NCBI RefSeq assembly: GCF_013283785.1 | Contig: NZ_JABCPZ010000007.1 | Location: 42,689 to 106,688 of the forward strand | Source of the DNA: Nonomuraea antri | Lineage (GTDB): Bacteria; Actinomycetota; Actinomycetes; Streptosporangiales; Streptosporangiaceae | Length of the DNA: 64,000 bases | Reading direction: 5' to 3' | Shown here: positions 1 to 64,000 of the stretch, piece by piece | How positions within the stretch are numbered: position 1 is the stretch's first letter | How the letters are laid out: each line of letters begins with the position of its first letter | Program-made: the position numbers and the translations under genes | The notes under the pieces: generated by a model | Databases searched by the model: none | The model's input: the letters and a program-made list of their open reading frames with translations, nothing else | Told to the model about the DNA's origin: nothing

Positions 1-175
1 CGACATCACCGGGGTCGAGGAGCTCAACAAGGGCGGCATCCCGCAGACCGTGCACGTGAAGGCCGGCGACGTGGAGTTCGACGCGGTGGTCCGCATCGAC
101 ACCCCCGGCGAGGCCGACTACTACCGTCACGGCGGCATCATGCAGTACGTCCTGCGCTCGCTGCTCGCCAAGTAG
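1..175 (+). CDS. acnA: Aconitate hydratase, C-terminal fragment
   Basis: Only the last 57 codons are in the window (reading from base 2 to a TAG at 173-175). The tail includes [20 protein letters not shown] and then [13 protein letters not shown], which is the conserved end of actinobacterial AcnA, the [4Fe-4S] TCA-cycle enzyme that isomerises citrate to isocitrate. The catalytic and cluster-binding regions lie upstream of the window, so they cannot be checked. Strong hairpins follow the stop, consistent with the gene ending a transcript. Family assignment is by recognised sequence, without a search. Confidence 0.9.
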
Positions 176-220
176 TCCCGCGTCCCCCGCCGCGGGGACC
201 CGCGAACCTCCGCGCCGCCG

Positions 221-279
221 CCCTGCCACGAGCCGGGCGGCGGCCGGGAGAACCGGCCACGCCCCGGCTCATGGCAGGG
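221..279. terminator. Large imperfect hairpin after acnA
   Basis: Bases 221-237 (CCCTGCCACGAGCCGGG) pair with 262-279 with one mismatch, around a loop that itself contains the small dyad CCGG...CCGG. With the 15-bp stem just downstream it probably ends acnA transcription; there is no T-tract, as is common in GC-rich actinobacteria. Confidence 0.45.
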
Positions 280-335
280 GCGGCCGGCCCGGCGCGACCT
301 CACGCGCCACACTCGGGGGATACCACCCGACTCAC

Positions 336-374
336 GAGAGCCGCCCGGCGACCAACCGCCGCCGGGCGGCTCTC
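336..374. terminator. Perfect 15-bp stem terminator between acnA and the zinc peptidase gene
   Basis: GAGAGCCGCCCGGCG (336-350) is followed by a 9-base loop and its exact reverse complement (360-374). It sits 7 bases past the stop of the minus-strand peptidase gene and downstream of acnA, so it can serve both converging genes. Confidence 0.7.
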
Positions 375-381
375 GCCGTTC

Positions 382-1266
382 TCAGGCGACCTTGGCCGCG
401 GGCGCCGACCAGGTGTCGCACGCCGCCGGGGACCTGCCCTGGTAACCCCGCTTCAGCCAGTGGACGCGGTTGGCGCCCTTGCCGTGGGAACGGTAGGCGG
501 CGTACTCGTCGCCGCTGTCCTTGGTCTCGTCCAGCAGGGTCGTCCAGTCCTGGCCGGTACGGCTCATCGACCCCCACGCGGCGCCCAGGAACACCCCGGC
601 CAGGCAGTCGGCCTGCAGTTCGTAGCGGCGGCCGAGCTCGCTCTGCAGCGCGCGGGACCGGGCGGCCCGCAGGCGGGACTCGAAGGCGCGCCTGATGCCG
701 GTCAGGCTCTGCAGGTGGTGGCCGTACTCGTGGGCGGCGACCTTGAGCGGGTACAGGTCGGTGCGGTTCTCCACCCAGTCGCCGGTGAGCGGGAAGACCA
801 GCGTGCGGCGGTCGGTGCAGTAGAAGGCCGCCGCCTGGGCCGGCCAGGGCAGGCCGCACACCTCGCGTACCGGCTCGTCGTAGAACTCCACGACCGGCGC
901 GCGGAACGTTCGGCCGGACTTGGCCAGGTGCCGCGACCAGGAGGTGTTCAGGCACTTCAGCATCGTGCGGAGGTAGGACTCGGTGCGCGGCACGCCGCCG
1001 GTGATCATCGGCGGTTCCGGGCAGGTGGCGGCGGCGAGCTTGCCCGTCCTGGCGAACGGGTCGGCCCGCACGGTCGCGTTCGCGGTCGTGTTCGCAGGCG
1101 CGTTCGCGTTCGTGTTCGCAGACGTGTTCGCCGCCGCGTGCGCGGGCGCGGCCGGCAGGGCCGTCGCGACGCAGACGGCGGCAGCGGCGGCGGCTGTGGC
1201 GGCGACGGCCGGCAGGGCGAAACGGGCGCGGGGCGGCGAGGCCGGGCGGAAGCGGAGGAGTGGCAC
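382..1266 (-). CDS. Secreted neutral zinc metallopeptidase-like protein (paralogue 1)
   Basis: Putative extracellular zinc endopeptidase of the YpfJ-like neutral zinc metallopeptidase family. Taking the GTG start at 1266 (294 residues) gives a basic start, an Ala/Val-rich hydrophobic segment and an AHA-type cleavage site. HEYGHH lies near residues 179-184 and a second helix reads YELQADC near 216-221, providing two His and an acidic third ligand (Asp here, Glu in the three paralogues). The C-terminus carries the family end motif ACDTWSAP. A longer ATG-start frame to 1323 exists but runs through tandem repeats and weakens the signal peptide. Between signal peptide and mature domain is a five-fold ANTX repeat. 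Substrate unknown. Three paralogues lie at 20.4-23.0 kb. Confidence 0.75.
   Translation of the reverse strand: MPLLRFRPASPPRARFALPAVAATAAAAAAVCVATALPAAPAHAAANTSANTNANAPANTTANATVRADPFARTGKLAAATCPEPPMITGGVPRTESYLRTMLKCLNTSWSRHLAKSGRTFRAPVVEFYDEPVREVCGLPWPAQAAAFYCTDRRTLVFPLTGDWVENRTDLYPLKVAAHEYGHHLQSLTGIRRAFESRLRAARSRALQSELGRRYELQADCLAGVFLGAAWGSMSRTGQDWTTLLDETKDSGDEYAAYRSHGKGANRVHWLKRGYQGRSPAACDTWSAPAAKVA
1078..1137. repeat. 12-bp tandem repeat x5 inside the zinc peptidase gene
   Basis: Five 12-base units each beginning GTTCGC (1078, 1090, 1102, 1114, 1126) encode, on the minus strand, the four-residue repeat Ala-Asn-(Thr/Ala)-X. It forms a low-complexity linker after the signal peptide, and in-frame 12-base units make it length-variable without frameshift. 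Confidence 0.85.
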
Positions 1267-1291
1267 GATCAGTGAGCCTAGCGGCAGCCGT

Positions 1292-1336
1292 CCCACCGGT
1301 CCCGCCGGTCTCGCCGGTCCCACTGGTCTCGCCGGT
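1292..1336. repeat. 9-bp tandem repeat x5 between divergent genes
   Basis: Five consecutive units of the form CYCRCYGGT (1292-1300, 1301-1309, 1310-1318, 1319-1327, 1328-1336) occupy most of the space upstream of the peptidase start. No function is evident; it may be slippage-prone spacer between two divergent promoters. Confidence 0.8.
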
Positions 1337-1389
1337 CACCGCGCCACCCGTGGCCGATCACGCGGCGTGCTGGTGGTTGACTCATCCGC

Positions 1390-2115
1390 ATGACGATTAC
1401 GGCATTAGTCATGATTTTTGGTGGTTTGGCGGTATTTGTCGGGGCGGTGGTTCAGGGGAGCGTCGGCTTCGGGGTCGGCCTGGTGGCGGTGCCGATGCTC
1501 ACCCTGCTCGACCCGGGTGTCATGCCGGGGGCGATCCAGGTGGTCAACCTGTCGCTGCCGGTGTTCACGCTGGTCACCGAGTGGCGCAAGGTGGACTGGC
1601 GCGGGCTCGGTTTCGCGTTGCTCGGCCGGTTGCCGGGCAGCGCGATCGGGGCGCTGATCGTCGTCCATGTGTCCATCCAGGCGATCGGCGTCTTCGTGGG
1701 CGTGATGGTGCTGATCGCGGTGATCATGACGGCTCGCGCGCCGAGCGTGACGCGCAACGGGCCGACGATCACCTCGGCCGGGTTCATGTCGGGCATCACC
1801 GGCACCGCCACCGGCATCGGCGGGCCGCCGCTCGCGCTGGTGTACCAGAACGCCAAGGGGCCGCAGATCCGGGCCACGCTGGCCACGTTCTTCTTCCTGA
1901 GCGCCGCGCAGTCGCTGGCCATCCTGGCCGCGGTCGACCGGCTGCCCGGGCAGGCGCTGCTCACCGGCGCGCTGCTGCTGGCGCCGATGCTGCTCGGGTT
2001 CCTGGTGTCGGGCCCGGTGCGCAGGTACGTGGACACGGGCAAGGTCAGGGTCGCCATCCTGGCCGTCGCGGGCGTGTCGGCCGCGGTGCTGATCGTGCAG
2101 AGCCTGCTGCGCTGA
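1390..2115 (+). CDS. TauE/SafE-family sulfite/sulfonate exporter-like membrane protein
   Basis: 241 residues, nearly all hydrophobic, with about eight predicted membrane segments in two halves. The N-terminal half has the glycine-rich signature GAVVQGSVGFGVGL (about 17-30) and the second half repeats it as SGITGTATGIGGPPLALV (about 133-150), the paired motif of the TauE/SafE (DUF81) family. Members export small organic or inorganic sulfur anions; the actual substrate here is unknown because no sulfur genes are adjacent. Starts at ATG 1390, divergent from the zinc peptidase gene and separated from it by 9-bp repeats. Confidence 0.85.
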   Translation: MTITALVMIFGGLAVFVGAVVQGSVGFGVGLVAVPMLTLLDPGVMPGAIQVVNLSLPVFTLVTEWRKVDWRGLGFALLGRLPGSAIGALIVVHVSIQAIGVFVGVMVLIAVIMTARAPSVTRNGPTITSAGFMSGITGTATGIGGPPLALVYQNAKGPQIRATLATFFFLSAAQSLAILAAVDRLPGQALLTGALLLAPMLLGFLVSGPVRRYVDTGKVRVAILAVAGVSAAVLIVQSLLR

Positions 2116-2191
2116 GCCCCGGGCGGAAAACCTGTCGACGGCGGCGGCCGCCGCTGCCAGCATGGGAGGCGATGTACCGAGCGTAGAACCA

Positions 2192-2280
2192 CCTCGATCA
2201 CGACAGGGCGGGCTCCCCGGGAGCCGGCGCCCTGGTTCGGCGCGTACCACTCACTTTCCCGAAACTTCCCGTGATCGAGG
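2192..2280. other. Structured intergenic segment: 11-bp inverted repeat enclosing a nested hairpin
   Basis: CCTCGATCACG (2192-2202) is repeated inverted at 2270-2280. Between them, CAGGGC (2204-2209) pairs with GCCCTG (2229-2234) around an inner GGCTCC/GGAGCC stem, a plausible terminator for the exporter gene. The outer repeat, ending about 40 bases before the amidase ATG, could be an operator or part of a folded leader; no known riboswitch is recognised. Confidence 0.45.
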
Positions 2281-2319
2281 CAGGGGCGTTCTTCGACGCC
2301 CGGAACAGGACTTCTTCCC

Positions 2320-3750
2320 ATGGATCTCCATGACTACGCCACGTACGACGCCGTCGGCCTGCGCGAGCTGATCAGCGCGGGCGACGTCACCGCCGCCGAG
2401 GTCGAGACCGCCGCCAGGCAGGCGCTGGCCGAGGTGAACCCCCGGCTCAACGCCCTGGCCCTGCCGGTGTTCGAGCCCGCGCTCGGCCACGCCGCCGACG
2501 GGCCGTTCACCGGCGTGCCGTTCCTCATCAAGGACCACGGCCCGGTGGCCGAGGGGGTGCCGTTCTTCCTCGGCAGCCGCAGCCTGCCGGCCGGGGTCGT
2601 CCCCGGGCACGACACCGACCTGATGGCCCGCTTCCGCGCGGCCGGGCTGGTCACGCTGGGCCTGACCACCGCGCCCGAGATGTCGCTGAGCTTCGCCACC
2701 GAGTCGGTCAGGTTCGGCGTCACCCGCAACCCGTGGCACCCGGAGCGGGGCGCGGGCGGTTCGAGCGGCGGCGCCGCGGCCCTGGTCGCCGCCGGGGCCG
2801 TGCCGGTGGCGCACGCCAGCGACGGCGCCGGCTCCATCCGGGTGCCCGCCTCCTGCTGCGGGCTGGTCGGGCTCAAGCCGAGCCGCGGCCGTCTCCCGTG
2901 CGGGCCCGACGTGGGCGAGCCGATGCTCGGCATGGCGAACGAGTTCGCGCTGACGCGTACCGTCCGCGACGCCGCCCACCTGCTCGACGCCGTCCACGGG
3001 CCGGGGATCGGCGACAAGTACACCGCGCCGCCGCCCGCCCGCCGCTACGCCGCCGAACTCGGCGCCGACCCCGGCCGGCTGCGCGTGGCGGTCACCACCG
3101 CGGCCTGGTCGGGCGCGAAGGTGGACGACGAGGTGGCCGCCGCCGCGATCGAGACCGGCCGGGTGCTGGAACGGCTCGGCCACCACGTCGACGCCGTAGG
3201 CCCCCGGGTCGACTGGCCGGACGTCGTGCGAAGCTGGGTCACGGAGGCCGTCGCGGTGGCCTCGATGGTGCTGCTCGCGCCAAGGCGGCCCGACCCGGCG
3301 CTGCTGGAGGCCGTCTCCAGGCGCTTCCTGGAGACGGCCGACGCGTTCAGCGCGCTCGACCTGCTGGCCGGGCTCAACGCCCAGAACCGGGTCACCAGGT
3401 CGGTGAGCGCCTTCTTCACCGAGCACGACCTGCTCGTCACGCCCACGCTGGCCCGGCCGCCCGCGCCGCACGGCACGCTGCGCTACGACGACCCGGCGCA
3501 CACGCTGCCGAGCTGGCTGGACGCGATGAGCGACTACGGGCCGTTCACGGTGTTGTTCAACATCACCGGGCACCCGGCGATCAGCCTGCCGCTCGGCCAC
3601 GACGCCGGCGGGCTGCCCGTCGGCGTGCAGCTCGTCGCCGCCCACGGCCGCGAGGACCTGCTGCTCCGCGTCGCGTCGTGCCTGGAACAGGCCATGCCGT
3701 GGCGCGAACGTGTCCCGCCGGTCTTCGCCGGGCGCGGGTCTCGGGGGTGA
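2320..3750 (+). CDS. Amidase (amidase-signature family)
   Basis: 476 residues, full length for the amidase-signature hydrolases that cleave carboxylic amides through a Ser-cisSer-Lys triad. All three catalytic positions are visible: Lys71 in FLIKDHG, the cis-serine Ser148 in GGSSGG (146-151), and the nucleophile Ser172 in DGAGSIRVPAS, with the usual 24-residue spacing between the two serines. No signal peptide, so cytoplasmic. An ACAGGA box lies 9 bases before ATG 2320. It stands alone, so the natural amide is unknown; the absence of gatB/gatC partners argues against GatA. Confidence 0.9.
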   Translation: MDLHDYATYDAVGLRELISAGDVTAAEVETAARQALAEVNPRLNALALPVFEPALGHAADGPFTGVPFLIKDHGPVAEGVPFFLGSRSLPAGVVPGHDTDLMARFRAAGLVTLGLTTAPEMSLSFATESVRFGVTRNPWHPERGAGGSSGGAAALVAAGAVPVAHASDGAGSIRVPASCCGLVGLKPSRGRLPCGPDVGEPMLGMANEFALTRTVRDAAHLLDAVHGPGIGDKYTAPPPARRYAAELGADPGRLRVAVTTAAWSGAKVDDEVAAAAIETGRVLERLGHHVDAVGPRVDWPDVVRSWVTEAVAVASMVLLAPRRPDPALLEAVSRRFLETADAFSALDLLAGLNAQNRVTRSVSAFFTEHDLLVTPTLARPPAPHGTLRYDDPAHTLPSWLDAMSDYGPFTVLFNITGHPAISLPLGHDAGGLPVGVQLVAAHGREDLLLRVASCLEQAMPWRERVPPVFAGRGSRG

Positions 3751-3783
3751 CGTGGCGCGGGTCCCGGTCGTGACGTGGCGCGG
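3747..3783. repeat. 14-bp direct repeat after the amidase gene
   Basis: GTGACGTGGCGCGG occurs at 3747-3760 and again at 3770-3783, beginning in the amidase stop codon. It fills the gap to the convergent GPP34 gene; probably a small local duplication. Confidence 0.7.
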
Positions 3784-3788
3784 CGGGG

Positions 3789-4439
3789 TCAGCCCGCCGC
3801 GCTCGCGGCGTCGGCCGCCTCGATGCTCTTGCGCAGCGCGGTCGTGATCGGCTCGACGGGCTCGGACAGCTGCTTGATCCGGTCCTGGCGCTGACGCATC
3901 TCCAGCCAGGACGGGATCACCGTCTTCAGCCCGGCCGCCGCGGCCAGCGCCGCCAGGACCCGGACGTCCTGCTCCAGGTGCCCGACCGGCCGGCCGTCGC
4001 GGTAGGCCCGGACGACGCGCTCGGCCAGCCGCCGTGACAGGTACGCCTTGCGTGGCGTGATCCGCTCGACCGGGAACAGCAGGATCCTGCGCCGTTCCAC
4101 GCGGACCAGCCGGGCGGCGGCCAGCTCGTCGCAGACGACGCGGACCGCCTTGCCGTGGTCTTTGCGCACCCACCGCTTCCACGAGTGGGGCGGTGAGTCC
4201 GAGATCTGCGCCCAGATCACGGCCGGCAGAGACCCCGGCGCGGCGGCCGGGGCGGTGCGGGCGCGCGCCTTGCCCGACTCGTCCGACAGGTTGCCCGCCA
4301 GCAGCAGCTCGGCCAGGGCCGCCGCGCGCAGCAGGTAGCCGAGCCGGCCGCGCTGGGTCAGCTTCTCCTTGCGCAGGTCGAAGGCCAGCAGGAAGGCCGA
4401 CCGGGTCAGTGACTCACCCTGCTTCACTCTCGTCTCCAT
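3789..4439 (-). CDS. GOLPH3/VPS74 (GPP34) family protein
   Basis: About 216 residues. The sequence has the GPP34 layout: N-terminal helix SAFLLAFD, then GRLGYLLRAAALAELLLAG, a variable loop, and a basic segment RRRILLFPVERITPR. Eukaryotic relatives bind PI4P at Golgi membranes; bacterial members are uncharacterised and widespread in actinobacteria. The start is set at ATG 4439 because AGGAG lies 7 bases upstream; an ATG at 4460 has no ribosome site. The start lies 26 bases inside the upstream ribbon-helix-helix gene, so the two are translationally coupled and form an operon with the SPFH gene. A peripheral membrane role fits the SPFH neighbour; that is inference. Confidence 0.8.
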   Translation of the reverse strand: METRVKQGESLTRSAFLLAFDLRKEKLTQRGRLGYLLRAAALAELLLAGNLSDESGKARARTAPAAAPGSLPAVIWAQISDSPPHSWKRWVRKDHGKAVRVVCDELAAARLVRVERRRILLFPVERITPRKAYLSRRLAERVVRAYRDGRPVGHLEQDVRVLAALAAAAGLKTVIPSWLEMRQRQDRIKQLSEPVEPITTALRKSIEAADAASAAG

Positions 4440-4671
4440 CCGCCTGCTCCTGTTCTGCATGATCGGGGTCGTCGTCCTCTGGGGCCTTCCGCGGCCGTCC
4501 GCGCGGGCGCATCCGCCCCACGCCCTCCGGCAGGCGTCCGGCGTCGGCGAGCGCTCTGCGCAGCAGGAACTCGATCTGGGAGTTCGTGCTGCGCAGCTCG
4601 TCGGACGCCCACCTGACCAGCGCGTCGTGAACCACCGGGTCGAGCCGCAGCAGGATCTTCTTCCGCTCCAC
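4414..4671 (-). CDS. Small ribbon-helix-helix (Arc-type) DNA-binding protein
   Basis: 85 residues from a GTG at 4671. The first 50 residues (KKILLRLDPVVHDALVRWAS, then ELRSTNSQIEFLLRRAL) follow the Arc/MetJ ribbon-helix-helix pattern: a short beta strand, a helix, then the S.N.QIE.LLR helix. The tail (about 50-85) is proline/arginine then very acidic and probably disordered; it includes GRPRK, an AT-hook-like patch. It begins 5 bases after the SPFH stop and overlaps the GPP34 gene. Because it is the only regulator in the operon, it is the natural candidate to bind the palindrome at 5664-5679 and repress its own transcription. Confidence 0.75.
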   Translation of the reverse strand: MERKKILLRLDPVVHDALVRWASDELRSTNSQIEFLLRRALADAGRLPEGVGRMRPRGRPRKAPEDDDPDHAEQEQADGDESEAG

Positions 4672-4676
4672 GGTGA

Positions 4677-5627
4677 TTACTGGTAGAGCGTGCCCGTGTT
4701 GACCACTGGCTGGGTGTCGCGGTCACCGACCAGCACCACGAGCAGGTTGCTCACCATGGCCGCCTTGCGCTCCTCGTCGAGCTCGACCACGTCGTGCTCG
4801 GCGAGCCTGTCGAGGGCCATCTCCACCATGCCGACCGCGCCCTCGACGATCCGCTGCCTGGCCGCCACCACCGCGCCCGCCTGCTGACGGCGCAGCATGG
4901 CGTGGGCGATCTCGGGCGCGTAGGCCAGGTGGATGATGCGCGACTCGATCACCTTCACCCCGGCCGACGCCACCCTGGCCGCGATCTCGGCCGACAGCCG
5001 CTCGTTGATCTCGTCGGCGTTGTCGCGCAGGGACAGCCTGGGCTCGCCGTGCGCGTCGTACGGGTAGCTGCCCGCGATGTGCCGCACCGCCGTCTCGGCC
5101 TGGATGGCCACGAACTCCACGAAGTCGTCCACCTCGAAGATCGCCTGCGCGGTGTCCTGCACCTGCCAGACCACCACGGTCGCGATCTGGATCGGGTTGC
5201 CGTCGGCGTCGTTGACCTTGGTCACGTCGGTCTCGTGGTTGCGGATCCTGGTGGAGACCCGGCGGCGCACGGTGACCGGGTTGACCCACTGGAAGCCGGG
5301 GGTGCGCAGGGTGCCGACGTAGCGGCCGAGCAGCTGCACCACCCTGGCCTCGCCCGGCGCGACCGCGGTGAGGCCGAAGAAGGTGAAGAACCCGAACGCG
5401 AACACCAGGATGCTCGCGATGACCACCCACATGCCGCCCTGCCCGGCCCCCGAGGCGAGCAGGCGGATTCCCACGACGAGCAGCGCGATCGCGGCCAGCT
5501 CCAGCGCCGTCGCCACCGCCAGCATCACGAACCCGTTGGCCGCACGCACCGGCTGCTCGTTCGTGCGCGGTGCGGGCATGTCGACGACGGCCGCCTCGAG
5601 GGTGGCTCCGCCCGGTGTGTTCGGCAT
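4677..5627 (-). CDS. SPFH/band-7 (slipin/prohibitin-like) membrane protein
   Basis: 316 residues from ATG 5627, chosen because GGAAGGA lies just upstream; an ATG at 5651 gives a longer but poorly initiated form. Two hydrophobic segments near the N-terminus form a membrane hairpin and are followed by the SPFH core: [29 protein letters not shown], the [12 protein letters not shown] strand region, and a C-terminal helix [22 protein letters not shown]. Family members oligomerise into membrane scaffolds in lipid microdomains. First gene of the operon with the RHH and GPP34 genes, behind a perfect palindrome. Its partner protease or client is not visible here. Confidence 0.88.
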
Positions 5628-5663
5628 CGTCCCGTCCTTCCCATGTGTCATCGTCCCGATAGC

Positions 5664-5679
5664 AAAGTGATATCACTTT
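5664..5679. promoter_or_regulatory. Perfect 16-bp palindrome AAAGTGATATCACTTT (probable RHH operator)
   Basis: The dyad is exact and strikingly AT-rich against its surroundings, and lies 37 bases upstream of the chosen SPFH start. A ribbon-helix-helix protein is encoded in the same operon, and RHH dimers bind short palindromes of this type, so autoregulation is the simplest reading. Binding is inferred. Confidence 0.7.
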
Positions 5680-5700
5680 TCGGGTGCGCGGGGAAGGCCC

Positions 5701-5714
5701 GATCGCGCGCGATC
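5701..5714. repeat. 14-bp palindrome GATCGCGCGCGATC
   Basis: Exact self-complementary run between the SPFH promoter and the 3' end of the glycosidase gene, 18 bases past that gene's stop. May act as a short terminator stem for the minus-strand GH3 gene; it has almost no loop, so this is weak. Confidence 0.35.
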
Positions 5715-5732
5715 AGGCGGGCGGGGGAGGGG

Positions 5733-7241
5733 TCACGTCCTGAGCATGGCGGCCAGGGCCTGCGCGGCGACCTGGCAGCAGAGCGCGGTGCCGCCGAACG
5801 TGGCGACGTGCACCGCGCCGGGGCGTTCGCCGCCGGGCACGCCGAGCTCGACCACGATCGCGTCGGGACGGCCGGCCAGCACCCGGTCCACGGCCGCGGT
5901 GAGGCGGGCGTCCCGGTAGGCGGTGCGCAGCACCAGGACGAGCGGACGCCCGGCGCCCGCGTCGACCGCCTGGCGCAGTTCGGCGTCGCCGGGCGCGTCG
6001 AGTCTGACCGCGGTCGTGCCGGGGACGAGCGCGGACAGCGGCGCGCCCAGGCCCCACGGGGTGGCCGGGTCGATCGCCAGGTTGGTGGGGGCGTCCAGTT
6101 CGATGACGTGCGGCACGCCCGGCGCGGTGAGCGCGGTGTTGATCGTGATGCTGAGCGCGCTGCGTGCGGCCGTGACGGCGGCATGAGCGTCGCCTTCCCC
6201 GGCGGGGGCGCCCGGGTGCCCGGCGGACCAGGCCGACAGGGCGCGGACGCGTCCCGCTGCCTCGGCCAGGCGCTCCTCGGGCAGCACGCCGTCGGCGACG
6301 GCGGCCATGATGCTGTTGCGCAGCAGCCCGACCACGCCCGGCGTGGCGTTCTCCCCGCCCACGCAGATGGCGTCGGCCCCGGCCGCCAGGGCGCGCACGG
6401 CGGTGCCGCCGAGCCCGTAGGTCGCCGACACGGCGGGCATCTCGATGCCGTCGGTCACGATCAGCCCGTCGAAGCCGAGTTCCTCGCGCAGCAGCCCGGT
6501 CATGAGACGGGCGCTGATCGTGGCGGGGGAGCCGGCGTCGTAGGCGGGCACGAGGAGGTGGCCGGTCATGATCGCGCGCACGCCCGCGGCGATGGCCGCG
6601 CGGTAGGGGAGCAGCGCGGTCGCGGCCAGCTCTGCCGCGGACAGCTCGACGGTCGGCAGCGCGTCGTGCGAGTCGACGGCGGTGGCGCCGTGGCCGGGGA
6701 AGTGCTTGGCGCAGCCGGCGACGCCGGCCGACTGCAGGCCGCTCACCCAGGCGGCGGTGTGGCGGGCGACCAGCTCGGGGTCCGAGCCGAACGCCCGGGT
6801 GCCGACGACCGGATTGTGCAGCGCGGAGTCGATGTCGACCACGGGCGCGTAGTTGAGGTTGAGTCCCACTTCGGCCAGGTCGCGGCCGATGCCCCGGGCG
6901 ACGGCCTCGGTCAGCGCGGGCTCGTCGGCCGCGCCGAGCGCCAGGTTGCCGGGGCGCGAGCTGCCGCTGAAGGCCTCCAGACGTGTGACGTCGCCGCCCT
7001 CCTCGTCGAGGGCGATGATGACGTCCGGGTTTTCTGCCCGAATTGCGGCCGTAAGTAGCTGTATCTGTCCCTTTTCCGCCAAATTTCGCGAATAGAGGGC
7101 TATGCCGCCGAGGCCGGTCGCGAGGCGCTTTCTGACCCAATCAGGCAGGGTCGTGCCCTTGAATCCGGGTTGGAGCACGGTGTCGGCAAGCTCGGCCAGG
7201 ACGGGGCTCCCGAGGTTCCGGGCGCTTACCGACGACGTCAT
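5733..7241 (-). CDS. Glycoside hydrolase family 3, NagZ-like beta-N-acetylhexosaminidase
   Basis: 502 residues from ATG 7241 (AAGGAC upstream); the open frame runs much further upstream but only as antisense to the NRPS gene. Key features are ALDEEGGDVTRL (78-89), the NagZ His/Asp dyad in KHFPGHGATAVDSHDALP (179-196, D190 and H192), and the nucleophile Asp264 in LIVTDGIEMPAV. This matches GH3 enzymes that release N-acetylglucosamine from chitin or peptidoglycan fragments. No signal peptide, so intracellular recycling is likely. A C-terminal domain of about 130 residues follows the barrel. It is divergent from the NRPS operon and shares a 126-bp promoter region with a GGAAAnTTTCC dyad. Confidence 0.87.
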   Translation of the reverse strand: MTSSVSARNLGSPVLAELADTVLQPGFKGTTLPDWVRKRLATGLGGIALYSRNLAEKGQIQLLTAAIRAENPDVIIALDEEGGDVTRLEAFSGSSRPGNLALGAADEPALTEAVARGIGRDLAEVGLNLNYAPVVDIDSALHNPVVGTRAFGSDPELVARHTAAWVSGLQSAGVAGCAKHFPGHGATAVDSHDALPTVELSAAELAATALLPYRAAIAAGVRAIMTGHLLVPAYDAGSPATISARLMTGLLREELGFDGLIVTDGIEMPAVSATYGLGGTAVRALAAGADAICVGGENATPGVVGLLRNSIMAAVADGVLPEERLAEAAGRVRALSAWSAGHPGAPAGEGDAHAAVTAARSALSITINTALTAPGVPHVIELDAPTNLAIDPATPWGLGAPLSALVPGTTAVRLDAPGDAELRQAVDAGAGRPLVLVLRTAYRDARLTAAVDRVLAGRPDAIVVELGVPGGERPGAVHVATFGGTALCCQVAAQALAAMLRT

Positions 7242-7297
7242 GCGAAGTCCTTGTCTGTGGTCATCACCTGTGTATAGCATCAAACCCTGCAAATAAA

Positions 7298-7312
7298 TAG
7301 GAAACTTTCCTA
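7298..7312. promoter_or_regulatory. 15-bp dyad TAGGAAACTTTCCTA in the GH3/NRPS divergent promoter
   Basis: Seven-base arms (TAGGAAA/TTTCCTA) flank one central base. It lies about 56 bases from each divergent start (7241 and 7368) in the only AT-rich stretch here. I judge it a repressor operator, most likely controlling the glycosidase, as sugar-responsive ROK or LacI regulators use dyads of this kind. Whether it also controls the NRPS operon cannot be told from sequence. Confidence 0.55.
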
Positions 7313-7367
7313 AGAGTTTTGTGGTGCAACGCCGCGCGCTGATCCGCGGCCCAGGGGGACGGTAAGA

Positions 7368-10300
7368 ATGGACACGGCGCGGGCTCATGACGCGGTCATG
7401 TCGAGAGCACAGGAGCGCCTGTGGTTCCTCGACCGGCTCGCGAGCGGGGGCTCCTCCTACAACATCGCGGTCGCGGAACGGTTCACCGGACCGCTCGACG
7501 CCGCCGCCCTGCAAGGCGCCTTCACCGACCTGGTCGCCAGGCACGAGGCCCTGCGCACGGTGTTCCCCGAGTCCGGCGGCCGGCCCTCGGCCCGCGTGCG
7601 TCCGGCCGGGCCCGTCACCGTCGAGCGGCTCGACGCCACCGAGGACCGGCTGCCCGAACTGCTCGCCGAGCGCTCGAACCGCCCGTTCGACCTGGCAGAG
7701 GGCCCGCTGCTCCGGCTGAGCCTGCTGCGGCTCGGCCCCGCCGACCACGTCCTGCTGCTGGTGCTGCACCACATCATCGGCGACGCCTGGTCGCTGGAGC
7801 GGATCCTGTTCCCCGAGCTGTCCGCCCGTTACGCGGCCCACCTCGCCGGCGACCCGGCGCCGATGCCCGGGCAGGCGCGGCCGTACTCCGACTACGCCCG
7901 CCGCCAGCGCGAGCGCGACCACGACGCCGACCTCGACTTCTGGAGCGCCGACCTGGCCGGCGTGCCCGCGCTCGACCTGCCGCTCGACCGGCCGCGACCG
8001 GCCGCCCCCAGCGGCGCCGGCGGCCTGGTCATCCACCGGATGCCCATCGAGCTGTGGGAAGGGGTGCGCGAGCTGGCCAGGGCCGAGCGGTGCACGCCGT
8101 TCATGGTGATGCTGGCCGCCTACCAGACGCTGATGTCGCGCTACTCCGGCCAGGACGACTTCTGCGTCGGCGTGCCGATCGCCGGCCGCGAGGAGGTCGA
8201 CGACGAACAGGTCTTCGGCCCGTTCGTCAACACCCTCGCGCTGCGCGCCGACCTGGACGGCGACCCGACCGTACGCGACCTGGTCAAGCGGGTGCGCCGC
8301 AGGGTGCTGCGGTCGTTCGGGCACCGGGAGGTGCCCTTCGACGAGGTGGTCGGCGCGCTGCGCAGGCGCGGCGACGACGGGCAGCTCGTGCAGACCATGC
8401 TGAACCTGGACAACCCCGAAGAGGGCCTGGCCAACGGCACCGGGTCGCTCAACCTGACCGGGCTCGACCGCGTGCCCGTGGTCTCCGGCCTGGCTCCGGC
8501 CAAGTTCGACCTGGCCGTGGACGTCATCGTCTACCCGGCCCACCTGCAGTTCATCCTCACCTACAGCAGCGAGCTGTTCGAGCCCGCCACCGTCGAGCGG
8601 ATGGCCGGCCACCTGCGCCGCCTGCTGGAGGAGATGGTGGCGCGGCCCGGCGCCCGGCTGTCCGAGCTGGACATGCTCACCGCCGAGGAGTTCGCGCTCG
8701 TCCTGCCCGACCGGCTGGACGGGCTGATCGCCCAGCAGACCGCGCGCACCCCTGACGCGCCCGCCGTCGTCACCGGCGCGGGCGTGCTCACCTATGCCGA
8801 GCTCGACCGGCGCGCGGCGCTGCTGGCCGCCGAGCTCGATCTGCCTCCCGGCTCGCTGGTGGGGGTTCGCCTGCGAGCCGGGACGGAGGCCATGGTCGCG
8901 CTGCTGGCCGTGCTCAAGGCCGGCGCCGCCTACGTGCCGATCGACCCGTTCCAGCCCGAAGCCAGGACCCAGGTCATGCTGGACGGCTGCGCCGCGGTGA
9001 TCTCCGAGGACGGGATCACCCGCCTGCCCGGACGGGCGATCGAGGCCGGCGCCGCGTACGTGATCTACACCTCGGGCTCGACCGGGGTGCCGAAGGGCGT
9101 CGTGGTCGAGCATCGCACCGCCGCCCGGCTGGCCGCCTCCTTCCGCGACGCGCACGGGTTCGGCCCCGGCCAGCGGGTGCTCATGGTGCCGCCGCTGAGC
9201 TTCGACGCCTCGGTCGGCGACATCTTCCCCGCGCTCATCAGCGGCGCCGCGCTCGTCCTGCACCCGGACCCGGCCTCGCTCAGCGGCCCCGAGGTCCTGC
9301 GGCTCTGCGCCGACCTGGGCATCACCATGATCGACACGGCCAGCGCGCTCTGGCAGCAGTGGGTGGAGGACCTGTCAGGGCTCGGCCAGGCCGACATCGG
9401 GCCGCTGACCACGATGATGGTCGGCGGCGAGAGCGTGCCGATCGAGCGGCTGCGCGCCTGGGCCGAGCTGACCGGCGGCAAGGTGGCCTTCTACAACCAC
9501 TACGGGCCCACCGAGGCCACGGTGTGCGCGACCGTCTACCGCACGATCGACGGCGGCGAACTGCCCGGCCGCACCCACCTGCCGATCGGGCACGCCCTGC
9601 CGCACGTGCGCGCCTACGTCCTGGACCGGCACGGCAACCCGGCGCCGATCGGCGTGCCCGGCGAGCTCCACCTCGGCGGCGAGTGCGTGGCCAGGGGCTA
9701 CCTCGGACGGCCCGAGCAGACCGCCGAACGCTTCCTGTCCGACCCGTTCCTGCCCGGCGCCACCAGGTACGCCACCGGCGACCTGGTACGCCGCCACCCC
9801 GACGGAACACTCGACTTCCTCGGCCGCATCGACAGGCAGCTCAAGATCAACGGCGTGCGGATCGAGCCGGGCGAGGTGGAGAGCGCCTGCCTGGCACACC
9901 CCGGGGTGCGCGAGTGCGTGGTGACCGCCGTCGGCGGCCGCCTGGTCGCCTACCTCGTCGGAACCCCGCCGACCACGCTGAGCACGGCCGAGCTGCGCGG
10001 CTTCCTGGCCGACCGGCTGCCGCCCGCCATGGTGCCGACGGCGGCCGTCATGCTGGAGTCCGTCCCGCTGACCCCGCACGGCAAGGTCGACTTCCGCGCG
10101 CTGCCCGAGCCGGACGTCGCGTCCGTGCCGTACGAGAGCCCCAAGACCGCCACCGAGCAGGCCGTCGCGGACGTGTGGGCCGAGGTGCTGGGCGGCCGGG
10201 CCGGACGCTTCGACAACTTCTTCGACCTCGGCGGCCACTCGCTGCTCACGCCGCGCACGGTCACCAGGCTGGCCGAGGTGACCGGGGTCGAGGTGCCGCT

Positions 10301-11486
10301 GGCCACCTTCTTCGCCTGCGCGGACCTGGCCGAACTGGCCGCCGCCATCGACGGCCGGGCCCCGGCCGCGCCACCCGACCTGTACGGCGACGCCGTCCTG
10401 CCCGCGGACTTCGCCGTCGGCGCGGGACGGGTGCCGGCCCAGCTCCGGCGGGTCCTGCTCACCGGCGCGACCGGCTTCCTCGGCGCCCACCTGCTGGCCG
10501 ACCTCATGACCCGCACCCAGGCCACCGTCCACTGCCTGGTCAGGGGCGCCGACCCGGGCGAGCGGATCAGGCGCAACCTGGCGGCACACGGGCTGTGGCG
10601 GGAGGACTTCGCGGCCAGGATCGTCCCGGTTCCCGGTGACCTGAGCCGTGAGCTGCCCGGCCTGCCGTCCGAGCTGGACCTGATCCTGCACAACGGCGGG
10701 GCCGTCGACTTCACCCGTCCCTACGCCCGGCTGAAGCCCGCCAACGTGGACGGCACGCTGGCGATACTCCGCCTGGCCGCCCGCACGGCGACGCCCGTGC
10801 ACCTGGTCTCGACGCTCGGCGTGTACCTGACGCCGGGGGAACGGGTGGTGCGCGAAGGCGACCTGCTGCCCGACCCCGGGCACCTGCACCTGGGCTACGA
10901 CCAGAGCAAATGGGTGGCCGACCGGCTCGCGGCGGCGGCCAGGGAGACCGGGCTGCCGGTGGCGATCCACCGCCCGGCCAGGATCTCCGGCGACAGCCGC
11001 ACCGGACGCTCGGTCAAGGACGACTTCCTGGCCAGATTCTTCGCCACCTGCGCGCAGCTCGGATCGGTGCCGGCCGGCGAACACCTGGACATGGCGCCCG
11101 TCGACCACGTCGCCGCCGCCATCGGCCACCTGGCCAGGTCCGGCGCCGAGGGCGACTTCCACTACCACAACCCGCGCACGCTGGGCTCGGCCGAGCTCGC
11201 GCGCGGGCTGACCGAGCGCGGCATCCGGGTGCGCCTGGAGCCCGCCGACGCCTGGCGGGCCGAGGTGCGCCGCCGGCTGGCCGCGGGCGAGGAGCTGCCG
11301 CTGGCCGCCTTCCCCGCCTACTTCGCCGAGTACGGCGACGAGCGCGGCCCGAGCTTCGACTGCTCGGCCACCGCGTCCGTGCTGGCCGCGGCCGGGCTCG
11401 TCTGCCCGCCCGCGGACACCCTGCTCGGCGCCTACCTGGACGACCTGATCGACGCCGGTGTGCTGCAAGGAGCCCTTCGTGCCTAG
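7368..11486 (+). CDS. Single-module NRPS with terminal reductase (C-A-T-R)
   Basis: 1,372 residues. Condensation domain (about 10-430) with active HHIIGDAWS (His134, His135, Asp139), of the ordinary LCL look. Adenylation domain (about 445-930): VIYTSGSTGVPKG, NHYGPTEAT, YATGDLVR, GRIDRQLKINGVRIEPGEVE, PHGKVD. Carrier domain with phosphopantetheine Ser958 in FFDLGGHSLL. Terminal thioester-reductase domain (about 1025-1372) with NAD(P)-binding VLLTGATGFLGAHLL from 1029 and Tyr1177/Lys1181 in YDQSK. It condenses an incoming acyl or aminoacyl group with one amino acid and releases the product reductively as aldehyde or alcohol. By hand alignment to GrsA the pocket reads D-A-G-D-M-G-H-V-C-K; no substrate can be assigned. 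No loading partner is encoded nearby. Heads a five-gene operon. Confidence 0.92.
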   Translation: MDTARAHDAVMSRAQERLWFLDRLASGGSSYNIAVAERFTGPLDAAALQGAFTDLVARHEALRTVFPESGGRPSARVRPAGPVTVERLDATEDRLPELLAERSNRPFDLAEGPLLRLSLLRLGPADHVLLLVLHHIIGDAWSLERILFPELSARYAAHLAGDPAPMPGQARPYSDYARRQRERDHDADLDFWSADLAGVPALDLPLDRPRPAAPSGAGGLVIHRMPIELWEGVRELARAERCTPFMVMLAAYQTLMSRYSGQDDFCVGVPIAGREEVDDEQVFGPFVNTLALRADLDGDPTVRDLVKRVRRRVLRSFGHREVPFDEVVGALRRRGDDGQLVQTMLNLDNPEEGLANGTGSLNLTGLDRVPVVSGLAPAKFDLAVDVIVYPAHLQFILTYSSELFEPATVERMAGHLRRLLEEMVARPGARLSELDMLTAEEFALVLPDRLDGLIAQQTARTPDAPAVVTGAGVLTYAELDRRAALLAAELDLPPGSLVGVRLRAGTEAMVALLAVLKAGAAYVPIDPFQPEARTQVMLDGCAAVISEDGITRLPGRAIEAGAAYVIYTSGSTGVPKGVVVEHRTAARLAASFRDAHGFGPGQRVLMVPPLSFDASVGDIFPALISGAALVLHPDPASLSGPEVLRLCADLGITMIDTASALWQQWVEDLSGLGQADIGPLTTMMVGGESVPIERLRAWAELTGGKVAFYNHYGPTEATVCATVYRTIDGGELPGRTHLPIGHALPHVRAYVLDRHGNPAPIGVPGELHLGGECVARGYLGRPEQTAERFLSDPFLPGATRYATGDLVRRHPDGTLDFLGRIDRQLKINGVRIEPGEVESACLAHPGVRECVVTAVGGRLVAYLVGTPPTTLSTAELRGFLADRLPPAMVPTAAVMLESVPLTPHGKVDFRALPEPDVASVPYESPKTATEQAVADVWAEVLGGRAGRFDNFFDLGGHSLLTPRTVTRLAEVTGVEVPLATFFACADLAELAAAIDGRAPAAPPDLYGDAVLPADFAVGAGRVPAQLRRVLLTGATGFLGAHLLADLMTRTQATVHCLVRGADPGERIRRNLAAHGLWREDFAARIVPVPGDLSRELPGLPSELDLILHNGGAVDFTRPYARLKPANVDGTLAILRLAARTATPVHLVSTLGVYLTPGERVVREGDLLPDPGHLHLGYDQSKWVADRLAAAARETGLPVAIHRPARISGDSRTGRSVKDDFLARFFATCAQLGSVPAGEHLDMAPVDHVAAAIGHLARSGAEGDFHYHNPRTLGSAELARGLTERGIRVRLEPADAWRAEVRRRLAAGEELPLAAFPAYFAEYGDERGPSFDCSATASVLAAAGLVCPPADTLLGAYLDDLIDAGVLQGALRA

Positions 11487-12789
11487 AACGTTCACGGTGA
11501 TCTGGTCGTCCCAGCTCCTGTCGATCATCACCTCCAGCGTCACCGGGTTCGTCCTGGGCGTCTGGGTCTTCCAGCGGACCGGCTCGGCCACCCAGTTCGT
11601 GACGATCACGCTCTGCGCGATCCTGCCCGAGGTGCTGTTCGCGCCGCTGGCGGGCTCGCTGGCCGACCGGTGGGACAGGCGCAAGCTGATGATGGGGGCC
11701 GACCTGGGCGCCGCCCTGACCACCGGCGCGCTGGCCCTGCTGCTCGTCACGGGCGAGCCGCAGGTCTGGCACATCTACCTCATCACCGCCGTCGGCGCGG
11801 TCTTCGGCACCGCGCAGATGGCGGCCTACCACTCGATGATGCCGCTGCTCGTGCCGAAGGAGCAGCTCGGCAGGGCCAACGGCATGATGCAGGTGGCCGA
11901 CGCCGTCCGCATCGCCGCGCCGCTGCTGGCGGGCACGCTGCTGGTGGGCGTCGGCATGACCGGCGTGGTCGTCATCGACCTGGTGGCTTTCCTGGTCTCG
12001 CGCGTGGTGCTGCACCTGGTGCCGCTGCCGAGCGCGGTGACCAGGCCGGGCGAGGGCAGGCCGGCCGAGCCGTGGCTGCGCGACCTGGCCTTCGGCATCA
12101 GGTACCTGCGGGCCAGGCAGGGGTTGCTCTGGCTGGTCGGGCTGCTGGCCGCGTACAACCTGTTCTTCGGCATGGCGGGCGTGCTCGTCCAGCCGCTGAT
12201 CCTCTCCTTCGGCTCGGCCGCCGTGCTCGGCGCGCTCATGGCCGCGGGCGGGGCGGGCGTGTTCGTCGGCGGCCTGGTGCTGAGCGCCTGGGGCGGGCCC
12301 AAGCAGCGGGTGCGCGGCCTGCTCGGCTTCATGGCCGCGGGCGGCGCGCTGCTCGCCGCGCACAGCCTCAGCCCGTCGGCCGCGCTGATCGCCGTGGTCG
12401 CGCCCGCCTTCCTGTTCACGCTGCCGTTCGTCCAGGGGACCGGAATCACGATCCTCCAGCTCAAGACCCCACCGGACGAGCTGGGCCGGGTGCTCAGCAC
12501 GGTCCGGATGGTCACCCAGGCCGCGACCGTGCTCACCTACCTGGCCGCGGGCCCGCTCGCCGACCAGGTGTTCGAACCGATGCTGGCGCCCGGCGGCCTG
12601 CTGGCCGGCAGCGTCGGCGAGCTGATCGGCACCGGGCCCGGCCGCGGCATCGCCCTGATCTTCATCATCGCCGGCGCCGGGCTGCTCGTGCTCGCGCCGT
12701 TGGCCTATCTCCAGCCCCGCCTGCGGCGGGTGGAGACGGAACTACCCGACATCGAGGAGCCCTCCGATGCCGCTGTATCTCGATCCTGA
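11479..12789 (+). CDS. MFS exporter (EntS-like)
   Basis: GTG start at 11479, 8 bases inside the NRPS gene and preceded by AAGGAG at ideal spacing, giving 436 residues; an in-frame ATG at 11458 has no such site. About twelve membrane segments. The loop motif LAGSLADRWDRRKLMMGADL between segments 2 and 3 and ELGRVLSTVRMVTQAATV near the end are typical of the EntS/MFS_3 family of siderophore and drug exporters. Its overlap with the NRPS and with the methyltransferase gene (23 bases) places it in the biosynthetic operon, so it most likely exports the product and gives self-protection. Confidence 0.85.
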   Translation: MPRTFTVIWSSQLLSIITSSVTGFVLGVWVFQRTGSATQFVTITLCAILPEVLFAPLAGSLADRWDRRKLMMGADLGAALTTGALALLLVTGEPQVWHIYLITAVGAVFGTAQMAAYHSMMPLLVPKEQLGRANGMMQVADAVRIAAPLLAGTLLVGVGMTGVVVIDLVAFLVSRVVLHLVPLPSAVTRPGEGRPAEPWLRDLAFGIRYLRARQGLLWLVGLLAAYNLFFGMAGVLVQPLILSFGSAAVLGALMAAGGAGVFVGGLVLSAWGGPKQRVRGLLGFMAAGGALLAAHSLSPSAALIAVVAPAFLFTLPFVQGTGITILQLKTPPDELGRVLSTVRMVTQAATVLTYLAAGPLADQVFEPMLAPGGLLAGSVGELIGTGPGRGIALIFIIAGAGLLVLAPLAYLQPRLRRVETELPDIEEPSDAAVSRS

Positions 12790-13816
12790 CGCACTACACA
12801 CCTTCCGCGATCTCAACCAAGGCCCGGGCGCCATGCTCGACCTGATCGGCGCCATGGCCTTCCGCGCCGCGGGGACGGCCCAGCGGCTCGGCCTGTTCGA
12901 GGTCGTCGCCGCCGGACCCATGAGCGCCGCGGCGCTGGCCGGGAAACTCGGCGTCCCCGAGCAGCCACTGACCGTCCTGCTCGACGCGCTCACCGGCTTC
13001 GGCTACCTGGAGCGGACCGGCGAACAGTACGCCGCCGGACCCGCGGCCAGCCCGTGGCTCGACAGGAACGCCGGCGGCGGGTTCGCGCCCGCGCTGGCCG
13101 TCTGGCACGACCTGATCGGCGAGCTGTGGACCGGCCTGGAGCACGCGGTACGCACCGGCCGGCCGCGCGAGCCCTACTACCCGTGGCTGGAACGGCGGCC
13201 CGGCACCCTGCGCGACTTCCAGACCATGCTCGCAGGACTGGCCTGGATGCTCGCCCCCGCCGTGGTCAAGGCGGCGCCGCCGGTGCGCGGCAGCCTGCTG
13301 GACATCGGGGGCGGTCACGCGATCTACAGCCTCGCCTTCTGCCGGGCCGCCGCCGACCTGACCGCCACCGTCGTGGACCTGCCAGGCGCGCTGGAGCAGG
13401 GCCGCGCGCACGTGGCGGACGCCGGTCTGGCCGACCGGGTCCGGCTGGTGCCCGGTGACCTGGCCGACCCCATCGAGGGTCGGCACGACGCGGTGCTGCT
13501 GTTCAACGTCGTCCACGGTCTCGACCCCTCGGCCAACGCCGACCTGTTCGAGCGGGTCTTCGCCGCGCTGCGCCCCGGCGGCGTGGTGCTCGTCCTGGAG
13601 CCCTTCGCCGACCCGCCGGCCGGGACCGGCGGGCACGACGCGGCCTTCCTCGGCGGTTTCAGCCTCAACCTGGCCGCCACTCAGGGCGGGCGGCTCTACG
13701 CCTTCGACGAGGTCGCCGGATGGGCGTCCGCGGCGGGACTGACCGGACTCGAACGGCTCGCGCTCGACGCGCCCAGCACCGACGAACTGCTCGTGGCCAG
13801 GCGGGAGGCGCAGTGA
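12767..13816 (+). CDS. SAM-dependent methyltransferase (plant-OMT/Methyltransf_2 type)
   Basis: 349 residues. An N-terminal winged-helix dimerisation domain (about 15-95: AQRLGLFEVVAAG, ALAGKLGVPE, GYLERTGEQYAAG) precedes a Rossmann domain with the SAM motif LLDIGGGHAIYSLAF (177-191), an acidic VVDLPGALEQ and LLFNVVHGL. This layout covers small-molecule O-methyltransferases and also the C-methyltransferases that act on 3-hydroxykynurenine or 3-hydroxyanthranilate in sibiromycin and actinomycin pathways. With a KMO-like gene overlapping its stop, methylation of a hydroxylated aryl amino acid is a reasonable guess. GAGGAG lies upstream of ATG 12767. Confidence 0.85.
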   Translation: MPLYLDPDALHTFRDLNQGPGAMLDLIGAMAFRAAGTAQRLGLFEVVAAGPMSAAALAGKLGVPEQPLTVLLDALTGFGYLERTGEQYAAGPAASPWLDRNAGGGFAPALAVWHDLIGELWTGLEHAVRTGRPREPYYPWLERRPGTLRDFQTMLAGLAWMLAPAVVKAAPPVRGSLLDIGGGHAIYSLAFCRAAADLTATVVDLPGALEQGRAHVADAGLADRVRLVPGDLADPIEGRHDAVLLFNVVHGLDPSANADLFERVFAALRPGGVVLVLEPFADPPAGTGGHDAAFLGGFSLNLAATQGGRLYAFDEVAGWASAAGLTGLERLALDAPSTDELLVARREAQ

Positions 13817-15042
13817 AGATCGCAATCGTGGGCGCCGGGCCCGCGGGCAGCCTGCTCGCCTGCTACCTGGCCAAGGGCGGCCACCGCGTGGACGTCTACG
13901 AGCGGCGCTCCGACCCCCGCGGCCACGACGACGCCGAGGGCCGCTCGATCAACCTCGGCCTGTCGGCCCGCGGCGTGCGCGCGCTGACGGACGTCGGCCT
14001 CATGTCCGAGATCTGGCCGCTGACCGTGCCGATGCGCGGCAGGGCCGTGCACACGCCCGACGGGCACGTGTCGTTCCACCCGTACGGCACCAGGCAGGAG
14101 GAGATCCTGCACTCGATCCGCCGCCGCGACCTGGTCGTCAGCCTGATCAGGCACGCGAGCGCGGCCGGTGTCACCTTCCACTTCGACACCCCGCTCACCG
14201 ACCTGCCGGAAGGGGACGCGGTCGTCGGCGCCGACGGCGCGTTCTCCACGGTCAGGACGCTGATGCAGCGCACCGTCAGGGCCGACTTCCGCCAGGAGTT
14301 CCTGCCCTGGGGGTACAAGGAGCTGACCATCCCGCGCGTGCCCTCGCACCACGAGGCGCTGCACGTGTGGCCGGGCGGCGACGACGGCCTCATCGTCACC
14401 CACCCCAACCTGGACGGCTCCGCCACCGCGACGCTGTTCCTGCCCTACGAGCGGTTCGCCGAGATCACCGACCCCGAGGCGTTCTTCGCCCGCCGCTTCC
14501 CCGACGCCCTCGATCTCATCCCCGACCTGGCCAAGGAGTACGCCGAGCGGCCCGTGGGGCACCTCGTCTCGGTCCGCACCGCGCCCTGGCACCACGAGGG
14601 GCGGATCGTGCTCATCGGCGACGCCGCCCACGCCGTCTACCCCTTCTACGGCCAGGGCATGAACTCCGCGCTGGAGGACTGCACCGTGCTCGACGCCTGC
14701 GTGGCCGAGCACGGCGACGACCTGGCCGCCGCCTTCGCCGAGTTCGAGCGCCGCCGCCGTCCGCACACCGACGTGCTGGACGAGCTGTCCAGGCAGAACT
14801 TCGTCGAGCTGCGCGAGCGGGTGCGCTCGCCGCTGCACGCCGCGCGCAAGCGCGCCGACCTCATGCTGGCCCGGGCCTTCCCCGGCCGCTGGGTCCCCCT
14901 CTACACGATGGTCTCCCACACCACCACGCCCTACGCCGACGCGCTCGCCCGAGCCGAGCGGCAGGACGCCGTCCTTCGCTGGGCCGCCCTGGGCGGCGCC
15001 GGGCTCGCCGCGATCGCCATGCTCGCCAGGAAGGTCCGCTAA
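13813..15042 (+). CDS. Kynurenine 3-monooxygenase-like FAD hydroxylase
   Basis: 409 residues from the GTG overlapping the methyltransferase stop (GTGA), with GGGAGG upstream. FAD site IVGAGPAG (5-12), second FAD motif IGDAAHAVYPFYGQGMNSAL (about 265-285), then a tail with QNFVELRERV and YTMVSHTTTPYADAL. The segment EGRSINLGLSARGVRAL and the PFYGQGMN/LEDC run are characteristic of kynurenine 3-monooxygenase rather than generic aromatic hydroxylases. KMO hydroxylates L-kynurenine to 3-hydroxykynurenine using NADPH and oxygen. The last 20 residues (WAALGGAGLAAIAMLARKVR) form a hydrophobic tail that may anchor it to the membrane. No tryptophan dioxygenase or kynureninase gene is in the window, so the true substrate is open. 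Confidence 0.85.
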   Translation: MKIAIVGAGPAGSLLACYLAKGGHRVDVYERRSDPRGHDDAEGRSINLGLSARGVRALTDVGLMSEIWPLTVPMRGRAVHTPDGHVSFHPYGTRQEEILHSIRRRDLVVSLIRHASAAGVTFHFDTPLTDLPEGDAVVGADGAFSTVRTLMQRTVRADFRQEFLPWGYKELTIPRVPSHHEALHVWPGGDDGLIVTHPNLDGSATATLFLPYERFAEITDPEAFFARRFPDALDLIPDLAKEYAERPVGHLVSVRTAPWHHEGRIVLIGDAAHAVYPFYGQGMNSALEDCTVLDACVAEHGDDLAAAFAEFERRRRPHTDVLDELSRQNFVELRERVRSPLHAARKRADLMLARAFPGRWVPLYTMVSHTTTPYADALARAERQDAVLRWAALGGAGLAAIAMLARKVR

Positions 15043-15047
15043 GAACC

Positions 15048-15701
15048 ATGCTCACGGATCACACCGACCCCTCACGTGTGCTGATCGAACTGTCCGACCT
15101 CGACGGCGACGACGAGATCGTCAAGTTGTACGGCGAACCGCTGCGTCACATCGTGACCTGGGCGCGTACGTACCTGACCCGCCCGCATCCCGAACTCGGC
15201 AGGAAGGGACCCGTGTGTCCCTACGCCCAGACCTCGCTCGACAAGGGCACCTTCTACCTGGCCGTCTGCCGCGGTGAGCCGACGGTGGCCGACCTGACCG
15301 GCCTGCTGGCCGGATACCGCGCGTGGTTCCAGCGGCTGGTCAGCCCCGAGGGGGTGTCGCCGCAGTTCCGCACGATCCTGGTCCTGGTGCCCGACCTGCC
15401 CGACGACGAGGCCGCGGCGGTGATCGACGCGGCCCAGCTCGAGTTGAAGACCGACTACGTCCGGGCCGGCCTGATGATCGGCGAGTTCTACCCGGGGCCG
15501 CCGCCCAAGGCCGGGCTGTGGAACACCGACTTCAGGCCGCTGGGCAGCCCGGTGCCGCTGCTGGCGATCAGGCACATGGTGGCCAGCGACTTCCCGTTCC
15601 TGAAGGACGACCCGGAGCAGACCGCCGCCTATCTGGAGCGCTTCGGCGACCGCCCGCCGGCCGTGCTCAGGGAGGCGATAGCCGCCGTCCGGCCGGGCTG
15701 A
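15048..15701 (+). CDS. DUF6875-like protein of the NRPS operon
   Basis: 217 residues, starting 5 bases after the KMO-like stop. I recognise it only as resembling the DUF6875 group. Visible marks are GPVCPYAQTSLDKGTFYLAV (54-73, one conserved Cys57), LMIGEFYPGPPPKAGLW, and PLGSPVPLLAIRHMVASDFPFL near the C-terminus. No signal peptide, membrane segment, nucleotide-binding or metal motif. Position at the end of the operon, before a strong terminator, says it belongs to the biosynthetic unit, as tailoring enzyme or accessory factor. No function is known to me. Confidence 0.7.
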   Translation: MLTDHTDPSRVLIELSDLDGDDEIVKLYGEPLRHIVTWARTYLTRPHPELGRKGPVCPYAQTSLDKGTFYLAVCRGEPTVADLTGLLAGYRAWFQRLVSPEGVSPQFRTILVLVPDLPDDEAAAVIDAAQLELKTDYVRAGLMIGEFYPGPPPKAGLWNTDFRPLGSPVPLLAIRHMVASDFPFLKDDPEQTAAYLERFGDRPPAVLREAIAAVRPG

Positions 15702-15729
15702 CCGGCCGCACCGCCGGGGCCGTCACATC

Positions 15730-15764
15730 GCGCCGCCGCCGTCCGACGAGGACGGCGGCGGCGC
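15730..15764 (+). terminator. Terminator of the NRPS operon
   Basis: Perfect 15-bp GC stem (15730-15744 with 15750-15764), 5-base loop GACGA, followed by TTTC. Lies 28 bases after the DUF6875 stop and separates the biosynthetic operon from the sugar transporter. Confidence 0.88.
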
Positions 15765-15806
15765 TTTCGCATTCCCGGCCGGCCGCCGACAGTGCGTTTC
15801 TGGATT

Positions 15807-15883
15807 GTTACCGGAAACAACAAACTCCGGACCTGGAGGGTCTTCCAAAGCAGGCCGCAGCGGAATACGTTGCCGCAAACAAC
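15807..15883. promoter_or_regulatory. Two operator-like direct repeats upstream of the sugar ABC operon
   Basis: GTTACCGGAAACAAC (15807-15821) and GTTGCCGCAAACAAC (15869-15883) match at 13 of 15 positions and are 62 bases apart, start to start. The first also pairs with GTTTCTGG at 15796-15803. The operon encodes its own ROK-family regulator, the likely ligand-responsive repressor for these sites. The downstream copy ends 38 bases before the start codon, so blocking of transcription is plausible. Confidence 0.6.
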
Positions 15884-15921
15884 ATTCATCCGGGCCCCTC
15901 CGGAAGAAAGGACCCTGCACC

Positions 15922-17043
15922 ATGCGCAAGGGGATCCTCAGCATGACCGCCGCGGCAGCCGCGCTCGCCCTCGGTCTCACCGCCTGCGGGGGCGAAAGCG
16001 GTCAGACCACGTCGACGTCCTCCGCCTCAGCATCCGCCTCCCAGCCGGCGCAGAAGGCCGGGAAGATCGGCGTCATCCTGCCCGACAGCAAGTCCTCGGC
16101 CAGGTGGGAGACGGCGGACCGCAAGTTCCTCCAGGAGGCGTTCACGGCCGCCGGCGTGGAGTACGACATCCAGAACGCCCAGAACGACAAGAACGCCTTC
16201 CAGACCATCGCCGACCAGATGATCACCAACGGGGCCACCGTCCTGATGATCGTCAACCTGGACAGCGGCAGCGGCAAGGCCGTCATCGACAAGGCCAAGT
16301 CCCAGGGCGTGGCCGTCATCGACTACGACCGGCTCACCCTCGGCGGCGGCGCCGCCTACTACGTGAGCTTCGACAACACCAAGGTCGGCACCCTGCAGGG
16401 CGAGGGCCTGAGCAAGTGCCTGACCGACAAGAAGGCGGACAAGCCCATCGTCGCCTACCTGAACGGCTCGCCCACCGACAACAACGCGACCCTGTTCAAG
16501 GCCGGCTACGACGGCGTGCTCAAGCCCAAGTTCGACGCCGGCGAGTACGTCAAGGGCCCCGACCAGGACGTGCCCGAGTGGGACAACACCCAGGCCGGGA
16601 CGATCTTCGAGCAGATGCTCACCAGCGAGCCGAAGATCGCCGGCGTGCTGGCCGCCAACGACGGGCTCGGCAACGCCGCCATCACCGTGCTGAAGAAGAA
16701 CAAGCTCAACGGCAAGGTGCCCGTCACCGGCCAGGACGCCACCGTCCAGGGCCTGCAGAACATCCTGGCCGGCGACCAGTGCATGACGGTCTACAAGGCG
16801 GTCAAGAAGGAGGCCGAGGCCGGGGCCAAGCTCGCCGTGGCGCTGGCCAAGGGCGAGAAGCCGGCCGCGAGCGGGACCGTCAAGGACACCACCACCAACC
16901 AGGACGTCCCCGCCGAACTCCTCGAACCGCAGGCGATCTTCTTCGACAACGTCAAGGACGTCGTCGCGGACGGCTACGTCACCAAGGAGGAACTGTGCAC
17001 GGGTGACTTCGCCGAGAAGTGCACCGAGGCCGGAATCCAGTGA
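15922..17043 (+). CDS. xylF: Sugar ABC transporter substrate-binding lipoprotein (XylF-like)
   Basis: 373 residues. Lipoprotein signal peptide with lipobox LTAC (Cys about 22) followed by a Ser/Thr/Ala linker. The mature part is a type-1 periplasmic binding protein: KIGVILPDSKSSARWETADRKF, then AVIDYDRLTLGGGAAYYVSFDNTKVG as in XylF-type D-xylose binding proteins, VAYLNGSPTDNNA, and AGVLAANDGLGNAAI. It captures a pentose or similar sugar outside the cell for the next two genes. Ribosome site GAAAGGA precedes ATG 15922. Xylose is suggested by family only; the symbol marks family. Confidence 0.85.
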   Translation: MRKGILSMTAAAAALALGLTACGGESGQTTSTSSASASASQPAQKAGKIGVILPDSKSSARWETADRKFLQEAFTAAGVEYDIQNAQNDKNAFQTIADQMITNGATVLMIVNLDSGSGKAVIDKAKSQGVAVIDYDRLTLGGGAAYYVSFDNTKVGTLQGEGLSKCLTDKKADKPIVAYLNGSPTDNNATLFKAGYDGVLKPKFDAGEYVKGPDQDVPEWDNTQAGTIFEQMLTSEPKIAGVLAANDGLGNAAITVLKKNKLNGKVPVTGQDATVQGLQNILAGDQCMTVYKAVKKEAEAGAKLAVALAKGEKPAASGTVKDTTTNQDVPAELLEPQAIFFDNVKDVVADGYVTKEELCTGDFAEKCTEAGIQ

Positions 17044-17100
17044 AAAATGGGGTGCGGCCGGCGCCACGGGCGCGGGCCGTGCCCTCCTTTAGGGAGCCCC

Positions 17101-17874
17101 ATGACCCCCCTTCTTGAAGTGCGTGGGATCGACAAGAGCTTCGGCCCGGTGAAGGTCCTGCACGACGTGGCGTTCTCCGCCTACGCCGGCGAGGTCACCG
17201 CCCTCGTCGGCGACAACGGCGCGGGCAAGTCGACGCTGGTCAAGTGCGTCGGCGGCATCCACCCGATCGACGCCGGCCAGATCTTCTTCGACGGCAGGGA
17301 AGTGCACGTGCACGGCCCGCGCGACGCCGGCGAGCTGGGCATCGAGATCGTCTACCAGGACCTCGCGCTCTGCGACAACCTCGACATCGTCCAGAACATG
17401 TTCCTCGGCAGGGAGCGCAAGCGCGGCGTCCTGCTCGACGAGGAGACGATGGAGGAGCTGGCCGAGAAGACGCTCAGCAGCCTGTCGGTGCGCACCGTGA
17501 AGTCCATCAGGCAGCAGGTGTCGAGCCTGTCGGGCGGGCAGCGGCAGACCGTCGCCATCGCCAAGGCCGTGCTGTGGAACAGCAAGGTCGTCATACTCGA
17601 CGAGCCCACCGCCGCGCTCGGCGTCGCCCAGACCGCGCAGGTGCTGGAGCTGGTGCGCAGGCTGGCCGACACGGGGCTGGCCGTGGTGCTCATCTCGCAC
17701 AACATGAACGACGTCTTCGCCGTCTCCGACCGGATCGCGGCGCTCTATCTCGGCAGGATGGCCGCCCAGGTCAGGACCGCCGACGTGACGCACGCGCAGG
17801 TCGTCGAACTGATCACATCCGGCCGCAGCGGAGACCTCGGCCTCAAGAACGGGGTCGCCCGTGAGCAAGGTTAA
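17101..17874 (+). CDS. xylG: Sugar ABC transporter ATPase, single-domain (XylG-like)
   Basis: 257 residues with Walker A GDNGAGKST, Q-loop VYQDLAL, signature SLSGGQRQTVAIA, Walker B VVILDEPTAAL and switch His in ISHNMNDVF. It energises sugar import with the adjacent permease. E. coli-type sugar ATPases (XylG, RbsA) are about 500 residues with two fused domains; this one is a single domain and must dimerise, as is usual in actinobacterial homologues. AGGGAG precedes ATG 17101; the last 14 bases overlap the permease gene. Confidence 0.88.
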   Translation: MTPLLEVRGIDKSFGPVKVLHDVAFSAYAGEVTALVGDNGAGKSTLVKCVGGIHPIDAGQIFFDGREVHVHGPRDAGELGIEIVYQDLALCDNLDIVQNMFLGRERKRGVLLDEETMEELAEKTLSSLSVRTVKSIRQQVSSLSGGQRQTVAIAKAVLWNSKVVILDEPTAALGVAQTAQVLELVRRLADTGLAVVLISHNMNDVFAVSDRIAALYLGRMAAQVRTADVTHAQVVELITSGRSGDLGLKNGVAREQG

Positions 17875-19123
17875 GGAACTGCCCGGCGAGGCCATCGTCG
17901 CCGCGACGGCCGCACCGTCCATCTCCAACAGCTTCTCCGCCTACGTGCAGCGGGTGCGCGGCGGCGACGTGGGCGCGCTGCCCGCCCAGCTCGGCCTCAT
18001 CGCGCTGTGCACGGTGTTCGGCTTCGCCAACCAGAACTTCCTCACCCCGATCAACTTCGCCAACCTGTTCACCCAGGGCGCCGCGATCACCGTGATCGCC
18101 ATGGGCCTGGTGTTCGTGCTGCTGCTCGGCGAGATCGACCTGTCGGCCGGCTTCGCCAGCGGCGTGTGCGCGGCCGTGCTCGCCGTCTCGCTGACCAACC
18201 TGGGCCTGCCCTGGTACACGGCCGTGCTCGCGGCGATACTCACCGGCACGATCATCGGTGTGGTGCTCGGCTCGCTGGTGGCCAAGCTGGGCATCCCGTC
18301 GTTCGTGGTGACCCTGGCCATGTTCCTGGCCTTCCAGGGCGTGCTCCTCATGCTGGTCAAGGAGGGCACGAACATCTCGGTCAGAGACGAGGTCATCGTC
18401 GCCATCGCGACCAGGAACCTGCCGCCGATGCTCGGCTGGGGGCTGTTCGCCGTCTGCGTGGCGGTCTTCGCGGCCGTCCAGCTCATGCGGGCCTCGAGCC
18501 GGGCCAGGCGCGGCCTGACCGCCGACCCGTTGTGGCTGATCGCCGTCCGGGTGGGCTCGCTGGTCTCGCTCGGCGGCTTCACGGTCTACGTGCTCAACCT
18601 GGAGCGCAGCCGCAACCCGGCGCTGGTCTCGCTGACCGGCGTGCCGATCGTGGTGCCCATCGTGCTCGCACTGCTGATCTTCTGGACGCTGGTGCTGCGC
18701 CGCACCTCGTTCGGCCGCCACATCTACGCGGTCGGCGGCAACGCCGAGGCCGCCCGCCGGGCCGGCATCGGCGTGGACCGGATCAAGATCAGCGCGTTCG
18801 TGATCTGCTCCACGATGGCCGCCGTCGGCGGGATCATCGCCGCCTCCCGGGCCAGCTCGGTCGACCCGAACACGGGCGGCGGCCCGGTGCTGCTGTACGC
18901 GGTCGGCGCGGCGGTCATCGGCGGCACCAGCCTGTTCGGCGGCAAGGGCCGGGTGCTCGACGCGGTGCTCGGCGGCGCCGTGGTGGCCGTGATCGAGAAC
19001 GGCATGGGTTTGATGGGGTACGGATCCAGCGTGAAATACCTGGTCACCGGCTTCGTCCTGCTGCTGGCCGCGGGTGTCGACGCCCTGGCGCGCAAGCGGG
19101 CGGCGGCCGCTGGTCTAAGGTGA
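17861..19123 (+). CDS. xylH: Sugar ABC transporter permease (XylH-like)
   Basis: 420 residues from a GTG overlapping the ATPase gene. About ten to eleven hydrophobic segments; GLVFVLLLGEIDLSAG and the late GGTSLFGGKGRVLDAVLGG are diagnostic of the RbsC/XylH permease family. A soluble stretch (about 200-230, basic ASSRARRG) is the expected cytoplasmic loop. It forms the membrane channel for the lipoprotein and ATPase upstream. The ROK regulator starts 35 bases after its stop and is probably co-transcribed. Confidence 0.88.
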   Translation: MSKVKELPGEAIVAATAAPSISNSFSAYVQRVRGGDVGALPAQLGLIALCTVFGFANQNFLTPINFANLFTQGAAITVIAMGLVFVLLLGEIDLSAGFASGVCAAVLAVSLTNLGLPWYTAVLAAILTGTIIGVVLGSLVAKLGIPSFVVTLAMFLAFQGVLLMLVKEGTNISVRDEVIVAIATRNLPPMLGWGLFAVCVAVFAAVQLMRASSRARRGLTADPLWLIAVRVGSLVSLGGFTVYVLNLERSRNPALVSLTGVPIVVPIVLALLIFWTLVLRRTSFGRHIYAVGGNAEAARRAGIGVDRIKISAFVICSTMAAVGGIIAASRASSVDPNTGGGPVLLYAVGAAVIGGTSLFGGKGRVLDAVLGGAVVAVIENGMGLMGYGSSVKYLVTGFVLLLAAGVDALARKRAAAAGLR

Positions 19124-19158
19124 TCAGCGACTTCCAGCCCTTTAAGGAAACCCAGACG

Positions 19159-20379
19159 ATGCGTGCCGGCCCTTCGCAGGAGGACATCAGGCGCTACAAC
19201 CTCGGCGCGCTGCTTCGCCATGTCCATCTGGGCGGGCCGATCTCGCGGGCCGAGCTGACCTCCAGAATGGGGCTCAACCGCAGCACCATCATGGCGCTGA
19301 CCTCCGACCTCACCGCCGCCGGGCTGGTGCGCGAAGAGCTGCCGCGCGAGACCGGCCGCGCCGGGCGGCCCTCCCTGGTGGTGCGCCCCGAGTCCGCCCG
19401 CGTGTACGTGTTCGCCTTCGACGTCGGCCCCGACCGGCTGGCCGTCGCCCGCGTCGGGCTGGGCGGGGTGATACTCGACCGCAGGGAGACCACGCGCGAA
19501 CGCGGCCCGTTCGACCTGGACGAACAGGCCGGGATCCTGGCCGGGTTCGCCAGGCAGATGCGGCGCAGGACCCGTCCTGACACCGTGTGCGTGGGCGCGG
19601 CGGCGGCCGTGTCGGGCGGGGTGCGCAAGGGCGACGGGGTGATCAGGTTCGGCCCGAACCTCATGACCGAGGAGGTGCCCTTCGGCGAGGAGCTGGGCCG
19701 CAGGCTCGGCCTGGGCCTGCCGGTCAGCGTGGGCAACGACGCGAACCTGGCGGCACTGGCCGAGCACAGCCGCGGCGTCGGCGTCGCCGTACGCGACCTC
19801 ATCTACCTGCACGGGGACGTGGGCATCGGCGGCGGCATCATCGCCGGCGGCCACCTGCTCGGCGGCCACGACGGCTACGGCGGCGAGGTCGGGCACATGG
19901 TGGTCGACCCCGGCGGCCGGGCCTGCGGCTGCGGCTCGCACGGCTGCCTGGAGGCCGAGGTCGGCGAGCGGGCGCTGCTGGAGGCGGCCGGCCGGATCGG
20001 CACCGAGTACCCGGGCAAGGAGCCGCACGGCAGAGACGCGGTGCGTGCCGTGGTCGACGCGGCCGACCGGGGCGACATCGTCGCGCAGGAGGCGCTCAGC
20101 CGGGTCGGCGACTGGCTCGGGCTCGGCGTGGCGAACCTGGTGAACATCTTCAACCCGGAAATGGTGATCTTCGGGGGGATGTTGCGTGAGATCTATCTCG
20201 GCTCGGCCGCGCAGGTGCGCAGCAGGCTGGCGCTGCACGCGATGGCGCCGCAGCGGGAGCGGCTGCGGCTGCGCACGTCCGCGCTGGGCGACGACGCGAC
20301 GCTGGTCGGGGCGGCCGAGCTGGCCTTCGCCCAGGTGCTCGCCGACCCGCTGGAAGTGCTCGCCCGCGCCAGCGGCTGA
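19159..20379 (+). CDS. ROK-family transcriptional regulator of the sugar operon
   Basis: 406 residues from ATG 19159 (AAGGAAA upstream); the longer open frame through the permease gene is a shadow. N-terminal winged helix (about 10-75: ISRAELTSRMGLNRSTIMALTSDLTAAGLV) then a ROK kinase-like domain: FDVGPDRLAVARV, VGNDANLAAL (Asp194), GIGGGIIAGG, and the zinc-binding CGCGSHGCLE. Family members repress sugar operons and are released by the sugar or its phosphate. Placement after the permease gene and the paired sites at 15807-15883 suggest it represses xylFGH-like expression; that is inference. Confidence 0.88.
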   Translation: MRAGPSQEDIRRYNLGALLRHVHLGGPISRAELTSRMGLNRSTIMALTSDLTAAGLVREELPRETGRAGRPSLVVRPESARVYVFAFDVGPDRLAVARVGLGGVILDRRETTRERGPFDLDEQAGILAGFARQMRRRTRPDTVCVGAAAAVSGGVRKGDGVIRFGPNLMTEEVPFGEELGRRLGLGLPVSVGNDANLAALAEHSRGVGVAVRDLIYLHGDVGIGGGIIAGGHLLGGHDGYGGEVGHMVVDPGGRACGCGSHGCLEAEVGERALLEAAGRIGTEYPGKEPHGRDAVRAVVDAADRGDIVAQEALSRVGDWLGLGVANLVNIFNPEMVIFGGMLREIYLGSAAQVRSRLALHAMAPQRERLRLRTSALGDDATLVGAAELAFAQVLADPLEVLARASG

Positions 20380-20394
20380 TCCACGTCCGTGGAT
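20379..20394 (+). terminator. Short hairpin at the ROK gene stop
   Basis: ATCCAC-GTCC-GTGGAT forms a 6-bp stem with a 4-base loop starting in the stop codon. Weak but well placed between the ROK gene and the convergent peptidase gene. Confidence 0.4.
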
Positions 20395-20428
20395 GAGCCG
20401 CGCCGGTGAACGGGCCGCGCCGGCGGGG

Positions 20429-21187
20429 TCAGGTGACCTTGGCGGGGGCGGCGTTCCAGGTGTCGCAGGCGTCCGGGGTCGCGCCGCGAAAGCCCTGGTT
20501 CTGCCAGTAGGCCAGGTTGCGCGGCCGGCCGTGGACCTCGCTCTCCTCCGCCATGCGCACCGCGCCGAGCCAGTCCCGCCAGGTGATCCCGGGCCGGATC
20601 GAACGCAGCGCGCTCGCGTAGAAGGCCCCGGCGAAGCACTCGGCCTGCATCTCCAGCCGGTGGCTGAGCGTGGTGCGCGCCGCGCCGGTGGCCCGCTGGT
20701 ACAGGGCGTTCTGCGCGTCGAGCACGCCGGTGAGCGCCTGCACGTGGTGCCCCCACTCGTGCGCGACGGCGTGCGCGGCGTTCATCCTGAACGGGTCGCG
20801 CAGGTCGCCCCGGGTGATCCTGATCACGATCGTGTGCTGCGCCGGGCAGTACTGGGCGCCGGTGACGATCTTCCCGCAGACCGAGTCTCGGCCGGTGGTG
20901 ACGTCCACCGCGGGCGGCCGGTAGGCCAGCCGGGCCGCGGCGAACCTGGCCGACCAGAACTGGTCGGCGCAGGCGGCCATCCCACGGTAGAACGCGCGGA
21001 ACGAGGCCGCGCTGCCCGTCCTGATCGGGGGCACCCGGCAGGTCAGCGGGGCGGGCCGGGCGGCCAGCAGCGGCCGCCAGCCCTCCAGCCCGCCGGGCCT
21101 GGCCGCGGCGGCCGCGGCCGGGGACACCCCGGACGACAGCAGATCCGCGACCATGCACATCGCAGCGGCGATGAGGGGAAGGCGCAC
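20429..21187 (-). CDS. Secreted neutral zinc metallopeptidase-like protein (paralogue 2)
   Basis: 252 residues from a GTG at 21187. Short hydrophobic N-terminus (about 1-28) suited to secretion. Catalytic motif HEWGHH at 143-148; third-ligand helix LEMQAEC; closing motif ACDTWNAAPAKVT shared with paralogue 1. Cysteines in the CRVPP, VCGKI and QYCPAQ segments recur in the paralogues and probably form disulfides outside the cell. Third gene of a minus-strand run of three peptidase genes with 42 and 64 base gaps. Substrate unknown. Confidence 0.78.
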   Translation of the reverse strand: MRLPLIAAAMCMVADLLSSGVSPAAAAAARPGGLEGWRPLLAARPAPLTCRVPPIRTGSAASFRAFYRGMAACADQFWSARFAAARLAYRPPAVDVTTGRDSVCGKIVTGAQYCPAQHTIVIRITRGDLRDPFRMNAAHAVAHEWGHHVQALTGVLDAQNALYQRATGAARTTLSHRLEMQAECFAGAFYASALRSIRPGITWRDWLGAVRMAEESEVHGRPRNLAYWQNQGFRGATPDACDTWNAAPAKVT

Positions 21188-21229
21188 GGTCGCGGATCTC
21201 AGATCACGTAGCTGGCGGACGGACAGGGG

Positions 21230-22006
21230 CTAGCGGACCTTGCCCTTCGGCGCGGCCCAGGTGTTGCACGCGCTCGGCGACTCGGCGTCGAAGCCGCGCT
21301 GGAGCCACCACGCGATGTTGGCGGGCTTGCCGTGGATGCCGTCGTCGAAGCCGACCTGGGCGGTCTGCACGATGTACTTGAAGTCGAAGTCACGGCGGCC
21401 CAGCGAGTGCCAGACACTGCCGATGAACGCCCCCGACATGCACTCGGCCTGCAGCTCGACGCGGCGGGCCTCGTCGTAGATGCGGGCCTTGCTCTTGCCC
21501 TTGTACCTGTCGACGATGTTGAGCACGCCGGTCAGGTCCTGGATGTGGTGGCCGTACTCGTGCGCGATCACCGCCATCAGGAACAGCTCGGTCGGCTCCG
21601 ACAGGATGTACGGGTCGAGCAGGAAGGTGATCTTCTTGTTGTTCGGGCAGTACACCGCCTGGGCGCCCCGGGGGAACTTGCCGCATCCGGTGGCCGCGCC
21701 GGGCTTGCTGATGACGCTGAACTTCGGCTCCTTGAACGTGAAGCCGGCCTTGGTGATCGGCTCGCGCCAGGAGTCGGCCAGGCAGTCGAGCAGGAACTCG
21801 AGGTACACCCGTGCGCCGTCCAGGTCGTCGCGCTGGAGCGGCTGCTCCTCGCACGTCTCGGTGCCCAGCTCACCCGTCTTGTAGATCGGGTTCTTCGTCA
21901 GGACCGGGCTGAACGGATCCGCCGCGACCGGTGCCGCGTGGGCGGTGCCGGCGAACAGCACACTCGCCAGGGCGCCCGCGATGAGCGCCAATAGGGGGCT
22001 ACGCAT
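21230..22006 (-). CDS. Secreted neutral zinc metallopeptidase-like protein (paralogue 3)
   Basis: 258 residues from ATG 22006, which gives a clean signal peptide (ALIAGALASVLFAGTAHA, cleavage near residue 24). An ATG at 22081 would add 25 residues and overlap paralogue 4, and is less likely. HEYGHH at 149-154, ELQAEC ligand helix, closing motif ACNTWAAPKGKVR. The mature N-terminus DPFSPVLTKNPIYKTGEL resembles paralogues 1 and 4 (DPFARTGKL, NPLYKTSRL), a short pro-segment shared by the group. Confidence 0.8.
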   Translation of the reverse strand: MRSPLLALIAGALASVLFAGTAHAAPVAADPFSPVLTKNPIYKTGELGTETCEEQPLQRDDLDGARVYLEFLLDCLADSWREPITKAGFTFKEPKFSVISKPGAATGCGKFPRGAQAVYCPNNKKITFLLDPYILSEPTELFLMAVIAHEYGHHIQDLTGVLNIVDRYKGKSKARIYDEARRVELQAECMSGAFIGSVWHSLGRRDFDFKYIVQTAQVGFDDGIHGKPANIAWWLQRGFDAESPSACNTWAAPKGKVR

Positions 22007-22070
22007 GGGTACGGAGCCTATTAGAGGAGGAGCAACTGGTAAAGCTGGGGTAAAAGAGGTCGATCCACGG

Positions 22071-22970
22071 TCAATCCACATACCGGGCCGGTGAGGACCA
22101 GGTGTTGCACGCGCCCGGCGTGCCGCGCGAGAAGCCCCGGCTCATCCAGGCCGCCTGCGTCTCGCCCTTGCCGTGGTCGTTCTGCGGCCAGCCCTTGGCG
22201 CCGTTCTTGCGGAACCAGTCCACCGTGTAGTCCCAGTCGGCGGGGGAGACCAGCGGGGTGTTCCTGATCGAGCTCATGAACACCGCGGAGAAGCACTCGG
22301 CCTGCAGCTCCGAGCGCCGCGACAACTGCAGTTTGGCGGTCTTGCCCGCGCTCGCCCTGGCCGTCCAGTAGTAGTTCCAGATGCCGGAGACCTGCTGGAC
22401 GTGGTGGCCGTACTCGTGGGCGACCAGCCGGGTGATGCCGAGCGGGAACGGGTTGCGCAGCTGCTCCCTGCTGATCATCAGGTACATCGTGCGGTCGCTG
22501 GAGCAGTAGACGCCGTCCGCGCCGGTGTTCCACGAGCCGCACGCGGTCTTCACCCGGCTGGTGATGATGCGCAGCTTCGGCTTGGTGAACGGCAGCCCCG
22601 CCCGGCGGAACTGGGTGGCCCAGGCCCGGTTCAGGCAGGACGTCACGCGGGTCAGGAACCGCTTGTAGGCGATCATGCTGTTCGCCGGCAGGTCGCCCGG
22701 CGAGCAGTTCGGGCTGCTCAGCCGGCTCGTCTTGTACAGCGGATTGGCGGTGGCGACCGCCCTGCCCGGCGCGCCGGTCTTCTTCCCCGACGTCGCGCCG
22801 CCGGCCTCGCCCGGCGGCGACTCCGCCTGCCGCGCCTCGCCGACGGCACCGCCCCGCGTGGTCGTCGTCGCCACGCCCGCGAGTGCGAGCACCACACCAG
22901 CGATGGCCAGGGCCAGCATCAGCCCGACGACCAGCAGGGTGGCGACCTTACTTTTGGGGACGGTGTTCAT
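22071..22970 (-). CDS. Membrane-anchored neutral zinc metallopeptidase-like protein (paralogue 4)
   Basis: 299 residues. A single hydrophobic helix at about 9-32 has no obvious cleavage site and is followed by a Gly/Glu-rich linker (40-70), so this copy is probably an N-terminally anchored ectoenzyme. HEYGHH at 185-190, ELQAEC helix, and ACNTWSSPARYVD at the end. First gene of the three-gene run; its promoter must lie in the 123-bp gap shared with the divergent dxs gene. Confidence 0.8.
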   Translation of the reverse strand: MNTVPKSKVATLLVVGLMLALAIAGVVLALAGVATTTTRGGAVGEARQAESPPGEAGGATSGKKTGAPGRAVATANPLYKTSRLSSPNCSPGDLPANSMIAYKRFLTRVTSCLNRAWATQFRRAGLPFTKPKLRIITSRVKTACGSWNTGADGVYCSSDRTMYLMISREQLRNPFPLGITRLVAHEYGHHVQQVSGIWNYYWTARASAGKTAKLQLSRRSELQAECFSAVFMSSIRNTPLVSPADWDYTVDWFRKNGAKGWPQNDHGKGETQAAWMSRGFSRGTPGACNTWSSPARYVD

Positions 22971-23093
22971 AGGTAACGCAAGACTAGGTCAAGATCTGAC
23001 ATATGTGGGTGTAGTTGACTCGATGGAGTCAGTGGGGCCCTGGCGAACTAGACTCGGGTAGTCGGCGAACAAAAGCAGAGGGGAGTCCGATCC

Positions 23094-24980
23094 GTGAGCG
23101 GGTTGCTGGGCTCGATCAAGGGACCGCACGACGTCAAACGGCTCAACGCGGAGGAGCTGCCGCGCCTGGCCGGGGAGATCCGCGATCTGCTCGTTGACTC
23201 GTGCGCCAGATTCGGCGGCCATCTCGGGCCCAACCTCGGGGTGGTCGAGCTCACGATCGCGCTGCACCGCGTCTTCGACTCCCCGAACGACCCGATCATC
23301 TGGGACACCGGCCACCAGGCGTACGTGCACAAGCTGCTCACCGGCAGGGCCGCCGGCTTCGAGGCGCTCAAGCAGGAGGGCGGCCTGTCCGGCTACCCGA
23401 GCCAGGCCGAGTCCGAGCACGACTTCGTGGAGAACTCCCACGCCTCCACCGCGCTGTCCTACGCCGACGGCCTGGCCAAGGCGTTCAAGCTGCGCGGCGC
23501 CCGCGGCCGCACAGCCGTCGCGGTGATCGGCGACGGCGCGCTGACCGGCGGCATGGCCTGGGAGGCGCTCAACAACATCGCCGCGATCAAAGACCTGCCG
23601 GTCGTCATCGTGGTCAACGACAACGGCCGCTCCTACTCGCCGACCATCGGCGGCCTGGCCTCCCACCTGGCCAAGCTCCGCGTCACCCGCCGCTACGAGG
23701 ACGTGCTCGACTTCGTCAAGGAGAAGATCGGGAACGTTCCCATCGTCTACGACGCCCTGCACGGCATCAAGAAGGGCGTCAAGGACGTCATCGCCCCGCA
23801 GGTGATGTTCGAAGACCTCGGCCTGAAATACCTCGGCCCCATCGACGGCCACGACGAGCAGGCCATGGAGGCCGCGCTGCGCAAGGCCCGCGACTTCGGC
23901 GGCCCGGTCATCGTGCACGCGCTCACCCAGAAGGGCCGCGGCTACACCCCGGCGGAGAACCACGACGAAGACCAGTTCCACTCGCCCGGCGCCTTCGACC
24001 GCGCCACCGGGGCCGAGAAGCCCAAGGGCCGCATCTGGACCAACGTGTTCAGCGAGGAGCTGGTCCGGCTGGGCAAGGAGCGCGAAGACCTGGTCGCGAT
24101 CACCGCGGCCATGCTGCACCCCACCGGGCTCAACGCCTTCGCCGACGCCTACCCCGACCGCATCTACGACGTCGGCATCGCCGAGCAGCACGCGCTGACC
24201 AGCGCGGCCGGCCTGGCGCTCGGCGGGCTGCACCCGGTGGTCGCCGTCTACGCCACGTTCCTCAACCGCGCCTTCGACCAGCTCCTCATGGACGTCGCGC
24301 TGCACAAGCTGCCGGTCACCGTGGTCCTCGACCGGGCCGGCGTCACCGGCGACGACGGCGCCAGCCACAACGGCATGTGGGACCTGTCGATCCTCCAGGT
24401 CGTGCCCGGGCTCAGGATCGCGGTGCCGCGCGACGGCGACCGGCTGGCCGAGCTGCTGGGCGAGGCCGTCCAGGTCGACGACGCGCCCACCGTGCTGCGC
24501 TTCCCCAAGGGCCCGGTGGCCGAGCCGATCGAGGCCGTCGGCAAGCTGGGCGACATGGACGTGCTGCGCGCCGGCGACGCCGACGTGCTGCTGGTCGGCG
24601 TCGGCCCGATGGCGCACATCTGCATGGACGCCGCCGTCCTGCTCGACGCGCACGGCATCTCGGCCACCGTGGTCGACCCGCGCTGGGTCAAGCCGCTCGA
24701 CGAAGCGCTGGTGCTCGCGGCGAGCGCGCACAAGCTGGTGGCCGTGGTGGAGGACAACGGGCGCGTGGGCGGCGTCGGCGACGCCGTGTCCCGCCTGCTG
24801 CGCGACGCCGACGTGGACGTTCCGGTGCGGACGTACGGCGTGCCGCAGCGCTTCCTCGACCACGCCAAGCGGGCGGCCATCCTCGGGCAGGTCGGGCTCA
24901 CCGGGCAGGACCTGGCCCGCCAGATCACCGAGGCGGTCGCCAAGCGCAGCGGCTCCTCCATCGAGCACGCCCCCCACTGA
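23094..24980 (+). CDS. dxs: 1-deoxy-D-xylulose-5-phosphate synthase
   Basis: 628 residues from GTG 23094 (GAGGGGA upstream). Condenses pyruvate and glyceraldehyde-3-phosphate, the first step of the MEP isoprenoid pathway. Visible: His43 in [14 protein letters not shown], ThDP motif [15 protein letters not shown] (146-160) to Asn175 in VNDNG, catalytic Glu364 in DVGIAEQHA, and the transketolase C-domain RVGGVGDAV. Length and order of domains are standard. It stands alone; the next gene is convergent and both stop codons lie in one inverted repeat. Confidence 0.97.
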
Positions 24981-25017
24981 CCGGGGTAAACGGTCCTCGG
25001 GCCGTGATGGTCAGTGG
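24974..25017. terminator. Inverted repeat spanning both stop codons of dxs and the DedA gene
   Basis: CCACTGACC (24974-24982) and GGTCAGTGG (25009-25017) are exact complements with 26 bases between. The TGA of dxs and the TGA of the convergent DedA gene are both inside the arms, so it can act as a shared bidirectional terminator. Confidence 0.55.
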
Positions 25018-25616
25018 TGGCGGTTGCCGTTGATGAGTCTGCGTACTCCGTAGGTGATCGCCACCACGATCAGGGCCAGCGCGGCCAGCACCGGCAGCAG
25101 CAGTTCGGCGTGCCGCCGCACCACGCCGCCGGCCACCGCGCCCAGCGTCACGTACGTGCTCACCCACGCGGTGCTGCCCACCGTCGCCCACAACATGAAC
25201 CTGCGGTACGACATCCCGACCGTGCCCGCCACGGCCGGGGTCAGCGCGTGCAGCACCGGCACGAAGTACGCCAGCGCCAGCGCCCACCCCGACCGGTCGA
25301 GCAGCCGCTCGGCCTTGCGCCAGCGCCGCTCGCCGATGCGCCGCCCCAGCCGGCCGTGCCGTAGCCGGGCGCCGTACCTGCGGCCCAGCCAGTGACCACC
25401 CGACGCGCCCGCGAAGCAGGCCGCGATGCCCCCGGCGATCAGCACCAGCGCCTCGCCCACGCTGTCCGCGGTGGCCCCCGCGAGCAGCAGCAGCGTGTCG
25501 CCCGGCGTGATGAGCCCGACTCCGACCGAGGCGTCCAGCGTCAGGAAGATCAGCATGATCGGGAGCACCACGCCGAGGTCCTGCCTGGTGACGAAGTCGA
25601 GCAGGTCGTTGAGCAT
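25011..25616 (-). CDS. DedA-family membrane protein (divergent)
   Basis: 201 residues with about five membrane segments. The DedA/SNARE-associated layout is recognisable: LITPGDTLLLLAGATA, then GASGGHWLGRRYGARL, a basic loop, and YFVPVLHALTPAVAGTVGMSYRRFMLW. DedA proteins act in lipid carrier or undecaprenyl-phosphate handling and proton homeostasis. Two usual residues differ: an Asp where many members have Glu before the PGD motif, and His where the F.P..R motif has Arg. Function may be altered. Convergent with dxs. Confidence 0.8.
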   Translation of the reverse strand: MLNDLLDFVTRQDLGVVLPIMLIFLTLDASVGVGLITPGDTLLLLAGATADSVGEALVLIAGGIAACFAGASGGHWLGRRYGARLRHGRLGRRIGERRWRKAERLLDRSGWALALAYFVPVLHALTPAVAGTVGMSYRRFMLWATVGSTAWVSTYVTLGAVAGGVVRRHAELLLPVLAALALIVVAITYGVRRLINGNRHH

Positions 25617-25696
25617 GATTTCCCCCTGCTACCCGCCGACGACGGCTTCAGCGGAAAAACGCATGATCACGAACAGTGTGGGAAGGATCGCTGGGC

Positions 25697-27178
25697 GTGG
25701 ACATCTTTCGCACGAAGAGTGTCGAGCAGTCGATTCGCGACACCGAAGCCCCCGAGCACCAGCTGAGGAAGCGCCTGACCGCCGTCGATCTCACCGTCTT
25801 CGGCATCGGCGTCATCGTCGGCACCGGTATCTTCGTGCTCACGGGCCAGGTGGCCAAGACCATGGCGGGTCCGGCGGTGGCGATCTCGTTCGTCGTCGCG
25901 GGCGTCGTCTGTGGCCTGGCGGCCCTGTGCTACGCCGAGTTCGCCTCCACGATCCCGGTGGCCGGGTCCGCCTACACCTTCTCCTTCGCCACGCTGGGCG
26001 AGTTCCCCGCCTGGATCATCGGCTGGGACCTGATGCTGGAGCTGGCGCTGGCCGCCGCCGTGGTGTCGGTCGGCTGGTCGGGCTACTTCGCCTCCATGCT
26101 GGAGTCGGTCGGTGTGCACCTGCCGGCCGCGCTGGCCGGCGACGATCCGGTGGTGAACCTGCCCGCGGTGCTCATCGTGCTGCTCCTGACGATCGTGCTG
26201 GCCGTGGGCATCAAGCTGTCCTCGCGCGTCAACCTGACCCTGGTCATCGTCAAGATCGCGGTGGTGCTGCTGGTCATCGTGGCCGGGCTGTTCTTCGTCA
26301 AGGGGCAGAACTACTCGCCGTTCATCCCCGAGCCGGTGCCGCTGCCGCCCGGGCAGGGCATGGAGGCGCCGCTGATCCAGGTGATGTTCGGGATCACGCC
26401 GGTCGCGTTCGGGGTGATCGGCATCTTCTCAGCCGCGGCGATCGTGTTCTTCGCCTTCATCGGCTTCGACATCGTCGCCACCGCCTCCGAGGAGACCATC
26501 CACCCGCAGCGTGACGTGCCGCGCGGCATCCTGGGCTCGCTGGCCATCTGCACCGCCCTGTACGTGGCCGTGTCGGTGGTCGTCACCGGCATGCAGCGCT
26601 ACAGCGAGCTGAGCACGGCGGCGCCGCTGTCCGACGCGTTCACCGCCGTCGGCTACCCCTGGCTGGCGACGATCATCAGCGTCGGCGCGATCGCCGGTCT
26701 GACCACGGTGGTGCTGGTGCTGCTGCTCGGCCAGACCCGGGTGATGTTCGCGATGTGCCGCGACGGGCTGCTGCCGCGATCGCTGGCCAAGGTGAGCCCG
26801 CACTACGGCACGCCGGCCAGGCTCACGGTCATCATCGGGCTGGTGACGATGGCGCTGGCCGGGTTCGTGTCGTTCGGCGAGCTGGCCGAACTGGTCAACA
26901 TCGGCACGCTGTTCGCGTTCGTGGTGGTCTCGATCGGCGTGGTCGTGCTCCGGCGCACCCGTCCGGACCTGGAGCGGGCCTTCCGCGCCCCGCTGGTGCC
27001 GGTGCTGCCGATCGTGTCCGTGCTGGCCTGCGTCTACCTGATGCTCAACCTGCCGGTGCAGACGTGGATCCGCTTCGTGGTCTGGATGGCCATCGGGCTC
27101 GTCCTGTACTTCGCGTACGGCTACTGGAACAGCCGGGCGGCCCGGCGCGCGACTCACTTGCCTAAAGCTGACCTCTGA
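25697..27178 (+). CDS. APC-family amino acid permease (CAT-type)
   Basis: 493 residues from GTG 25697, chosen for GGAAGGA 9 bases upstream; a GTG or ATG-like start at 25676 lacks a site. About twelve to fourteen hydrophobic segments. The first carries VFGIGVIVGTGIFVLTG, the APC substrate-binding glycine motif; FFAFIGFDIVATASEETIHPQRDVPRG is the conserved segment-6 region of cationic amino acid transporters. Imports an amino acid, probably coupled to protons; specificity unknown. Confidence 0.88.
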   Translation: MDIFRTKSVEQSIRDTEAPEHQLRKRLTAVDLTVFGIGVIVGTGIFVLTGQVAKTMAGPAVAISFVVAGVVCGLAALCYAEFASTIPVAGSAYTFSFATLGEFPAWIIGWDLMLELALAAAVVSVGWSGYFASMLESVGVHLPAALAGDDPVVNLPAVLIVLLLTIVLAVGIKLSSRVNLTLVIVKIAVVLLVIVAGLFFVKGQNYSPFIPEPVPLPPGQGMEAPLIQVMFGITPVAFGVIGIFSAAAIVFFAFIGFDIVATASEETIHPQRDVPRGILGSLAICTALYVAVSVVVTGMQRYSELSTAAPLSDAFTAVGYPWLATIISVGAIAGLTTVVLVLLLGQTRVMFAMCRDGLLPRSLAKVSPHYGTPARLTVIIGLVTMALAGFVSFGELAELVNIGTLFAFVVVSIGVVVLRRTRPDLERAFRAPLVPVLPIVSVLACVYLMLNLPVQTWIRFVVWMAIGLVLYFAYGYWNSRAARRATHLPKADL

Positions 27179-27228
27179 GCTTACGGTGTGCGCAATAATG
27201 CGCACCCACACCCCCCGGAGGCCAGCGC

Positions 27229-30200
27229 ATGCGCAGACTCGCGTGCTGGTTAGCGAGCGCGGTGGTCGCCGCGTTCGGCGCCATCGCCCTGCCCGCCACC
27301 GCCCACGCCGCGACGCTCGACCCGTTCTCCGCGCTCACCGCGGAGAACGGCGTCTACACCGCGAGCGCGGGCAGCGCCAAGCTCAGAGTCACCTTCCAGA
27401 AGGACGACGTGTTCCGGGTCGAACTGGCCCCTGACGGCACGTTCACCGACCCGGCCAACACCGGGACCGGCTCGAAGATCATCGCCAAGACCGACTACGC
27501 GCCGGTGCCCAGCTCGCACCAGGAGTTCGACGACCGGTACGAGATCAGGACCGCCGCCGTCACGGTCAAGCTGGCCAAGAACCCGCCGCTGATCAGCGTC
27601 CACCGCGCCGACGGCAGCCTCGTCCTGGCCGAGAAGCAGCCGCTGAGCTGGGACACCGCGGGCACCAGGCAGACCCTCGCCCCCGCGCCCGACGAGCAGT
27701 TCTTCGGCGGCGGCATGCAGAACGGCCGGCTCAACCACACCGGCGCCGCCATCCGCATCACCAACGACTTCGACTGGGACGACGGCGGCAACCCCAACGC
27801 CGCCCCCTACTACGTCAGCAGCGCCGGCTACGGCGTGCTGCGCGACACGTTCGCGCCCGGCGGCTACGACTTCGCCCAGCCGGTCGTGACCACGCACCAG
27901 GAGCAGCGCTTCGACGCCTTCTACTTCGTCGCGCCCAAGGCGTTCGACCTGAAGACGCCGCTGGACCGCTACACCGAGCTGACCGGCCGGCCGATGATGC
28001 CGCCGATCTACGGCCTGGAGATGGGCGACGCCGACTGCTACAACCACTCCAGCCCGACCTACACCGGCACCAGGAACCCGGCCAAGTGGACCACCCCCGA
28101 CGCGGTCAAGGTCGCCCAGGGCTACCTGGACCACGACATGCCGCGCGGCTGGATGCTGGTCAACGATGGCTACGGCTGCGAGTACCAGCAGCTCAAGGAG
28201 ACCGGCGACGCGCTGCGCCAGCGCGGCATCGAGATGGGCCTGTGGACCCAGCGGGCGCTGACCAACCAGGAGTGGGAGGTCAAGGAGGCCGGGGTGCGCG
28301 TGCGCAAGCTCGACGTGGCCTGGGTCGGCGCCGGCTACCGGCACGCGCTGACCGCCTGCGACACCGCCGACCAGGGCATCGAGCAGCACTCCGACGCCCG
28401 CGGCTTCGTCTGGATGGTCGAGGGCTGGGCCGGGTCGCAGCGCTGCGCGGTGCAGTGGACCGGCGACCACTACGGCACGCTCGACGCGATCCGCTGGCAG
28501 ATCCCGGCCATCACCGGCGCCGGGCTGTCCGGCATGCCGTTCACGGCCGGCGACATCGACGGCATCTTCGGCGGCTCGGGCCCGTCGTACACGCGTGACC
28601 TGCAGTGGAAGGCGTTCAGCCCGGTGCTCATGTCGATGTCCGGCTGGGCCGCCAAGGACAAGCAGCCGTGGACGCAGGGCGAGCCGTACACCTCGATCAA
28701 CCGCAAGTACCTCAAGCTGCGCGAGCGGCTGCTGCCCTATCTCTACACCTACGCCGCGCAGGCGCACAGGACCGGCGCTCCGGTCAACCGCGCCCTGGTC
28801 ATGGAATATCCGGCGGACAAGGCCACCTGGAACCTCAAGGACCAGTTCCTGGCCGGCCGCGACTTCCTGGTCGCGCCCGTCTACCGGCCCGGCGACGTAC
28901 GCGACGGCATCTACCTGCCGGAAGGCCGCTGGGTCGACTACTGGACCGGCAAGGTGCACAACGGCCCGGCCACGCTGAACGGCTACCACGCGCCGCTGGA
29001 CACGCTGCCGGTGTTCGTCCGGGCCGGGGCGATCGTGCCCATGTACAAGGCGGGCATCAACAACCACTCCGAGGTCAGGGCCGAGGACCCGCTGACCCTG
29101 GACGTCTACCCGCTCGGCGACTCGTCCTTCGACCTGTACGCCGACGACGGCAGGACCAGGGCGTACGCGGCCGGCCAGAGCGCCACGCAGCGCTTCACCG
29201 TCGACGCCCCGGACAAGGGCGTCGGCACCGTCAGGATCGGCATCGGGCCGATCGAGGGCGCGTACGCCGGCAAGCCGGCCGCGCGGCCGTACGAGCTGAA
29301 CGTGCACACCGGGCGCGCGCCCGCCGTGATCCTGCACGGCAAGCGCCCGCTGGCGAAGATCGGCAAGGCCGCCTACGAGAGCGGCCAGACCGGCTGGTAC
29401 GCCGACGGCACGCTGGTCAAGGCCCGCATCCCGGCCGTGGCCGCCACCGGCTCCGCCGAACTGGAACTGGTCGGCGCGGGCGTGGTCGGCGGGCTGTTCC
29501 CCGGCGACACCGACGTCACGCTGACGGCCGAGCTGCCCGCGCTGATGACGCCGGCCACGTCGGTGACCGTGCCGGTCACCTTCACCAACCGGACCGGGCT
29601 GCCGGCGCGCGGCGTCGAGCTGGGCCTCACCGTGCCCGACGGCTGGACGGCCCCGGCCGCGGTGAACGCGGGCATCGTGCTCGACGGAAAGTCCGTGACC
29701 AGGCAGGTCGAGGTCCGGGTGCCGGACGAGGCGACGCCGGGCGCGGTGACGCTGATCGCGACCGGGTCGTACCGGGCGCACGTCGACCGGCAGGAGGTCA
29801 CCGCGGCGCTGGCGTCGCGGGTGCCGTACAGGTCGCTGGCGGCGGCGTTCAACAACGTGGGCGGCAGCGACGACGCCGACACCACGAAGGGGAACATCGA
29901 CGGCGGCGGCTCCAGCTTCTCGCGGCAGAAGCTGGCCGCGATCGGGCTGACGCCTGGCGCGAGTGTGACGGCTCAGGGCGTCGCGTTCACCTGGCCGTCC
30001 GCCGAGGCCGGCAAGCCGGACAACGTGGCCGGTCAGGGCCAGACGATCGCGCTCACCGGCCAGGGCAACCACCTGGCCTTCCTCGGCACCGGCACCAGCG
30101 GCTCGGCGTCGGGCCCGCTGACCGTGCACTACGAGGACGGCTCGACGGGCACGGCCACGCTCGGGTTCGCCAACTGGTGCTGCCTCGACCCGGCCGCGTA

Positions 30201-30840
30201 CGGCTCCAAGGTGGCCTTCTCCCACAAGGGCAAGAACACCGCGACCGGCCCCAACCAATACCCGACCACCGATTACCGCATCTTCTACCAGCAAGTCCGG
30301 ATAAATCCGGAAAAGAAGGTGGTTGCGGTGACGATGCCGGACAACGGGGCCGTGCACGTGTTCGCCGCCACCACCGCCACCCTCACCCTGCCCGCCCCGC
30401 CCAAGGGCCAGGTCTGGGCCTCCGACCACCCGTGGCTGTCGGCCACCAACGGCTGGGGCCCGGTCGAGAAGGACCGCAGCAACGGCGAGAGCGGCGCCGG
30501 CGACGGCCGTCCGCTCACCCTGGGCGGCGTCGTCCACGACAAGGGCCTCGGCGCGCACGCCAAGTCCACCGTGTCGTACTTCCTGGGCGGCGCCTGCACG
30601 TCCTTCACCGCCACGATCGGCGTCGACGACGAGATCCCCGGCTACGGCTCGGTGGTCTTCGCGGTCGTCGCCGACGGCGAGCAGGTCTACCGCTCGGGCA
30701 CCCTGACGGGCGCCTCGGCCCCCGTCGAGGTCACCGCCGACCTCAAGGGCGCCCAGTACGTGGACCTCGTCCTGGAGGACGCCGGCAACGGCAACGCCGG
30801 CGACCACGGAGACTGGGCGGCGGCCAGATTCACCTGCTGA
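27229..30840 (+). CDS. Secreted GH31 alpha-glycosidase with NEW3 and NPCBM domains
   Basis: 1,203 residues. Signal peptide (1-27, cleavage after AHA). An N-terminal beta-sandwich leads to the GH31 barrel (about 230-600): nucleophile Asp362 in VRKLDVAWVG and acid/base Asp413 in QWTGDHYGT. Then a distal beta domain, a NEW3 (NPCBM-associated) domain about 770-860, a second all-beta region, and a C-terminal NPCBM domain (about 1060-1203: DHPWLSATNGWGPVEKDRS, VHDKGLGAHA, GVDDE) that binds carbohydrate. Likely an exported alpha-glycosidase acting on a plant, fungal or bacterial glycan; alpha-galactosidase or alpha-glucosidase are possible. Single gene, closed by a strong terminator. Confidence 0.88.
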   Translation: MRRLACWLASAVVAAFGAIALPATAHAATLDPFSALTAENGVYTASAGSAKLRVTFQKDDVFRVELAPDGTFTDPANTGTGSKIIAKTDYAPVPSSHQEFDDRYEIRTAAVTVKLAKNPPLISVHRADGSLVLAEKQPLSWDTAGTRQTLAPAPDEQFFGGGMQNGRLNHTGAAIRITNDFDWDDGGNPNAAPYYVSSAGYGVLRDTFAPGGYDFAQPVVTTHQEQRFDAFYFVAPKAFDLKTPLDRYTELTGRPMMPPIYGLEMGDADCYNHSSPTYTGTRNPAKWTTPDAVKVAQGYLDHDMPRGWMLVNDGYGCEYQQLKETGDALRQRGIEMGLWTQRALTNQEWEVKEAGVRVRKLDVAWVGAGYRHALTACDTADQGIEQHSDARGFVWMVEGWAGSQRCAVQWTGDHYGTLDAIRWQIPAITGAGLSGMPFTAGDIDGIFGGSGPSYTRDLQWKAFSPVLMSMSGWAAKDKQPWTQGEPYTSINRKYLKLRERLLPYLYTYAAQAHRTGAPVNRALVMEYPADKATWNLKDQFLAGRDFLVAPVYRPGDVRDGIYLPEGRWVDYWTGKVHNGPATLNGYHAPLDTLPVFVRAGAIVPMYKAGINNHSEVRAEDPLTLDVYPLGDSSFDLYADDGRTRAYAAGQSATQRFTVDAPDKGVGTVRIGIGPIEGAYAGKPAARPYELNVHTGRAPAVILHGKRPLAKIGKAAYESGQTGWYADGTLVKARIPAVAATGSAELELVGAGVVGGLFPGDTDVTLTAELPALMTPATSVTVPVTFTNRTGLPARGVELGLTVPDGWTAPAAVNAGIVLDGKSVTRQVEVRVPDEATPGAVTLIATGSYRAHVDRQEVTAALASRVPYRSLAAAFNNVGGSDDADTTKGNIDGGGSSFSRQKLAAIGLTPGASVTAQGVAFTWPSAEAGKPDNVAGQGQTIALTGQGNHLAFLGTGTSGSASGPLTVHYEDGSTGTATLGFANWCCLDPAAYGSKVAFSHKGKNTATGPNQYPTTDYRIFYQQVRINPEKKVVAVTMPDNGAVHVFAATTATLTLPAPPKGQVWASDHPWLSATNGWGPVEKDRSNGESGAGDGRPLTLGGVVHDKGLGAHAKSTVSYFLGGACTSFTATIGVDDEIPGYGSVVFAVVADGEQVYRSGTLTGASAPVEVTADLKGAQYVDLVLEDAGNGNAGDHGDWAAARFTC

Positions 30841-30847
30841 CACGACC

Positions 30848-30876
30848 GAGGGGATGGGCGTGAAGCCCATCCCCTC
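30848..30876. terminator. Bidirectional terminator between GH31 and SSI genes
   Basis: Perfect 12-bp stem GAGGGGATGGGC/GCCCATCCCCTC with a 5-base loop, centred between the convergent stops at 30840 and 30892. Confidence 0.88.
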
Positions 30877-30891
30877 AGGAGAAGACCTCGC

Positions 30892-31278
30892 TCAGAGCGA
30901 GAGCAGCGCCCCGGTGCGCGCCTTCATCAGGCACTCGTTGCCGAAGATCGTGGCGTACCGCACCGGCTTGCCGCGCCACATGCCCGCCACGACGACGGCG
31001 TGCGGCGTGAGCTCCTTCGTGCAGACCGGCCGGGGGTTGACGTTGACCTTGGCCGGGTCGCCCTTCGCCTTGCGCAGCAGCCCGCACGCCGCCTTGGCGG
31101 CCGGGTGGGTGCCGCCGTCGGGGTTGCAGTAGAGCCAGTCCGTCTTCGTGGTTCCGTTCTTCACCGCGACGACGACCTTGAGCTTGGCCTTGGGCTCGGC
31201 CGCCGCGATCGCGGGAGGGGACGCCGCCGCGAACACGAAGGCTCCACAGAGCGCGAGGGTGCTGAGTGATCTCATCAT
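30892..31278 (-). CDS. SSI-family secreted subtilisin/trypsin inhibitor
   Basis: 128 residues from the first of two tandem ATGs (31278), 5 bases after GGAGAG; longer starts are unsupported. Signal peptide 1-27. The mature part keeps the SSI pattern with four cysteines (51, 65, 86, 116), GTHPAAKAACGLLRKAKGD, and the end FGNECLMKA. By alignment to Streptomyces SSI the reactive bond follows CTK, so P1 is Lys88 (P1' Glu89), which predicts inhibition of trypsin-like rather than only subtilisin-like proteases. It guards secreted proteins or controls endogenous proteases; the zinc peptidases in this window would not be targets of a serine-protease inhibitor. Confidence 0.88.
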   Translation of the reverse strand: MMRSLSTLALCGAFVFAAASPPAIAAAEPKAKLKVVVAVKNGTTKTDWLYCNPDGGTHPAAKAACGLLRKAKGDPAKVNVNPRPVCTKELTPHAVVVAGMWRGKPVRYATIFGNECLMKARTGALLSL

Positions 31279-31359
31279 GATTACTCTCCGTTCGTGGGAC
31301 GGCACCACACGCTACGGAGGCGGAAGTCACGAACGAGGGTCACCCGGGCAAAGCCCGCG

Positions 31360-33459
31360 TCAAGCAGGCAAGGACGCCACGCCCGGCGCGAGGAAGCGCG
31401 GCTCGGCGTAGCCGGTCCTGTCCAGGTACGGGGTGATCCCGCCCAGGTGGAACGGCCAGCCGGCGCCCAGGATCATGCACAGGTCGATGTCCTCGGCCGC
31501 CGCGACCACGCCCTCGTCGAGCATGATCCGCACCTCCTCGGACAGCGCCCGCAGCACCCGCTCGCGCACCTGCTCGGCCGTTGACGGCCCAGCGGATGGC
31601 GGGGTGCCGCCCGCGAACAGCGCCACCGCCTCCTCATCCAGCGAGAAGTCCGGACGGTAGACGCCCGGCTTGCCCGAGGCGACCAGCTTGCCCATGTTCT
31701 CCGACACGCCGAACCGGCCGGGGAAGGCCGCGTGCAGCGTCTCGGCCACGTGCAGGCCGACCGCCGGGCCGACCAGCTGCAGCAGCGCGAACGGCGTCAT
31801 CGGCAGGCCGAGCCCGTCGAGCGAGTGCTCGGCCGTCTCCAGCGGTGTGCCCTCGTCCACGGCCGCGATGACCTCGCCCATGAACCGGGTCAGCAGCCGG
31901 TTGACCACGAACGCCGGAGCGTCCTTGACCAGCACCGACGACTTGCGCAGCGACTTGCCGACGGCGAAGGCGGTGGCCAGCGTGGCGTCGTCGGTGGCCG
32001 CGCCCTTGATGATCTCCAGCAGCGGCATGACCGCGACCGGATTGAAGAAGTGGAAGCCGACCAGCCGCTCCGGGTGCGCCAGGTCCGCGCCCATTTCGGT
32101 CAGCGACAGCGACGAGGTGTTGGTGGCCAGCACGCACCCGGCCGAGACCACGGCCTCCACCTCGGCGAAGACCTGCTTCTTGACCGCCAGGTCCTCGAAG
32201 ACCGCCTCGATGACGAAGTCGGCGTCGGCGAAGGCGTCCTTGGTCAGCGACCCGGTCACCAGCGCCTTGAGCCGGTTCGCCTGGTCGGCGGACACGCGGC
32301 CCTTGCCGAGCAGCTTGTCGACCTCGGCGTGCACGTACCCGACGCCCTTGTCCAGCCGCGCCTGGTCGAGGTCGGTCAGCACGACCGGCACCTCCAGGCG
32401 GCGCGCGAACAGCAGCGCCATCTGCGAGGCCATCAGGCCCGCGCCCACCACGCCGACCTTGGTGACCTTGCGCGCCAGCGCCTTGTCGGGCGCGCCCGCG
32501 GGCCGCTTGGCCCGGCGCTGCACCAGGTCGAAGGAGTAGAGACCGGCCCGCAGCTCGTCGCTCATCAGCAGGTCGGCCAGCGCCTCGTCCTCGGCCGCGA
32601 AGCCCTCGTCACGCGAGGCCGTCTCGGCCAGGGCGATCAGGTCGAGCGCCCGGTAGGGGGCGGGGGAGGCGCCGCGCAGCTTCATGTCCACCAGGAAGCG
32701 CGCGTCGCCGACGGCCTTGGCCCAGCCGTCGAAGCTCTGCCGCTCGATCGCGACCTCGCCGCTCAGCACCCGGGACGCCCAGCGCAGCGACTCCTCCAGG
32801 AAGTCGGCCGGCTCGAACAGCGCGTCGGCGACGCCCAGCTCGAACGCCTGCTTCCCCTTGATCATCCGGTTCTGGGCCAGCGGGTTCTCGATGATCAGCT
32901 TGATCGCGTTCGCCGGGCCGATCAGGCGGGGGAGCAGCTGCGTGCCGCCCCAGCCGGGCACCAGGCCGAGGAAGCACTCGGGCAGCGCGACCGCGGGCAC
33001 GCCGGCCGAGATCGTCCGGTAGGTGCAGTGCAGCGCGATCTCCAGGCCGCCGCCCATGGCCGCGCCGTTGACGAACGCGAACGACGGCACCGCCAGCTCG
33101 CCCAGCCGCCTGAACACGTGGTGTCCCAGCGCGCCGATGGCCAGCGCCTCCTCGCGGGAGGCCACCGTGGCCGCGCCCTTGAGGTCCGCGCCCACGCCGA
33201 AGATGAACGGCTTGCCGGTCACGCCGACCGCCGCCAGGTCCGTGCGGGCCGCGATCGCGTCGAGCGCGTCGTTCAGCGCCAGCAGGCCCTGCGGCCCGAA
33301 CGTGTTCGGCTTGGTGTGGTCGAAGCCGTTGTCCAGGGTGATCAGCGCCATCGTGCCGGCGCCGCCGGGCAGCGTCACATCGCGCACCAGCGCCTTGGTG
33401 ACGACCTCGCCGGTGTCCTTCGCGCTCAGCAGCGAGCGCCAGGTCTCGATGTCACTCAT
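31360..33459 (-). CDS. fadB: Multifunctional 3-hydroxyacyl-CoA dehydrogenase / enoyl-CoA hydratase
   Basis: 699 residues; ATG 33459 overlaps the thiolase stop by 4 bases (ATGA). N-terminal crotonase domain (about 1-300) with VNGAAMGGGLEIALHCTYR and the glutamate-bearing LPECFLGLVPGWGGTQLLPR. Then NAD-binding KVGVVGAGLMASQMALLFA (about 345-365), FHFFNPVAVMPLLEII and VKDAPAFVVNRLLTRFM of the dehydrogenase. Together they hydrate and oxidise enoyl-CoA in fatty-acid beta-oxidation, with the product passed to the thiolase upstream. The usual GAGxMGxG is GAGLMASQ here. Conserved pair in actinobacteria. Confidence 0.93.
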   Translation of the reverse strand: MSDIETWRSLLSAKDTGEVVTKALVRDVTLPGGAGTMALITLDNGFDHTKPNTFGPQGLLALNDALDAIAARTDLAAVGVTGKPFIFGVGADLKGAATVASREEALAIGALGHHVFRRLGELAVPSFAFVNGAAMGGGLEIALHCTYRTISAGVPAVALPECFLGLVPGWGGTQLLPRLIGPANAIKLIIENPLAQNRMIKGKQAFELGVADALFEPADFLEESLRWASRVLSGEVAIERQSFDGWAKAVGDARFLVDMKLRGASPAPYRALDLIALAETASRDEGFAAEDEALADLLMSDELRAGLYSFDLVQRRAKRPAGAPDKALARKVTKVGVVGAGLMASQMALLFARRLEVPVVLTDLDQARLDKGVGYVHAEVDKLLGKGRVSADQANRLKALVTGSLTKDAFADADFVIEAVFEDLAVKKQVFAEVEAVVSAGCVLATNTSSLSLTEMGADLAHPERLVGFHFFNPVAVMPLLEIIKGAATDDATLATAFAVGKSLRKSSVLVKDAPAFVVNRLLTRFMGEVIAAVDEGTPLETAEHSLDGLGLPMTPFALLQLVGPAVGLHVAETLHAAFPGRFGVSENMGKLVASGKPGVYRPDFSLDEEAVALFAGGTPPSAGPSTAEQVRERVLRALSEEVRIMLDEGVVAAAEDIDLCMILGAGWPFHLGGITPYLDRTGYAEPRFLAPGVASLPA

Positions 33460-34640
33460 GCCAGGTTCTCCCAGATCACAGTGCCGCCCATGCCCATGCC
33501 GACGCACATGGTGGTGATGCCGTACCGCACGTCGGGACGCTCGCCGAACTGCCGCGCGAGCTGCGTCATCAGCCGCACGCCCGAGGAGGCCAGCGGGTGG
33601 CCGAAGGCGATCGCGCCGCCGTACGGGTTGACCCGCGGGTCGTCGTCGGCGATGCCGAAGTGCTCCAGGAAGGCCAGCACCTGCACGGCGAACGCCTCGT
33701 TGATCTCGAACAGGCCGATGTCCTCGATGGACAGCCCGGCCAGGCGCAGCGCCCGCTCGGTCGACGGGATCGGGCCGACGCCCATGACCTCGGGGTCGAC
33801 ACCGGCGAACGCGTAGGAGACGAGCCGCATCTTCGGCGTCAGGCCCAGCTCGGCGGCGACGTCGGCGGCCGCGACGATACAGCCGGTGGCGCCGTCGTTG
33901 ATGCCCGAGGAGTTGCCCGCCGTCACGTTGCCGTGCGGGCGGAACGGCGTCTTGAGCGCGCTCAGCGCCTCCATCGTGGTGCCGGGTCGGGGCGCCTCGT
34001 CCTCGACCGCCAGGCCCCAGCCCTTCTCCGCCGTCCTGATCGCGGTGGGCACCAGGTCGGGCTGGATCTTGCCGTCGGCGTACGCCTTGGCCACCTTCTC
34101 CTGCGACAGCACCGCGTACGCGTCGGCCCGCTCCTTGCCGATCGACGGGTAGCGGTCGTGCAGGTTCTCCGCCGTCATGCCCATGACCAGGGCGCTCGGG
34201 TCGACCAGCTTCTCCGACAGGAAACGCGGGTTGGGGTCGACGCCCTCGCCCATCGGGTGCCTGCCCATGTGCTCGACGCCGCCCGCGATGGCCACGTCGT
34301 ACGCGCCGAACGCGATGCCGCCCGCGACCGTGGTCACCGCGGTCATCGCGCCCGCGCACATGCGGTCGATCGCGTAGCCGGGCACGCTCTTGGGCAGCCC
34401 GGCCAGCACCGCGGCCGACCGGCCGATGGTCAGGCCCTGGTCGCCGATCTGCGTGGTCGCGGCGATCGCGACCTCGTCCACCCGCTCAGGCGGCAGGTTG
34501 GGGTTGCGCCTGATGAGCTCGCGGATGACGCGGACGACCAGGTCGTCCGCGCGGGTTTCCGCATACAGCCCCTTCGGCCCTGACCTGCCGAAAGGCGTGC
34601 GCACGCCGTCGACGAACACGACGTCACGAGAGGAAGGCAC
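33456..34640 (-). CDS. fadA: Acetyl-CoA acyltransferase (thiolase)
   Basis: 394 residues. Nucleophile Cys95 in IDRMCAGAMTAV, catalytic His348 in AFGHPLASSG and base Cys379 in TTMCVGMGMGG: all three thiolase motifs are intact. Cleaves 3-ketoacyl-CoA with CoA in the last step of beta-oxidation. First gene of a two-gene operon with fadB. The upstream gap to the next minus-strand gene is only 39 bases, so its promoter may lie inside the 3' end of that gene or be read-through from it. Confidence 0.94.
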   Translation of the reverse strand: MPSSRDVVFVDGVRTPFGRSGPKGLYAETRADDLVVRVIRELIRRNPNLPPERVDEVAIAATTQIGDQGLTIGRSAAVLAGLPKSVPGYAIDRMCAGAMTAVTTVAGGIAFGAYDVAIAGGVEHMGRHPMGEGVDPNPRFLSEKLVDPSALVMGMTAENLHDRYPSIGKERADAYAVLSQEKVAKAYADGKIQPDLVPTAIRTAEKGWGLAVEDEAPRPGTTMEALSALKTPFRPHGNVTAGNSSGINDGATGCIVAAADVAAELGLTPKMRLVSYAFAGVDPEVMGVGPIPSTERALRLAGLSIEDIGLFEINEAFAVQVLAFLEHFGIADDDPRVNPYGGAIAFGHPLASSGVRLMTQLARQFGERPDVRYGITTMCVGMGMGGTVIWENLA

Positions 34641-34679
34641 GGATTCGCTCCTCGTTGCTGGATGGTTTCCGCGCCTATG

Positions 34680-35408
34680 CTACTCGCCGGTAACTACTCC
34701 CAGGACGAGGGCGGCGGTGAGCAGCGCGTAGATCACGCCCGTCGCCGGCTCCCAGAGGTGGGCGCGGGCTCCGAGCAGGGCGGCGACCGCTACGGCCGCG
34801 CCCGTCCAGAGCGCCGCGCCCCCTCTTGGGCGCGTGCCCCGTCCGGGATCCCAAGGATCGCCAGGTGATCCACCCGAACGCCTCGCACGCGCCAGCATCC
34901 CCAGCGCGTCACGTGCCCACCAGAGAAGGAATGACACCCCGGCGGCGGCTGTCGCGAGGGTGAGGACTTCGGTCGCCCAGGTAAGTGCGGCCGCGATGCC
35001 GTAGGCGGCGGCGTCGCGGAACAGGCGCGGCAGCGTGCCCCCGAGCAGCACGACGAGCGCCCAGCCCGCGGCCATGCCGAGCCGGCCCGCCGTGCGCCCG
35101 CGCTCGCGCGGCGGCACGGCGTACAGTTCGCGCTCGCGGCGGCGCACCGCCCGCATGCGCAGCCCCCAGATCGCCTGGGTGAGCGCCAGTGTGGGCAGCG
35201 CGAGCACGAAGACCACCAGGGCGAGTACGGCGAGCGGCAGCGTCTCCTCCCTGGTGGGCGCCCGGTCGGCGAGCACCTGGGCGGATGACAGCAGGGCGAG
35301 TGACACGCAGAGCGTGGTGAGCGCGGTCCTGCGCGCGGACCTGGCGCCGGCGCGCAGCGCGGCCACCGCTCGCGCGCCCGGGAGTGGAGGGGTCTCGGTC
35401 GAGAGCAT
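34680..35408 (-). CDS. Integral membrane protein of unknown function
   Basis: 242 residues. I do not recognise the family. About six hydrophobic segments (around 28-45, 58-80, 112-128, 133-165, 198-212, 218-240) with basic loops (RMRAVRRRERELYAVPPRERGRTA is the main one, flagged only by its Arg density) and a Gly/Pro/Asp-rich cytoplasmic loop near 178-195. No enzymatic motif. It lies between fadA and the divergent LCP gene; no functional link is apparent. Confidence 0.65.
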   Translation of the reverse strand: MLSTETPPLPGARAVAALRAGARSARRTALTTLCVSLALLSSAQVLADRAPTREETLPLAVLALVVFVLALPTLALTQAIWGLRMRAVRRRERELYAVPPRERGRTAGRLGMAAGWALVVLLGGTLPRLFRDAAAYGIAAALTWATEVLTLATAAAGVSFLLWWARDALGMLARARRSGGSPGDPWDPGRGTRPRGGAALWTGAAVAVAALLGARAHLWEPATGVIYALLTAALVLGVVTGE

Positions 35409-35566
35409 GAGGTCATGATGGCGTCACGGTCGGTAGCGATGCCCCTGATTCGCGCGGTTTGGATGGAGCCCTCGCTGTCCATTCCCGCGCTAACATTTTG
35501 ACAACATGCCATGAAACGTCGGTTTCTGAGTATGCTGCGCGGTGATCTTCGGGTGAAAGGGCCTGC

Positions 35567-37069
35567 GTGAGCGATTACCGGGACGTCGCTGTTCAGCGCC
35601 GGGGAGTTCCGCCCGCGCCGAGGCGTCGCGCGCCGCGTCGCCGCGGCGGGCCGCTGACGCCGGTGGGCTGGGTGGCCATCGTGCTGACCGTGCTGCTGGT
35701 GGCCGTCAGCCTCGGCGGGTACGTCTACTACCGCAGCCTCGCCGACGACATCACCCGCAAGCCGGTCGACCCCGGCAAGAGCCGGCCGCCGGACACCGGG
35801 GCGCTGAACGTCCTGCTCGTCGGGTCGGACTCGCGCGTGGGCGACAACAAGAAGTACGGCCCGCAGTCGCAGCATCTGGGCGAGCGCACCGACACGATCA
35901 TGCTGCTGCACCTGTCGCCGAACCGCGACAAGGCCACCATGATCAGCTTCCCGCGTGACTCGATGGTGCTGATCCCCCTGTGCAACCGGCCCGGCGGTGG
36001 CACGATCCCGTCCGGGCTGCGCCAGATCAACTCCGCCTTCAACGACGGCGGCATCGAGTGCACCTGGCGGACCATCGAGGCGATCACCGGCATTCGCATC
36101 AACCACTACGTCAAGGTCGACTTCACCGGGTTCAAGGGCATCGTGGACGCCATCGGCGGCATCGAGATCTGCCTGCCCAAGCCGGTCAACGACCCCAAGG
36201 CCAAGCTGGTGCTCCCGGCGGGCAAGCACGTGGTGAAGGGCGAGCAGGCGCTGGGCTACGTCCGCACCCGCTACGCGCTCGGCGACGGCAGCGACCTCAG
36301 CCGCATCACCCGCCAGCAGGTCTTCCTCACCAAGGTGATGCAGAAGGTCACCGACGGCGGCCTGCTGACCGACCCGGGCAGGCTCGACGCCTTCCTGCGG
36401 GCCGCGGTCAAGGCGGTGGAGGTGGACGACGACCTGTCGCTCACCCGCATGTTCGACATCGCCAACAGCGTCAAGGGCATGAGCGTCAAGGAGCTCAAGG
36501 GCGTCACGGTGCCGGTCGAGGCGTACCCGCAGGACAAGAACCGGGTCCAGTTCAGGGCCGCCGAGGCCAAGGAGTTCTTCGAGCGGGTCAGGAACGACGT
36601 CGAGGTCACCGTCCAGGCCAGCCCCGGCGCCAGCCCGGCGCCGAAGATCGAGCACGAGCAGGTCAGGGTCCAGGTGCTGAACGGCACCGGCGAGGCCGGC
36701 AAGGCCGGTCAGGTCGCCGCCGAGCTGGCCGCCCAGGGTTTCGTGGTGACCAGCGTCGGCAACGTGGCCAAGACCGACACTACGGCCATCCGCTACGCCA
36801 AGAAGGACACCGAGGGCTCGGCCTACGGCGACGCCGTGGCGGCCAGGCTGTCGAAGGACAAGCGCACCCCGGTGGCGGGCAAGGTCAAGCCGCTGACCAG
36901 CGAGCCGTACCAGCCGGACGGCGGGGCCAAGTCGGCGGGCAAGGCGCCGACCGGGCCGATCATCCAGCTCGTCATCGGCACGGACTGGCCCGGCGTGCGG
37001 GTGCTGTCGGTGATCCCGGACTCGCAGAAGGACAAGGTCGTGGACGCGAAGACCAACCCCTGCCTGTGA
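35567..37069 (+). CDS. LytR-CpsA-Psr (LCP) cell-wall ligase with LytR_C domain
   Basis: 500 residues from GTG 35567. Basic cytoplasmic N-terminus, one membrane helix (32-53), then an extracellular LCP domain with NVLLVGSDSR, ERTDTIMLLHLSP, MISFPRDSMV (Arg130, Asp131) and YVRTRYALGDGSDLSRITRQQ: the charged residues that hold the polyprenyl-pyrophosphate are present. LCP enzymes transfer glycopolymers such as teichoic acid or arabinogalactan-like chains from lipid carrier to peptidoglycan. A LytR_C domain follows (about 370-490, VQVLNGTGEAGKAGQVAAEL). No glycopolymer genes are adjacent. Confidence 0.92.
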   Translation: MSDYRDVAVQRRGVPPAPRRRAPRRRGGPLTPVGWVAIVLTVLLVAVSLGGYVYYRSLADDITRKPVDPGKSRPPDTGALNVLLVGSDSRVGDNKKYGPQSQHLGERTDTIMLLHLSPNRDKATMISFPRDSMVLIPLCNRPGGGTIPSGLRQINSAFNDGGIECTWRTIEAITGIRINHYVKVDFTGFKGIVDAIGGIEICLPKPVNDPKAKLVLPAGKHVVKGEQALGYVRTRYALGDGSDLSRITRQQVFLTKVMQKVTDGGLLTDPGRLDAFLRAAVKAVEVDDDLSLTRMFDIANSVKGMSVKELKGVTVPVEAYPQDKNRVQFRAAEAKEFFERVRNDVEVTVQASPGASPAPKIEHEQVRVQVLNGTGEAGKAGQVAAELAAQGFVVTSVGNVAKTDTTAIRYAKKDTEGSAYGDAVAARLSKDKRTPVAGKVKPLTSEPYQPDGGAKSAGKAPTGPIIQLVIGTDWPGVRVLSVIPDSQKDKVVDAKTNPCL

Positions 37070-37139
37070 GACTCAGGACGGCTCGGGACGACCCAGGGCG
37101 ACTCAGGGCGACTCGGGGTGGCTCAGGGCGGTTCAGGGT
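37070..37139. repeat. 10-bp tandem repeat x7
   Basis: Seven imperfect copies of GACTCAGGGC run from the base after the LCP stop into the 3' end of the convergent GAP-family gene, whose stop codon is inside the last unit. It fills the whole gap between the genes. Confidence 0.9.
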
Positions 37140-37849
37140 GCGAGGTGCGGCAGCGCGTTGAGTGCCAGCAGGACGCCGGCGATGGCCAGCGTCCAGCTGA
37201 CGGCGTTCGCCGTGTGCTTGGTCATCCACGCGCGTAGCCGCTCCAGCTTCGGCTCCAGCCAGGACCTGGCCACGGCCCGCAGCGCGAGCAGCGCCAGCGG
37301 GGGCAGGATCATGACCAGCACGTAGCCGCCCAGCACCGGCACCCACTGCCCGGCGGGCAGCTCCGAGGTGGTCATGATGCCGACGGCGGCCAGGTAAGGC
37401 ATCATCGTGGCCACCTCGAGCAGCCCCGCGGTGAGCGCCAGCGCCACCATCACCCGCGGGCCGCCGACGCGCGGCTCGAAGCGGTGCGCCGGCTTGCCCA
37501 GCTTCGCGCGCCGCTTGGGGTCGACCTGGTAGCTCAGCGCGAACAGCCCCGCGCCGAGCGCGAACTGCGCCCAGTACGCCGGTGTGCTGCGCAATGCCTC
37601 GCCGAAGTGCTCCAGCAGGGTGGAGAGCCCGAGCATGAGCGCCACGCCGACCAGGAAGTAGAACCCGGCCACGGTGGCCAGATAGATCAGCAGCCGGGGC
37701 GTCTGCGCACGCTCCGAGGCGAGCAGCAGGTAGACGGGGATGCCCAGGGTGCCGAAGCTGGTGCTGTCGACCAGCGCGAGAGCGGCCAGGGCGAGCAGCA
37801 GGCCGATGGTCACCTCACCGAGGATGCCGCCGGCGCCGGCGCCGGGCAT
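37133..37849 (-). CDS. GAP-family (sulfolipid-addressing-protein-like) membrane protein
   Basis: 238 residues with six hydrophobic segments. LALAALALVDSTSFGTLGIPVYLLLA at the N-terminus, LLEVATMMPYLAAVG in the middle and YVLVMILPPLALLAL near the end match the GAP / Sap family found in mycobacteria and other actinobacteria, where a relative takes part in glycolipid export. Fold is LysE-like. Substrate unknown. Its last codons lie in the 10-bp repeat, so the C-terminus (ALNALPHLAP) may be variable between strains. Confidence 0.75.
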   Translation of the reverse strand: MPGAGAGGILGEVTIGLLLALAALALVDSTSFGTLGIPVYLLLASERAQTPRLLIYLATVAGFYFLVGVALMLGLSTLLEHFGEALRSTPAYWAQFALGAGLFALSYQVDPKRRAKLGKPAHRFEPRVGGPRVMVALALTAGLLEVATMMPYLAAVGIMTTSELPAGQWVPVLGGYVLVMILPPLALLALRAVARSWLEPKLERLRAWMTKHTANAVSWTLAIAGVLLALNALPHLAP

Positions 37850-37920
37850 CCTGCTGCGGGCCGAACCCCGCCTACATCTTTCTGCCTACCCGCCCGGACG
37901 GTCCCGTTCCCGCCTGCCCG

Positions 37921-38652
37921 TCAGGCGGTCACGCCCGCGTCCACCGGGATGGTGGCGCCGGTGATGTTGCGCCCGCCCGGGCCGGCCAGGTGCGCGACGG
38001 TGGCCGCGATGTCCTCGGGCGAGCAGTACCGGCCGAGCGCGGTGTAGGCGCGCTCGCCGTCGGCCTCCGGGCTGTCGGCCGGGTTCATCTCGGTGTCGGT
38101 GGAGCCGGGGGTGACCAGGTTGGCGGTGATGCCGCGCGGGCCGAGGTCGCGGGCCAGGCCCTTGACCAGCCCGCCGAGCGCCGCCTTGCTCATCGCGTAC
38201 AGCGTCCAGCCCGGGTAGGGCACGCGTTCGGCGAGGCTGCTGCCGATCACCACGATCCTGCCGTCCGCGCTCAGGTGCCGCGCCGCGGCCTGCGCCAGCA
38301 CGAACGAGGCCCGCGCGTGCACCGCCAGCGTCGTGTCCACCTCCGCCGGCGTCACCTCCTCCAGCGGCCCGTACGGCGCGATGCCCGCGTTGCTCACCAG
38401 CACGTCGATGCCGCCCAGCGCGGCGACCGTCCGCTCGACGGCGGCGACCGGCTCGGCCGGGTCCGCCGCCGCCATGCGCAGGACCAGCGACCGGCCGCCG
38501 GCCGCCTCGATGTCCTTGGCCACGGCCTCGGCCCGGTCGCGCGCCTGGGCGTAGGTGATGGCCACGTCGAAACCGTCGGCGGCCAGGCGGCGGGCGATGG
38601 CCGCGCCGATGCCCCTGCTGCCACCGGTGACCAAGGCGACCTTGCGTGTCAT
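37921..38652 (-). CDS. Short-chain dehydrogenase/reductase
   Basis: 243 residues from ATG 38652 with GGGGAG upstream. Classical SDR: VALVTGGSRGIGAAIARRLA (5-24), NAG motif in VLVSNAGIAPYG, catalytic Ser in VVIGSSLAERV and YAMSK (Tyr/Lys). The Rossmann segment suggests NADP(H) use. Oxidises or reduces an unknown alcohol/ketone. Divergent from a TetR gene with a large dyad operator between, so it is probably a TetR-controlled enzyme induced by its substrate. Confidence 0.9.
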   Translation of the reverse strand: MTRKVALVTGGSRGIGAAIARRLAADGFDVAITYAQARDRAEAVAKDIEAAGGRSLVLRMAAADPAEPVAAVERTVAALGGIDVLVSNAGIAPYGPLEEVTPAEVDTTLAVHARASFVLAQAAARHLSADGRIVVIGSSLAERVPYPGWTLYAMSKAALGGLVKGLARDLGPRGITANLVTPGSTDTEMNPADSPEADGERAYTALGRYCSPEDIAATVAHLAGPGGRNITGATIPVDAGVTA

Positions 38653-38668
38653 GGTTGTCTCCCCTAAT

Positions 38669-38712
38669 CGGAATGGGTTCCGCTTAGGGGAGACTAAGCG
38701 GAATCCATTCCG
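38669..38712. promoter_or_regulatory. Double-palindrome operator between SDR and TetR genes
   Basis: A 19-base arm CGGAATGGGTTCCGCTTAG (38669-38687) and CTAAGCGGAATCCATTCCG (38694-38712) are complementary at 18 of 19 positions around a 6-base spacer. Each arm contains its own dyad, CGGAAtgggTTCCG and CGGAATccATTCCG, so two TetR dimers could bind. Located to control both divergent genes. Confidence 0.85.
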
Positions 38713-38740
38713 GTTCGCAAGTGATGGGAGGATGGACCGT

Positions 38741-39307
38741 GTGAAACGCGAGCGCACCGACGCGGCGCGAAACCGGGCGAAGATCCTCGCCGCGGCGGCC
38801 GGCATCGTGGCCGAGCACGGCGTGTCAGGGCTGTCGATGGCCGAGGTGGCCGCGGCGGCCGGGGTCGGGGTCGGCACGCTCTACCGGCGCTTCGGCGACC
38901 GGTCGGGGCTCGCGTACGCGCTCATCGACCAGCGGGAGCGCGAGCTCCAGGCCGCGTTCCTGGAGGGGCCGCCGCCGCTGGGCCCGGGCGCGCCGCCCGC
39001 CGCCCGGCTGCGCGCGTTCCTGCACGCCCTGACCGACAGGACGGTGGCGCAACTCGACCTGCTGCTCATGGCCGAGACCGCGGGCGCGTTCGCCCGCTTC
39101 AGCGGGGCCTACCAGGCGCACCACGCCCACGTGGCGATGCTGCTCGCCCAGGTGAAGCCGGGCGCCGACACCTCCAGCCTGGCCGACGCGCTGCTCGCGC
39201 CGCTCGCCGCGCCGCTGCTGGCCTACCGGCTGCGGGAGTGCGGGGTGAGCGTGGAACGCGTCAAGGCGGCACTCGACGCCCTGGCCGAAGGACTCGCGGG
39301 CACCTGA
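38741..39307 (+). CDS. TetR-family transcriptional regulator
   Basis: About 188 residues. GTG 38741 is preferred since GGGAGG ends 9 bases upstream; ATG 38732 is in frame but too close to that site. N-terminal helix-turn-helix ILAAAAGIVAEHGVSGLSMAEVAAAAGVGVGTLYRRFGDR is the classic TetR pattern (three helices, G-LYRRF). The C-terminal ligand domain is variable. Divergent from the SDR gene and next to a double dyad, so autoregulation and repression of the SDR are expected. Confidence 0.9.
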   Translation: MKRERTDAARNRAKILAAAAGIVAEHGVSGLSMAEVAAAAGVGVGTLYRRFGDRSGLAYALIDQRERELQAAFLEGPPPLGPGAPPAARLRAFLHALTDRTVAQLDLLLMAETAGAFARFSGAYQAHHAHVAMLLAQVKPGADTSSLADALLAPLAAPLLAYRLRECGVSVERVKAALDALAEGLAGT

Positions 39308-39367
39308 GCGGCCGCACCTGAGATCCGGACCCGGCGGCGGGGCTTGAGTGGCGGGGCCTGGGCGGCG

Positions 39368-39661
39368 TCAGAGTTCGGCGGTCATGAGCAGGTCGAGCAG
39401 GCCGGGGAAGCGGGCGTTGAGGTCGTCGGCGCGCAGCGTGATGAACTGCTTGCGCCCCTCCGGCCGCTGGTAGATCACGCCGGCCTCGCGCAGCACCCGC
39501 CAGTGCGTGGTCAGCGTCGACTTGGGCACGCCGGGCACGATCGAGCCGCAGAACCGCTCTTCGCCCGAGCTCAGCGCGCGCACGATCTGGGCGCGCACGG
39601 GGTGGCCGAGCGCCGCGAGCACGTCCAGCAGGTTGATCTGGTCGCGTGACGGGTGCAGCAT
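39368..39661 (-). CDS. ArsR-type winged-helix regulator
   Basis: 97 residues, ATG 39661. LLDVLAALGHPVRAQIVRALSSGEERFCGSI then PKSTLTTHWRVLREAGVIYQRPEGRKQFI is an ArsR-family winged helix with recognition helix around STLTTHWRVLREAG. There is no CxC metal site (one Cys only), so it probably senses an organic ligand or redox state. Divergent from an MFS exporter followed by an FAD monooxygenase; three short direct repeats lie between. Confidence 0.85.
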   Translation of the reverse strand: MLHPSRDQINLLDVLAALGHPVRAQIVRALSSGEERFCGSIVPGVPKSTLTTHWRVLREAGVIYQRPEGRKQFITLRADDLNARFPGLLDLLMTAEL

Positions 39662-39670
39662 GCTCCGATT

Positions 39671-39749
39671 GTACGCATGTCCCGGACAGTGATTTGACGA
39701 ACGGCCGACAACTGTACGAGTATCTCGAACCGTACGAATTTCCCGAACT
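39671..39749. promoter_or_regulatory. Three 18-bp operator-like direct repeats between ArsR and MFS genes
   Basis: GTACGCATGTCCCGGACA (39671-39688), GTACGAGTATCTCGAACC (39714-39731) and GTACGAATTTCCCGAACT (39732-39749) share GTACGnnTnTCnCGnAC. A promoter-like TTGACG (39694) with GAGTAT 18 bases on lies across them, so repressor binding would block the exporter operon. Assignment to the ArsR protein is inference. Confidence 0.6.
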
Positions 39750-39766
39750 ATCGTAAGTGAGAGATC

Positions 39767-41149
39767 GTGACATATCGTCCGGGTTGGACCCTCGCGTTGC
39801 TGGCGCTTTCCCAGCTCATCACCGCACTCGACTTCTTCATCGTCTTCGTGGCGCTGCCCGACATCGGGCGAGATCTCGGCTTCTCCGCGCAGACCCTGCA
39901 ATGGGTGGCCAGCGCGTACGCCGTCTCGTACGGCGGTTTCCTGCTGCTCGGCGGCCGGGCGGCCGACCTGCTGGGGCACCGGCGGATGTTCGTGGCGGCG
40001 CTGGCGCTGTTCGCGATCTCGTCGCTGGCCGGCGGGCTGGCCGGCAGCCAAGGGCTGCTCGTCGCCGCGCGCGCGGTGCAGGGCCTGGGCGGCGCGTTGC
40101 TCTTCCCCGCCACCCTGGCGCTGGTCAACACCAGGTTCGAGGAGGGGGCCGCGCGCAACAGGGCGCTCGGCGTGTGGAGCGGCGCGGGCGCGAGCGGGCT
40201 GGCGCTCGGCTCGCTGCTCGGCGGGCTGCTGACCGGCGCGTGGGGCTGGCAGGCGGTCTTCTACGTCAACGTGCCGCTGGCCGCGCTGGCGATCGCCGGC
40301 GCCTACCTGCTGATCCCCGCCGACGGCCCGCGCGCCCGCGGCCGCCGCTTCGACCTGCCGGGCGCGGTGCTGGCCACCGCCGGGGTGAGCCTGCTCGCCT
40401 ACGCGCTCATCCAGGGCCCCGAGTCCGGCTGGACGTCCGCGCCGATCCTGGTCGGCGTCGTGCTGGCGGCCGCGTTGCTGGCCGCGTTCCTCGCGGTCGA
40501 GAGGCGCGGCGCCGACCCGCTCATGCCGCCGCGCCTGCTCGGCAACCGCAGCCTGAGCTCGGCCATCGCCGTCATCCTGGTCTTCGGCGCCACGTTCAAC
40601 GCGTTGCCGTACTTCCTGACCGTCTACTTCCAGAACGTGCTCGGCTACGGCGCGGTGGCGACCGGGCTGGCGTTCCTGGTGCCCGCGCTGCTGATCGCGC
40701 TCGGGACGCAGCTCGGCGGGCGGCTCGCGGGCCGGATCGGCATGCGCGCCACGCTGCTCATCGGCACGGTCGGCGGCGCCGCGGGCACCGCGCTGCTGGC
40801 GTTCGGCGTGGCCGCGGACGGCTCGTACGCCGGCGTCCTGCCCGGCATCGTCGTCATGGGCGTCAGCCAGGGGCTCACCTGGACCGGCATGTGGATCGCG
40901 GCGGCCACCGGGGTCGCCGACGGCGAGCAGGGCGTGGCCTCCGGCCTGGCCTCCACCGCGCTGCAGGTCGGCTCGGCACTCGGACTGGCGGTGCTGGTGG
41001 CCGCCGGCGGGCTGGGACACGCGAGCGGCCCGGCGCTCGCAACCGGCCTGCGTACCGCGGTGTTCATCGCGGCGGCGGGGATGCTGCTCGGCACCGGAGT
41101 GGCACTCACCTTCGCCAGGCGGCGCGCGGCCGCGCCCGCGCTCGTCTGA
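39767..41149 (+). CDS. MFS drug exporter (DHA2-type)
   Basis: 460 residues from GTG 39767. About fourteen hydrophobic segments; the first has LITALDFFIVFVALPDIGRDL, the DHA2 motif D1-like LDxTIVNVALP variant, followed by WVASAYAVSYGGFLLLGGRAADLLGHRRMF (motif A) and GLGGALLFPATLALV. DHA2 proteins expel hydrophobic drugs with protons. Thirty-one bases before an FAD monooxygenase gene and behind an ArsR-type regulator, so the pair looks like a detoxification or self-resistance operon. Confidence 0.88.
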   Translation: MTYRPGWTLALLALSQLITALDFFIVFVALPDIGRDLGFSAQTLQWVASAYAVSYGGFLLLGGRAADLLGHRRMFVAALALFAISSLAGGLAGSQGLLVAARAVQGLGGALLFPATLALVNTRFEEGAARNRALGVWSGAGASGLALGSLLGGLLTGAWGWQAVFYVNVPLAALAIAGAYLLIPADGPRARGRRFDLPGAVLATAGVSLLAYALIQGPESGWTSAPILVGVVLAAALLAAFLAVERRGADPLMPPRLLGNRSLSSAIAVILVFGATFNALPYFLTVYFQNVLGYGAVATGLAFLVPALLIALGTQLGGRLAGRIGMRATLLIGTVGGAAGTALLAFGVAADGSYAGVLPGIVVMGVSQGLTWTGMWIAAATGVADGEQGVASGLASTALQVGSALGLAVLVAAGGLGHASGPALATGLRTAVFIAAAGMLLGTGVALTFARRRAAAPALV

Positions 41150-41180
41150 GACGCACGTCCACCTGCGAGAAGGAGCTGTG

Positions 41181-42617
41181 ATGTACGACGTCGCGATCGC
41201 CGGCGGCGGCCCCGTGGGCCTGCTGCTGGCCGCCGAGCTGGCCCTGCAGGGAGTCAGGCCGGTGGTGCTCGAACGGCTGGCGATGCCGTCGGGCGAGTCC
41301 AAGGCGGGCACGCTGCACGCGCGCACCGCGCAGAGCCTCGACCGGCGCGGCCTGCTCGGCGCGGTCGGCCGGTCGAGCACGGGCAGCGTGAGCTTCCACT
41401 TCTCCGGCATGTTCGGGCTCGACCTGGGCGCGGTGGCGCAGGAGGGCGTCAGCATCGTGGGCAGCCCGCAGTCCTGGGCCGAGCAGGTCTTCGCCCGCCG
41501 CGCCGCCGCGCTCGGCGCGGAGATCAGGCGCGGGCAGGAGGTCACCGGGCTGGTCCAGCACGACGACCACGTGGTGCTCACGGTCAACGGGCGCGAACTG
41601 GCCGCGCGCTACGTCGTCGGCGCGGACGGCGCGCGCAGCACGGTGCGCACGGCGGCGGGCATCCCGTTCACCGGCACGCCCGCCGGGGTCGCCGCGCTCA
41701 TGGGCGACGTACGCCTGCTCGACCCGTACGGCGTGCCGCCCGGCTACACCCGCACCCCGCGAGGCTGGATCATCGTCTGGCTGAACCCGGCCGGGCACAG
41801 CCGCGTCACCACCTACGACTTCCGCGCCCCGCACGCCGACCGGCAGGCCCCGGTCACCCTGGACGAGCTGCGCGCGGCGGCCGAACACATCCTGGACCGG
41901 CCGGTCCCGATGGCCGACCCGGGCGCCCTGTCCAGGTACGGCGACGCCGCGCTGCAGGCCGAGACGTACCGCGCGGGCCGGGTGCTGCTGGCCGGCGACG
42001 CCGCGCACGTGCACTTCCCGTGGGGCGGCCAGGGCCTGAACACCGGGCTCGAGGACGCGTTCAACCTGGGCTGGAAACTGGCCGCCGAGGTGCGGGGGCA
42101 CGCGCCGGCCGGCCTGCTCGACAGCTACCACGCCGAGCGGCACCCGGTGGGCGCCCGGGTGTTGTGGAACGTGCGCGCGCAGACCGCGCTGGCGAACCCC
42201 GACCCCGCGGTCGACCCGCTGCGCGAGCTGTTCGCCGAGCTGATGCGCTTCGACGAGGTCAACGAGCACCTGAGCGGCATGATCAGCGGCGTGCGCACCG
42301 CCTACGACGTGGGCGTGCCGGGAGCCGGGCGGATGGCCGTGGACCTGGAGCTGAAGACCGGCGACGGCCCGGTCACGCTGGTGGAGCTGCTGCGGGCGGG
42401 CCGGCCGCTGTTGCTCGACCTGGCCGGCCGCGACGACCTGGTGGCCGAGGCGGCGGGCTGGGCCGGCCGGGTGGACGTGGTGCGCGCGAGCGCCGCGCAT
42501 CCCGCCGACGCGCTGCTGATCAGGCCGGACGGGTACGTGGCGTGGACCTCCGAGGCCACCGGCCATCCGCTGCGGGCCGCACTCGAACGCTGGTTCGGCG
42601 AATGTGACGCAGCGTGA
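41181..42617 (+). CDS. FAD-dependent aromatic monooxygenase (PheA/TfdB group, Rox-like size)
   Basis: 478 residues from ATG 41181 (AAGGAG 5 bases upstream; a GTG at 41178 is also possible). FAD-binding VAIAGGGPVGLLLAAEL (4-20), the DG motif GADGARSTVR, and GRVLLAGDAAHVHFPWGGQGLNTGLEDAFNLGWKLA, followed by a thioredoxin-like C-terminal domain. Group-A flavin hydroxylases of this length include antibiotic-inactivating enzymes (Rox on rifamycins, Tet(X)) and polyketide tailoring enzymes. With an exporter and ArsR upstream and no polyketide genes, detoxification is favoured; the substrate is unproven. Confidence 0.85.
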   Translation: MYDVAIAGGGPVGLLLAAELALQGVRPVVLERLAMPSGESKAGTLHARTAQSLDRRGLLGAVGRSSTGSVSFHFSGMFGLDLGAVAQEGVSIVGSPQSWAEQVFARRAAALGAEIRRGQEVTGLVQHDDHVVLTVNGRELAARYVVGADGARSTVRTAAGIPFTGTPAGVAALMGDVRLLDPYGVPPGYTRTPRGWIIVWLNPAGHSRVTTYDFRAPHADRQAPVTLDELRAAAEHILDRPVPMADPGALSRYGDAALQAETYRAGRVLLAGDAAHVHFPWGGQGLNTGLEDAFNLGWKLAAEVRGHAPAGLLDSYHAERHPVGARVLWNVRAQTALANPDPAVDPLRELFAELMRFDEVNEHLSGMISGVRTAYDVGVPGAGRMAVDLELKTGDGPVTLVELLRAGRPLLLDLAGRDDLVAEAAGWAGRVDVVRASAAHPADALLIRPDGYVAWTSEATGHPLRAALERWFGECDAA

Positions 42618-42619
42618 CT

Positions 42620-42672
42620 TTAGGAAAACATGTGAAATTTCCGGACAAGTGGTGGTCGATTCTGTTAGGAAA
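42620..42672. promoter_or_regulatory. AT-rich promoter region with two TTAGGAAA motifs
   Basis: TTAGGAAA occurs at 42620-42627 and 42665-42672 in the 90-bp gap before the acidic-repeat membrane gene; the first is followed by GAAATTTCC. The motif resembles one arm of the dyad at 7298-7312. Possibly the promoter/operator of the 42708 gene; weak. Confidence 0.35.
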
Positions 42673-42707
42673 GGTCGCGTTCCGTATTCGAACGAGAAGG
42701 GTTCATC

Positions 42708-43943
42708 GTGTCGCGCGACGAGAACGACAGGCCGTACGAGGATGGGCAGGGGAGGTCGTTAGATCCGACGATGACCGGAGACGTGCTGTCCCCGCGCTGG
42801 AGCACCGAGGACACCGACGAGCAGCCGGCCATCCAGGTCTCGCCCAACGGGACGTACATCCTTCCCCCTGACCAGGGCACGCAGGGCGGCGCGCAGGGCG
42901 GCGCGGGCGAGGCCGGCGACCCGCACGACGTGCTGGGCGCGACGCGATACTCCGACCCGGCCAGTGGCCCGCACCACGCGTTCGCCGCCCTGGACGCGGC
43001 GGCGGCGGGAGCCACCGGCGGGGGCGCCGCGGACGCGTCCGCCGACGGGCTCGACGAGCCCCGCCACGACGCCGACCTGTACGCCGACCCGTACGCCGAC
43101 GCCGACCCGTACGCCGAGCTGCGCTCCGCCACCGACCCGTACACCGACGCGGACCCGCGCTCGGACGGCGACCCGTACACCGACGCCGACCTGCGTTCCG
43201 ACGCCGACCTGCGCTCGGACAGCGGCCCGCATGCCGTCGAGGAGCCCGGCTACCTGCCGCTCGACCAGGGCTACGAGTCCACGCTCGACGACGAGCCGGA
43301 CAGGACCCGCCGCGGCTTCCTCGGCTCGGGCTGGACCGACGACGGAGACGACCTGACCGGCCGGCGCTCGGGCGCGGACCGGGAGGTGCGCCGGCGTGCC
43401 CGGGTGCTGGTGCTGGCCGCGGCCACGGTGGTGCTGGTGGGCGTCGGCGCGGGCTGGCTGCTGACCGGCACGTCGTCCGATGACCCGTGCGGGGGCGGCC
43501 GCTGCGCGAGCGCCGAGCGGGTGTCGTCGCCGGCCGATTCCGTGCCCGTCGAGCCCGACGCGGTCCTGCCGGAACCCACCGATTCGGGCGCGGTCCCACC
43601 GACCGGGTCAGCGACCGTAACCCCCACTCCGACCGCGACGCGCGTGCGTCCGACGCGGGTGCCCACCACCCGGCCGTCGGCCACGCGCACCGCCGCGCCC
43701 GTCAAGCCCACCGCCCAGCCCACGCGCGACATCGAGGGCGAGATGCAGGACGCGGGCGGCGAGCCGCAGGGCGTCAAGAACGAGGAGAAGGCGACCGAGC
43801 AGCCCGCGACGAAGCCGCCGACCAAGCAGCCGGCCGGCCAGCCCACCTCGCAGGCCCCGGCGCCGACCACCCAGGCCCCCGCGCCCACCCCGTCGGAGAG
43901 CAAGAAGGGCGGCGGGCTGCTGGACATCCTGTTCCCCTGGTGA
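42708..43943 (+). CDS. Single-pass membrane protein with acidic repeat and disordered tails
   Basis: 411 residues from GTG 42708. No known family recognised. The cytoplasmic N-terminal 230 residues are disordered and acidic; 118-175 is a repeat built of DADPY/DADLRSD units. One membrane helix (about 232-252, VLVLAAATVVLVGVGAGWLL) leads to an outside part with a CGGGRC pair and a long Pro/Thr/Ala-rich tail, typical of wall-spanning linkers, ending FPW. Codon use is normal for the genome, so it is expressed protein. A structural or signalling role at the envelope is possible. Next gene is a LacI regulator 89 bases on. Confidence 0.7.
   Translation: MSRDENDRPYEDGQGRSLDPTMTGDVLSPRWSTEDTDEQPAIQVSPNGTYILPPDQGTQGGAQGGAGEAGDPHDVLGATRYSDPASGPHHAFAALDAAAAGATGGGAADASADGLDEPRHDADLYADPYADADPYAELRSATDPYTDADPRSDGDPYTDADLRSDADLRSDSGPHAVEEPGYLPLDQGYESTLDDEPDRTRRGFLGSGWTDDGDDLTGRRSGADREVRRRARVLVLAAATVVLVGVGAGWLLTGTSSDDPCGGGRCASAERVSSPADSVPVEPDAVLPEPTDSGAVPPTGSATVTPTPTATRVRPTRVPTTRPSATRTAAPVKPTAQPTRDIEGEMQDAGGEPQGVKNEEKATEQPATKPPTKQPAGQPTSQAPAPTTQAPAPTPSESKKGGGLLDILFPW
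43075..43235. repeat. Degenerate in-frame repeat encoding Asp-Ala-Asp-Pro-Tyr units
   Basis: GACGCCGACCYGTACRCCGAC-like units recur across about 160 bases. In-frame and compositional, giving the acidic repeat of the membrane protein. Confidence 0.75.
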
Positions 43944-43960
43944 GCATGTAAGGATGCGGA

Positions 43961-43974
43961 GACCGGCGCCGGTC
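43961..43974. terminator. 14-bp palindrome GACCGGCGCCGGTC
   Basis: Exact palindrome 17 bases past the membrane-protein stop and before the LacI-type gene. Could end the upstream transcript; loop-less and without a T-run, so tentative. Confidence 0.35.
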
Positions 43975-44007
43975 CGCGCGTGCCGGGCAGTGCGCGTATG
44001 GCACACT

Positions 44008-44021
44008 GGAAACCGCTTTCC
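44008..44021. promoter_or_regulatory. LacI-type operator GGAAACCGCTTTCC upstream of the regulator gene
   Basis: Outer arms GGAAA/TTTCC around a central CG, 11 bases before the GTG of the LacI-type gene. The same shape, in perfect form, lies before the oxidoreductase operon at 55882-55897. The centred CG and AT arms are usual for LacI family sites. Confidence 0.65.
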
Positions 44022-44032
44022 GGGGAGGTCTC

Positions 44033-45025
44033 GTGGTCACGCTGGAAGACGTCGCCAAGCAGGCGGGCGTCTCGCTCGCCACCGCCTCGCGCGTGCTCAA
44101 CGGCAGCACGCGCCAGGTGGGCGCGGCGTTGCGGTCGCGCGTCGAGCGGGCCGCCGACGAGCTGGGCTACCGGGCCAACATCGCCGCTCAGACCCTGGCG
44201 CGGGGCGCCGCGAACGTCATCGGGATCGTCGTCCACGACCTGACCGACCCGTACTTCGCGGCGCTGGCCGACGGGGCGATGCGCGCGGCGGCCACGGAGA
44301 AGCTGCTGGTCATGGTGGGCACCACACATCGCGACCCGGAGCAGGAGATCGCCTACGTGGCCACGCTGCACGCCCAGCGGGTGCGCGCGGTGCTGCTGGC
44401 CGGCTCGCGCGTCTCCGATCCTGACGTGACCGACCGGCTCCGCGCCGAACTGGCCAGATACCGCTCCGGCGGCGGCCGGGTGGCCTGCGTGGGCCAGGAC
44501 CTGCTCGACGTCGACACCGTGGCCCCGGCCAACCGGGAGGGCGCGGCGGCGCTGGCCCGCTCGCTGGCCGGGCTCGGGCACACCAGGTTCGCCGTGCTCG
44601 CCGGCCCGCCGCACCTCATGACGGCGGCCGACCGGTGCGCCGGGTTCGTCGCGGCCGTCGAGGAGCTGGGGCTGCCCGCGCCGCGGGTGGTCCACGGGCC
44701 GTTCGACCGCGACGGCGGGCACGCGGCCGCCGCCCAGACCGGGGACGCCACCTGCGTGTTCGCGGTCAACGACGTGATGGCGGTGGGCGCGCTGGCCGCC
44801 TACAGGGAGCGTGGCGTGCGGGTGCCCGAGGACGTCTCGGTGGCCGGGTTCGACGACATCGTCACGCTGCGTGACCAGGTGCCCGCGCTGACCACCGTAC
44901 GGCTGCCGCTCACGGACATGGGGGCGCGGGCCCTGGAACTGGCCTTGGCCGACGGCGACGAGCCGGTGGTCGAGCGGGTGGCCGGCGAGGTCGTCCTGCG
45001 GGAGAGCGTACGGAGACTGGCATGA
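44033..45025 (+). CDS. LacI-family transcriptional regulator
   Basis: 330 residues from GTG 44033 (GGGGAGG upstream). DNA-binding head VTLEDVAKQAGVSLATASRVLNGS with hinge region ELGYRANIAAQTLARG, then a periplasmic-binding-protein ligand domain (IGIVVHDLTDPYFAALADG, VFAVNDVMAVGALAAYRERGVRVPEDVSVAGFDD). A dyad overlapping its promoter suggests autoregulation. A sugar isomerase gene follows 25 bases after its stop, and a perfect copy of the dyad precedes another sugar operon at 55.9 kb, so it probably senses a sugar acid, polyol or phosphosugar. Confidence 0.92.
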   Translation: MVTLEDVAKQAGVSLATASRVLNGSTRQVGAALRSRVERAADELGYRANIAAQTLARGAANVIGIVVHDLTDPYFAALADGAMRAAATEKLLVMVGTTHRDPEQEIAYVATLHAQRVRAVLLAGSRVSDPDVTDRLRAELARYRSGGGRVACVGQDLLDVDTVAPANREGAAALARSLAGLGHTRFAVLAGPPHLMTAADRCAGFVAAVEELGLPAPRVVHGPFDRDGGHAAAAQTGDATCVFAVNDVMAVGALAAYRERGVRVPEDVSVAGFDDIVTLRDQVPALTTVRLPLTDMGARALELALADGDEPVVERVAGEVVLRESVRRLA

Positions 45026-45050
45026 CCGACGCGGCGAGACGGAGGACGGC

Positions 45051-45824
45051 GTGAAGCTGGCGCTCAGCACGCTCGGGTTGCCCGGCGAGGGGCTCGACCG
45101 GGCGATCGAGATCGCGGCCGGGCACGGGTGCCAGGGGCTGGAGCTGCGGCTGCACCCCGACACGGGCGTGCACACCGGCCTGAGCGCCGGCGAGCGGCGG
45201 TCGGTGCGCGAGCGGGTGGAGCGGGCCGGTCTAGAAATTTCCGCCGTCGCCGGATATGTCCGCATCTGTGAGCCTGGGCCGGACGAACCGGTCGTCGACG
45301 CGCTCCTCGCCGACCTGCGCCTGGCCGCCGACCTCGGCGCTCCTGGCGTCCGGGTGTTCCCGCGCGGCGACGACCCGGCGATCGGCGCGCGCAGGCTCAA
45401 GGCCGTCTCCGGCGAGGCCGCCGACCTCGGCCGGCGCGTGCTCGTCGAGACGCACGACCTCATGGCGACCGGCGCGGCCGTGGCCGGGCTGCTGGCCGAG
45501 GCCGGCTGCCCCGGCACCACCGGCGCGCTCTGGGACCTGCTGCACCCGTGGCGCAACGGCGAATCCCCGGCCGACACGCTCGCCGCGCTCGCGCCCACGC
45601 TGGCCTACGTCCAGGTCAAGGACGCCGTCTCGGCCGACGACACCACGCCGGTGCCGCTCTGGACGGGCGCGGTGCCGCTGGACGAGGCAGGCGAGCTGCT
45701 GCGTTCGGCCGGCTACGACGGCTGGGTGTCCCTGGAGTGGGAACGCACCTGGTATCCGCGGGTGGCGCCGGTCGAGGAGATCCTGCCGGGGGCGGCCGAG
45801 TGGGTGCGGCGGTTCAGCGCCTAG
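45051..45824 (+). CDS. Sugar phosphate isomerase/epimerase-like TIM barrel
   Basis: 257 residues from GTG 45051 with GGAGG upstream. Xylose-isomerase-like TIM barrel (AP-endonuclease-2 fold): CQGLELRLHPDTG, LGAPGVRVFPRGDD, GRRVLVETHDLMATG, GALWDLLHPWRNGE, YVQVKDA, GWVSLEWERTWYPR. The Glu, Asp, His and Glu that bind a divalent metal in this fold are visible (VETHD, WDLLH, KDA, LEWE). Substrate probably a keto-sugar or sugar-derived acid; reaction unknown. Likely in the operon of the LacI-type regulator. Confidence 0.82.
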   Translation: MKLALSTLGLPGEGLDRAIEIAAGHGCQGLELRLHPDTGVHTGLSAGERRSVRERVERAGLEISAVAGYVRICEPGPDEPVVDALLADLRLAADLGAPGVRVFPRGDDPAIGARRLKAVSGEAADLGRRVLVETHDLMATGAAVAGLLAEAGCPGTTGALWDLLHPWRNGESPADTLAALAPTLAYVQVKDAVSADDTTPVPLWTGAVPLDEAGELLRSAGYDGWVSLEWERTWYPRVAPVEEILPGAAEWVRRFSA

Positions 45825-45848
45825 GGCTTTCGGCGCTTAGATAGGGGA

Positions 45849-46775
45849 ATGCCCGAGTTGAGAAACAAGGTGCTCGTCGTCGGCATGGACGGCCTGCGCT
45901 TCGACCGCATCGCCGCCGCAGGCGCGCCCGTGCTGGGCGGGCTGATGTCCGCCGGCGCGTACGGCACCAGCAAGCTCCCCTACGGCGAGCCCGACGCCCC
46001 GCGCACCGAGTCCGCCGGCGAGGTGGTGCCCGAGCTCGCCCTCTCCCGCGACGACGGGACGGTGCGGACGATCAGGTCGCGCACCGACTCCGGTCCCGGA
46101 TGGTCGTCCATCGCCACCGGGGTCTGGCCGGACAAGCACGGCGTCGTGGACAACGGCTTCTACGCGCCCCAGTACACGAAATATCCGGACTTCTTGACCC
46201 GGGCCAAGGCGGCCCGCCCCGACCTGTTCACCTCCGCCTTCTTCTCCTGGGCCGCACTCGACGAGAACGGCGCCTTCAGCCGCTCCATCGACCACCGGCA
46301 CGTGCTCGACGGGTTCGCGCTCACGTTCGCCACCTGCGACAAGCAGATCGCCGAGGCCGCCGAGCGGCACCTGGCCCAGGACGACCCCGACCTCACGTTC
46401 GTCTACCTGGGCGACACCGACGAGGTGGCGCACGAGCTCGGGCCGCTGTGCCCCGAGTACACCGCCGCGCTGCTGACCCAGGACGCCTACCTGGGCCGCC
46501 TGCTCGACGCGGTCCGGGGGCGGGCGTCGTACGCGGGGGAGCGCTGGACCGTGCTGATCACCACCGACCACGGCCACGTCGACGCCGGCGGCCACGGCGG
46601 CACCTCCGACGCCGAGCGCACGGTGTTCGTCATCGCCGCCCGCCTCGGCGAGGACCTGGGCGGGCGCCCGCTCGGGGAGCCCCGGCTGGTGGACGTCGCC
46701 CCGACCGCGCTGGCCGCCCTGGACGTGCCCGTCGACCCGGCCTGGGACCTGGACGGGACGCCCCTGGCGTGGTGA
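45849..46775 (+). CDS. Type I phosphodiesterase / nucleotide pyrophosphatase-like alkaline phosphatase-fold enzyme
   Basis: 308 residues, ATG 45849, 24 bases after the isomerase gene. Alkaline-phosphatase-fold metal motifs: VLVVGMDGLRFD (Asp), the nucleophile segment GPGWSSIATGVWPDKHGVVDN where Ser takes the usual Thr place, YLGDTDEVAHELG, and ITTDHGHVDAGGHGG. No signal peptide, so a cytoplasmic hydrolase of phosphodiester or pyrophosphate bonds, perhaps a nucleotide-sugar or alkylphosphodiester. Co-transcription with lacI and the isomerase is likely. Confidence 0.83.
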   Translation: MPELRNKVLVVGMDGLRFDRIAAAGAPVLGGLMSAGAYGTSKLPYGEPDAPRTESAGEVVPELALSRDDGTVRTIRSRTDSGPGWSSIATGVWPDKHGVVDNGFYAPQYTKYPDFLTRAKAARPDLFTSAFFSWAALDENGAFSRSIDHRHVLDGFALTFATCDKQIAEAAERHLAQDDPDLTFVYLGDTDEVAHELGPLCPEYTAALLTQDAYLGRLLDAVRGRASYAGERWTVLITTDHGHVDAGGHGGTSDAERTVFVIAARLGEDLGGRPLGEPRLVDVAPTALAALDVPVDPAWDLDGTPLAW

Positions 46776-46869
46776 CCGCGTTCGTCGGGGGATTGTTCAT
46801 CGGGTGTTGAATTCTTGCCGTGAAAGCGTGAGACTCGTGACAGGACGCTGAACGGCGGGGGTACCGACG

Positions 46870-49524
46870 ATGACAACGGCACTGGACTTCTCCGAGATCG
46901 ACGGCGGGATGCTCGCCGAGGTCGGTGGCAAGGCCGCCAACCTCGGCGAGCTGACCAGGGCGGGGCTGCCGGTGCCACCCGGCTGGGCGCTCACCACCGA
47001 CGCCTACCGCCAGGCCGCCGACCAGGCCGGACTCGCCGCCCTCATCGCCGCCCACACCACCCCGCCCTCCTCACTCCACGGGACCCCGGCCCCCGACGGC
47101 GGGAACGCGTTCGCGGCCGAGGCCAGGCGCCGGCTCCTGGAAACCCCCGTCCCCCCGCAGGTGCGCGAGGCGGTCCTGAAGGCCTACGCCGCGCTCGGCG
47201 ACGACGTCCCGGTCGCGGTGCGGTCGTCGGCCACCGCCGAGGACCTGCCGTTCGCCAGCTTCGCCGGCCAGCAGGACACCTATCTCAACGTGGTCGGCCC
47301 CGACGCGCTGATCGACGCCGTCCGCCGCTGCTGGGCCTCGCTGTGGACCGACCGCGCGGTCGCCTACCGCGAGTCCAACGGCATCGACCACGCGGTGGTG
47401 CGACTCGCGGTGGTCGTCCAGGTGATGGTGGACGCCACGGCGGCCGGGGTGATGTTCACCGCGAACCCGGTGACGGGCACCCGCCGCGAGGTCGTCATCG
47501 ACGCCGCGCCCGGGCTCGGCGAGGCCGTCGTGTCCGGCGCGGTCAACCCGGACCGCTTCATCGTCGGCGACGGCAGGATCCGCGAACGCCACGCCGGTGA
47601 CAAGCTGCTGAGCATCCACGCGCTCCCCGGCGGCGGCACCGAACGCCGCCAGGCCAACCACGACGGGCTCTGCCTGACCGACCGGCAGGTGCTCGACCTG
47701 GCCGCGCTCGGCGCCCGCGTCGAGGAGCACTACGGCGCGCCGCAGGACACCGAATGGGCCGTGGACGCCGAAGGCCGCCTCTGGCTGACCCAGGCCAGGC
47801 CGATCACCACCCTGTATCCACTGCCCGAGACCACCAGGCCGGGCCTGCGCGTCTACTTCTCGCTCAACGTCGCCCAGGGCGTGATGGGCCCGCTCACCCC
47901 GGCCGGGCTGTCGGCGTTCCGGCTGATCACCGCGGGCGCGGCCGGCCTGTTCGGCCACGGCCCCGCGGACCCGCTGGACGGGGCGCCGTTCATGGCGGTG
48001 TCCGGGCAGCGGGTGTGGTTCGACATCACCACGGCCGTGCGCAGCCGGGCGGGCCGGGCGATCCTGCCGCGCGCGCTCGCGCTGGGCGAGGCCCGCGCCG
48101 TCGGCATCATGCGTGAGCTGTTCGACGACCCGCGGCTGTCGCTGATCCACACCGCCCGCCGGCCGGTGGCGGCCAAGGTCAGGCGCTTCCTGGGACGCAT
48201 CCACGCGCCGTCGCGCGCCTTGCAGGCGCTGACCCGCCCCGACCGCGCGCTCGCCCGCACCCGCAGGCTCGGCGCTGAACTGGACGCCCGGCTCGCGCTG
48301 CCCGCCACCGCCACCCCGGCCGAACGGCTGGACCACGCGATCCGCATGATCCACGGCACCTTTCCGATCATCATCTCGATCATGCCGGTCGCGATCACCG
48401 GGTACGCGCTGTTCGCGCTGGCGTCCCGGCTGTCCGGGGTGCCCATCGCCGACATGCAGGACGTCCTGCGCAGCGTCCCCGGCAACCCGACCACCGAGAT
48501 GGACCTGCGGCTGTGGGCGCTGGCCGGGCGCATCGAGCCCGAGCCGTTCCTGAGCGAGCCGGTGACCGAGCTGACCCGCCGCTACCAGGCGGGCGAGCTG
48601 CCGCCCGGCGCCCAGCGGGAGATCGCCGCGTTCCTGGCCGAGTACGGCCACCGCGGCGTGGCCGAGATCGACCTGGGCCTGCCGCGCTGGTCGGAGAACC
48701 CGGCGCACCTGCTCGGCGTCCTGGCCAACTACCTGCGCCTGGACGGCGGCGGCGACCTGGCGCCCGACGTGCTGTTCGCCAAGGGCGCGGTCGCGGCCGA
48801 GGCGGCGATCGACCGGGTGGCGGCGCTGGCCGGGCGCAAGGGCAGGCTGCGCGCGGCGGTCGTGCGCTTCGCGCTCGGCCGGACCAGGAAGCTGGTGGGC
48901 ATCAGGGAGCTGCCCAAGTTCTACGCGGTCAAGATCCTCGCCGGGGTGCGGCGCAGCCTGCTGGTGGTGGGGGAGCACCTGGTGTCGGCCGGGGTGATCG
49001 AGTCCGCTCACGACGTGTTCTTCCTCGGCCTGGACGAGGCGCGGGCCGCGCTGCCCGGCGGCGGCGACCTGCGTGGCCTGGTGGCCGAGCGGCGGGCGGC
49101 GTACGAGCGGGAGTCGCGGCGCAGGCACGTGCCCCGGGTGATGCTCTCTGACGGCACCGAGCCCGAGTCGCGCTCCACGGCGGCGCAGGAGGGAGCGCTG
49201 ACCGGCACGGCCGCCTCCGCGGGCACGGTCACCGGCCCGGCGCGGGTGGTGCTCGACCCGGTCGGCGCCCACCTGGAGCCCGGCGAGATCCTGGTGTGCC
49301 CGTCGACCGACCCGGGCTGGACTCCGCTGTTCCTCACGGCCGGCGGCCTGGTGATGGAGATGGGCGGCGCGATGTCGCACGGCGCGGTGGTGGCCCGCGA
49401 GTACGGGATCCCGGCTGTCGTGGGCGTGCCGGACGCCACGCACCGCGTCACCACCGGGCAGGAGATCACGGTCAACGGCGCGGCGGGCACCGTGACGGTG
49501 GTCGAAGAGGGGTCCTCCGGATGA
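46870..49524 (+). CDS. Rifampin-phosphotransferase-like dikinase (PEP-synthase family)
   Basis: 884 residues. N-terminal ATP-grasp domain (VGGKAANLGEL, VAVRSSATAEDLPFASFAGQQDTYLNVVG, LTQARPITTLYP), a large central domain (about 320-770), and a C-terminal swivelling domain with phosphohistidine His837 in GGAMSHGAVVAREYGIPAVVG. The PEP/pyruvate TIM barrel of true PEP synthase is absent. This three-part layout and length is that of rifampin phosphotransferase (RPH) and uncharacterised relatives, which phosphorylate a small molecule from ATP giving AMP and Pi. Drug specificity cannot be read from sequence, and I see no obvious rifamycin-associated element upstream. Isolated gene. Confidence 0.83.
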   Translation: MTTALDFSEIDGGMLAEVGGKAANLGELTRAGLPVPPGWALTTDAYRQAADQAGLAALIAAHTTPPSSLHGTPAPDGGNAFAAEARRRLLETPVPPQVREAVLKAYAALGDDVPVAVRSSATAEDLPFASFAGQQDTYLNVVGPDALIDAVRRCWASLWTDRAVAYRESNGIDHAVVRLAVVVQVMVDATAAGVMFTANPVTGTRREVVIDAAPGLGEAVVSGAVNPDRFIVGDGRIRERHAGDKLLSIHALPGGGTERRQANHDGLCLTDRQVLDLAALGARVEEHYGAPQDTEWAVDAEGRLWLTQARPITTLYPLPETTRPGLRVYFSLNVAQGVMGPLTPAGLSAFRLITAGAAGLFGHGPADPLDGAPFMAVSGQRVWFDITTAVRSRAGRAILPRALALGEARAVGIMRELFDDPRLSLIHTARRPVAAKVRRFLGRIHAPSRALQALTRPDRALARTRRLGAELDARLALPATATPAERLDHAIRMIHGTFPIIISIMPVAITGYALFALASRLSGVPIADMQDVLRSVPGNPTTEMDLRLWALAGRIEPEPFLSEPVTELTRRYQAGELPPGAQREIAAFLAEYGHRGVAEIDLGLPRWSENPAHLLGVLANYLRLDGGGDLAPDVLFAKGAVAAEAAIDRVAALAGRKGRLRAAVVRFALGRTRKLVGIRELPKFYAVKILAGVRRSLLVVGEHLVSAGVIESAHDVFFLGLDEARAALPGGGDLRGLVAERRAAYERESRRRHVPRVMLSDGTEPESRSTAAQEGALTGTAASAGTVTGPARVVLDPVGAHLEPGEILVCPSTDPGWTPLFLTAGGLVMEMGGAMSHGAVVAREYGIPAVVGVPDATHRVTTGQEITVNGAAGTVTVVEEGSSG

Positions 49525-49586
49525 GGGATGCCCGGCGTCCACCCGGGTGATGCCGCCCGCGCCCGTCCGCCGGGAGGCTCGAAGGC

Positions 49587-50303
49587 ATGACGGCGATAGA
49601 GGTCGAGGACCTCCACAAGAGCTACGGCGGGACCCGGGCGGTGGACGGCGTGTCGTTCACGGTGGCGGCGGGTGAGACGTTCGGGATCGTGGGGCACAAC
49701 GGCGCGGGCAAGACCACCACCGTGCAATGCCTGACCGGGCTGCGCAGCCCCGACAGCGGGAGCGTGCGCGTGCTCGGCCTGGACCCGGCGGCGCGGCGGC
49801 GTCGGCTCGCCCAGCGGGTCGGCGTGCAGTTGCAGGAGAGCGAGCTGCCCGACAGGCTGCGCGTCGCCGAGGCGCTGCGGCTGTTCGCGGCCTTCTACGA
49901 CAGTCCTGACGACTGGCGGGCGGTGCTGGAGCGCTGGGGCCTGGCGCCGCTGCGCAACAAGGCGTTCGGCGACCTGTCGGGCGGGCAGAAGCAGCGGCTG
50001 CAGCTCGCGCTGGCCCTGGTGGGCCGGCCGGAGCTGGTCGTGCTCGACGAGCTGACCACCGGGCTCGACCCGGTCGCCCGCCGCGAGACGTGGACGCTGA
50101 TCGGCGATCTCAAGGCGTCGGGCACCACCGCCGTGCTGGTCAGCCACTTCATGGACGAGGCCGAGGAGCTGTGCGACCGGGTCGCGGTGTTCGGCCACGG
50201 CCGCATCGTGGCGCTCGGCACCCCGCGCGAGCTCGTCGAGCGGACCGGCACCGGCTCGTTCGAGCAGGCCTACCTCGCGCTGGCCGAGGGAGGCGTCCGA
50301 TGA
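49587..50303 (+). CDS. ABC-2 exporter ATPase
   Basis: 238 residues. Walker A GHNGAGKTTT, signature DLSGGQKQRLQLALAL, Walker B LVVLDELTTGLDP (Glu followed by Leu), switch His in VLVSHFMDEAEELCD. The short C-terminal tail is that of DrrA/CcmA-type drug or lipid exporters. Stop overlaps the permease ATG (ATGA). Followed by a histidine kinase and response regulator, so expression is probably signal controlled. Confidence 0.9.
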   Translation: MTAIEVEDLHKSYGGTRAVDGVSFTVAAGETFGIVGHNGAGKTTTVQCLTGLRSPDSGSVRVLGLDPAARRRRLAQRVGVQLQESELPDRLRVAEALRLFAAFYDSPDDWRAVLERWGLAPLRNKAFGDLSGGQKQRLQLALALVGRPELVVLDELTTGLDPVARRETWTLIGDLKASGTTAVLVSHFMDEAEELCDRVAVFGHGRIVALGTPRELVERTGTGSFEQAYLALAEGGVR

Positions 50304-50998
50304 AGGCGATCGCCCGCCTGTCGCTCGCGGAGCTGACGCTGCTGGCCAGAGACCCGGGCAGCCTGTTCTTCATGGTGGCCTTCCCGATGATGCTGCTCGT
50401 GCTGAACAGCGGCAACGACCGGCTGGACATCTTCGTGCCCAGCTACATGGCGATGATCCTGGCCATCGGCGGCATCGCCGCGCTGCCCGGCATCATGGCC
50501 ACCTACCGGGAACGCAAGGTGCTGCGCCGCCTGGCCACCACGCCGGTCTCGCCGTTCGCGCTGCTCGCCGGGCAGGTGGTGGCGCAGCTCGTGATGGGGC
50601 TGGCCGGGTCGCTCATCGTGGTGGGCACCGGGGTGCTGGCGTTCGGCGTGGACCTGCCCGCGCATCCGCTGATGCTGGCGCTGTCGTTCGTGTTGTGCGC
50701 GCTGACGTGCTGCGCCATCGGCTTCGTGATCGCCGCCATCGCGCCCCGCGGCAGGGTCGCGGACCTGCTGGGCATGCTGGTCATGTTCCCGATGATCTTC
50801 CTGGCCGGCGCGGCCATCCCGCGCGAGGGGCTGCCGGAGCCGCTGCGCAGGATCGGCGACTACCTGCCGCTCAGCCAGGGCGTGACCGCGCTGCGTGAGA
50901 GCTGGTTCGGCGCGCCCACGGCGACGCCGCTGCTGATCCTGGCCGGGATAATCGTGGTGAGCACGGCCGTGGCGGCGGCGCTGTTCCGTTGGGAGTGA
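50300..50998 (+). CDS. ABC-2 type exporter permease
   Basis: 232 residues with six hydrophobic segments. Typical ABC-2 features are the N-terminal SLFFMVAFPMMLLVLN, TYRERKVLRRLATTPVSPF (coupling helix) and PMIFLAGAAIPREGLPEPLRRIGDYLPLSQGVTALRE. Forms the channel for the ATPase encoded just upstream; exports an unknown hydrophobic compound. Confidence 0.9.
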   Translation: MKAIARLSLAELTLLARDPGSLFFMVAFPMMLLVLNSGNDRLDIFVPSYMAMILAIGGIAALPGIMATYRERKVLRRLATTPVSPFALLAGQVVAQLVMGLAGSLIVVGTGVLAFGVDLPAHPLMLALSFVLCALTCCAIGFVIAAIAPRGRVADLLGMLVMFPMIFLAGAAIPREGLPEPLRRIGDYLPLSQGVTALRESWFGAPTATPLLILAGIIVVSTAVAAALFRWE

Positions 50999-51005
50999 TC
51001 GACAG

Positions 51006-52094
51006 ATGTCGGAGTCGGGCTGGTTACGCGCCTTCCACCTGCTGTTCTACGGCTGCCTCGGGCTCGCGGCCACGGTGTCCGTGCTGCGGCTCGGCCCCGA
51101 TCCCGTCACGGTCGGCGCGCTCGCCGTGATCGCCGCCTGGTACGGCTGGTTCGTGGCGCGCCGGCCCGGCCTGCTCGAACGGCTGCACCCGATGGGCTGG
51201 CACCTGCTGGTGCTGCTCGGGCTGCTGTTCGTGCTCATCTCGCGCGACCCGCTGTTCGAGATCATGGTGTTCGGCATGGTGGCGCTGCCGTACGTGATGC
51301 TGCCGTACCGGTGGGGGCACGTCGGGGCGGTGCTGCTCGTGCTGGTGGCCGCCCAGGCGAGCGGGCGGATCGAGGAGGCCGTCCGCCAGCCGGTCGTGCT
51401 GGCGGTGCTGGCCGGGAACTTCGCGCTGGTCATCGTCATGGGGACGTTCGTGCAGGCCCTCGTCAAGCACGGCGAGCAGGCCAGGACGGTGGGCACGCTG
51501 GAGGAGCGGGCCAGGCTGGCCAGGGAGATCCACGACACCCTCGCCCAGGGCTTCAGCGGCATCATCACGCAACTGGAGGCCGCCGAGCAGGCCGGCGCCG
51601 AGCCGGAGGCGGTACGCGCGCGCATCGCGGTGGCCAAGCGGCTGGCCCGCGAGAGCCTCAACGAGGCCAGGCGCTCGGTCGAGGCGCTGCGGCCAGAGCC
51701 GCTGGAACACGCCGAGCTGCCCGAGGCGCTGTCGGCCGTCGCCGAGCGCTGGAGCGACGGCATCGGCGTCCCGGTGTCGGTCGCGGTCGACGGCGAGCCG
51801 CGCCGGCTGCCCAGGGAGGTGGAGACGACCGTGCTGCGCGCCGCCCAGGAAGCGCTCGCCAACGTGGCCAAACACGCCAAGGCCGGACGGGCCGCGCTCA
51901 CCCTGTCGTACATGGACGACCAGGTCACGCTGGACGTGCTGGACGACGGCGCCGGCTTCGACCCCGGCGCCGCGGCCGGCGGCTACGGGCTGGTCGCGAT
52001 GCGCGAACGGGCCGAGCGCTCCGGCGGTACGGTGATCGTGGAGTCCACCCCGGGCGAAGGGACCGCGTTGTGCCTGAGCATCCCCTGCGCCTGA
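51006..52094 (+). CDS. Sensor histidine kinase (NarL/DesK type, HisKA_3)
   Basis: 362 residues. Five to six membrane helices (about 8-150) with very short outside loops suggest sensing within the membrane, as in DesK or LiaS. Phospho-acceptor His176 in LAREIHDTLAQGFSGIITQLEAAE, ATPase domain with VLRAAQEALANVAKHAKA (N box) and DDGAGFDP, GYGLVAMRERAERSGG. Starts 7 bases after the permease stop; overlaps its partner regulator by 25 bases. Likely detects envelope stress or the exported compound. Confidence 0.92.
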   Translation: MSESGWLRAFHLLFYGCLGLAATVSVLRLGPDPVTVGALAVIAAWYGWFVARRPGLLERLHPMGWHLLVLLGLLFVLISRDPLFEIMVFGMVALPYVMLPYRWGHVGAVLLVLVAAQASGRIEEAVRQPVVLAVLAGNFALVIVMGTFVQALVKHGEQARTVGTLEERARLAREIHDTLAQGFSGIITQLEAAEQAGAEPEAVRARIAVAKRLARESLNEARRSVEALRPEPLEHAELPEALSAVAERWSDGIGVPVSVAVDGEPRRLPREVETTVLRAAQEALANVAKHAKAGRAALTLSYMDDQVTLDVLDDGAGFDPGAAAGGYGLVAMRERAERSGGTVIVESTPGEGTALCLSIPCA

Positions 52095-52699
52095 TGATCG
52101 TCGACGACCACCCGGTGGTCCGCGACGGGCTGCGCGGCATGTTCGACGGCGTGCCCGACATCGCGGTGGTGGCCGAGGCGGGCGACGGCCACGAGGCGCT
52201 CGCCCGGGCGCGCGCCGAGCGGCCCGAGGTCGTGCTGATGGACCTGCGCATGCCCGGGCTCGACGGCGTCGGCGCCATCGAGCGCCTGCACGCCACCCAT
52301 CCGGGGATCCGCGTCATCGTGCTGACCACCTACGACACCGACGCGGACGTCTCGCGCGCGCTGGCCGCGGGCGTGGCCGGCTACCTGCTCAAGGACGCGC
52401 CACGGGAGACCCTGCACCAGGCCGTGCGCACGGCCGCCGCGGGCGGGCGGGTGCTCGCGCCCGCGATCACGTCCAGGCTGATGGACGGCCTGGCGCCGGA
52501 GCGGGGCGGCACGCCCAGCCCGCGCGAGCTGGAGGTGCTCAGGCTGATCGCCAGGGGCGCGGCCAACAAGGAGGTCGCCCGCGCCCTGCTGATCAGCGAG
52601 ACCACCGTGAAGACCCATCTCAAGCACGTCTTCGCCAAGCTCGGCGTCGACAACCGGGCCGCCGCGGTGGTGGCCGCGCTGGAACGCGGCCTGCTCTGA
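52070..52699 (+). CDS. NarL/LuxR-type response regulator
   Basis: 209 residues from GTG 52070 inside the kinase gene, with GAAGGGA upstream. Receiver domain with Asp12/Asp13, phosphorylation Asp58 in VVLMDLRMPG and Lys in YLLKDAP; LuxR-type helix-turn-helix PSPRELEVLRLIARGAANKEVARALLISETTVKTHLKHVFAKLGV. Partner of the upstream kinase; by analogy it activates the adjacent ABC exporter genes. Confidence 0.93.
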   Translation: MPEHPLRLMIVDDHPVVRDGLRGMFDGVPDIAVVAEAGDGHEALARARAERPEVVLMDLRMPGLDGVGAIERLHATHPGIRVIVLTTYDTDADVSRALAAGVAGYLLKDAPRETLHQAVRTAAAGGRVLAPAITSRLMDGLAPERGGTPSPRELEVLRLIARGAANKEVARALLISETTVKTHLKHVFAKLGVDNRAAAVVAALERGLL

Positions 52700-52712
52700 G
52701 CGGGCTCAGAGC
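52693..52712. terminator. 20-bp palindrome containing both stop codons of convergent genes
   Basis: GCTCTGAGC-GG-GCTCAGAGC: arms 52693-52701 and 52704-52712. The TGA of the response regulator and the TGA (minus strand) of the isomerase gene lie symmetrically in the arms, the same arrangement as at the dxs/DedA junction. Confidence 0.5.
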
Positions 52713-53566
52713 ACCACTTCGGCGTAGCGGGTCTTCATGGTGGCGAGCACGTCGTCGGGGTCGGCGGCCCAGACGTCGGCGTTGAAGATCTCCACCTCGA
52801 TGTCGCCGGTGTAGCCGGCCGCCAGCACCGCCCGGGTGATCGGCGCGAAGTCGATCACGCCGTCGCCCATCATGCCCCGGCCGAGCAGCACGTCGGCGGG
52901 CAGCGGGTGCAGGTAGTCGCACACCTGGTAGGAGGCGATCCTGTCGCCGGCCCTGGCGATGTCGTCGAACAGGCGCGGGTCCCACCACACGTGGAAGGTG
53001 TCGACCACCACGCCGACCTGCTCGCCCGGGTACGCCAGGCTCAGGTCGAGCGCCTGGCCGAGCGTGGACAGCACCGCCCGGTCCGGGCAGTAGATCGGGT
53101 GCAGCGGCTCCAGGGCCAGCCTGACCCCGCGCTCGCCGGCGTACGGCGCGAGCACCGACAGCGCCTCGGCCACACGCTCGCGCGCCGCGCCGACGTCGCG
53201 GGTGAAGCCGGCGGGCAGCGGCTCGCCCGGCTTGACCCCGGGCAGCCCGCCGACGACCAGCACCAGGCAGGCCGCGTCCAGCTCGGCGGCCTCGTCGATG
53301 GCGCGCCGGTTGTCGTCGAGCGCGGCGGCGAACGCCTGCCGGCCCTCCTCGCCTGGCAGCCCGCCCGCGGTCAGGAAGCCGCCACGGCACAGCGATGACA
53401 CCCGCAGCCCGGCCGCGCGCACCAGCTTGACGCTCTCGGCCAGGCCCTGCTCGGCCACCTTCTCCCGCCACAGCCCGACCGCCTCCAGGCCGTGACGCAC
53501 GCAGCCGTCGACCGCCTCGGCGACCGACCACCTGCGGGTGGTCCACTGGTTCAGCGACAGACTCAT
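52706..53566 (-). CDS. Sugar phosphate isomerase/epimerase-like TIM barrel
   Basis: 286 residues, ATG 53566. TIM barrel of the same superfamily as the protein at 45.1 kb but only distantly similar: GLEAVGLWREKV, VRLALEPLHPIYCP, VGVVVDTFHVWWDP, IASYQVCDYLHPLPA, DIEVEIFNADVWA. Metal ligands Glu (LEPLH), Asp/His (VDTFHVWW), and Glu (VEIF) are present. Last gene of an operon with a DUF993 aldolase-like and a Gfo/Idh/MocA oxidoreductase; together they look like a route degrading an oxidised sugar or inositol-like polyol. Confidence 0.85.
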   Translation of the reverse strand: MSLSLNQWTTRRWSVAEAVDGCVRHGLEAVGLWREKVAEQGLAESVKLVRAAGLRVSSLCRGGFLTAGGLPGEEGRQAFAAALDDNRRAIDEAAELDAACLVLVVGGLPGVKPGEPLPAGFTRDVGAARERVAEALSVLAPYAGERGVRLALEPLHPIYCPDRAVLSTLGQALDLSLAYPGEQVGVVVDTFHVWWDPRLFDDIARAGDRIASYQVCDYLHPLPADVLLGRGMMGDGVIDFAPITRAVLAAGYTGDIEVEIFNADVWAADPDDVLATMKTRYAEVVL

Positions 53567-54726
53567 AGCCCGTGCACCGCCAGCAGGGCCCGCATCCGGC
53601 GCACGGCCAGCTCCTGGTCGGCCAGCAGCCCGGCCTGGTCGGCCAGGCGGAACACCTCGGCCAGGTGCGTCAGCGACCGCGCCGACTGGGCGCCGTTGAC
53701 CATCGCGAACGCGTCCTGGTGGCCGTTCAGCCAGGCCAGGAACACGATGCCGGTCTTGTAGTGGTAGGTCGGCGTCTCGAAGATCTTCCGCGACAGGGCG
53801 ACCGTGGGGGCCAGGATGGCGTCGTACTCGGCCAGCAGCCGCTCGCGGCCGGCCTCGTCGCAGGCGGACTCGGCCGCGTCCAGCACGTGCAGCGCGGCGG
53901 CCGCGGCCGGGGCGATCGCGTCGAAGATGCCCAGCAGCGCGTGCGAGCCGGACTTGATCAGCGACGGGTAGTTGAAGTCGTCGCCGGTGTACAGCCTGAC
54001 CCCGGCCGGCAGCGCGGCGCGCAGGCCGATCTCGTGCTCCTCGTCCAGCAGCGACACCTTCACGCCGTCGACCATCCCGGCGTGGGCGTGGATCAGCTCC
54101 AGGAACGAGTCGGTGGCCGCCGCGACGTCGCGCGAGCCCCAGTATCCGGCCAGCTGCGGGTCGAACATCTCGCCCAGCCAGTGCAGGATCACCGGCCGCT
54201 CGGCCAGCCCGAACAGCTTGCCGTACACCTGGTGGTAGTCGGCGGGCCCGGTGGCGGCGCGGGCGAGCTGGCGCGAGGCCATGACGATCACGCCCGCGCC
54301 GGCCGCCTGCACGGTCTCGATCTGCTCGGCGTACGCGGCGGTGATCGTGGACAGGTCGGCCGCGCCCGGCGCGTGGTCGGTGCCCGCGCCGCAGGCCACC
54401 AGCCGCGCCGGGTCGCCGAAAGCGCGGGCCTCGGCGGCGCTGCGCGTGATCAGCTCCTTGGTCGCGGCCCAGTCCAGGCCCATGTTGCGCTGGGCGGTGT
54501 CCATGGCGTCGGCCACGCGCAGTCCGTGCCGCCACAGGTGGTGACGGAAGGCCAGCGTGGCGTCCCAGTCGACGGCGGCGGGGGAGCCCGGCGTGTTGTC
54601 GCCGAGCGGGTCGGCCACCACGTGCGCCGCCGCGTAGACCACCCGGCTCGTGGCCGGGGTGTCGAGCACCGGCCAGGTCACCGGGTCGCGCAGCTCGTAC
54701 GCGCCGCCGGGCAGGTCGATTCTCAC
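53563..54726 (-). CDS. DUF993 (dihydrodipicolinate synthase-like) protein
   Basis: 387 residues from a GTG at 54726 overlapping the oxidoreductase stop; the larger frame upstream is a shadow. Sequence contains RHHLWRHGLRVADAMDTAQRNMGLDW, GAGVIVMASRQLA, HWLGEMFDPQLAGYWGS, DGVKVSLLDEEHEI and YTGDDFNYP, which match DUF993, a group assigned to the DHDPS/N-acetylneuraminate-lyase aldolase fold. The Lys in GVKVSL sits where the Schiff-base lysine of that fold would be. Probably a retro-aldol or dehydratase step of the operon pathway; reaction unknown. Confidence 0.8.
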   Translation of the reverse strand: MRIDLPGGAYELRDPVTWPVLDTPATSRVVYAAAHVVADPLGDNTPGSPAAVDWDATLAFRHHLWRHGLRVADAMDTAQRNMGLDWAATKELITRSAAEARAFGDPARLVACGAGTDHAPGAADLSTITAAYAEQIETVQAAGAGVIVMASRQLARAATGPADYHQVYGKLFGLAERPVILHWLGEMFDPQLAGYWGSRDVAAATDSFLELIHAHAGMVDGVKVSLLDEEHEIGLRAALPAGVRLYTGDDFNYPSLIKSGSHALLGIFDAIAPAAAAALHVLDAAESACDEAGRERLLAEYDAILAPTVALSRKIFETPTYHYKTGIVFLAWLNGHQDAFAMVNGAQSARSLTHLAEVFRLADQAGLLADQELAVRRMRALLAVHGL

Positions 54727-55868
54727 AGCGCCGGCACCTCGATCCTGCGGCCCTCGGCCGACGAGCGCAGGCCCAGCTCGGCCAGCTGCACGCCGCGGGC
54801 CCCCGAGGCGAAGTCGTTCGGGAACGGCGCGTCCTCCAGCACGTGCCGGACGAACATCTCCCACTGGATCTTGAACCCGTTGTCGAACTCGGCGTTGTCC
54901 GGCACTTCCTGCCAGTCGTCGCGGAAGCGGGCGGTGACCGGCAGGTCGGGGTTCCAGACCGGCTTCGGGGTGGTGGCGCGCGACTGGGCGCGGCAGTTGC
55001 GCAGGCCGGCGACGGCGCTGCCGTGCGTGCCGTCCACCTGGAACTCCACCAGTTCGTCGCGGTTGACGCGGACCGTCCAGGAGGAGTTGATCTGCGCGAT
55101 CACGCCGCCTTCGAGCTCGAAGATCCCGTACGCGGCGTCGTCGGCGGTGGCGTCGTACGGCTTGCCCTGCTCGTCCACGCGGGCGGGGATGTGCGTGACG
55201 GCCTTGGCGTAGACGGACTCGACCCGGCCGAACAGGTTCTCCAGCACGTAGTGCCAGTGCGGGAACATGTCGAGCACGATGCCGCCGCCGTCCTCGGCCC
55301 GGTAGTTCCAGGACGGGCGCTGCGCCTCCTGCCAGTCGCCCTCGAACACCCAGTAGCCGAACTCGCCGCGCACCGACAGGATCTGACCGAAGAAGCCGCC
55401 GTCGATCAGCCGCTTCAGCTTGAGCAGGCCGGGCAGGAAGAGCTTGTCCTGCACGACGCCGTTCTTGACGCCCTTGGCGGCGGCGGCCTCGGCCAGCGCG
55501 ACGGCCTCCTGCACCGACTCGGCCGTGGGCTTCTCGGCGTAGATGTGCTTGCCCGCGTCGATGGCCTTGAGCACGGCCTGCACCCGGGCGGTGGTGACCT
55601 GGGCGTCGAAGTAGATCAGGTTGGCGTCGTCGGCGAGCGCGGCGTCGAGGTCGGTGGTGAAGTCCGCGATCCCGTGCCTGGCCGCCAGGTCGGCGAGCTT
55701 GTCGGCGTTGCGCCCGACGAGGACGGGGTTGAGCTTCACCCTGGAGCCGTCGGAGAGCGCGACGCCGCCCTGCTCGTTGATGGCCAGGACGGAGCGGACC
55801 AGGTGCTGGCGGTAGCCCATCCGGCCGGTGACGCCGTTCATCACGACGCCGATGGTGCGCACGCTCAT
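54723..55868 (-). CDS. Gfo/Idh/MocA-family oxidoreductase
   Basis: 381 residues, ATG 55868 with AAAGGA upstream. N-terminal Rossmann TIGVVMNGVTGRMGYRQHL, then AGKHIYAEKPTAESVQEAV (the EKP motif with the catalytic Lys) and a C-terminal domain with GGGIVLDMFPHWHYVLENLFG, where the Asp and His of the D...H catalytic pair can be seen. NAD(P)-dependent oxidation of a sugar or polyol. The N-terminus resembles DapB-like GxxGRMG. First gene of the operon and next to a perfect LacI-type operator. Confidence 0.88.
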   Translation of the reverse strand: MSVRTIGVVMNGVTGRMGYRQHLVRSVLAINEQGGVALSDGSRVKLNPVLVGRNADKLADLAARHGIADFTTDLDAALADDANLIYFDAQVTTARVQAVLKAIDAGKHIYAEKPTAESVQEAVALAEAAAAKGVKNGVVQDKLFLPGLLKLKRLIDGGFFGQILSVRGEFGYWVFEGDWQEAQRPSWNYRAEDGGGIVLDMFPHWHYVLENLFGRVESVYAKAVTHIPARVDEQGKPYDATADDAAYGIFELEGGVIAQINSSWTVRVNRDELVEFQVDGTHGSAVAGLRNCRAQSRATTPKPVWNPDLPVTARFRDDWQEVPDNAEFDNGFKIQWEMFVRHVLEDAPFPNDFASGARGVQLAELGLRSSAEGRRIEVPAL

Positions 55869-55881
55869 GGGATTCCTTTCG

Positions 55882-55897
55882 GGGAAAGCGCTTTCCC
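55882..55897. promoter_or_regulatory. Perfect 16-bp LacI-type operator GGGAAAGCGCTTTCCC
   Basis: Exact palindrome, 14 bases upstream of the oxidoreductase ATG. Matches the imperfect dyad at 44008-44021 in arms and CG centre, linking this operon to the LacI-type regulator at 44.0 kb; another LacI protein elsewhere cannot be excluded. Confidence 0.75.
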
Positions 55898-55908
55898 GAA
55901 CGGTACGA

Positions 55909-55938
55909 CCGCGCCACTGAACACGTCAAGTGGCGCGG
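55909..55938 (-). terminator. Hairpin after rnd
   Basis: CCGCGCCACT (55909-55918) and AGTGGCGCGG (55929-55938), exact 10-bp stem with 10-base loop, 22 bases past the rnd stop on the minus strand and upstream of the next operon's operator. Confidence 0.7.
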
Positions 55939-55959
55939 CCCGGCCCGTGGCCGCCGCGA

Positions 55960-57180
55960 TCAGAGCTCGTTGCCCAGCCGGGACAACGCCTTGGCCAGGG
56001 CATGCGCGGTCAGCGAGAGCTGCCAGCGCCTGGCGCCCAGCTCGCGCAGCCGCTCGGTCACGCTCTCGCCGGTGATCTGCGCCGGCGGCTCCCAGGTGAG
56101 CCTGCGCACCGCGTCGGGCTGCAGCAGGTTCTCCGTGGGCATGTGGTGTTCCTCGGCGAGCGCGGCCACCACCGCCCTGGCCGCGGCCAGCCGCTTGGCG
56201 GCCGCCGGATCGCGGTCGGCCCACCGGTTCGGCGGCGGCGGGCCCTCGCCGGCCGTGCTCGGCTGCGGGAGCTGGCCGTCGGGGAGCTGGCGGGCGCGGG
56301 TGACCGCGGCGAGCCAGTCGCCCATGTGCCTGCGGGCGCTGCGGCCGGTGAAGGCCGAGATCTCGGTCAGCGCCTTCTTGGTGCGCGGGCCCTCCAGCGC
56401 GGCGGTGACGATCGCGGCGTCGGGCAGCACCCGGCCGGGGGCCAGGTCGTTCTCGCGGGCGATGCGGTCGCGCATCGTCCACAGCTCGCGCACGATCGCC
56501 AGCGCGCGCACGTTGCGCACCTTGTGGATGCCGGACGTGCGCCGCCACGGATCGGACCTGGGCGCCGGCGGCGGGGTGCCGAGCACGGCGGCGAACTCCT
56601 CGCGCGCCCACTCCAGCTTGCCGCTCTCGTCCAGCTCCCGGTGGAGCACGTCACGCAGCTCCACCAGCACCTCGACGTCGAGCGCCGCGTAACGCAGCCA
56701 GTCTTCGGGCAGCGGCCTGGTGGACCAGTCGGCGGCCGAATGGCCCTTCTCCAGCCGGAGCCCGAGCACGGTCTCGACCATCGTGCCCAGGCCCACGCGC
56801 TCGTAGCCGAGCAGGCGGCCGGCCAGCTCGGTGTCGAACATCGTGCGCGGCTTGAAGCCGACCTCCATCAGGCACGGCAGGTCCTGGGACGCGGCGTGCA
56901 GCACGATCTCCGCCTCGGCCACCGCCGCGTCGAGCGCGGACAGATCGGGGCAGGCGATCGGGTCGATCAGCGCCGTGCCCGCGCCGGCGCGGCGCAACTG
57001 CACCAGGTAGGCGCGGTTGCCGTAGCGGTAGCCGGAGGCGCGCTCGGCGTCGACGGCCACCGGGCCGGAGCCGGCCGCGAAGGACTCCACCGTGCGCGCG
57101 AGCGCGTCGGCGTCGGCGATGACCGGCGGAATGCCCTCGCTCGGTTCGAGCAGTGGCACGACGGTACGTTCTTCTGTCAC
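55960..57180 (-). CDS. rnd: Ribonuclease D family 3'-5' exonuclease
   Basis: 406 residues from GTG 57180. DEDDy exonuclease domain: Asp44 and Glu46 (VAVDAERASG), Asp100 (HAASQDLPCL), Tyr164 and Asp168 (YAALDVEVLVEL) are all present. An HRDC domain follows (about 215-295, NVRALAIVRELWTMRDRIARENDLAPGRVL), then a second helical region. RNase D trims 3' ends of tRNA and other structured RNAs. Last gene of a minus-strand run with a DUF3000 gene and a small zinc-ribbon gene, a common actinobacterial arrangement. Confidence 0.92.
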   Translation of the reverse strand: MTEERTVVPLLEPSEGIPPVIADADALARTVESFAAGSGPVAVDAERASGYRYGNRAYLVQLRRAGAGTALIDPIACPDLSALDAAVAEAEIVLHAASQDLPCLMEVGFKPRTMFDTELAGRLLGYERVGLGTMVETVLGLRLEKGHSAADWSTRPLPEDWLRYAALDVEVLVELRDVLHRELDESGKLEWAREEFAAVLGTPPPAPRSDPWRRTSGIHKVRNVRALAIVRELWTMRDRIARENDLAPGRVLPDAAIVTAALEGPRTKKALTEISAFTGRSARRHMGDWLAAVTRARQLPDGQLPQPSTAGEGPPPPNRWADRDPAAAKRLAAARAVVAALAEEHHMPTENLLQPDAVRRLTWEPPAQITGESVTERLRELGARRWQLSLTAHALAKALSRLGNEL

Positions 57181-57225
57181 GAGTTCACCGGCCTCATGAC
57201 GTATGTGCTGTGTTGACTTGTGCCC

Positions 57226-57873
57226 TCACTTCGTTCGGTCACTCTCCGGATCATCACGTCGGCGGGGCAGGGCTGCCACGTCCGGTGGGAGCGGCGGGAT
57301 CCCCGCCGCCAGGCACATGAGGTCGCACCAGGCGGCGACATGGCCGGAGAGGTCCTCCTGGGCCGGAGACCACGAGGCCCGCAGTTCGAGCTCGGTGGTG
57401 ACCGGGTCTTCGGCCTTGTTGCCGAACCCCTCGGACACGGCTCTAGTCACGGTACCGCCGGCGGCGGAGTAGTCGGCTTGATGCGCGTCGAGAGCCTCGG
57501 TCAGCCAGCTCCAGGCGACGGGCCCGAGCAGCGGGTCGGAGGTGATCTCCGGCTCCATGTCGGCCCGGACGTAGGCCACGAGCCTGAAGGGGCCCTCCCA
57601 GCCGCGCTGGCCGTCGGGGTCGTAGAGCAGGATCAGCCTGCCGACCGCCAGCTCGTCGTCGTCGCGGTAGACGGACGCGCCGATGGCGGCCGAGTACGGC
57701 GCCAGCCGCTGCGGCGCGGGCAGGTCCTCGAGCTCGATCTCCGGCCTGACCTCGGCCGGCCGCAGGCTCTCCACGGCACGCGTGAACGCGGCGGGCGGCG
57801 GCGGCTGGTCACCGAGGGTCATAGCCGAAGCGTAGGTCGAAGGTGGACGGAAGGGGACCACGGGGGTGCTCAT
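57226..57873 (-). CDS. DUF3000 family protein
   Basis: 215 residues if started at ATG 57873, 9 bases after the zinc-ribbon stop; an internal ATG at 57822 is an alternative (198 residues), neither with a clear ribosome site. PAAFTRAVESLRPAEVRPEIELEDLPAPQRLAPYSAAIGASV and WSPAQEDLSGHVAAWCDLMCLAAGIPPLPP are the conserved DUF3000 blocks. Function unknown; almost always beside rnd in actinobacteria, so an RNA-metabolism link is plausible. Confidence 0.85.
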   Translation of the reverse strand: MSTPVVPFRPPSTYASAMTLGDQPPPPAAFTRAVESLRPAEVRPEIELEDLPAPQRLAPYSAAIGASVYRDDDELAVGRLILLYDPDGQRGWEGPFRLVAYVRADMEPEITSDPLLGPVAWSWLTEALDAHQADYSAAGGTVTRAVSEGFGNKAEDPVTTELELRASWSPAQEDLSGHVAAWCDLMCLAAGIPPLPPDVAALPRRRDDPESDRTK

Positions 57874-57882
57874 CCTTGAAGA

Positions 57883-58104
57883 TCAAGCCGCTGCCGTAAC
57901 CAGCTGGCGGACCGGTCGGACGGACTCGGCCAGGCCGAGCAGGATCGCGTGGCCGCATTCGAGGCAGGCCCACTCGGGGCACTGGCCCGTTTCGTGCCCG
58001 TCGAGGCAGGGCGGCTGCTCGAACAGCCGCTCGCCGGCGCAGGAAGCACAGTAGTCACTGCGGTGCTCCGGGGAACTCCACAACGCGCTCATCGCCCTTG
58101 TCAT
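57883..58104 (-). CDS. Small zinc-ribbon protein
   Basis: 73 residues from ATG 58104 with GAAAGG upstream. Six cysteines (19, 22, 33, 42, 47, 50) in two CxxC pairs, YCASC and ACLECG, plus CLDGHETGQC, the pattern of a structural zinc ribbon. Role unknown. First gene of the run leading to DUF3000 and rnd. A longer frame to 58323 is not supported. Confidence 0.7.
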   Translation of the reverse strand: MTRAMSALWSSPEHRSDYCASCAGERLFEQPPCLDGHETGQCPEWACLECGHAILLGLAESVRPVRQLVTAAA

Positions 58105-58420
58105 CGCACTGCGGCCTTTCTTCGGGTCGTGGCTCCGACGTTGGCACGAGCCGCTGACAATTCCCCGCATCGCGCTCGGCGTGTCCTGAAAGTGGTCGGT
58201 GAATCGGTGCCGCGCGGTGGCTTGGCGAACATTTGGTCCAGCCGAGACCGGCTCTCTGGCGACCCATGGCAAGCGTTCGACCCGCAGGTGACGCCGATGG
58301 CGGGCAGACCGGTAAACCTTCATCGGCCTATCTGATCATGATTTTGGGTCTCCAATGCATATTTTTCCGACACCTCGCGCCGGTGTCGGGGGCGACCCAC
58401 GGCCATGGCACCCTTGGAGG
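58105..58420. other. 316-bp divergent promoter region of the zinc-ribbon and hemE genes
   Basis: No credible gene. The half nearest hemE has the AT-rich run ATCATGATTTTGGG...GCATATTTTTCC (58335-58371), the only one in this section, likely holding the hemE promoter. I see no riboswitch fold or clear operator dyad. Confidence 0.5.
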
Positions 58421-59449
58421 GTGAACCTCGCCGACTCCGCGTTCCTGCGCGCCTGCCGACGCCAGCCCGTCCCGCACACCCCGGTCTGGTACATGCGCCA
58501 GGCCGGCCGCTCGCTGCCCGAATACCTGAAGGTGCGCGAGGGTGTGCCCATGCTGACCGCGTGCGCGACGCCGGAGCTGATCGTCGAGATCACCATGCAG
58601 CCCGTCCGCCGCTACGGCGTCGACGCGGCCATCTTCTTCAGCGACATCGTGGTGCCGCTCAAGGCCATCGGCGTCGACCTCGACATCAAGCCGGGCGTCG
58701 GCCCGGTGGTGGCCCAGCCGATCCGCGACGCCGCCGGCCTCGACGCGCTGCGCCCGCTGGAGCCCGGCGACCTGCCGTACGTCACCGAGGCCATCCAGGC
58801 GCTGGTCGGCGAGCTTGGCGGCACGCCGCTGATCGGGTTCGCCGGAGCGCCGTTCACGCTCGGCTCGTACCTGATCGAGGGCGGCCCGTCCAAGAACCAC
58901 GACCGCACCAAGGCCATGATGTACGGCGAGCCCGAGCTGTGGCACGCGCTGATGGGCCGGCTGACCGACATCGTCCTCGCGCACCTGCGCATCCAGGTGG
59001 CGGCCGGGGCCTCGGCGATCCAGCTCTTCGACTCGTGGGTGGGCGCGGTCGCCCCCGCCGAATACCGCGAGTTCATCCTGCCGCACACCCGCCGCATCTT
59101 CGAGGGCATCCAGCCGGACGTGCCGCGCATCCACTTCGGCGTCGGCACCGGCGAGCTGCTCGGCGTGCTCGGCGAAGCCGGGGCCGACGTCGTCGGCGTC
59201 GACTGGCGGGTGCCACTCGACGAGGCCGCCCGCCGGGTCGGCCCCGGCAAGGCGCTGCAGGGCAACCTCGACCCGGCCATCCTGCTCGCGCCCTGGGAGG
59301 TCGTCGAGCGCAAGGCGCTGGAGATCCTGCGGCGCGGCGAGTCGGCCGAGGGCCACGTGTTCAACCTGGGGCACGGCGTGCTGCCCTCGACCGACCCCGA
59401 CCAGCTCAAGCGCCTGACCGACCTGGTGCACGAGCACGGCCGGGGCTAG
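58421..59449 (+). CDS. hemE: Uroporphyrinogen decarboxylase
   Basis: 342 residues. GTG 58421 gives the family start VNLADSAFLRACRRQPVPHTPVWYMRQAGRSLPEY; an in-frame ATG at 58355 adds 22 unrelated residues. GGAGG abuts the GTG with no spacing, which is odd and could mean weak or leaderless initiation. FFSDIVVPLKAIGVD (substrate Asp), AGAPFTLGSYLIEGG, VFNLGHGVLPSTDPD are conserved. Decarboxylates uroporphyrinogen III to coproporphyrinogen III, the entry to the haem branch that hemY and hemQ nearby complete. Confidence 0.95.
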   Translation: MNLADSAFLRACRRQPVPHTPVWYMRQAGRSLPEYLKVREGVPMLTACATPELIVEITMQPVRRYGVDAAIFFSDIVVPLKAIGVDLDIKPGVGPVVAQPIRDAAGLDALRPLEPGDLPYVTEAIQALVGELGGTPLIGFAGAPFTLGSYLIEGGPSKNHDRTKAMMYGEPELWHALMGRLTDIVLAHLRIQVAAGASAIQLFDSWVGAVAPAEYREFILPHTRRIFEGIQPDVPRIHFGVGTGELLGVLGEAGADVVGVDWRVPLDEAARRVGPGKALQGNLDPAILLAPWEVVERKALEILRRGESAEGHVFNLGHGVLPSTDPDQLKRLTDLVHEHGRG

Positions 59450-59452
59450 CCG

Positions 59453-60490
59453 TCACACGGAGACGGGATCGGCGGCCGACCGGGCCGGCCCCTGGCCAGG
59501 CCCGTCGGGGCCGCCAGGACCGCCGGGTCCGCCGGGCCCGCCCGAGCCGCCCGGGCCGGGGCGCGCGCGGCGGCGACGACGGCGCGTCAGGTAGACCGTC
59601 AGCATGATCAGCGGCACGATGACGATCAGCCACGGCAGCAGCGTGCCGAGCACCGTCACGGCCTCCTTGGCGAACGCGACCAGCCCGCTCCAGCCCGACT
59701 TGAGCCCGCCGAGGAAGCCCGCGGGCTCGTCGGCCGGGTCCTCGACCACCGTCACCGGCCCGACCAGCCGCAGCGATACGGTCGCCATCGACACCTGCGT
59801 GGCCAGCTCCTTCTGCTGGGCCTGCAGCGACTCCAGGTCCGACTCGCGGCTGGAGATCTCCCGCTCCACCTGCAGCACCTGGCCCACCGTGGTGGCCTTG
59901 CCGAGCAGCGTACGCAGCGATTCGAGCGACTTCTCCGCCGACTTCACCCGGCTCTCGACGTCGGCGACCTGCAGCGTGACGTCCTGGGTGCCCTGGTTGA
60001 GCGAGAGCTGCTTGCCGACCTTGCCCAGCGCGGTGAGCACGTCGGCGTAACGGGCCGGCGGGACCTTGAACTCCAGCGTGGCCGAGGCCTCGCTGTCCTC
60101 GCCGGCGCTGGACTCCTCCTTCGACAGGTAGCCGCCGGCCCCGACGACGATCTGCTTGGCCTGCTGCGCGGCGGGGCCCACCTGCGGGGCCCGGACGGTC
60201 AGCGAGGCCGTGTAGATGACCTGCCGCTGCTCCTGCCGGACCACCTTGACGTTCTCGACGCCCGCCGGCTTCTTCTGCGGGGCGGCGGCGTCGTCCGCCA
60301 GGCCGCTGTGCCCGCGGGCCGAGTAGTTCTGGTCGGCCTGGGGCCCCGCGGCCGCGGCGGACTCGGGGAGCGGGGTGCCGGGCGCCCCGCCGGAGGCGGA
60401 CGACAGCGAGGCGCCGCCCCCGCCGCACGCGGTCAGGAGCAGGGCCGCGCTGGAGGCGGCTAACGCTATGCCGTACCGGATTCTCCTCAT
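59453..60490 (-). CDS. DUF4349 lipoprotein
   Basis: 345 residues. Lipoprotein signal with lipobox LTAC (Cys about 22), disordered linker, then the DUF4349 domain (about 88-250): VIYTASLTVRAPQVGPAAQQAKQIV, GGYLSKEES, and a coiled coil SRVKSAEKSLESLRTLLGKAT..EISSRESDLESLQAQQKEL. One membrane helix (about 285-308) and a Gly/Pro repeat tail GGPGGPGGPGGP. Envelope protein of unknown role, convergent with hemE by 3 bases. Confidence 0.85.
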   Translation of the reverse strand: MRRIRYGIALAASSAALLLTACGGGGASLSSASGGAPGTPLPESAAAAGPQADQNYSARGHSGLADDAAAPQKKPAGVENVKVVRQEQRQVIYTASLTVRAPQVGPAAQQAKQIVVGAGGYLSKEESSAGEDSEASATLEFKVPPARYADVLTALGKVGKQLSLNQGTQDVTLQVADVESRVKSAEKSLESLRTLLGKATTVGQVLQVEREISSRESDLESLQAQQKELATQVSMATVSLRLVGPVTVVEDPADEPAGFLGGLKSGWSGLVAFAKEAVTVLGTLLPWLIVIVPLIMLTVYLTRRRRRRARPGPGGSGGPGGPGGPGGPDGPGQGPARSAADPVSV

Positions 60491-60617
60491 GTCACGTAAG
60501 ACGGACCGAGGATCAACCGGGTTTGACGGCGGACGTCACGTTAGGGTCACGCGTCGTGCACCCGCGACCGCGACCCGGGCGGGTGGGCGAGCCGGTGAGA
60601 CGGTAGCGTCAGAAGGC

Positions 60618-62021
60618 GTGGAAGGGAATCGGGCGCACGTAGTCGTCATCGGCGGGGGGATCTCGGGGCTGGCCGCGGCCTGGTACCTCCGCCAGGGCGC
60701 GGGCGAGCGGATCAGAGTGACCGTGCTCGAAGGCAGCCCGCGCATCGGCGGGAAGCTGCACGTCTCGGAGGTCGCCGGGGTCGGCGTCGACGCGGGCGCC
60801 GAGGCCATGCTGGCCCGGCGGCCCGAGGGGAAAGAGCTGGCCAAGGCGGTCGGGCTGGGCGACGACCTGGTCTTCCCCGGCACCGCGAGCTCGGCGATCT
60901 ACAGCAGGGGCGCGCTGCGGCCGATGCCGAAGGGCCAGGTCATGGGCGTGCCCGCGGACCTGGCCGAGCTGGCGAAATCCGGCATCGTCTCGCCCGGCGG
61001 GCTGCTGCGGGTGCCGCTCGACCAGATCCTGCCCGCCACGCTGGTGCGCACCGACGTGTCCGTGGCCGCCTACATCCGGGCCAGGATGGGCGGCGAGATC
61101 GTCGACCGGCTGGTCGAGCCGCTGCTCGGCGGCGTCTACGCGGGCCGCTCCGACATGTTGTCGCTGGAGGCCACGATGCCGCGCGTGGCGGCGCTGGCCC
61201 GCTCCGAACGTTCCCTGCTCAGCGGGGCCAGGCAGCTCGTCGAGGAGGCGCCGAAGGACGCCGGGCCGGTCTTCACCACGCTCAGGAACGGCGTCGGCAC
61301 GCTGCCCGAGGCCGTGGCCAAGGCGTCGGGCGCCGACGTGCGCACCGGCGTCACCGTCCGCGAGCTGCACCGCACCGAGCGGGGCTGGCGGCTGGTGGCA
61401 GGCCCGGTGCCCAGGCCAGAGACGATCGAGGCCGACGCGGTGATCGTGGCCACGCCGGGCCCCGCCGCGAGCAGGCTGCTCAAGTCCGAGGCGCCCAAGG
61501 CGGCGAGCGAGCTGGCCCGCATCGAGTACGCCAGCATGGCCGTCGTCACGCTCGCCTACCCGCTCGACGCCTTCCCCGAGCCGCCCGGGCACAACGGCTA
61601 CCTGGTGCCGCCGGTCGAGGGCCGGCCGGTCAAGGCCGTCACGTTCAGCTCGGTGAAGTGGCCGCACCTGACCGAGGACCTGGTGGTGCTGCGCTGCTCG
61701 ATCGGCAGGATCGGCGAGGAGCAACTGCTGCAGCGTGACGACGACGAGCTGGTCGCGCTGGCCATCGCCGAGATGGGCGACGTGATGGGCGCCCGCGGCC
61801 TGCCGGTCGACAGCCGGGTCACGCGCTGGGGCGGCGGGCTGCCGCAGTACAACGTGGGCCACCTGGACCGGGTGGCCAGGGTGCGCGCCGCGGTCGCCGT
61901 CCAGCCCGGGCTGGCCGTGTGCGGCGCCGCCTACGACGGCATCGGCATCCCGGCCTGCGTCTCCACCGCGCGCACTGCCGCCGCCCGGATTCTTGACCAC
62001 CTTGCCCAACGAGGAGAATGA
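60618..62021 (+). CDS. hemY: Coproporphyrinogen III oxidase / protoporphyrinogen oxidase (HemY/CgoX)
   Basis: 467 residues from GTG 60618; frames upstream lack the conserved start. FAD motif [17 protein letters not shown] (8-24), [47 protein letters not shown], and [14 protein letters not shown] end [17 protein letters not shown]. In actinobacteria with HemQ this flavin oxidase converts coproporphyrinogen III to coproporphyrin III. The stop lies 4 bases before hemQ, so they are an operon. hemG is a frequent but older label. Confidence 0.93.
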
Positions 62022-62025
62022 AGGC

Positions 62026-62727
62026 ATGACTGAGGGTGCTCCGCGGCTCAAGGCCCGCGATCTCAACCAGGTGATCCGCTACACCATGTGGTCGGTGTTC
62101 AAGGTGACCGAGCCGGTGCTCGGCAGCAGGGAGAACATCGGCGACGAGGTCGAGGCGCTGCTGGAGCAGGCGGCGGGCAAAGACGTGGTGACCAGGGGCC
62201 TGTACGACGTGGCCGGCTTCCGCGCCGACGCCGACTTCATGTTCTGGTGGCACGCTCCCACGCCTGAGGACCTGCAGGACGTCTACACCCGGTTCCGGCG
62301 TACCGACCTGGGCCGGCACAGCGAGCCCGTGTGGTCGGCGATGGCCTTGCACCGGCCGGCCGAGTTCAACAAGTCGCACATCCCGGCCTTCCTGGCCGAG
62401 GAGGACCCGCGCGCGTACGTGTGCGTCTACCCGTTCGTGCGCTCGCTGGAGTGGTACCTGCTCGACGACGCCGAGCGCAGGAAGCTGCTGGCCGAGCACG
62501 GGCAGATGGCCCGCGAATACCCCGACGTGCGCTCCAACACGGTGGCCTGCTTCGCGCTCAACGACTTCGAGTGGATGCTCGCCTTCGAGGCCGACGAGCT
62601 GCACCGCATCGTCGACCTGATGCGTCACCTGCGCGGCGCCGAGGCGCGCCTGCACACCCGCATCGAGATCCCCTTCTACACCGGCGTGCGCAAGCCGGTG
62701 CAGGACCTCGTCGCCGGCCTGCCGTAG
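62026..62727 (+). CDS. hemQ: Coproheme decarboxylase HemQ (chlorite-dismutase family)
   Basis: 233 residues, ATG 62026, with GAGGAG upstream inside hemY. Family marks: [44 protein letters not shown] (with the catalytic Tyr of the YP..R..EWY motif) and [18 protein letters not shown] near the end. Oxidatively decarboxylates iron-coproporphyrin to haem b, the last step of the Gram-positive pathway. CpfC/HemH (the ferrochelatase) is not in the window. Confidence 0.95.
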
Positions 62728-62867
62728 CGAGCCGGGCCGCCGCCCTGCCGCTTCAGACGAAGTTGCCCATCCGACTGAATTTGCCCCATCCGGTTTGTCA
62801 CAATCGGGAGAAATCCTCCGGCTCGGCTCGGTGACTGGGCCGGGTGGTGCGTTCCAAGGGGGCTCGG

Positions 62868-63737
62868 GTGGCACAGACCGAAGGGCAGGGTCGCGGACGG
62901 CACGCCGCGGGCCGCCGTCGCGCCGCCGGTCGCCATGGCCGCCGCCGGGCGGTGAACGGCCGGATCGTCGTGGTGGGGGCGTCCGCGGGTGTGCTGGCGC
63001 TGGTCGGCGGCCTGTTCGGGCTGCTCGGCCAGCACGACGGCGCCCCCGGCGGTGTGGTGAGCGCGGCGCGCCAGTCCGAGCCGTCGCACGGAGCGCCGGG
63101 CGGGCAGGCGGCGGCCGACGGTGCCGCGCGTCCTTCGGGCCGGGCGGCGGCCGGTGAGCCGCGGGCCGAGGCGCAGCCGTCGTCGGGCAAGCGGGAGCCG
63201 CAGAAGAAGGGCGAGGCGCCGGGCGCCGGCGCGCGGCCGCCGTCGGGCGAGCCCGTCCAGGGCACACCGGCGCCCGAGCACCAGCAGGCCATGACCGAGA
63301 GCGGGCCCGGCGAGGTGGCCGCCTACGTGGAGGACGGCGCGCCGGAAGCGGGCGGGCGGCCTGAAACGGGTGGGCGGAGTGGTTACAACGCGAAGGGCTA
63401 CAAGGGGGACGGCCCGTCGCCGCACACCGACCGCAAGGCGGCCGACTACTTCCGCGCCACCTGGGGTGCCGGTGACAAGGCGAACAAGCGGCTCAAGGAC
63501 ATTCGCACCGTCGGAGGATATTTGCGCATTTATACCGATTTGCCGGAAACGGCGGACAACTCCTGGCAGGCGATCAAGCTGTGCGAGCGCGGCGTGGCGT
63601 ATCTGAGGGGGATGGGCGTCGCGAACCCGGTCGTGTTCGTCCAGGCGGAGTTCGGCGAGAACGGCAACCCGGTGCTCGCCAACATCCTGGGACCGTCCGA
63701 CAAGAACTGCCGCGTCACCTATCCCGCGCCGAACTGA
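62868..63737 (+). CDS. Membrane-anchored protein with a small C-terminal domain
   Basis: 289 residues from GTG 62868, chosen for the AAGGGGG upstream; an ATG-like start at 62844 adds 8 residues. Arg/His-rich cytoplasmic start (RGRHAAGRRRAAGRHGRRR), one membrane helix (about 33-55), a long Ala/Pro/Glu-rich outside linker, and a folded end of about 100 residues with YFRATWGAGDKANKRLKDIRTV, LRIYTDLPETADNS and CERGVAYLRGMG...FGENGNPVLAN. No family recognised; resembles hypothetical actinomycete proteins in layout. Confidence 0.7.
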   Translation: MAQTEGQGRGRHAAGRRRAAGRHGRRRAVNGRIVVVGASAGVLALVGGLFGLLGQHDGAPGGVVSAARQSEPSHGAPGGQAAADGAARPSGRAAAGEPRAEAQPSSGKREPQKKGEAPGAGARPPSGEPVQGTPAPEHQQAMTESGPGEVAAYVEDGAPEAGGRPETGGRSGYNAKGYKGDGPSPHTDRKAADYFRATWGAGDKANKRLKDIRTVGGYLRIYTDLPETADNSWQAIKLCERGVAYLRGMGVANPVVFVQAEFGENGNPVLANILGPSDKNCRVTYPAPN

Positions 63738-63745
63738 TCACCGGT

Positions 63746-63787
63746 CTCGACCGCTCAGCCTCGGCTGCTCAGCCTCGACCGCTCAGC
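63746..63787. repeat. 14-bp tandem repeat x3
   Basis: CTCGACCGCTCAGC, CTCGGCTGCTCAGC, CTCGACCGCTCAGC at 63746, 63760 and 63774. Fills the gap between two convergent genes; the stop of the 39-residue ORF is in the last unit. Confidence 0.85.
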
Positions 63788-63902
63788 GGACCCTGACCCG
63801 TGTCTTGCTGCACACGTGGCACCTTTGGGTGACGACCCGGCCGATGGCCTCGATCGTCACCCATCGGTGGCGAAAACGGCAGACAGGACGCACACAGGGC
63901 AC
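63783..63902 (-). CDS. 39-residue basic zinc-ribbon-like micro-protein
   Basis: GTG 63902 directly follows a stop codon (TAG) in the same frame. The product is VPCVRPVCRFRHRWVTIEAI and then GRVVTQRCHVCSKTRVRVR: cysteines at 3, 8, 28 and 31 could bind one zinc, with a strongly basic end. GC-biased third positions are kept across the whole ORF and sequence is not low-complexity, so it reads as real protein. A ribosome site (GGGG) is poor. Function unknown; nucleic-acid binding is possible. Confidence 0.45.
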   Translation of the reverse strand: MPCVRPVCRFRHRWVTIEAIGRVVTQRCHVCSKTRVRVR

Positions 63903-63947
63903 CTACCCCGGGCACACGATCGATACGCGGCGTCGCCACCCGTGTAC

Positions 63948-64000
63948 GCGGTGGGTTTACGGGCTGGGTTTACGGGCTGGGTTTACGGGCTGGGTTTTAC
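63948..64000. repeat. 13-bp tandem repeat, at least 4 units, running off the window
   Basis: GGGCTGGGTTTAC units at 63961, 63974 and 63987 (last with one extra T), preceded by GCGGTGGGTTTAC at 63948. The array may continue beyond the window. No gene in 63903-64000. Confidence 0.85.

Follow-up and report, generated by a model that had tools for sequence, protein, structure and literature searches.

Pyrrolobenzodiazepine (PBD) pathways end with the reductive release of their product from an NRPS of the C-A-T-R type. The sibiromycin, anthramycin and porothramycin clusters combine an NRPS with KMO-family and SibL-like genes, SibL having been proposed as the aromatic-ring methylase of sibiromycin, and the porothramycin cluster does so without a gene for tryptophan dioxygenase (TDO) (PMC4194701, part of the text). 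Tetrahydroisoquinoline assembly lines (saframycin, naphthyridinomycin, dnacin) likewise join a C-A-T-R terminal enzyme to a non-protein aromatic amino acid and an acyl leader; their monomers derive from tyrosine or phenylalanine (p-aminophenylalanine for dnacin), and a hydroxyethyl unit is delivered by two-component transketolases on a carrier (PMC7570522, part of the text). DUF6875 proteins have been reported as heme L-tryptophan oxidases ('cytochrome P422'), including C-7 hydroxylases, in a paper that speaks of L-Trp oxidations in general, citing a preprint, and whose authors expect ZigI of the zigralone cluster to hydroxylate the indole at C-7 ahead of methoxylation (PMC13307353, in the sections available). 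Here we describe a Nonomuraea operon that brings these elements together. In a reading that we regard as evenly poised, it would build an oxidised tryptophan, join it to an acyl group probably supplied in trans, and set the product free reductively, with an aldehyde or an alcohol at its end.

The window, by which we mean the whole stretch of 64,000 nucleotides analysed (G000:C558:42689-106688; GC about 72%), belongs to an 11.67-Mb genome in 580 contigs with a contamination estimate of 5.6%. The five genes described by the earlier note, encoding a C-A-T-R NRPS, an MFS exporter, a methyltransferase, a KMO-like enzyme and a DUF6875 protein, all lie on the + strand at 7368-15701, and every family match (Pfam/NCBIfam) was confirmed well above its cut-off (Table 1). 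Their frames contain no internal stop and have a third-position GC of 92-98%. With GTG starts at 11479 and 13813, successive genes share 8, 23 and 4 nt at the first three junctions, and 5 nt separate the last two, in agreement with the tight junctions claimed before. The single terminator claimed alongside them survives in part: a strong hairpin with a 15-bp GC stem follows the last gene (z -5.3; 0 of 200 shuffles equally stable), but it lacks a T-run, and no + strand terminator is predicted between 7100 and 16000 by a consensus scan. Scanning for consensus promoters was likewise negative. The operon is preceded by a divergent GH3 glycosidase gene (5733-7241), as it is in N. typhae, and followed by genes for sugar ABC transport and a ROK-family regulator. 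Among named homologs, those nearest to the KMO-like protein are from Nonomuraea.

Table 1. Features of the five-gene operon, in window coordinates
Feature	Position	Strand	Basis
NRPS C-A-T-R, 1372 aa, A code DAGDMGHVCK	7368..11486	+	Pfam/NCBIfam: Condensation, AMP-binding, PP-binding, NAD_binding_4/Thioester-redct; A code read
C domain, aa 8-441	7389..8690	+	Pfam; HHIIGDA motif; C-domain tree
A domain, pocket code DAGDMGHVCK	8724..10085	+	Pfam and code extraction
T domain, LGGHSL	10158..10349	+	Pfam and motif
R domain, Thioester-redct TIGR01746	10452..11459	+	244 bits against cut-off 213; TGATGFLG nucleotide site and YxxxK motif
MFS exporter (predicted)	11479..12789	+	Pfam; GTG start chosen
Methyltransferase PF00891, DnrK/SibL-like	12767..13816	+	Pfam and PDB matches
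KMO-family flavin monooxygenase, FAD_binding_3	13813..15042	+	PDB matches, pocket alignment; GTG start chosen
DUF6875/PF21780 protein with invariant Cys57, predicted to be a heme-thiolate tryptophan oxygenase	15048..15701	+	Pfam, model, alignment, literature
GC-rich hairpin without T-run, possible transcript end	15730..15764	+	Folding against shuffles

To place the operon among its relatives, GTDB genomes were scanned with a DUF6875 alignment, which gave 79 loci from the best 80 of 296 relatives, a sample biased towards close relatives. Within this sample a KMO-like gene lies no more than 4 kb from DUF6875 at 62 of the 79 loci, a terminal reductase domain is present at 60 and both are present at 58, while 14 loci have neither; KMO-like, R, methyltransferase and MFS genes are all found near DUF6875 at 48 (41 + 7). 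The cassette extends over Streptosporangiaceae, Thermomonosporaceae, Pseudonocardiaceae, Micromonosporaceae and Streptomycetaceae, and going by their names none of the 79 locus organisms is, to our knowledge, linked to a known compound. Fifteen of the 54 Nonomuraea genomes encode DUF6875, two of them as short fragments. The compact order NRPS-MFS-MT-KMO-DUF6875 of the window recurs in L040-L045 and is rearranged in L046. We therefore regard it as a conserved cassette, which would provide a single monomer, likely tryptophan in an oxidised form, for activation in the last step and reductive release; the comparison also supports the compact reductive-release pathway with methyltransferase and aryl hydroxylase that had been suggested from the window by itself.

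The A domain next to R is the most uniform part of this arrangement. When the terminal A codes of the 60 R-linked loci (among the best 80 of 296 DUF6875 relatives) were obtained by frame extraction, all 60 read DAGDxGHVCK and 58 of them, like the window, exactly DAGDMGHVCK, with L069 and L106 off by one position; outside these 60, the truncated locus L100 has the A code but neither the KMO-like gene nor R. The remaining readable A domains of the same clusters have different codes, often of the Gly type. A near-invariant code beside the reductase implies that one specific monomer is meant; we know of no amino acid assigned to DAGDMGHVCK. A scan of the 54 genus genomes, with the best 30 candidates per genome, returned 20 A-domain matches of at least 387 bits, the next best scoring 336, and these 20 were confined to DUF6875-positive genomes (12 of 15, against 0 of the other 39). 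Two of the 20 (G051:C44, G014:C6) do not adjoin DUF6875, in genomes that hold the cassette elsewhere, and one of these two, L189, has the same code. From this linkage we infer that the monomer read by the A domain is the product of the DUF6875 and KMO-like enzymes, although three DUF6875-positive genomes (G019, G020, G050) yielded no such A domain among these candidates, which counts against the tryptophan reading. The loci L082 (N. soli) and L125 (N. endophytica) have R and the same code with no KMO-like gene at the locus; the notion that they prove the A domain to read the DUF6875 product was dropped because both species carry other KMO-like copies, and they do not settle the order of the oxidations.

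The DUF6875 protein matches PF21780 with 221.2 bits against a gathering score of 24.5 (E 1.4e-65). Its predicted model has AglA, a heme-thiolate arginine hydroxylase (PDB 9ub5), as best structural match; the other Foldseek matches were treated as noise. Both the thiolate-type cysteine and the AglA-like fold are present, and we predict that the protein is a heme-thiolate tryptophan oxygenase, with the difference that AglA, a YqcI/YcgG heme enzyme (PMC12866846), is only 12% identical and hydroxylates a guanidine nitrogen, not an indole. A further comparison is ZigI, which, like the operon, pairs PF21780 with a methyltransferase; zigralone, however, is made by a meroterpenoid pathway with no NRPS among the genes listed in the sections available (PMC13307353), whereas the window couples DUF6875 to a KMO-like enzyme and a C-A-T-R protein.

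All ten best PDB relatives of the KMO-like enzyme are kynurenine 3-monooxygenases (best E 9e-77), and with these (PDB 6lkd, 6fox, 5fn0) it shares the contacts to the substrate carboxylate. In the numbering of P. fluorescens KMO (PfKMO), R84, Y98 and N369 are kept in 63 of 63 cassette rows and Y404 in 62; Arg84 aligns to R77 of the window enzyme (63/63), R75 being kept in 62 of 63. The aromatic pocket is different. Leu226, which is close to the ring in PfKMO (residue roles from the accessible part of PMC6376250), is replaced by His in all 63 cassette rows (H197 in the window) and Met373 by Leu in all 63, while Leu226 is retained in the five PDB KMOs compared and in a second KMO of the genome (C260); the cassette enzyme thus departs from the hydrophobic ring pocket that includes Leu226, and it sits within an NRPS operon. 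From the preserved carboxylate contacts and the change of Leu226 to His we read the enzyme as a free-amino-acid hydroxylase whose polar ring pocket would suit phenols, 7-hydroxytryptophan for instance. Activated rings are what flavin hydroxylases of the KMO-like class act on. The geometry allows a guess at C-6 as the site of hydroxylation.

Primary kynurenine catabolism looks to be separate from the operon. The second KMO at C260 adjoins an alpha/beta hydrolase, the kynureninase gene at C577 has genes for an amidohydrolase and a DmpG-type aldolase nearby, and TDO genes are located at C560 and C210. A KMO of its own that keeps Leu226, along with this kynureninase, speaks against the restriction of the operon enzyme to primary catabolism, which the earlier note had considered. 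The absence of TDO and kynureninase asserted there is correct for the operon; elsewhere the genome encodes both.

The PF00891 methyltransferase is about equally close to DnrK-type proteins (E 1e-24) and to SibL (3e-23; second-best PDB match). At the position that we take to be that of the usual O-methyltransferase base, 51 of the 57 rows have His and 5 have a gap, and for this reason O-methylation is weakly favoured.

The carboxylate contacts of the flavoenzyme and the SibL likeness of the methyltransferase both suit a kynurenine substrate and as such are points against the tryptophan reading. In the corresponding route the KMO-like enzyme would be a true 3-hydroxylase, C- or O-methylated 3-hydroxykynurenine would be loaded, aldehyde and arylamine would close to a seven-membered benzazepine imine, and DUF6875 would replace TDO or act later. 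Besides the contacts, kept in 62-63 of 63 rows, and the second rank of SibL among the PDB matches, the TDO genes at C560 and C210 would fit this route. We nevertheless consider it rather unlikely: Leu226 has become His in 63 of 63 rows whereas the other KMO of the genome keeps Leu, the operon has no formamidase, and hydroxylation of Trp at C-7 is reported for homologs of DUF6875 (PMC13307353, in the sections available), an activity that would duplicate the hydroxyl group added by KMO.

For the acyl partner of the oxidised tryptophan, relatives of the operon offer a likely candidate. Downstream of DUF6875, N. typhae has genes for an A protein resembling acyl ligases (468 aa), for a C-T didomain of 467 aa, for E1-alpha, E1-beta and E2, and for a divergent C-like protein. 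This starter set is found in the same order at L137, L139, L181, L182, L183 and L184, the six compact-operon relatives, lying on the operon contig 5.4-10.5 kb downstream in five of the six and on another contig in G041. The window genome has the set on a separate contig (C210:2-7.9 kb), where, within the 20 kb examined, it is adjoined by its own NRPS (C-A-T-TE-MFS) and TDO; that it does not adjoin the operon here is a point against the main reading. The code of the starter A protein begins with Asn instead of Asp, in keeping with an enzyme that ligates acyl groups and does not activate amino acids. Searches of the 54 genus genomes placed the C-T didomains of the seven compact-operon genomes as the seven best of 33 matches (E 1e-80 or better), a distance correlation that in part reflects shared ancestry. 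The type is not confined to operon carriers, as some C-T match occurs in 26 of the 54 genomes, and the C-T of C210 stands at 62%, against 62-63% for G001, G029 and G034, all without the compact operon. In Streptosporangium carneum a C-T gene (36% identical) overlaps the start of the C-A-T-R gene by 4 nt. Probably the acyl partner is supplied in trans by a starter set elsewhere in the genome, a placement that may partly be an effect of the assembly, given its 580 contigs and 5.6% contamination. The acyl donor made elsewhere, as envisaged by the earlier note, is supported by the comparison as regards a donor set, near the operon in relatives and on C210 here; its use by the operon we infer.

The C domain of the window carries HHIIGDA, a non-standard HHxxxDA in place of HHxxxDG, and this variant is found in 12 of 12 compact-type C domains against 1 of 19 other terminal C domains. 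In a tree of 73 rows from 35 chosen loci, the 12 compact-type domains (100/100) fall inside a group of 25 (97/100), the inner forks of which are partly weak. The other 13 members comprise seven from starter-set loci (C210, L185, L187, L188), four from L104 and L099, where a C-T match lies directly upstream of the first of two C domains, and two from Herbidospora. By contrast, 18 of the 19 other terminal C domains, from larger clusters, form a separate group (98/96), and that of L075 falls among internal ones. These relationships support, without proving, a hybrid module that would have acquired a C domain of the first-step kind while retaining its terminal A-T-R part, being first and last module in one.

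An idle C domain would make the donor superfluous: A-T-R would then give unacylated amino aldehydes, which would either dimerise to products of the pyrazine type or react with another monomer by condensation. The HHxxxDA motif would agree with this, as would the failure to find a donor gene next to the operon among the window ORFs scanned and in the 12.7 kb upstream, but the C domain has its full length, all 12 compact-type rows retain His-His and Asp, and a C-T donor lies near the operon in relatives, overlapping the C-A-T-R gene in S. carneum, all of which renders the idea distinctly doubtful. Still more improbable to us is a relic that has lost its former partner genes and makes no product; the starter set lies close downstream in relatives, where the window has other genes, yet all five frames are open with the third-position GC given above, and neither the pocket residues nor the motifs of T and R show any damage.

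The earlier note had seen the operon as a possible trimmed PBD pathway, and reductive release by C-A-T-R would be in keeping with it. We find this barely tenable, despite the KMO-family and SibL-like genes that co-occur with C-A-T-R enzymes in PBD clusters, since kynureninase is not with the operon (only at C577), nor is an anthranilate A-T module, no further NRPS domain having been found by Pfam in the window ORFs scanned (the caller's ORFs and a few more) or by tblastn in the 12.7 kb of contig upstream, just as the earlier note had remarked, since the donor of the relatives is an acyl-ligase-like A protein with a first code residue Asn together with E1/E2, and since the conserved oxygenase partner is DUF6875, not TDO or kynureninase, and does not appear in the available parts of the porothramycin gene table (PMC4194701). 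TDO, encoded at C560 and C210 and not in the cluster, is not decisive by its absence alone because porothramycin also lacks the gene. With two defining PBD features missing in the region tested and the KMO ring pocket altered, the operon was filed as neither PBD nor KMO.

Returning to the tryptophan reading, every step of it is deduced from sequence, as are its substrates, the order in which the oxidations occur, the donor and the product; the pathway would run as follows. DUF6875 would hydroxylate L-Trp, most likely at C-7; the KMO-family enzyme would hydroxylate the resulting phenol again, most likely at the adjacent C-6; and the PF00891 methyltransferase would methylate the product, most likely on oxygen. 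The A domain would load the methylated monomer onto T, the C domain would couple it with an acyl or hydroxyacyl unit carried on the C-T didomain of the starter set, the R domain would release the chain and the MFS protein would export it. The possible parallel with tetrahydroisoquinoline assembly (PMC7570522, part of the text) is a striking one, with the differences that the window monomer is likely indolic and that the genes for E1-alpha, E1-beta, E2 and C-T share a contig with the operon only in five relatives, C210 carrying them here. As a long shot, the operon might even be the indole counterpart of a saframycin-type line, in which DUF6875 and the KMO-derived enzyme provide a methylated 6,7-dihydroxytryptophan, the starter set takes an acyl or glycolyl unit from a TPP/E2 complex, and one C-A-T-R protein, as first and last module at once, forms the aldehyde and brings about its cyclisation with another electron-rich indole to DNA-reactive aldehydes of the beta-carboline type, a new class across many actinobacterial genera.

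One larger relative may already have been described. The orphan nrps-2 of Herbidospora is listed as x-Gly-Lys-x, with a final C/A/T module of 1341-1351 aa before which two ORF numbers are skipped (PMC4599437, part of the text), and the A codes of L119 and L124 fit Gly and Lys-type. It is probably one of the large cassette relatives, the scaffold numbers differing from the contigs used here; nrps-2 is a larger cluster, lists a TE where we see R, and is described in the available part without naming a KMO/DUF6875 pair. The earlier note had allowed for a match of the whole operon to a characterised cluster; none is among the literature matches listed, which leave aside most subscription journals and all bioRxiv preprints, and a published product may exist.

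A simple rule emerges from the comparison: clusters in which DUF6875 adjoins this KMO-like gene end in an NRPS module whose pocket hardly varies and which usually includes a reductase. This predicts that clusters of Salinispora, Saccharothrix, Streptosporangium, Herbidospora, Streptomyces and Nonomuraea have one building block in common and that their products end in a group of the aldehyde type, often the active part of such molecules. Assigning DAGDMGHVCK to its monomer would cover dozens of orphan clusters together, and would also show the role of a KMO-type flavoenzyme next to a tryptophan hydroxylase.

The genome that harbours the operon also carries a sister cluster, L180, on a separate contig (C210), in which the A domain of the C-A-T-TE-MFS protein has the code DFTKIGHVG. 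L180 resembles Herbidospora nrps-6 (C/T plus C/Aasn/T-TE). The TDO encoded in L180 may point to a residue that is kynurenine or otherwise Trp-derived.

A further setting of DUF6875, lacking KMO, was seen at five loci (L115, L121, L132, L133 and L135; hosts Corallococcus and Streptomyces tateyamensis), where it is accompanied by an MFS-like gene and by NRPS modules with A codes of Asn-like appearance (DLTKVAHVA, DLTKVGHVG). NRPS modules likewise lie near DUF6875 in L100 and L128 (Gemmatimonadetes MAG), which belong to a different phylum; one L100 module has the code DAGDWGHVC, near-identical to that of the cassette.

Within the window, the inverted repeat preceding the operon is possibly a regulator site.

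Positions of the sister cluster and of further features in the window
Feature	Position	Content or setting
Inverted repeat TAGGAAACTTTCCTA	7298-7312	between divergent GH3 gene and NRPS start
L180 sister cluster	G000:C210:540-13659	TDO, E2, E1, C-T, acyl-ligase-like A, C-A-T-TE-MFS protein
Three neighbouring Zn_peptidase family (PF04228) genes	20429-22970	
Fourth Zn_peptidase family (PF04228) gene	382-1323	
Aromatic-ring hydroxylase (FAD_binding_3 + Rng_hyd_C)	41178-42617	adjoins MFS transporter, distant from operon

Two genomes with a DUF6875/KMO cassette elsewhere contain second C-A-T-R genes (L189, G051:C44; L190, G014:C6; A domains 66-68% identical), around which neither KMO nor DUF6875 was found within the 18 kb examined. 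These proteins may draw on the monomer that each genome's other operon makes.
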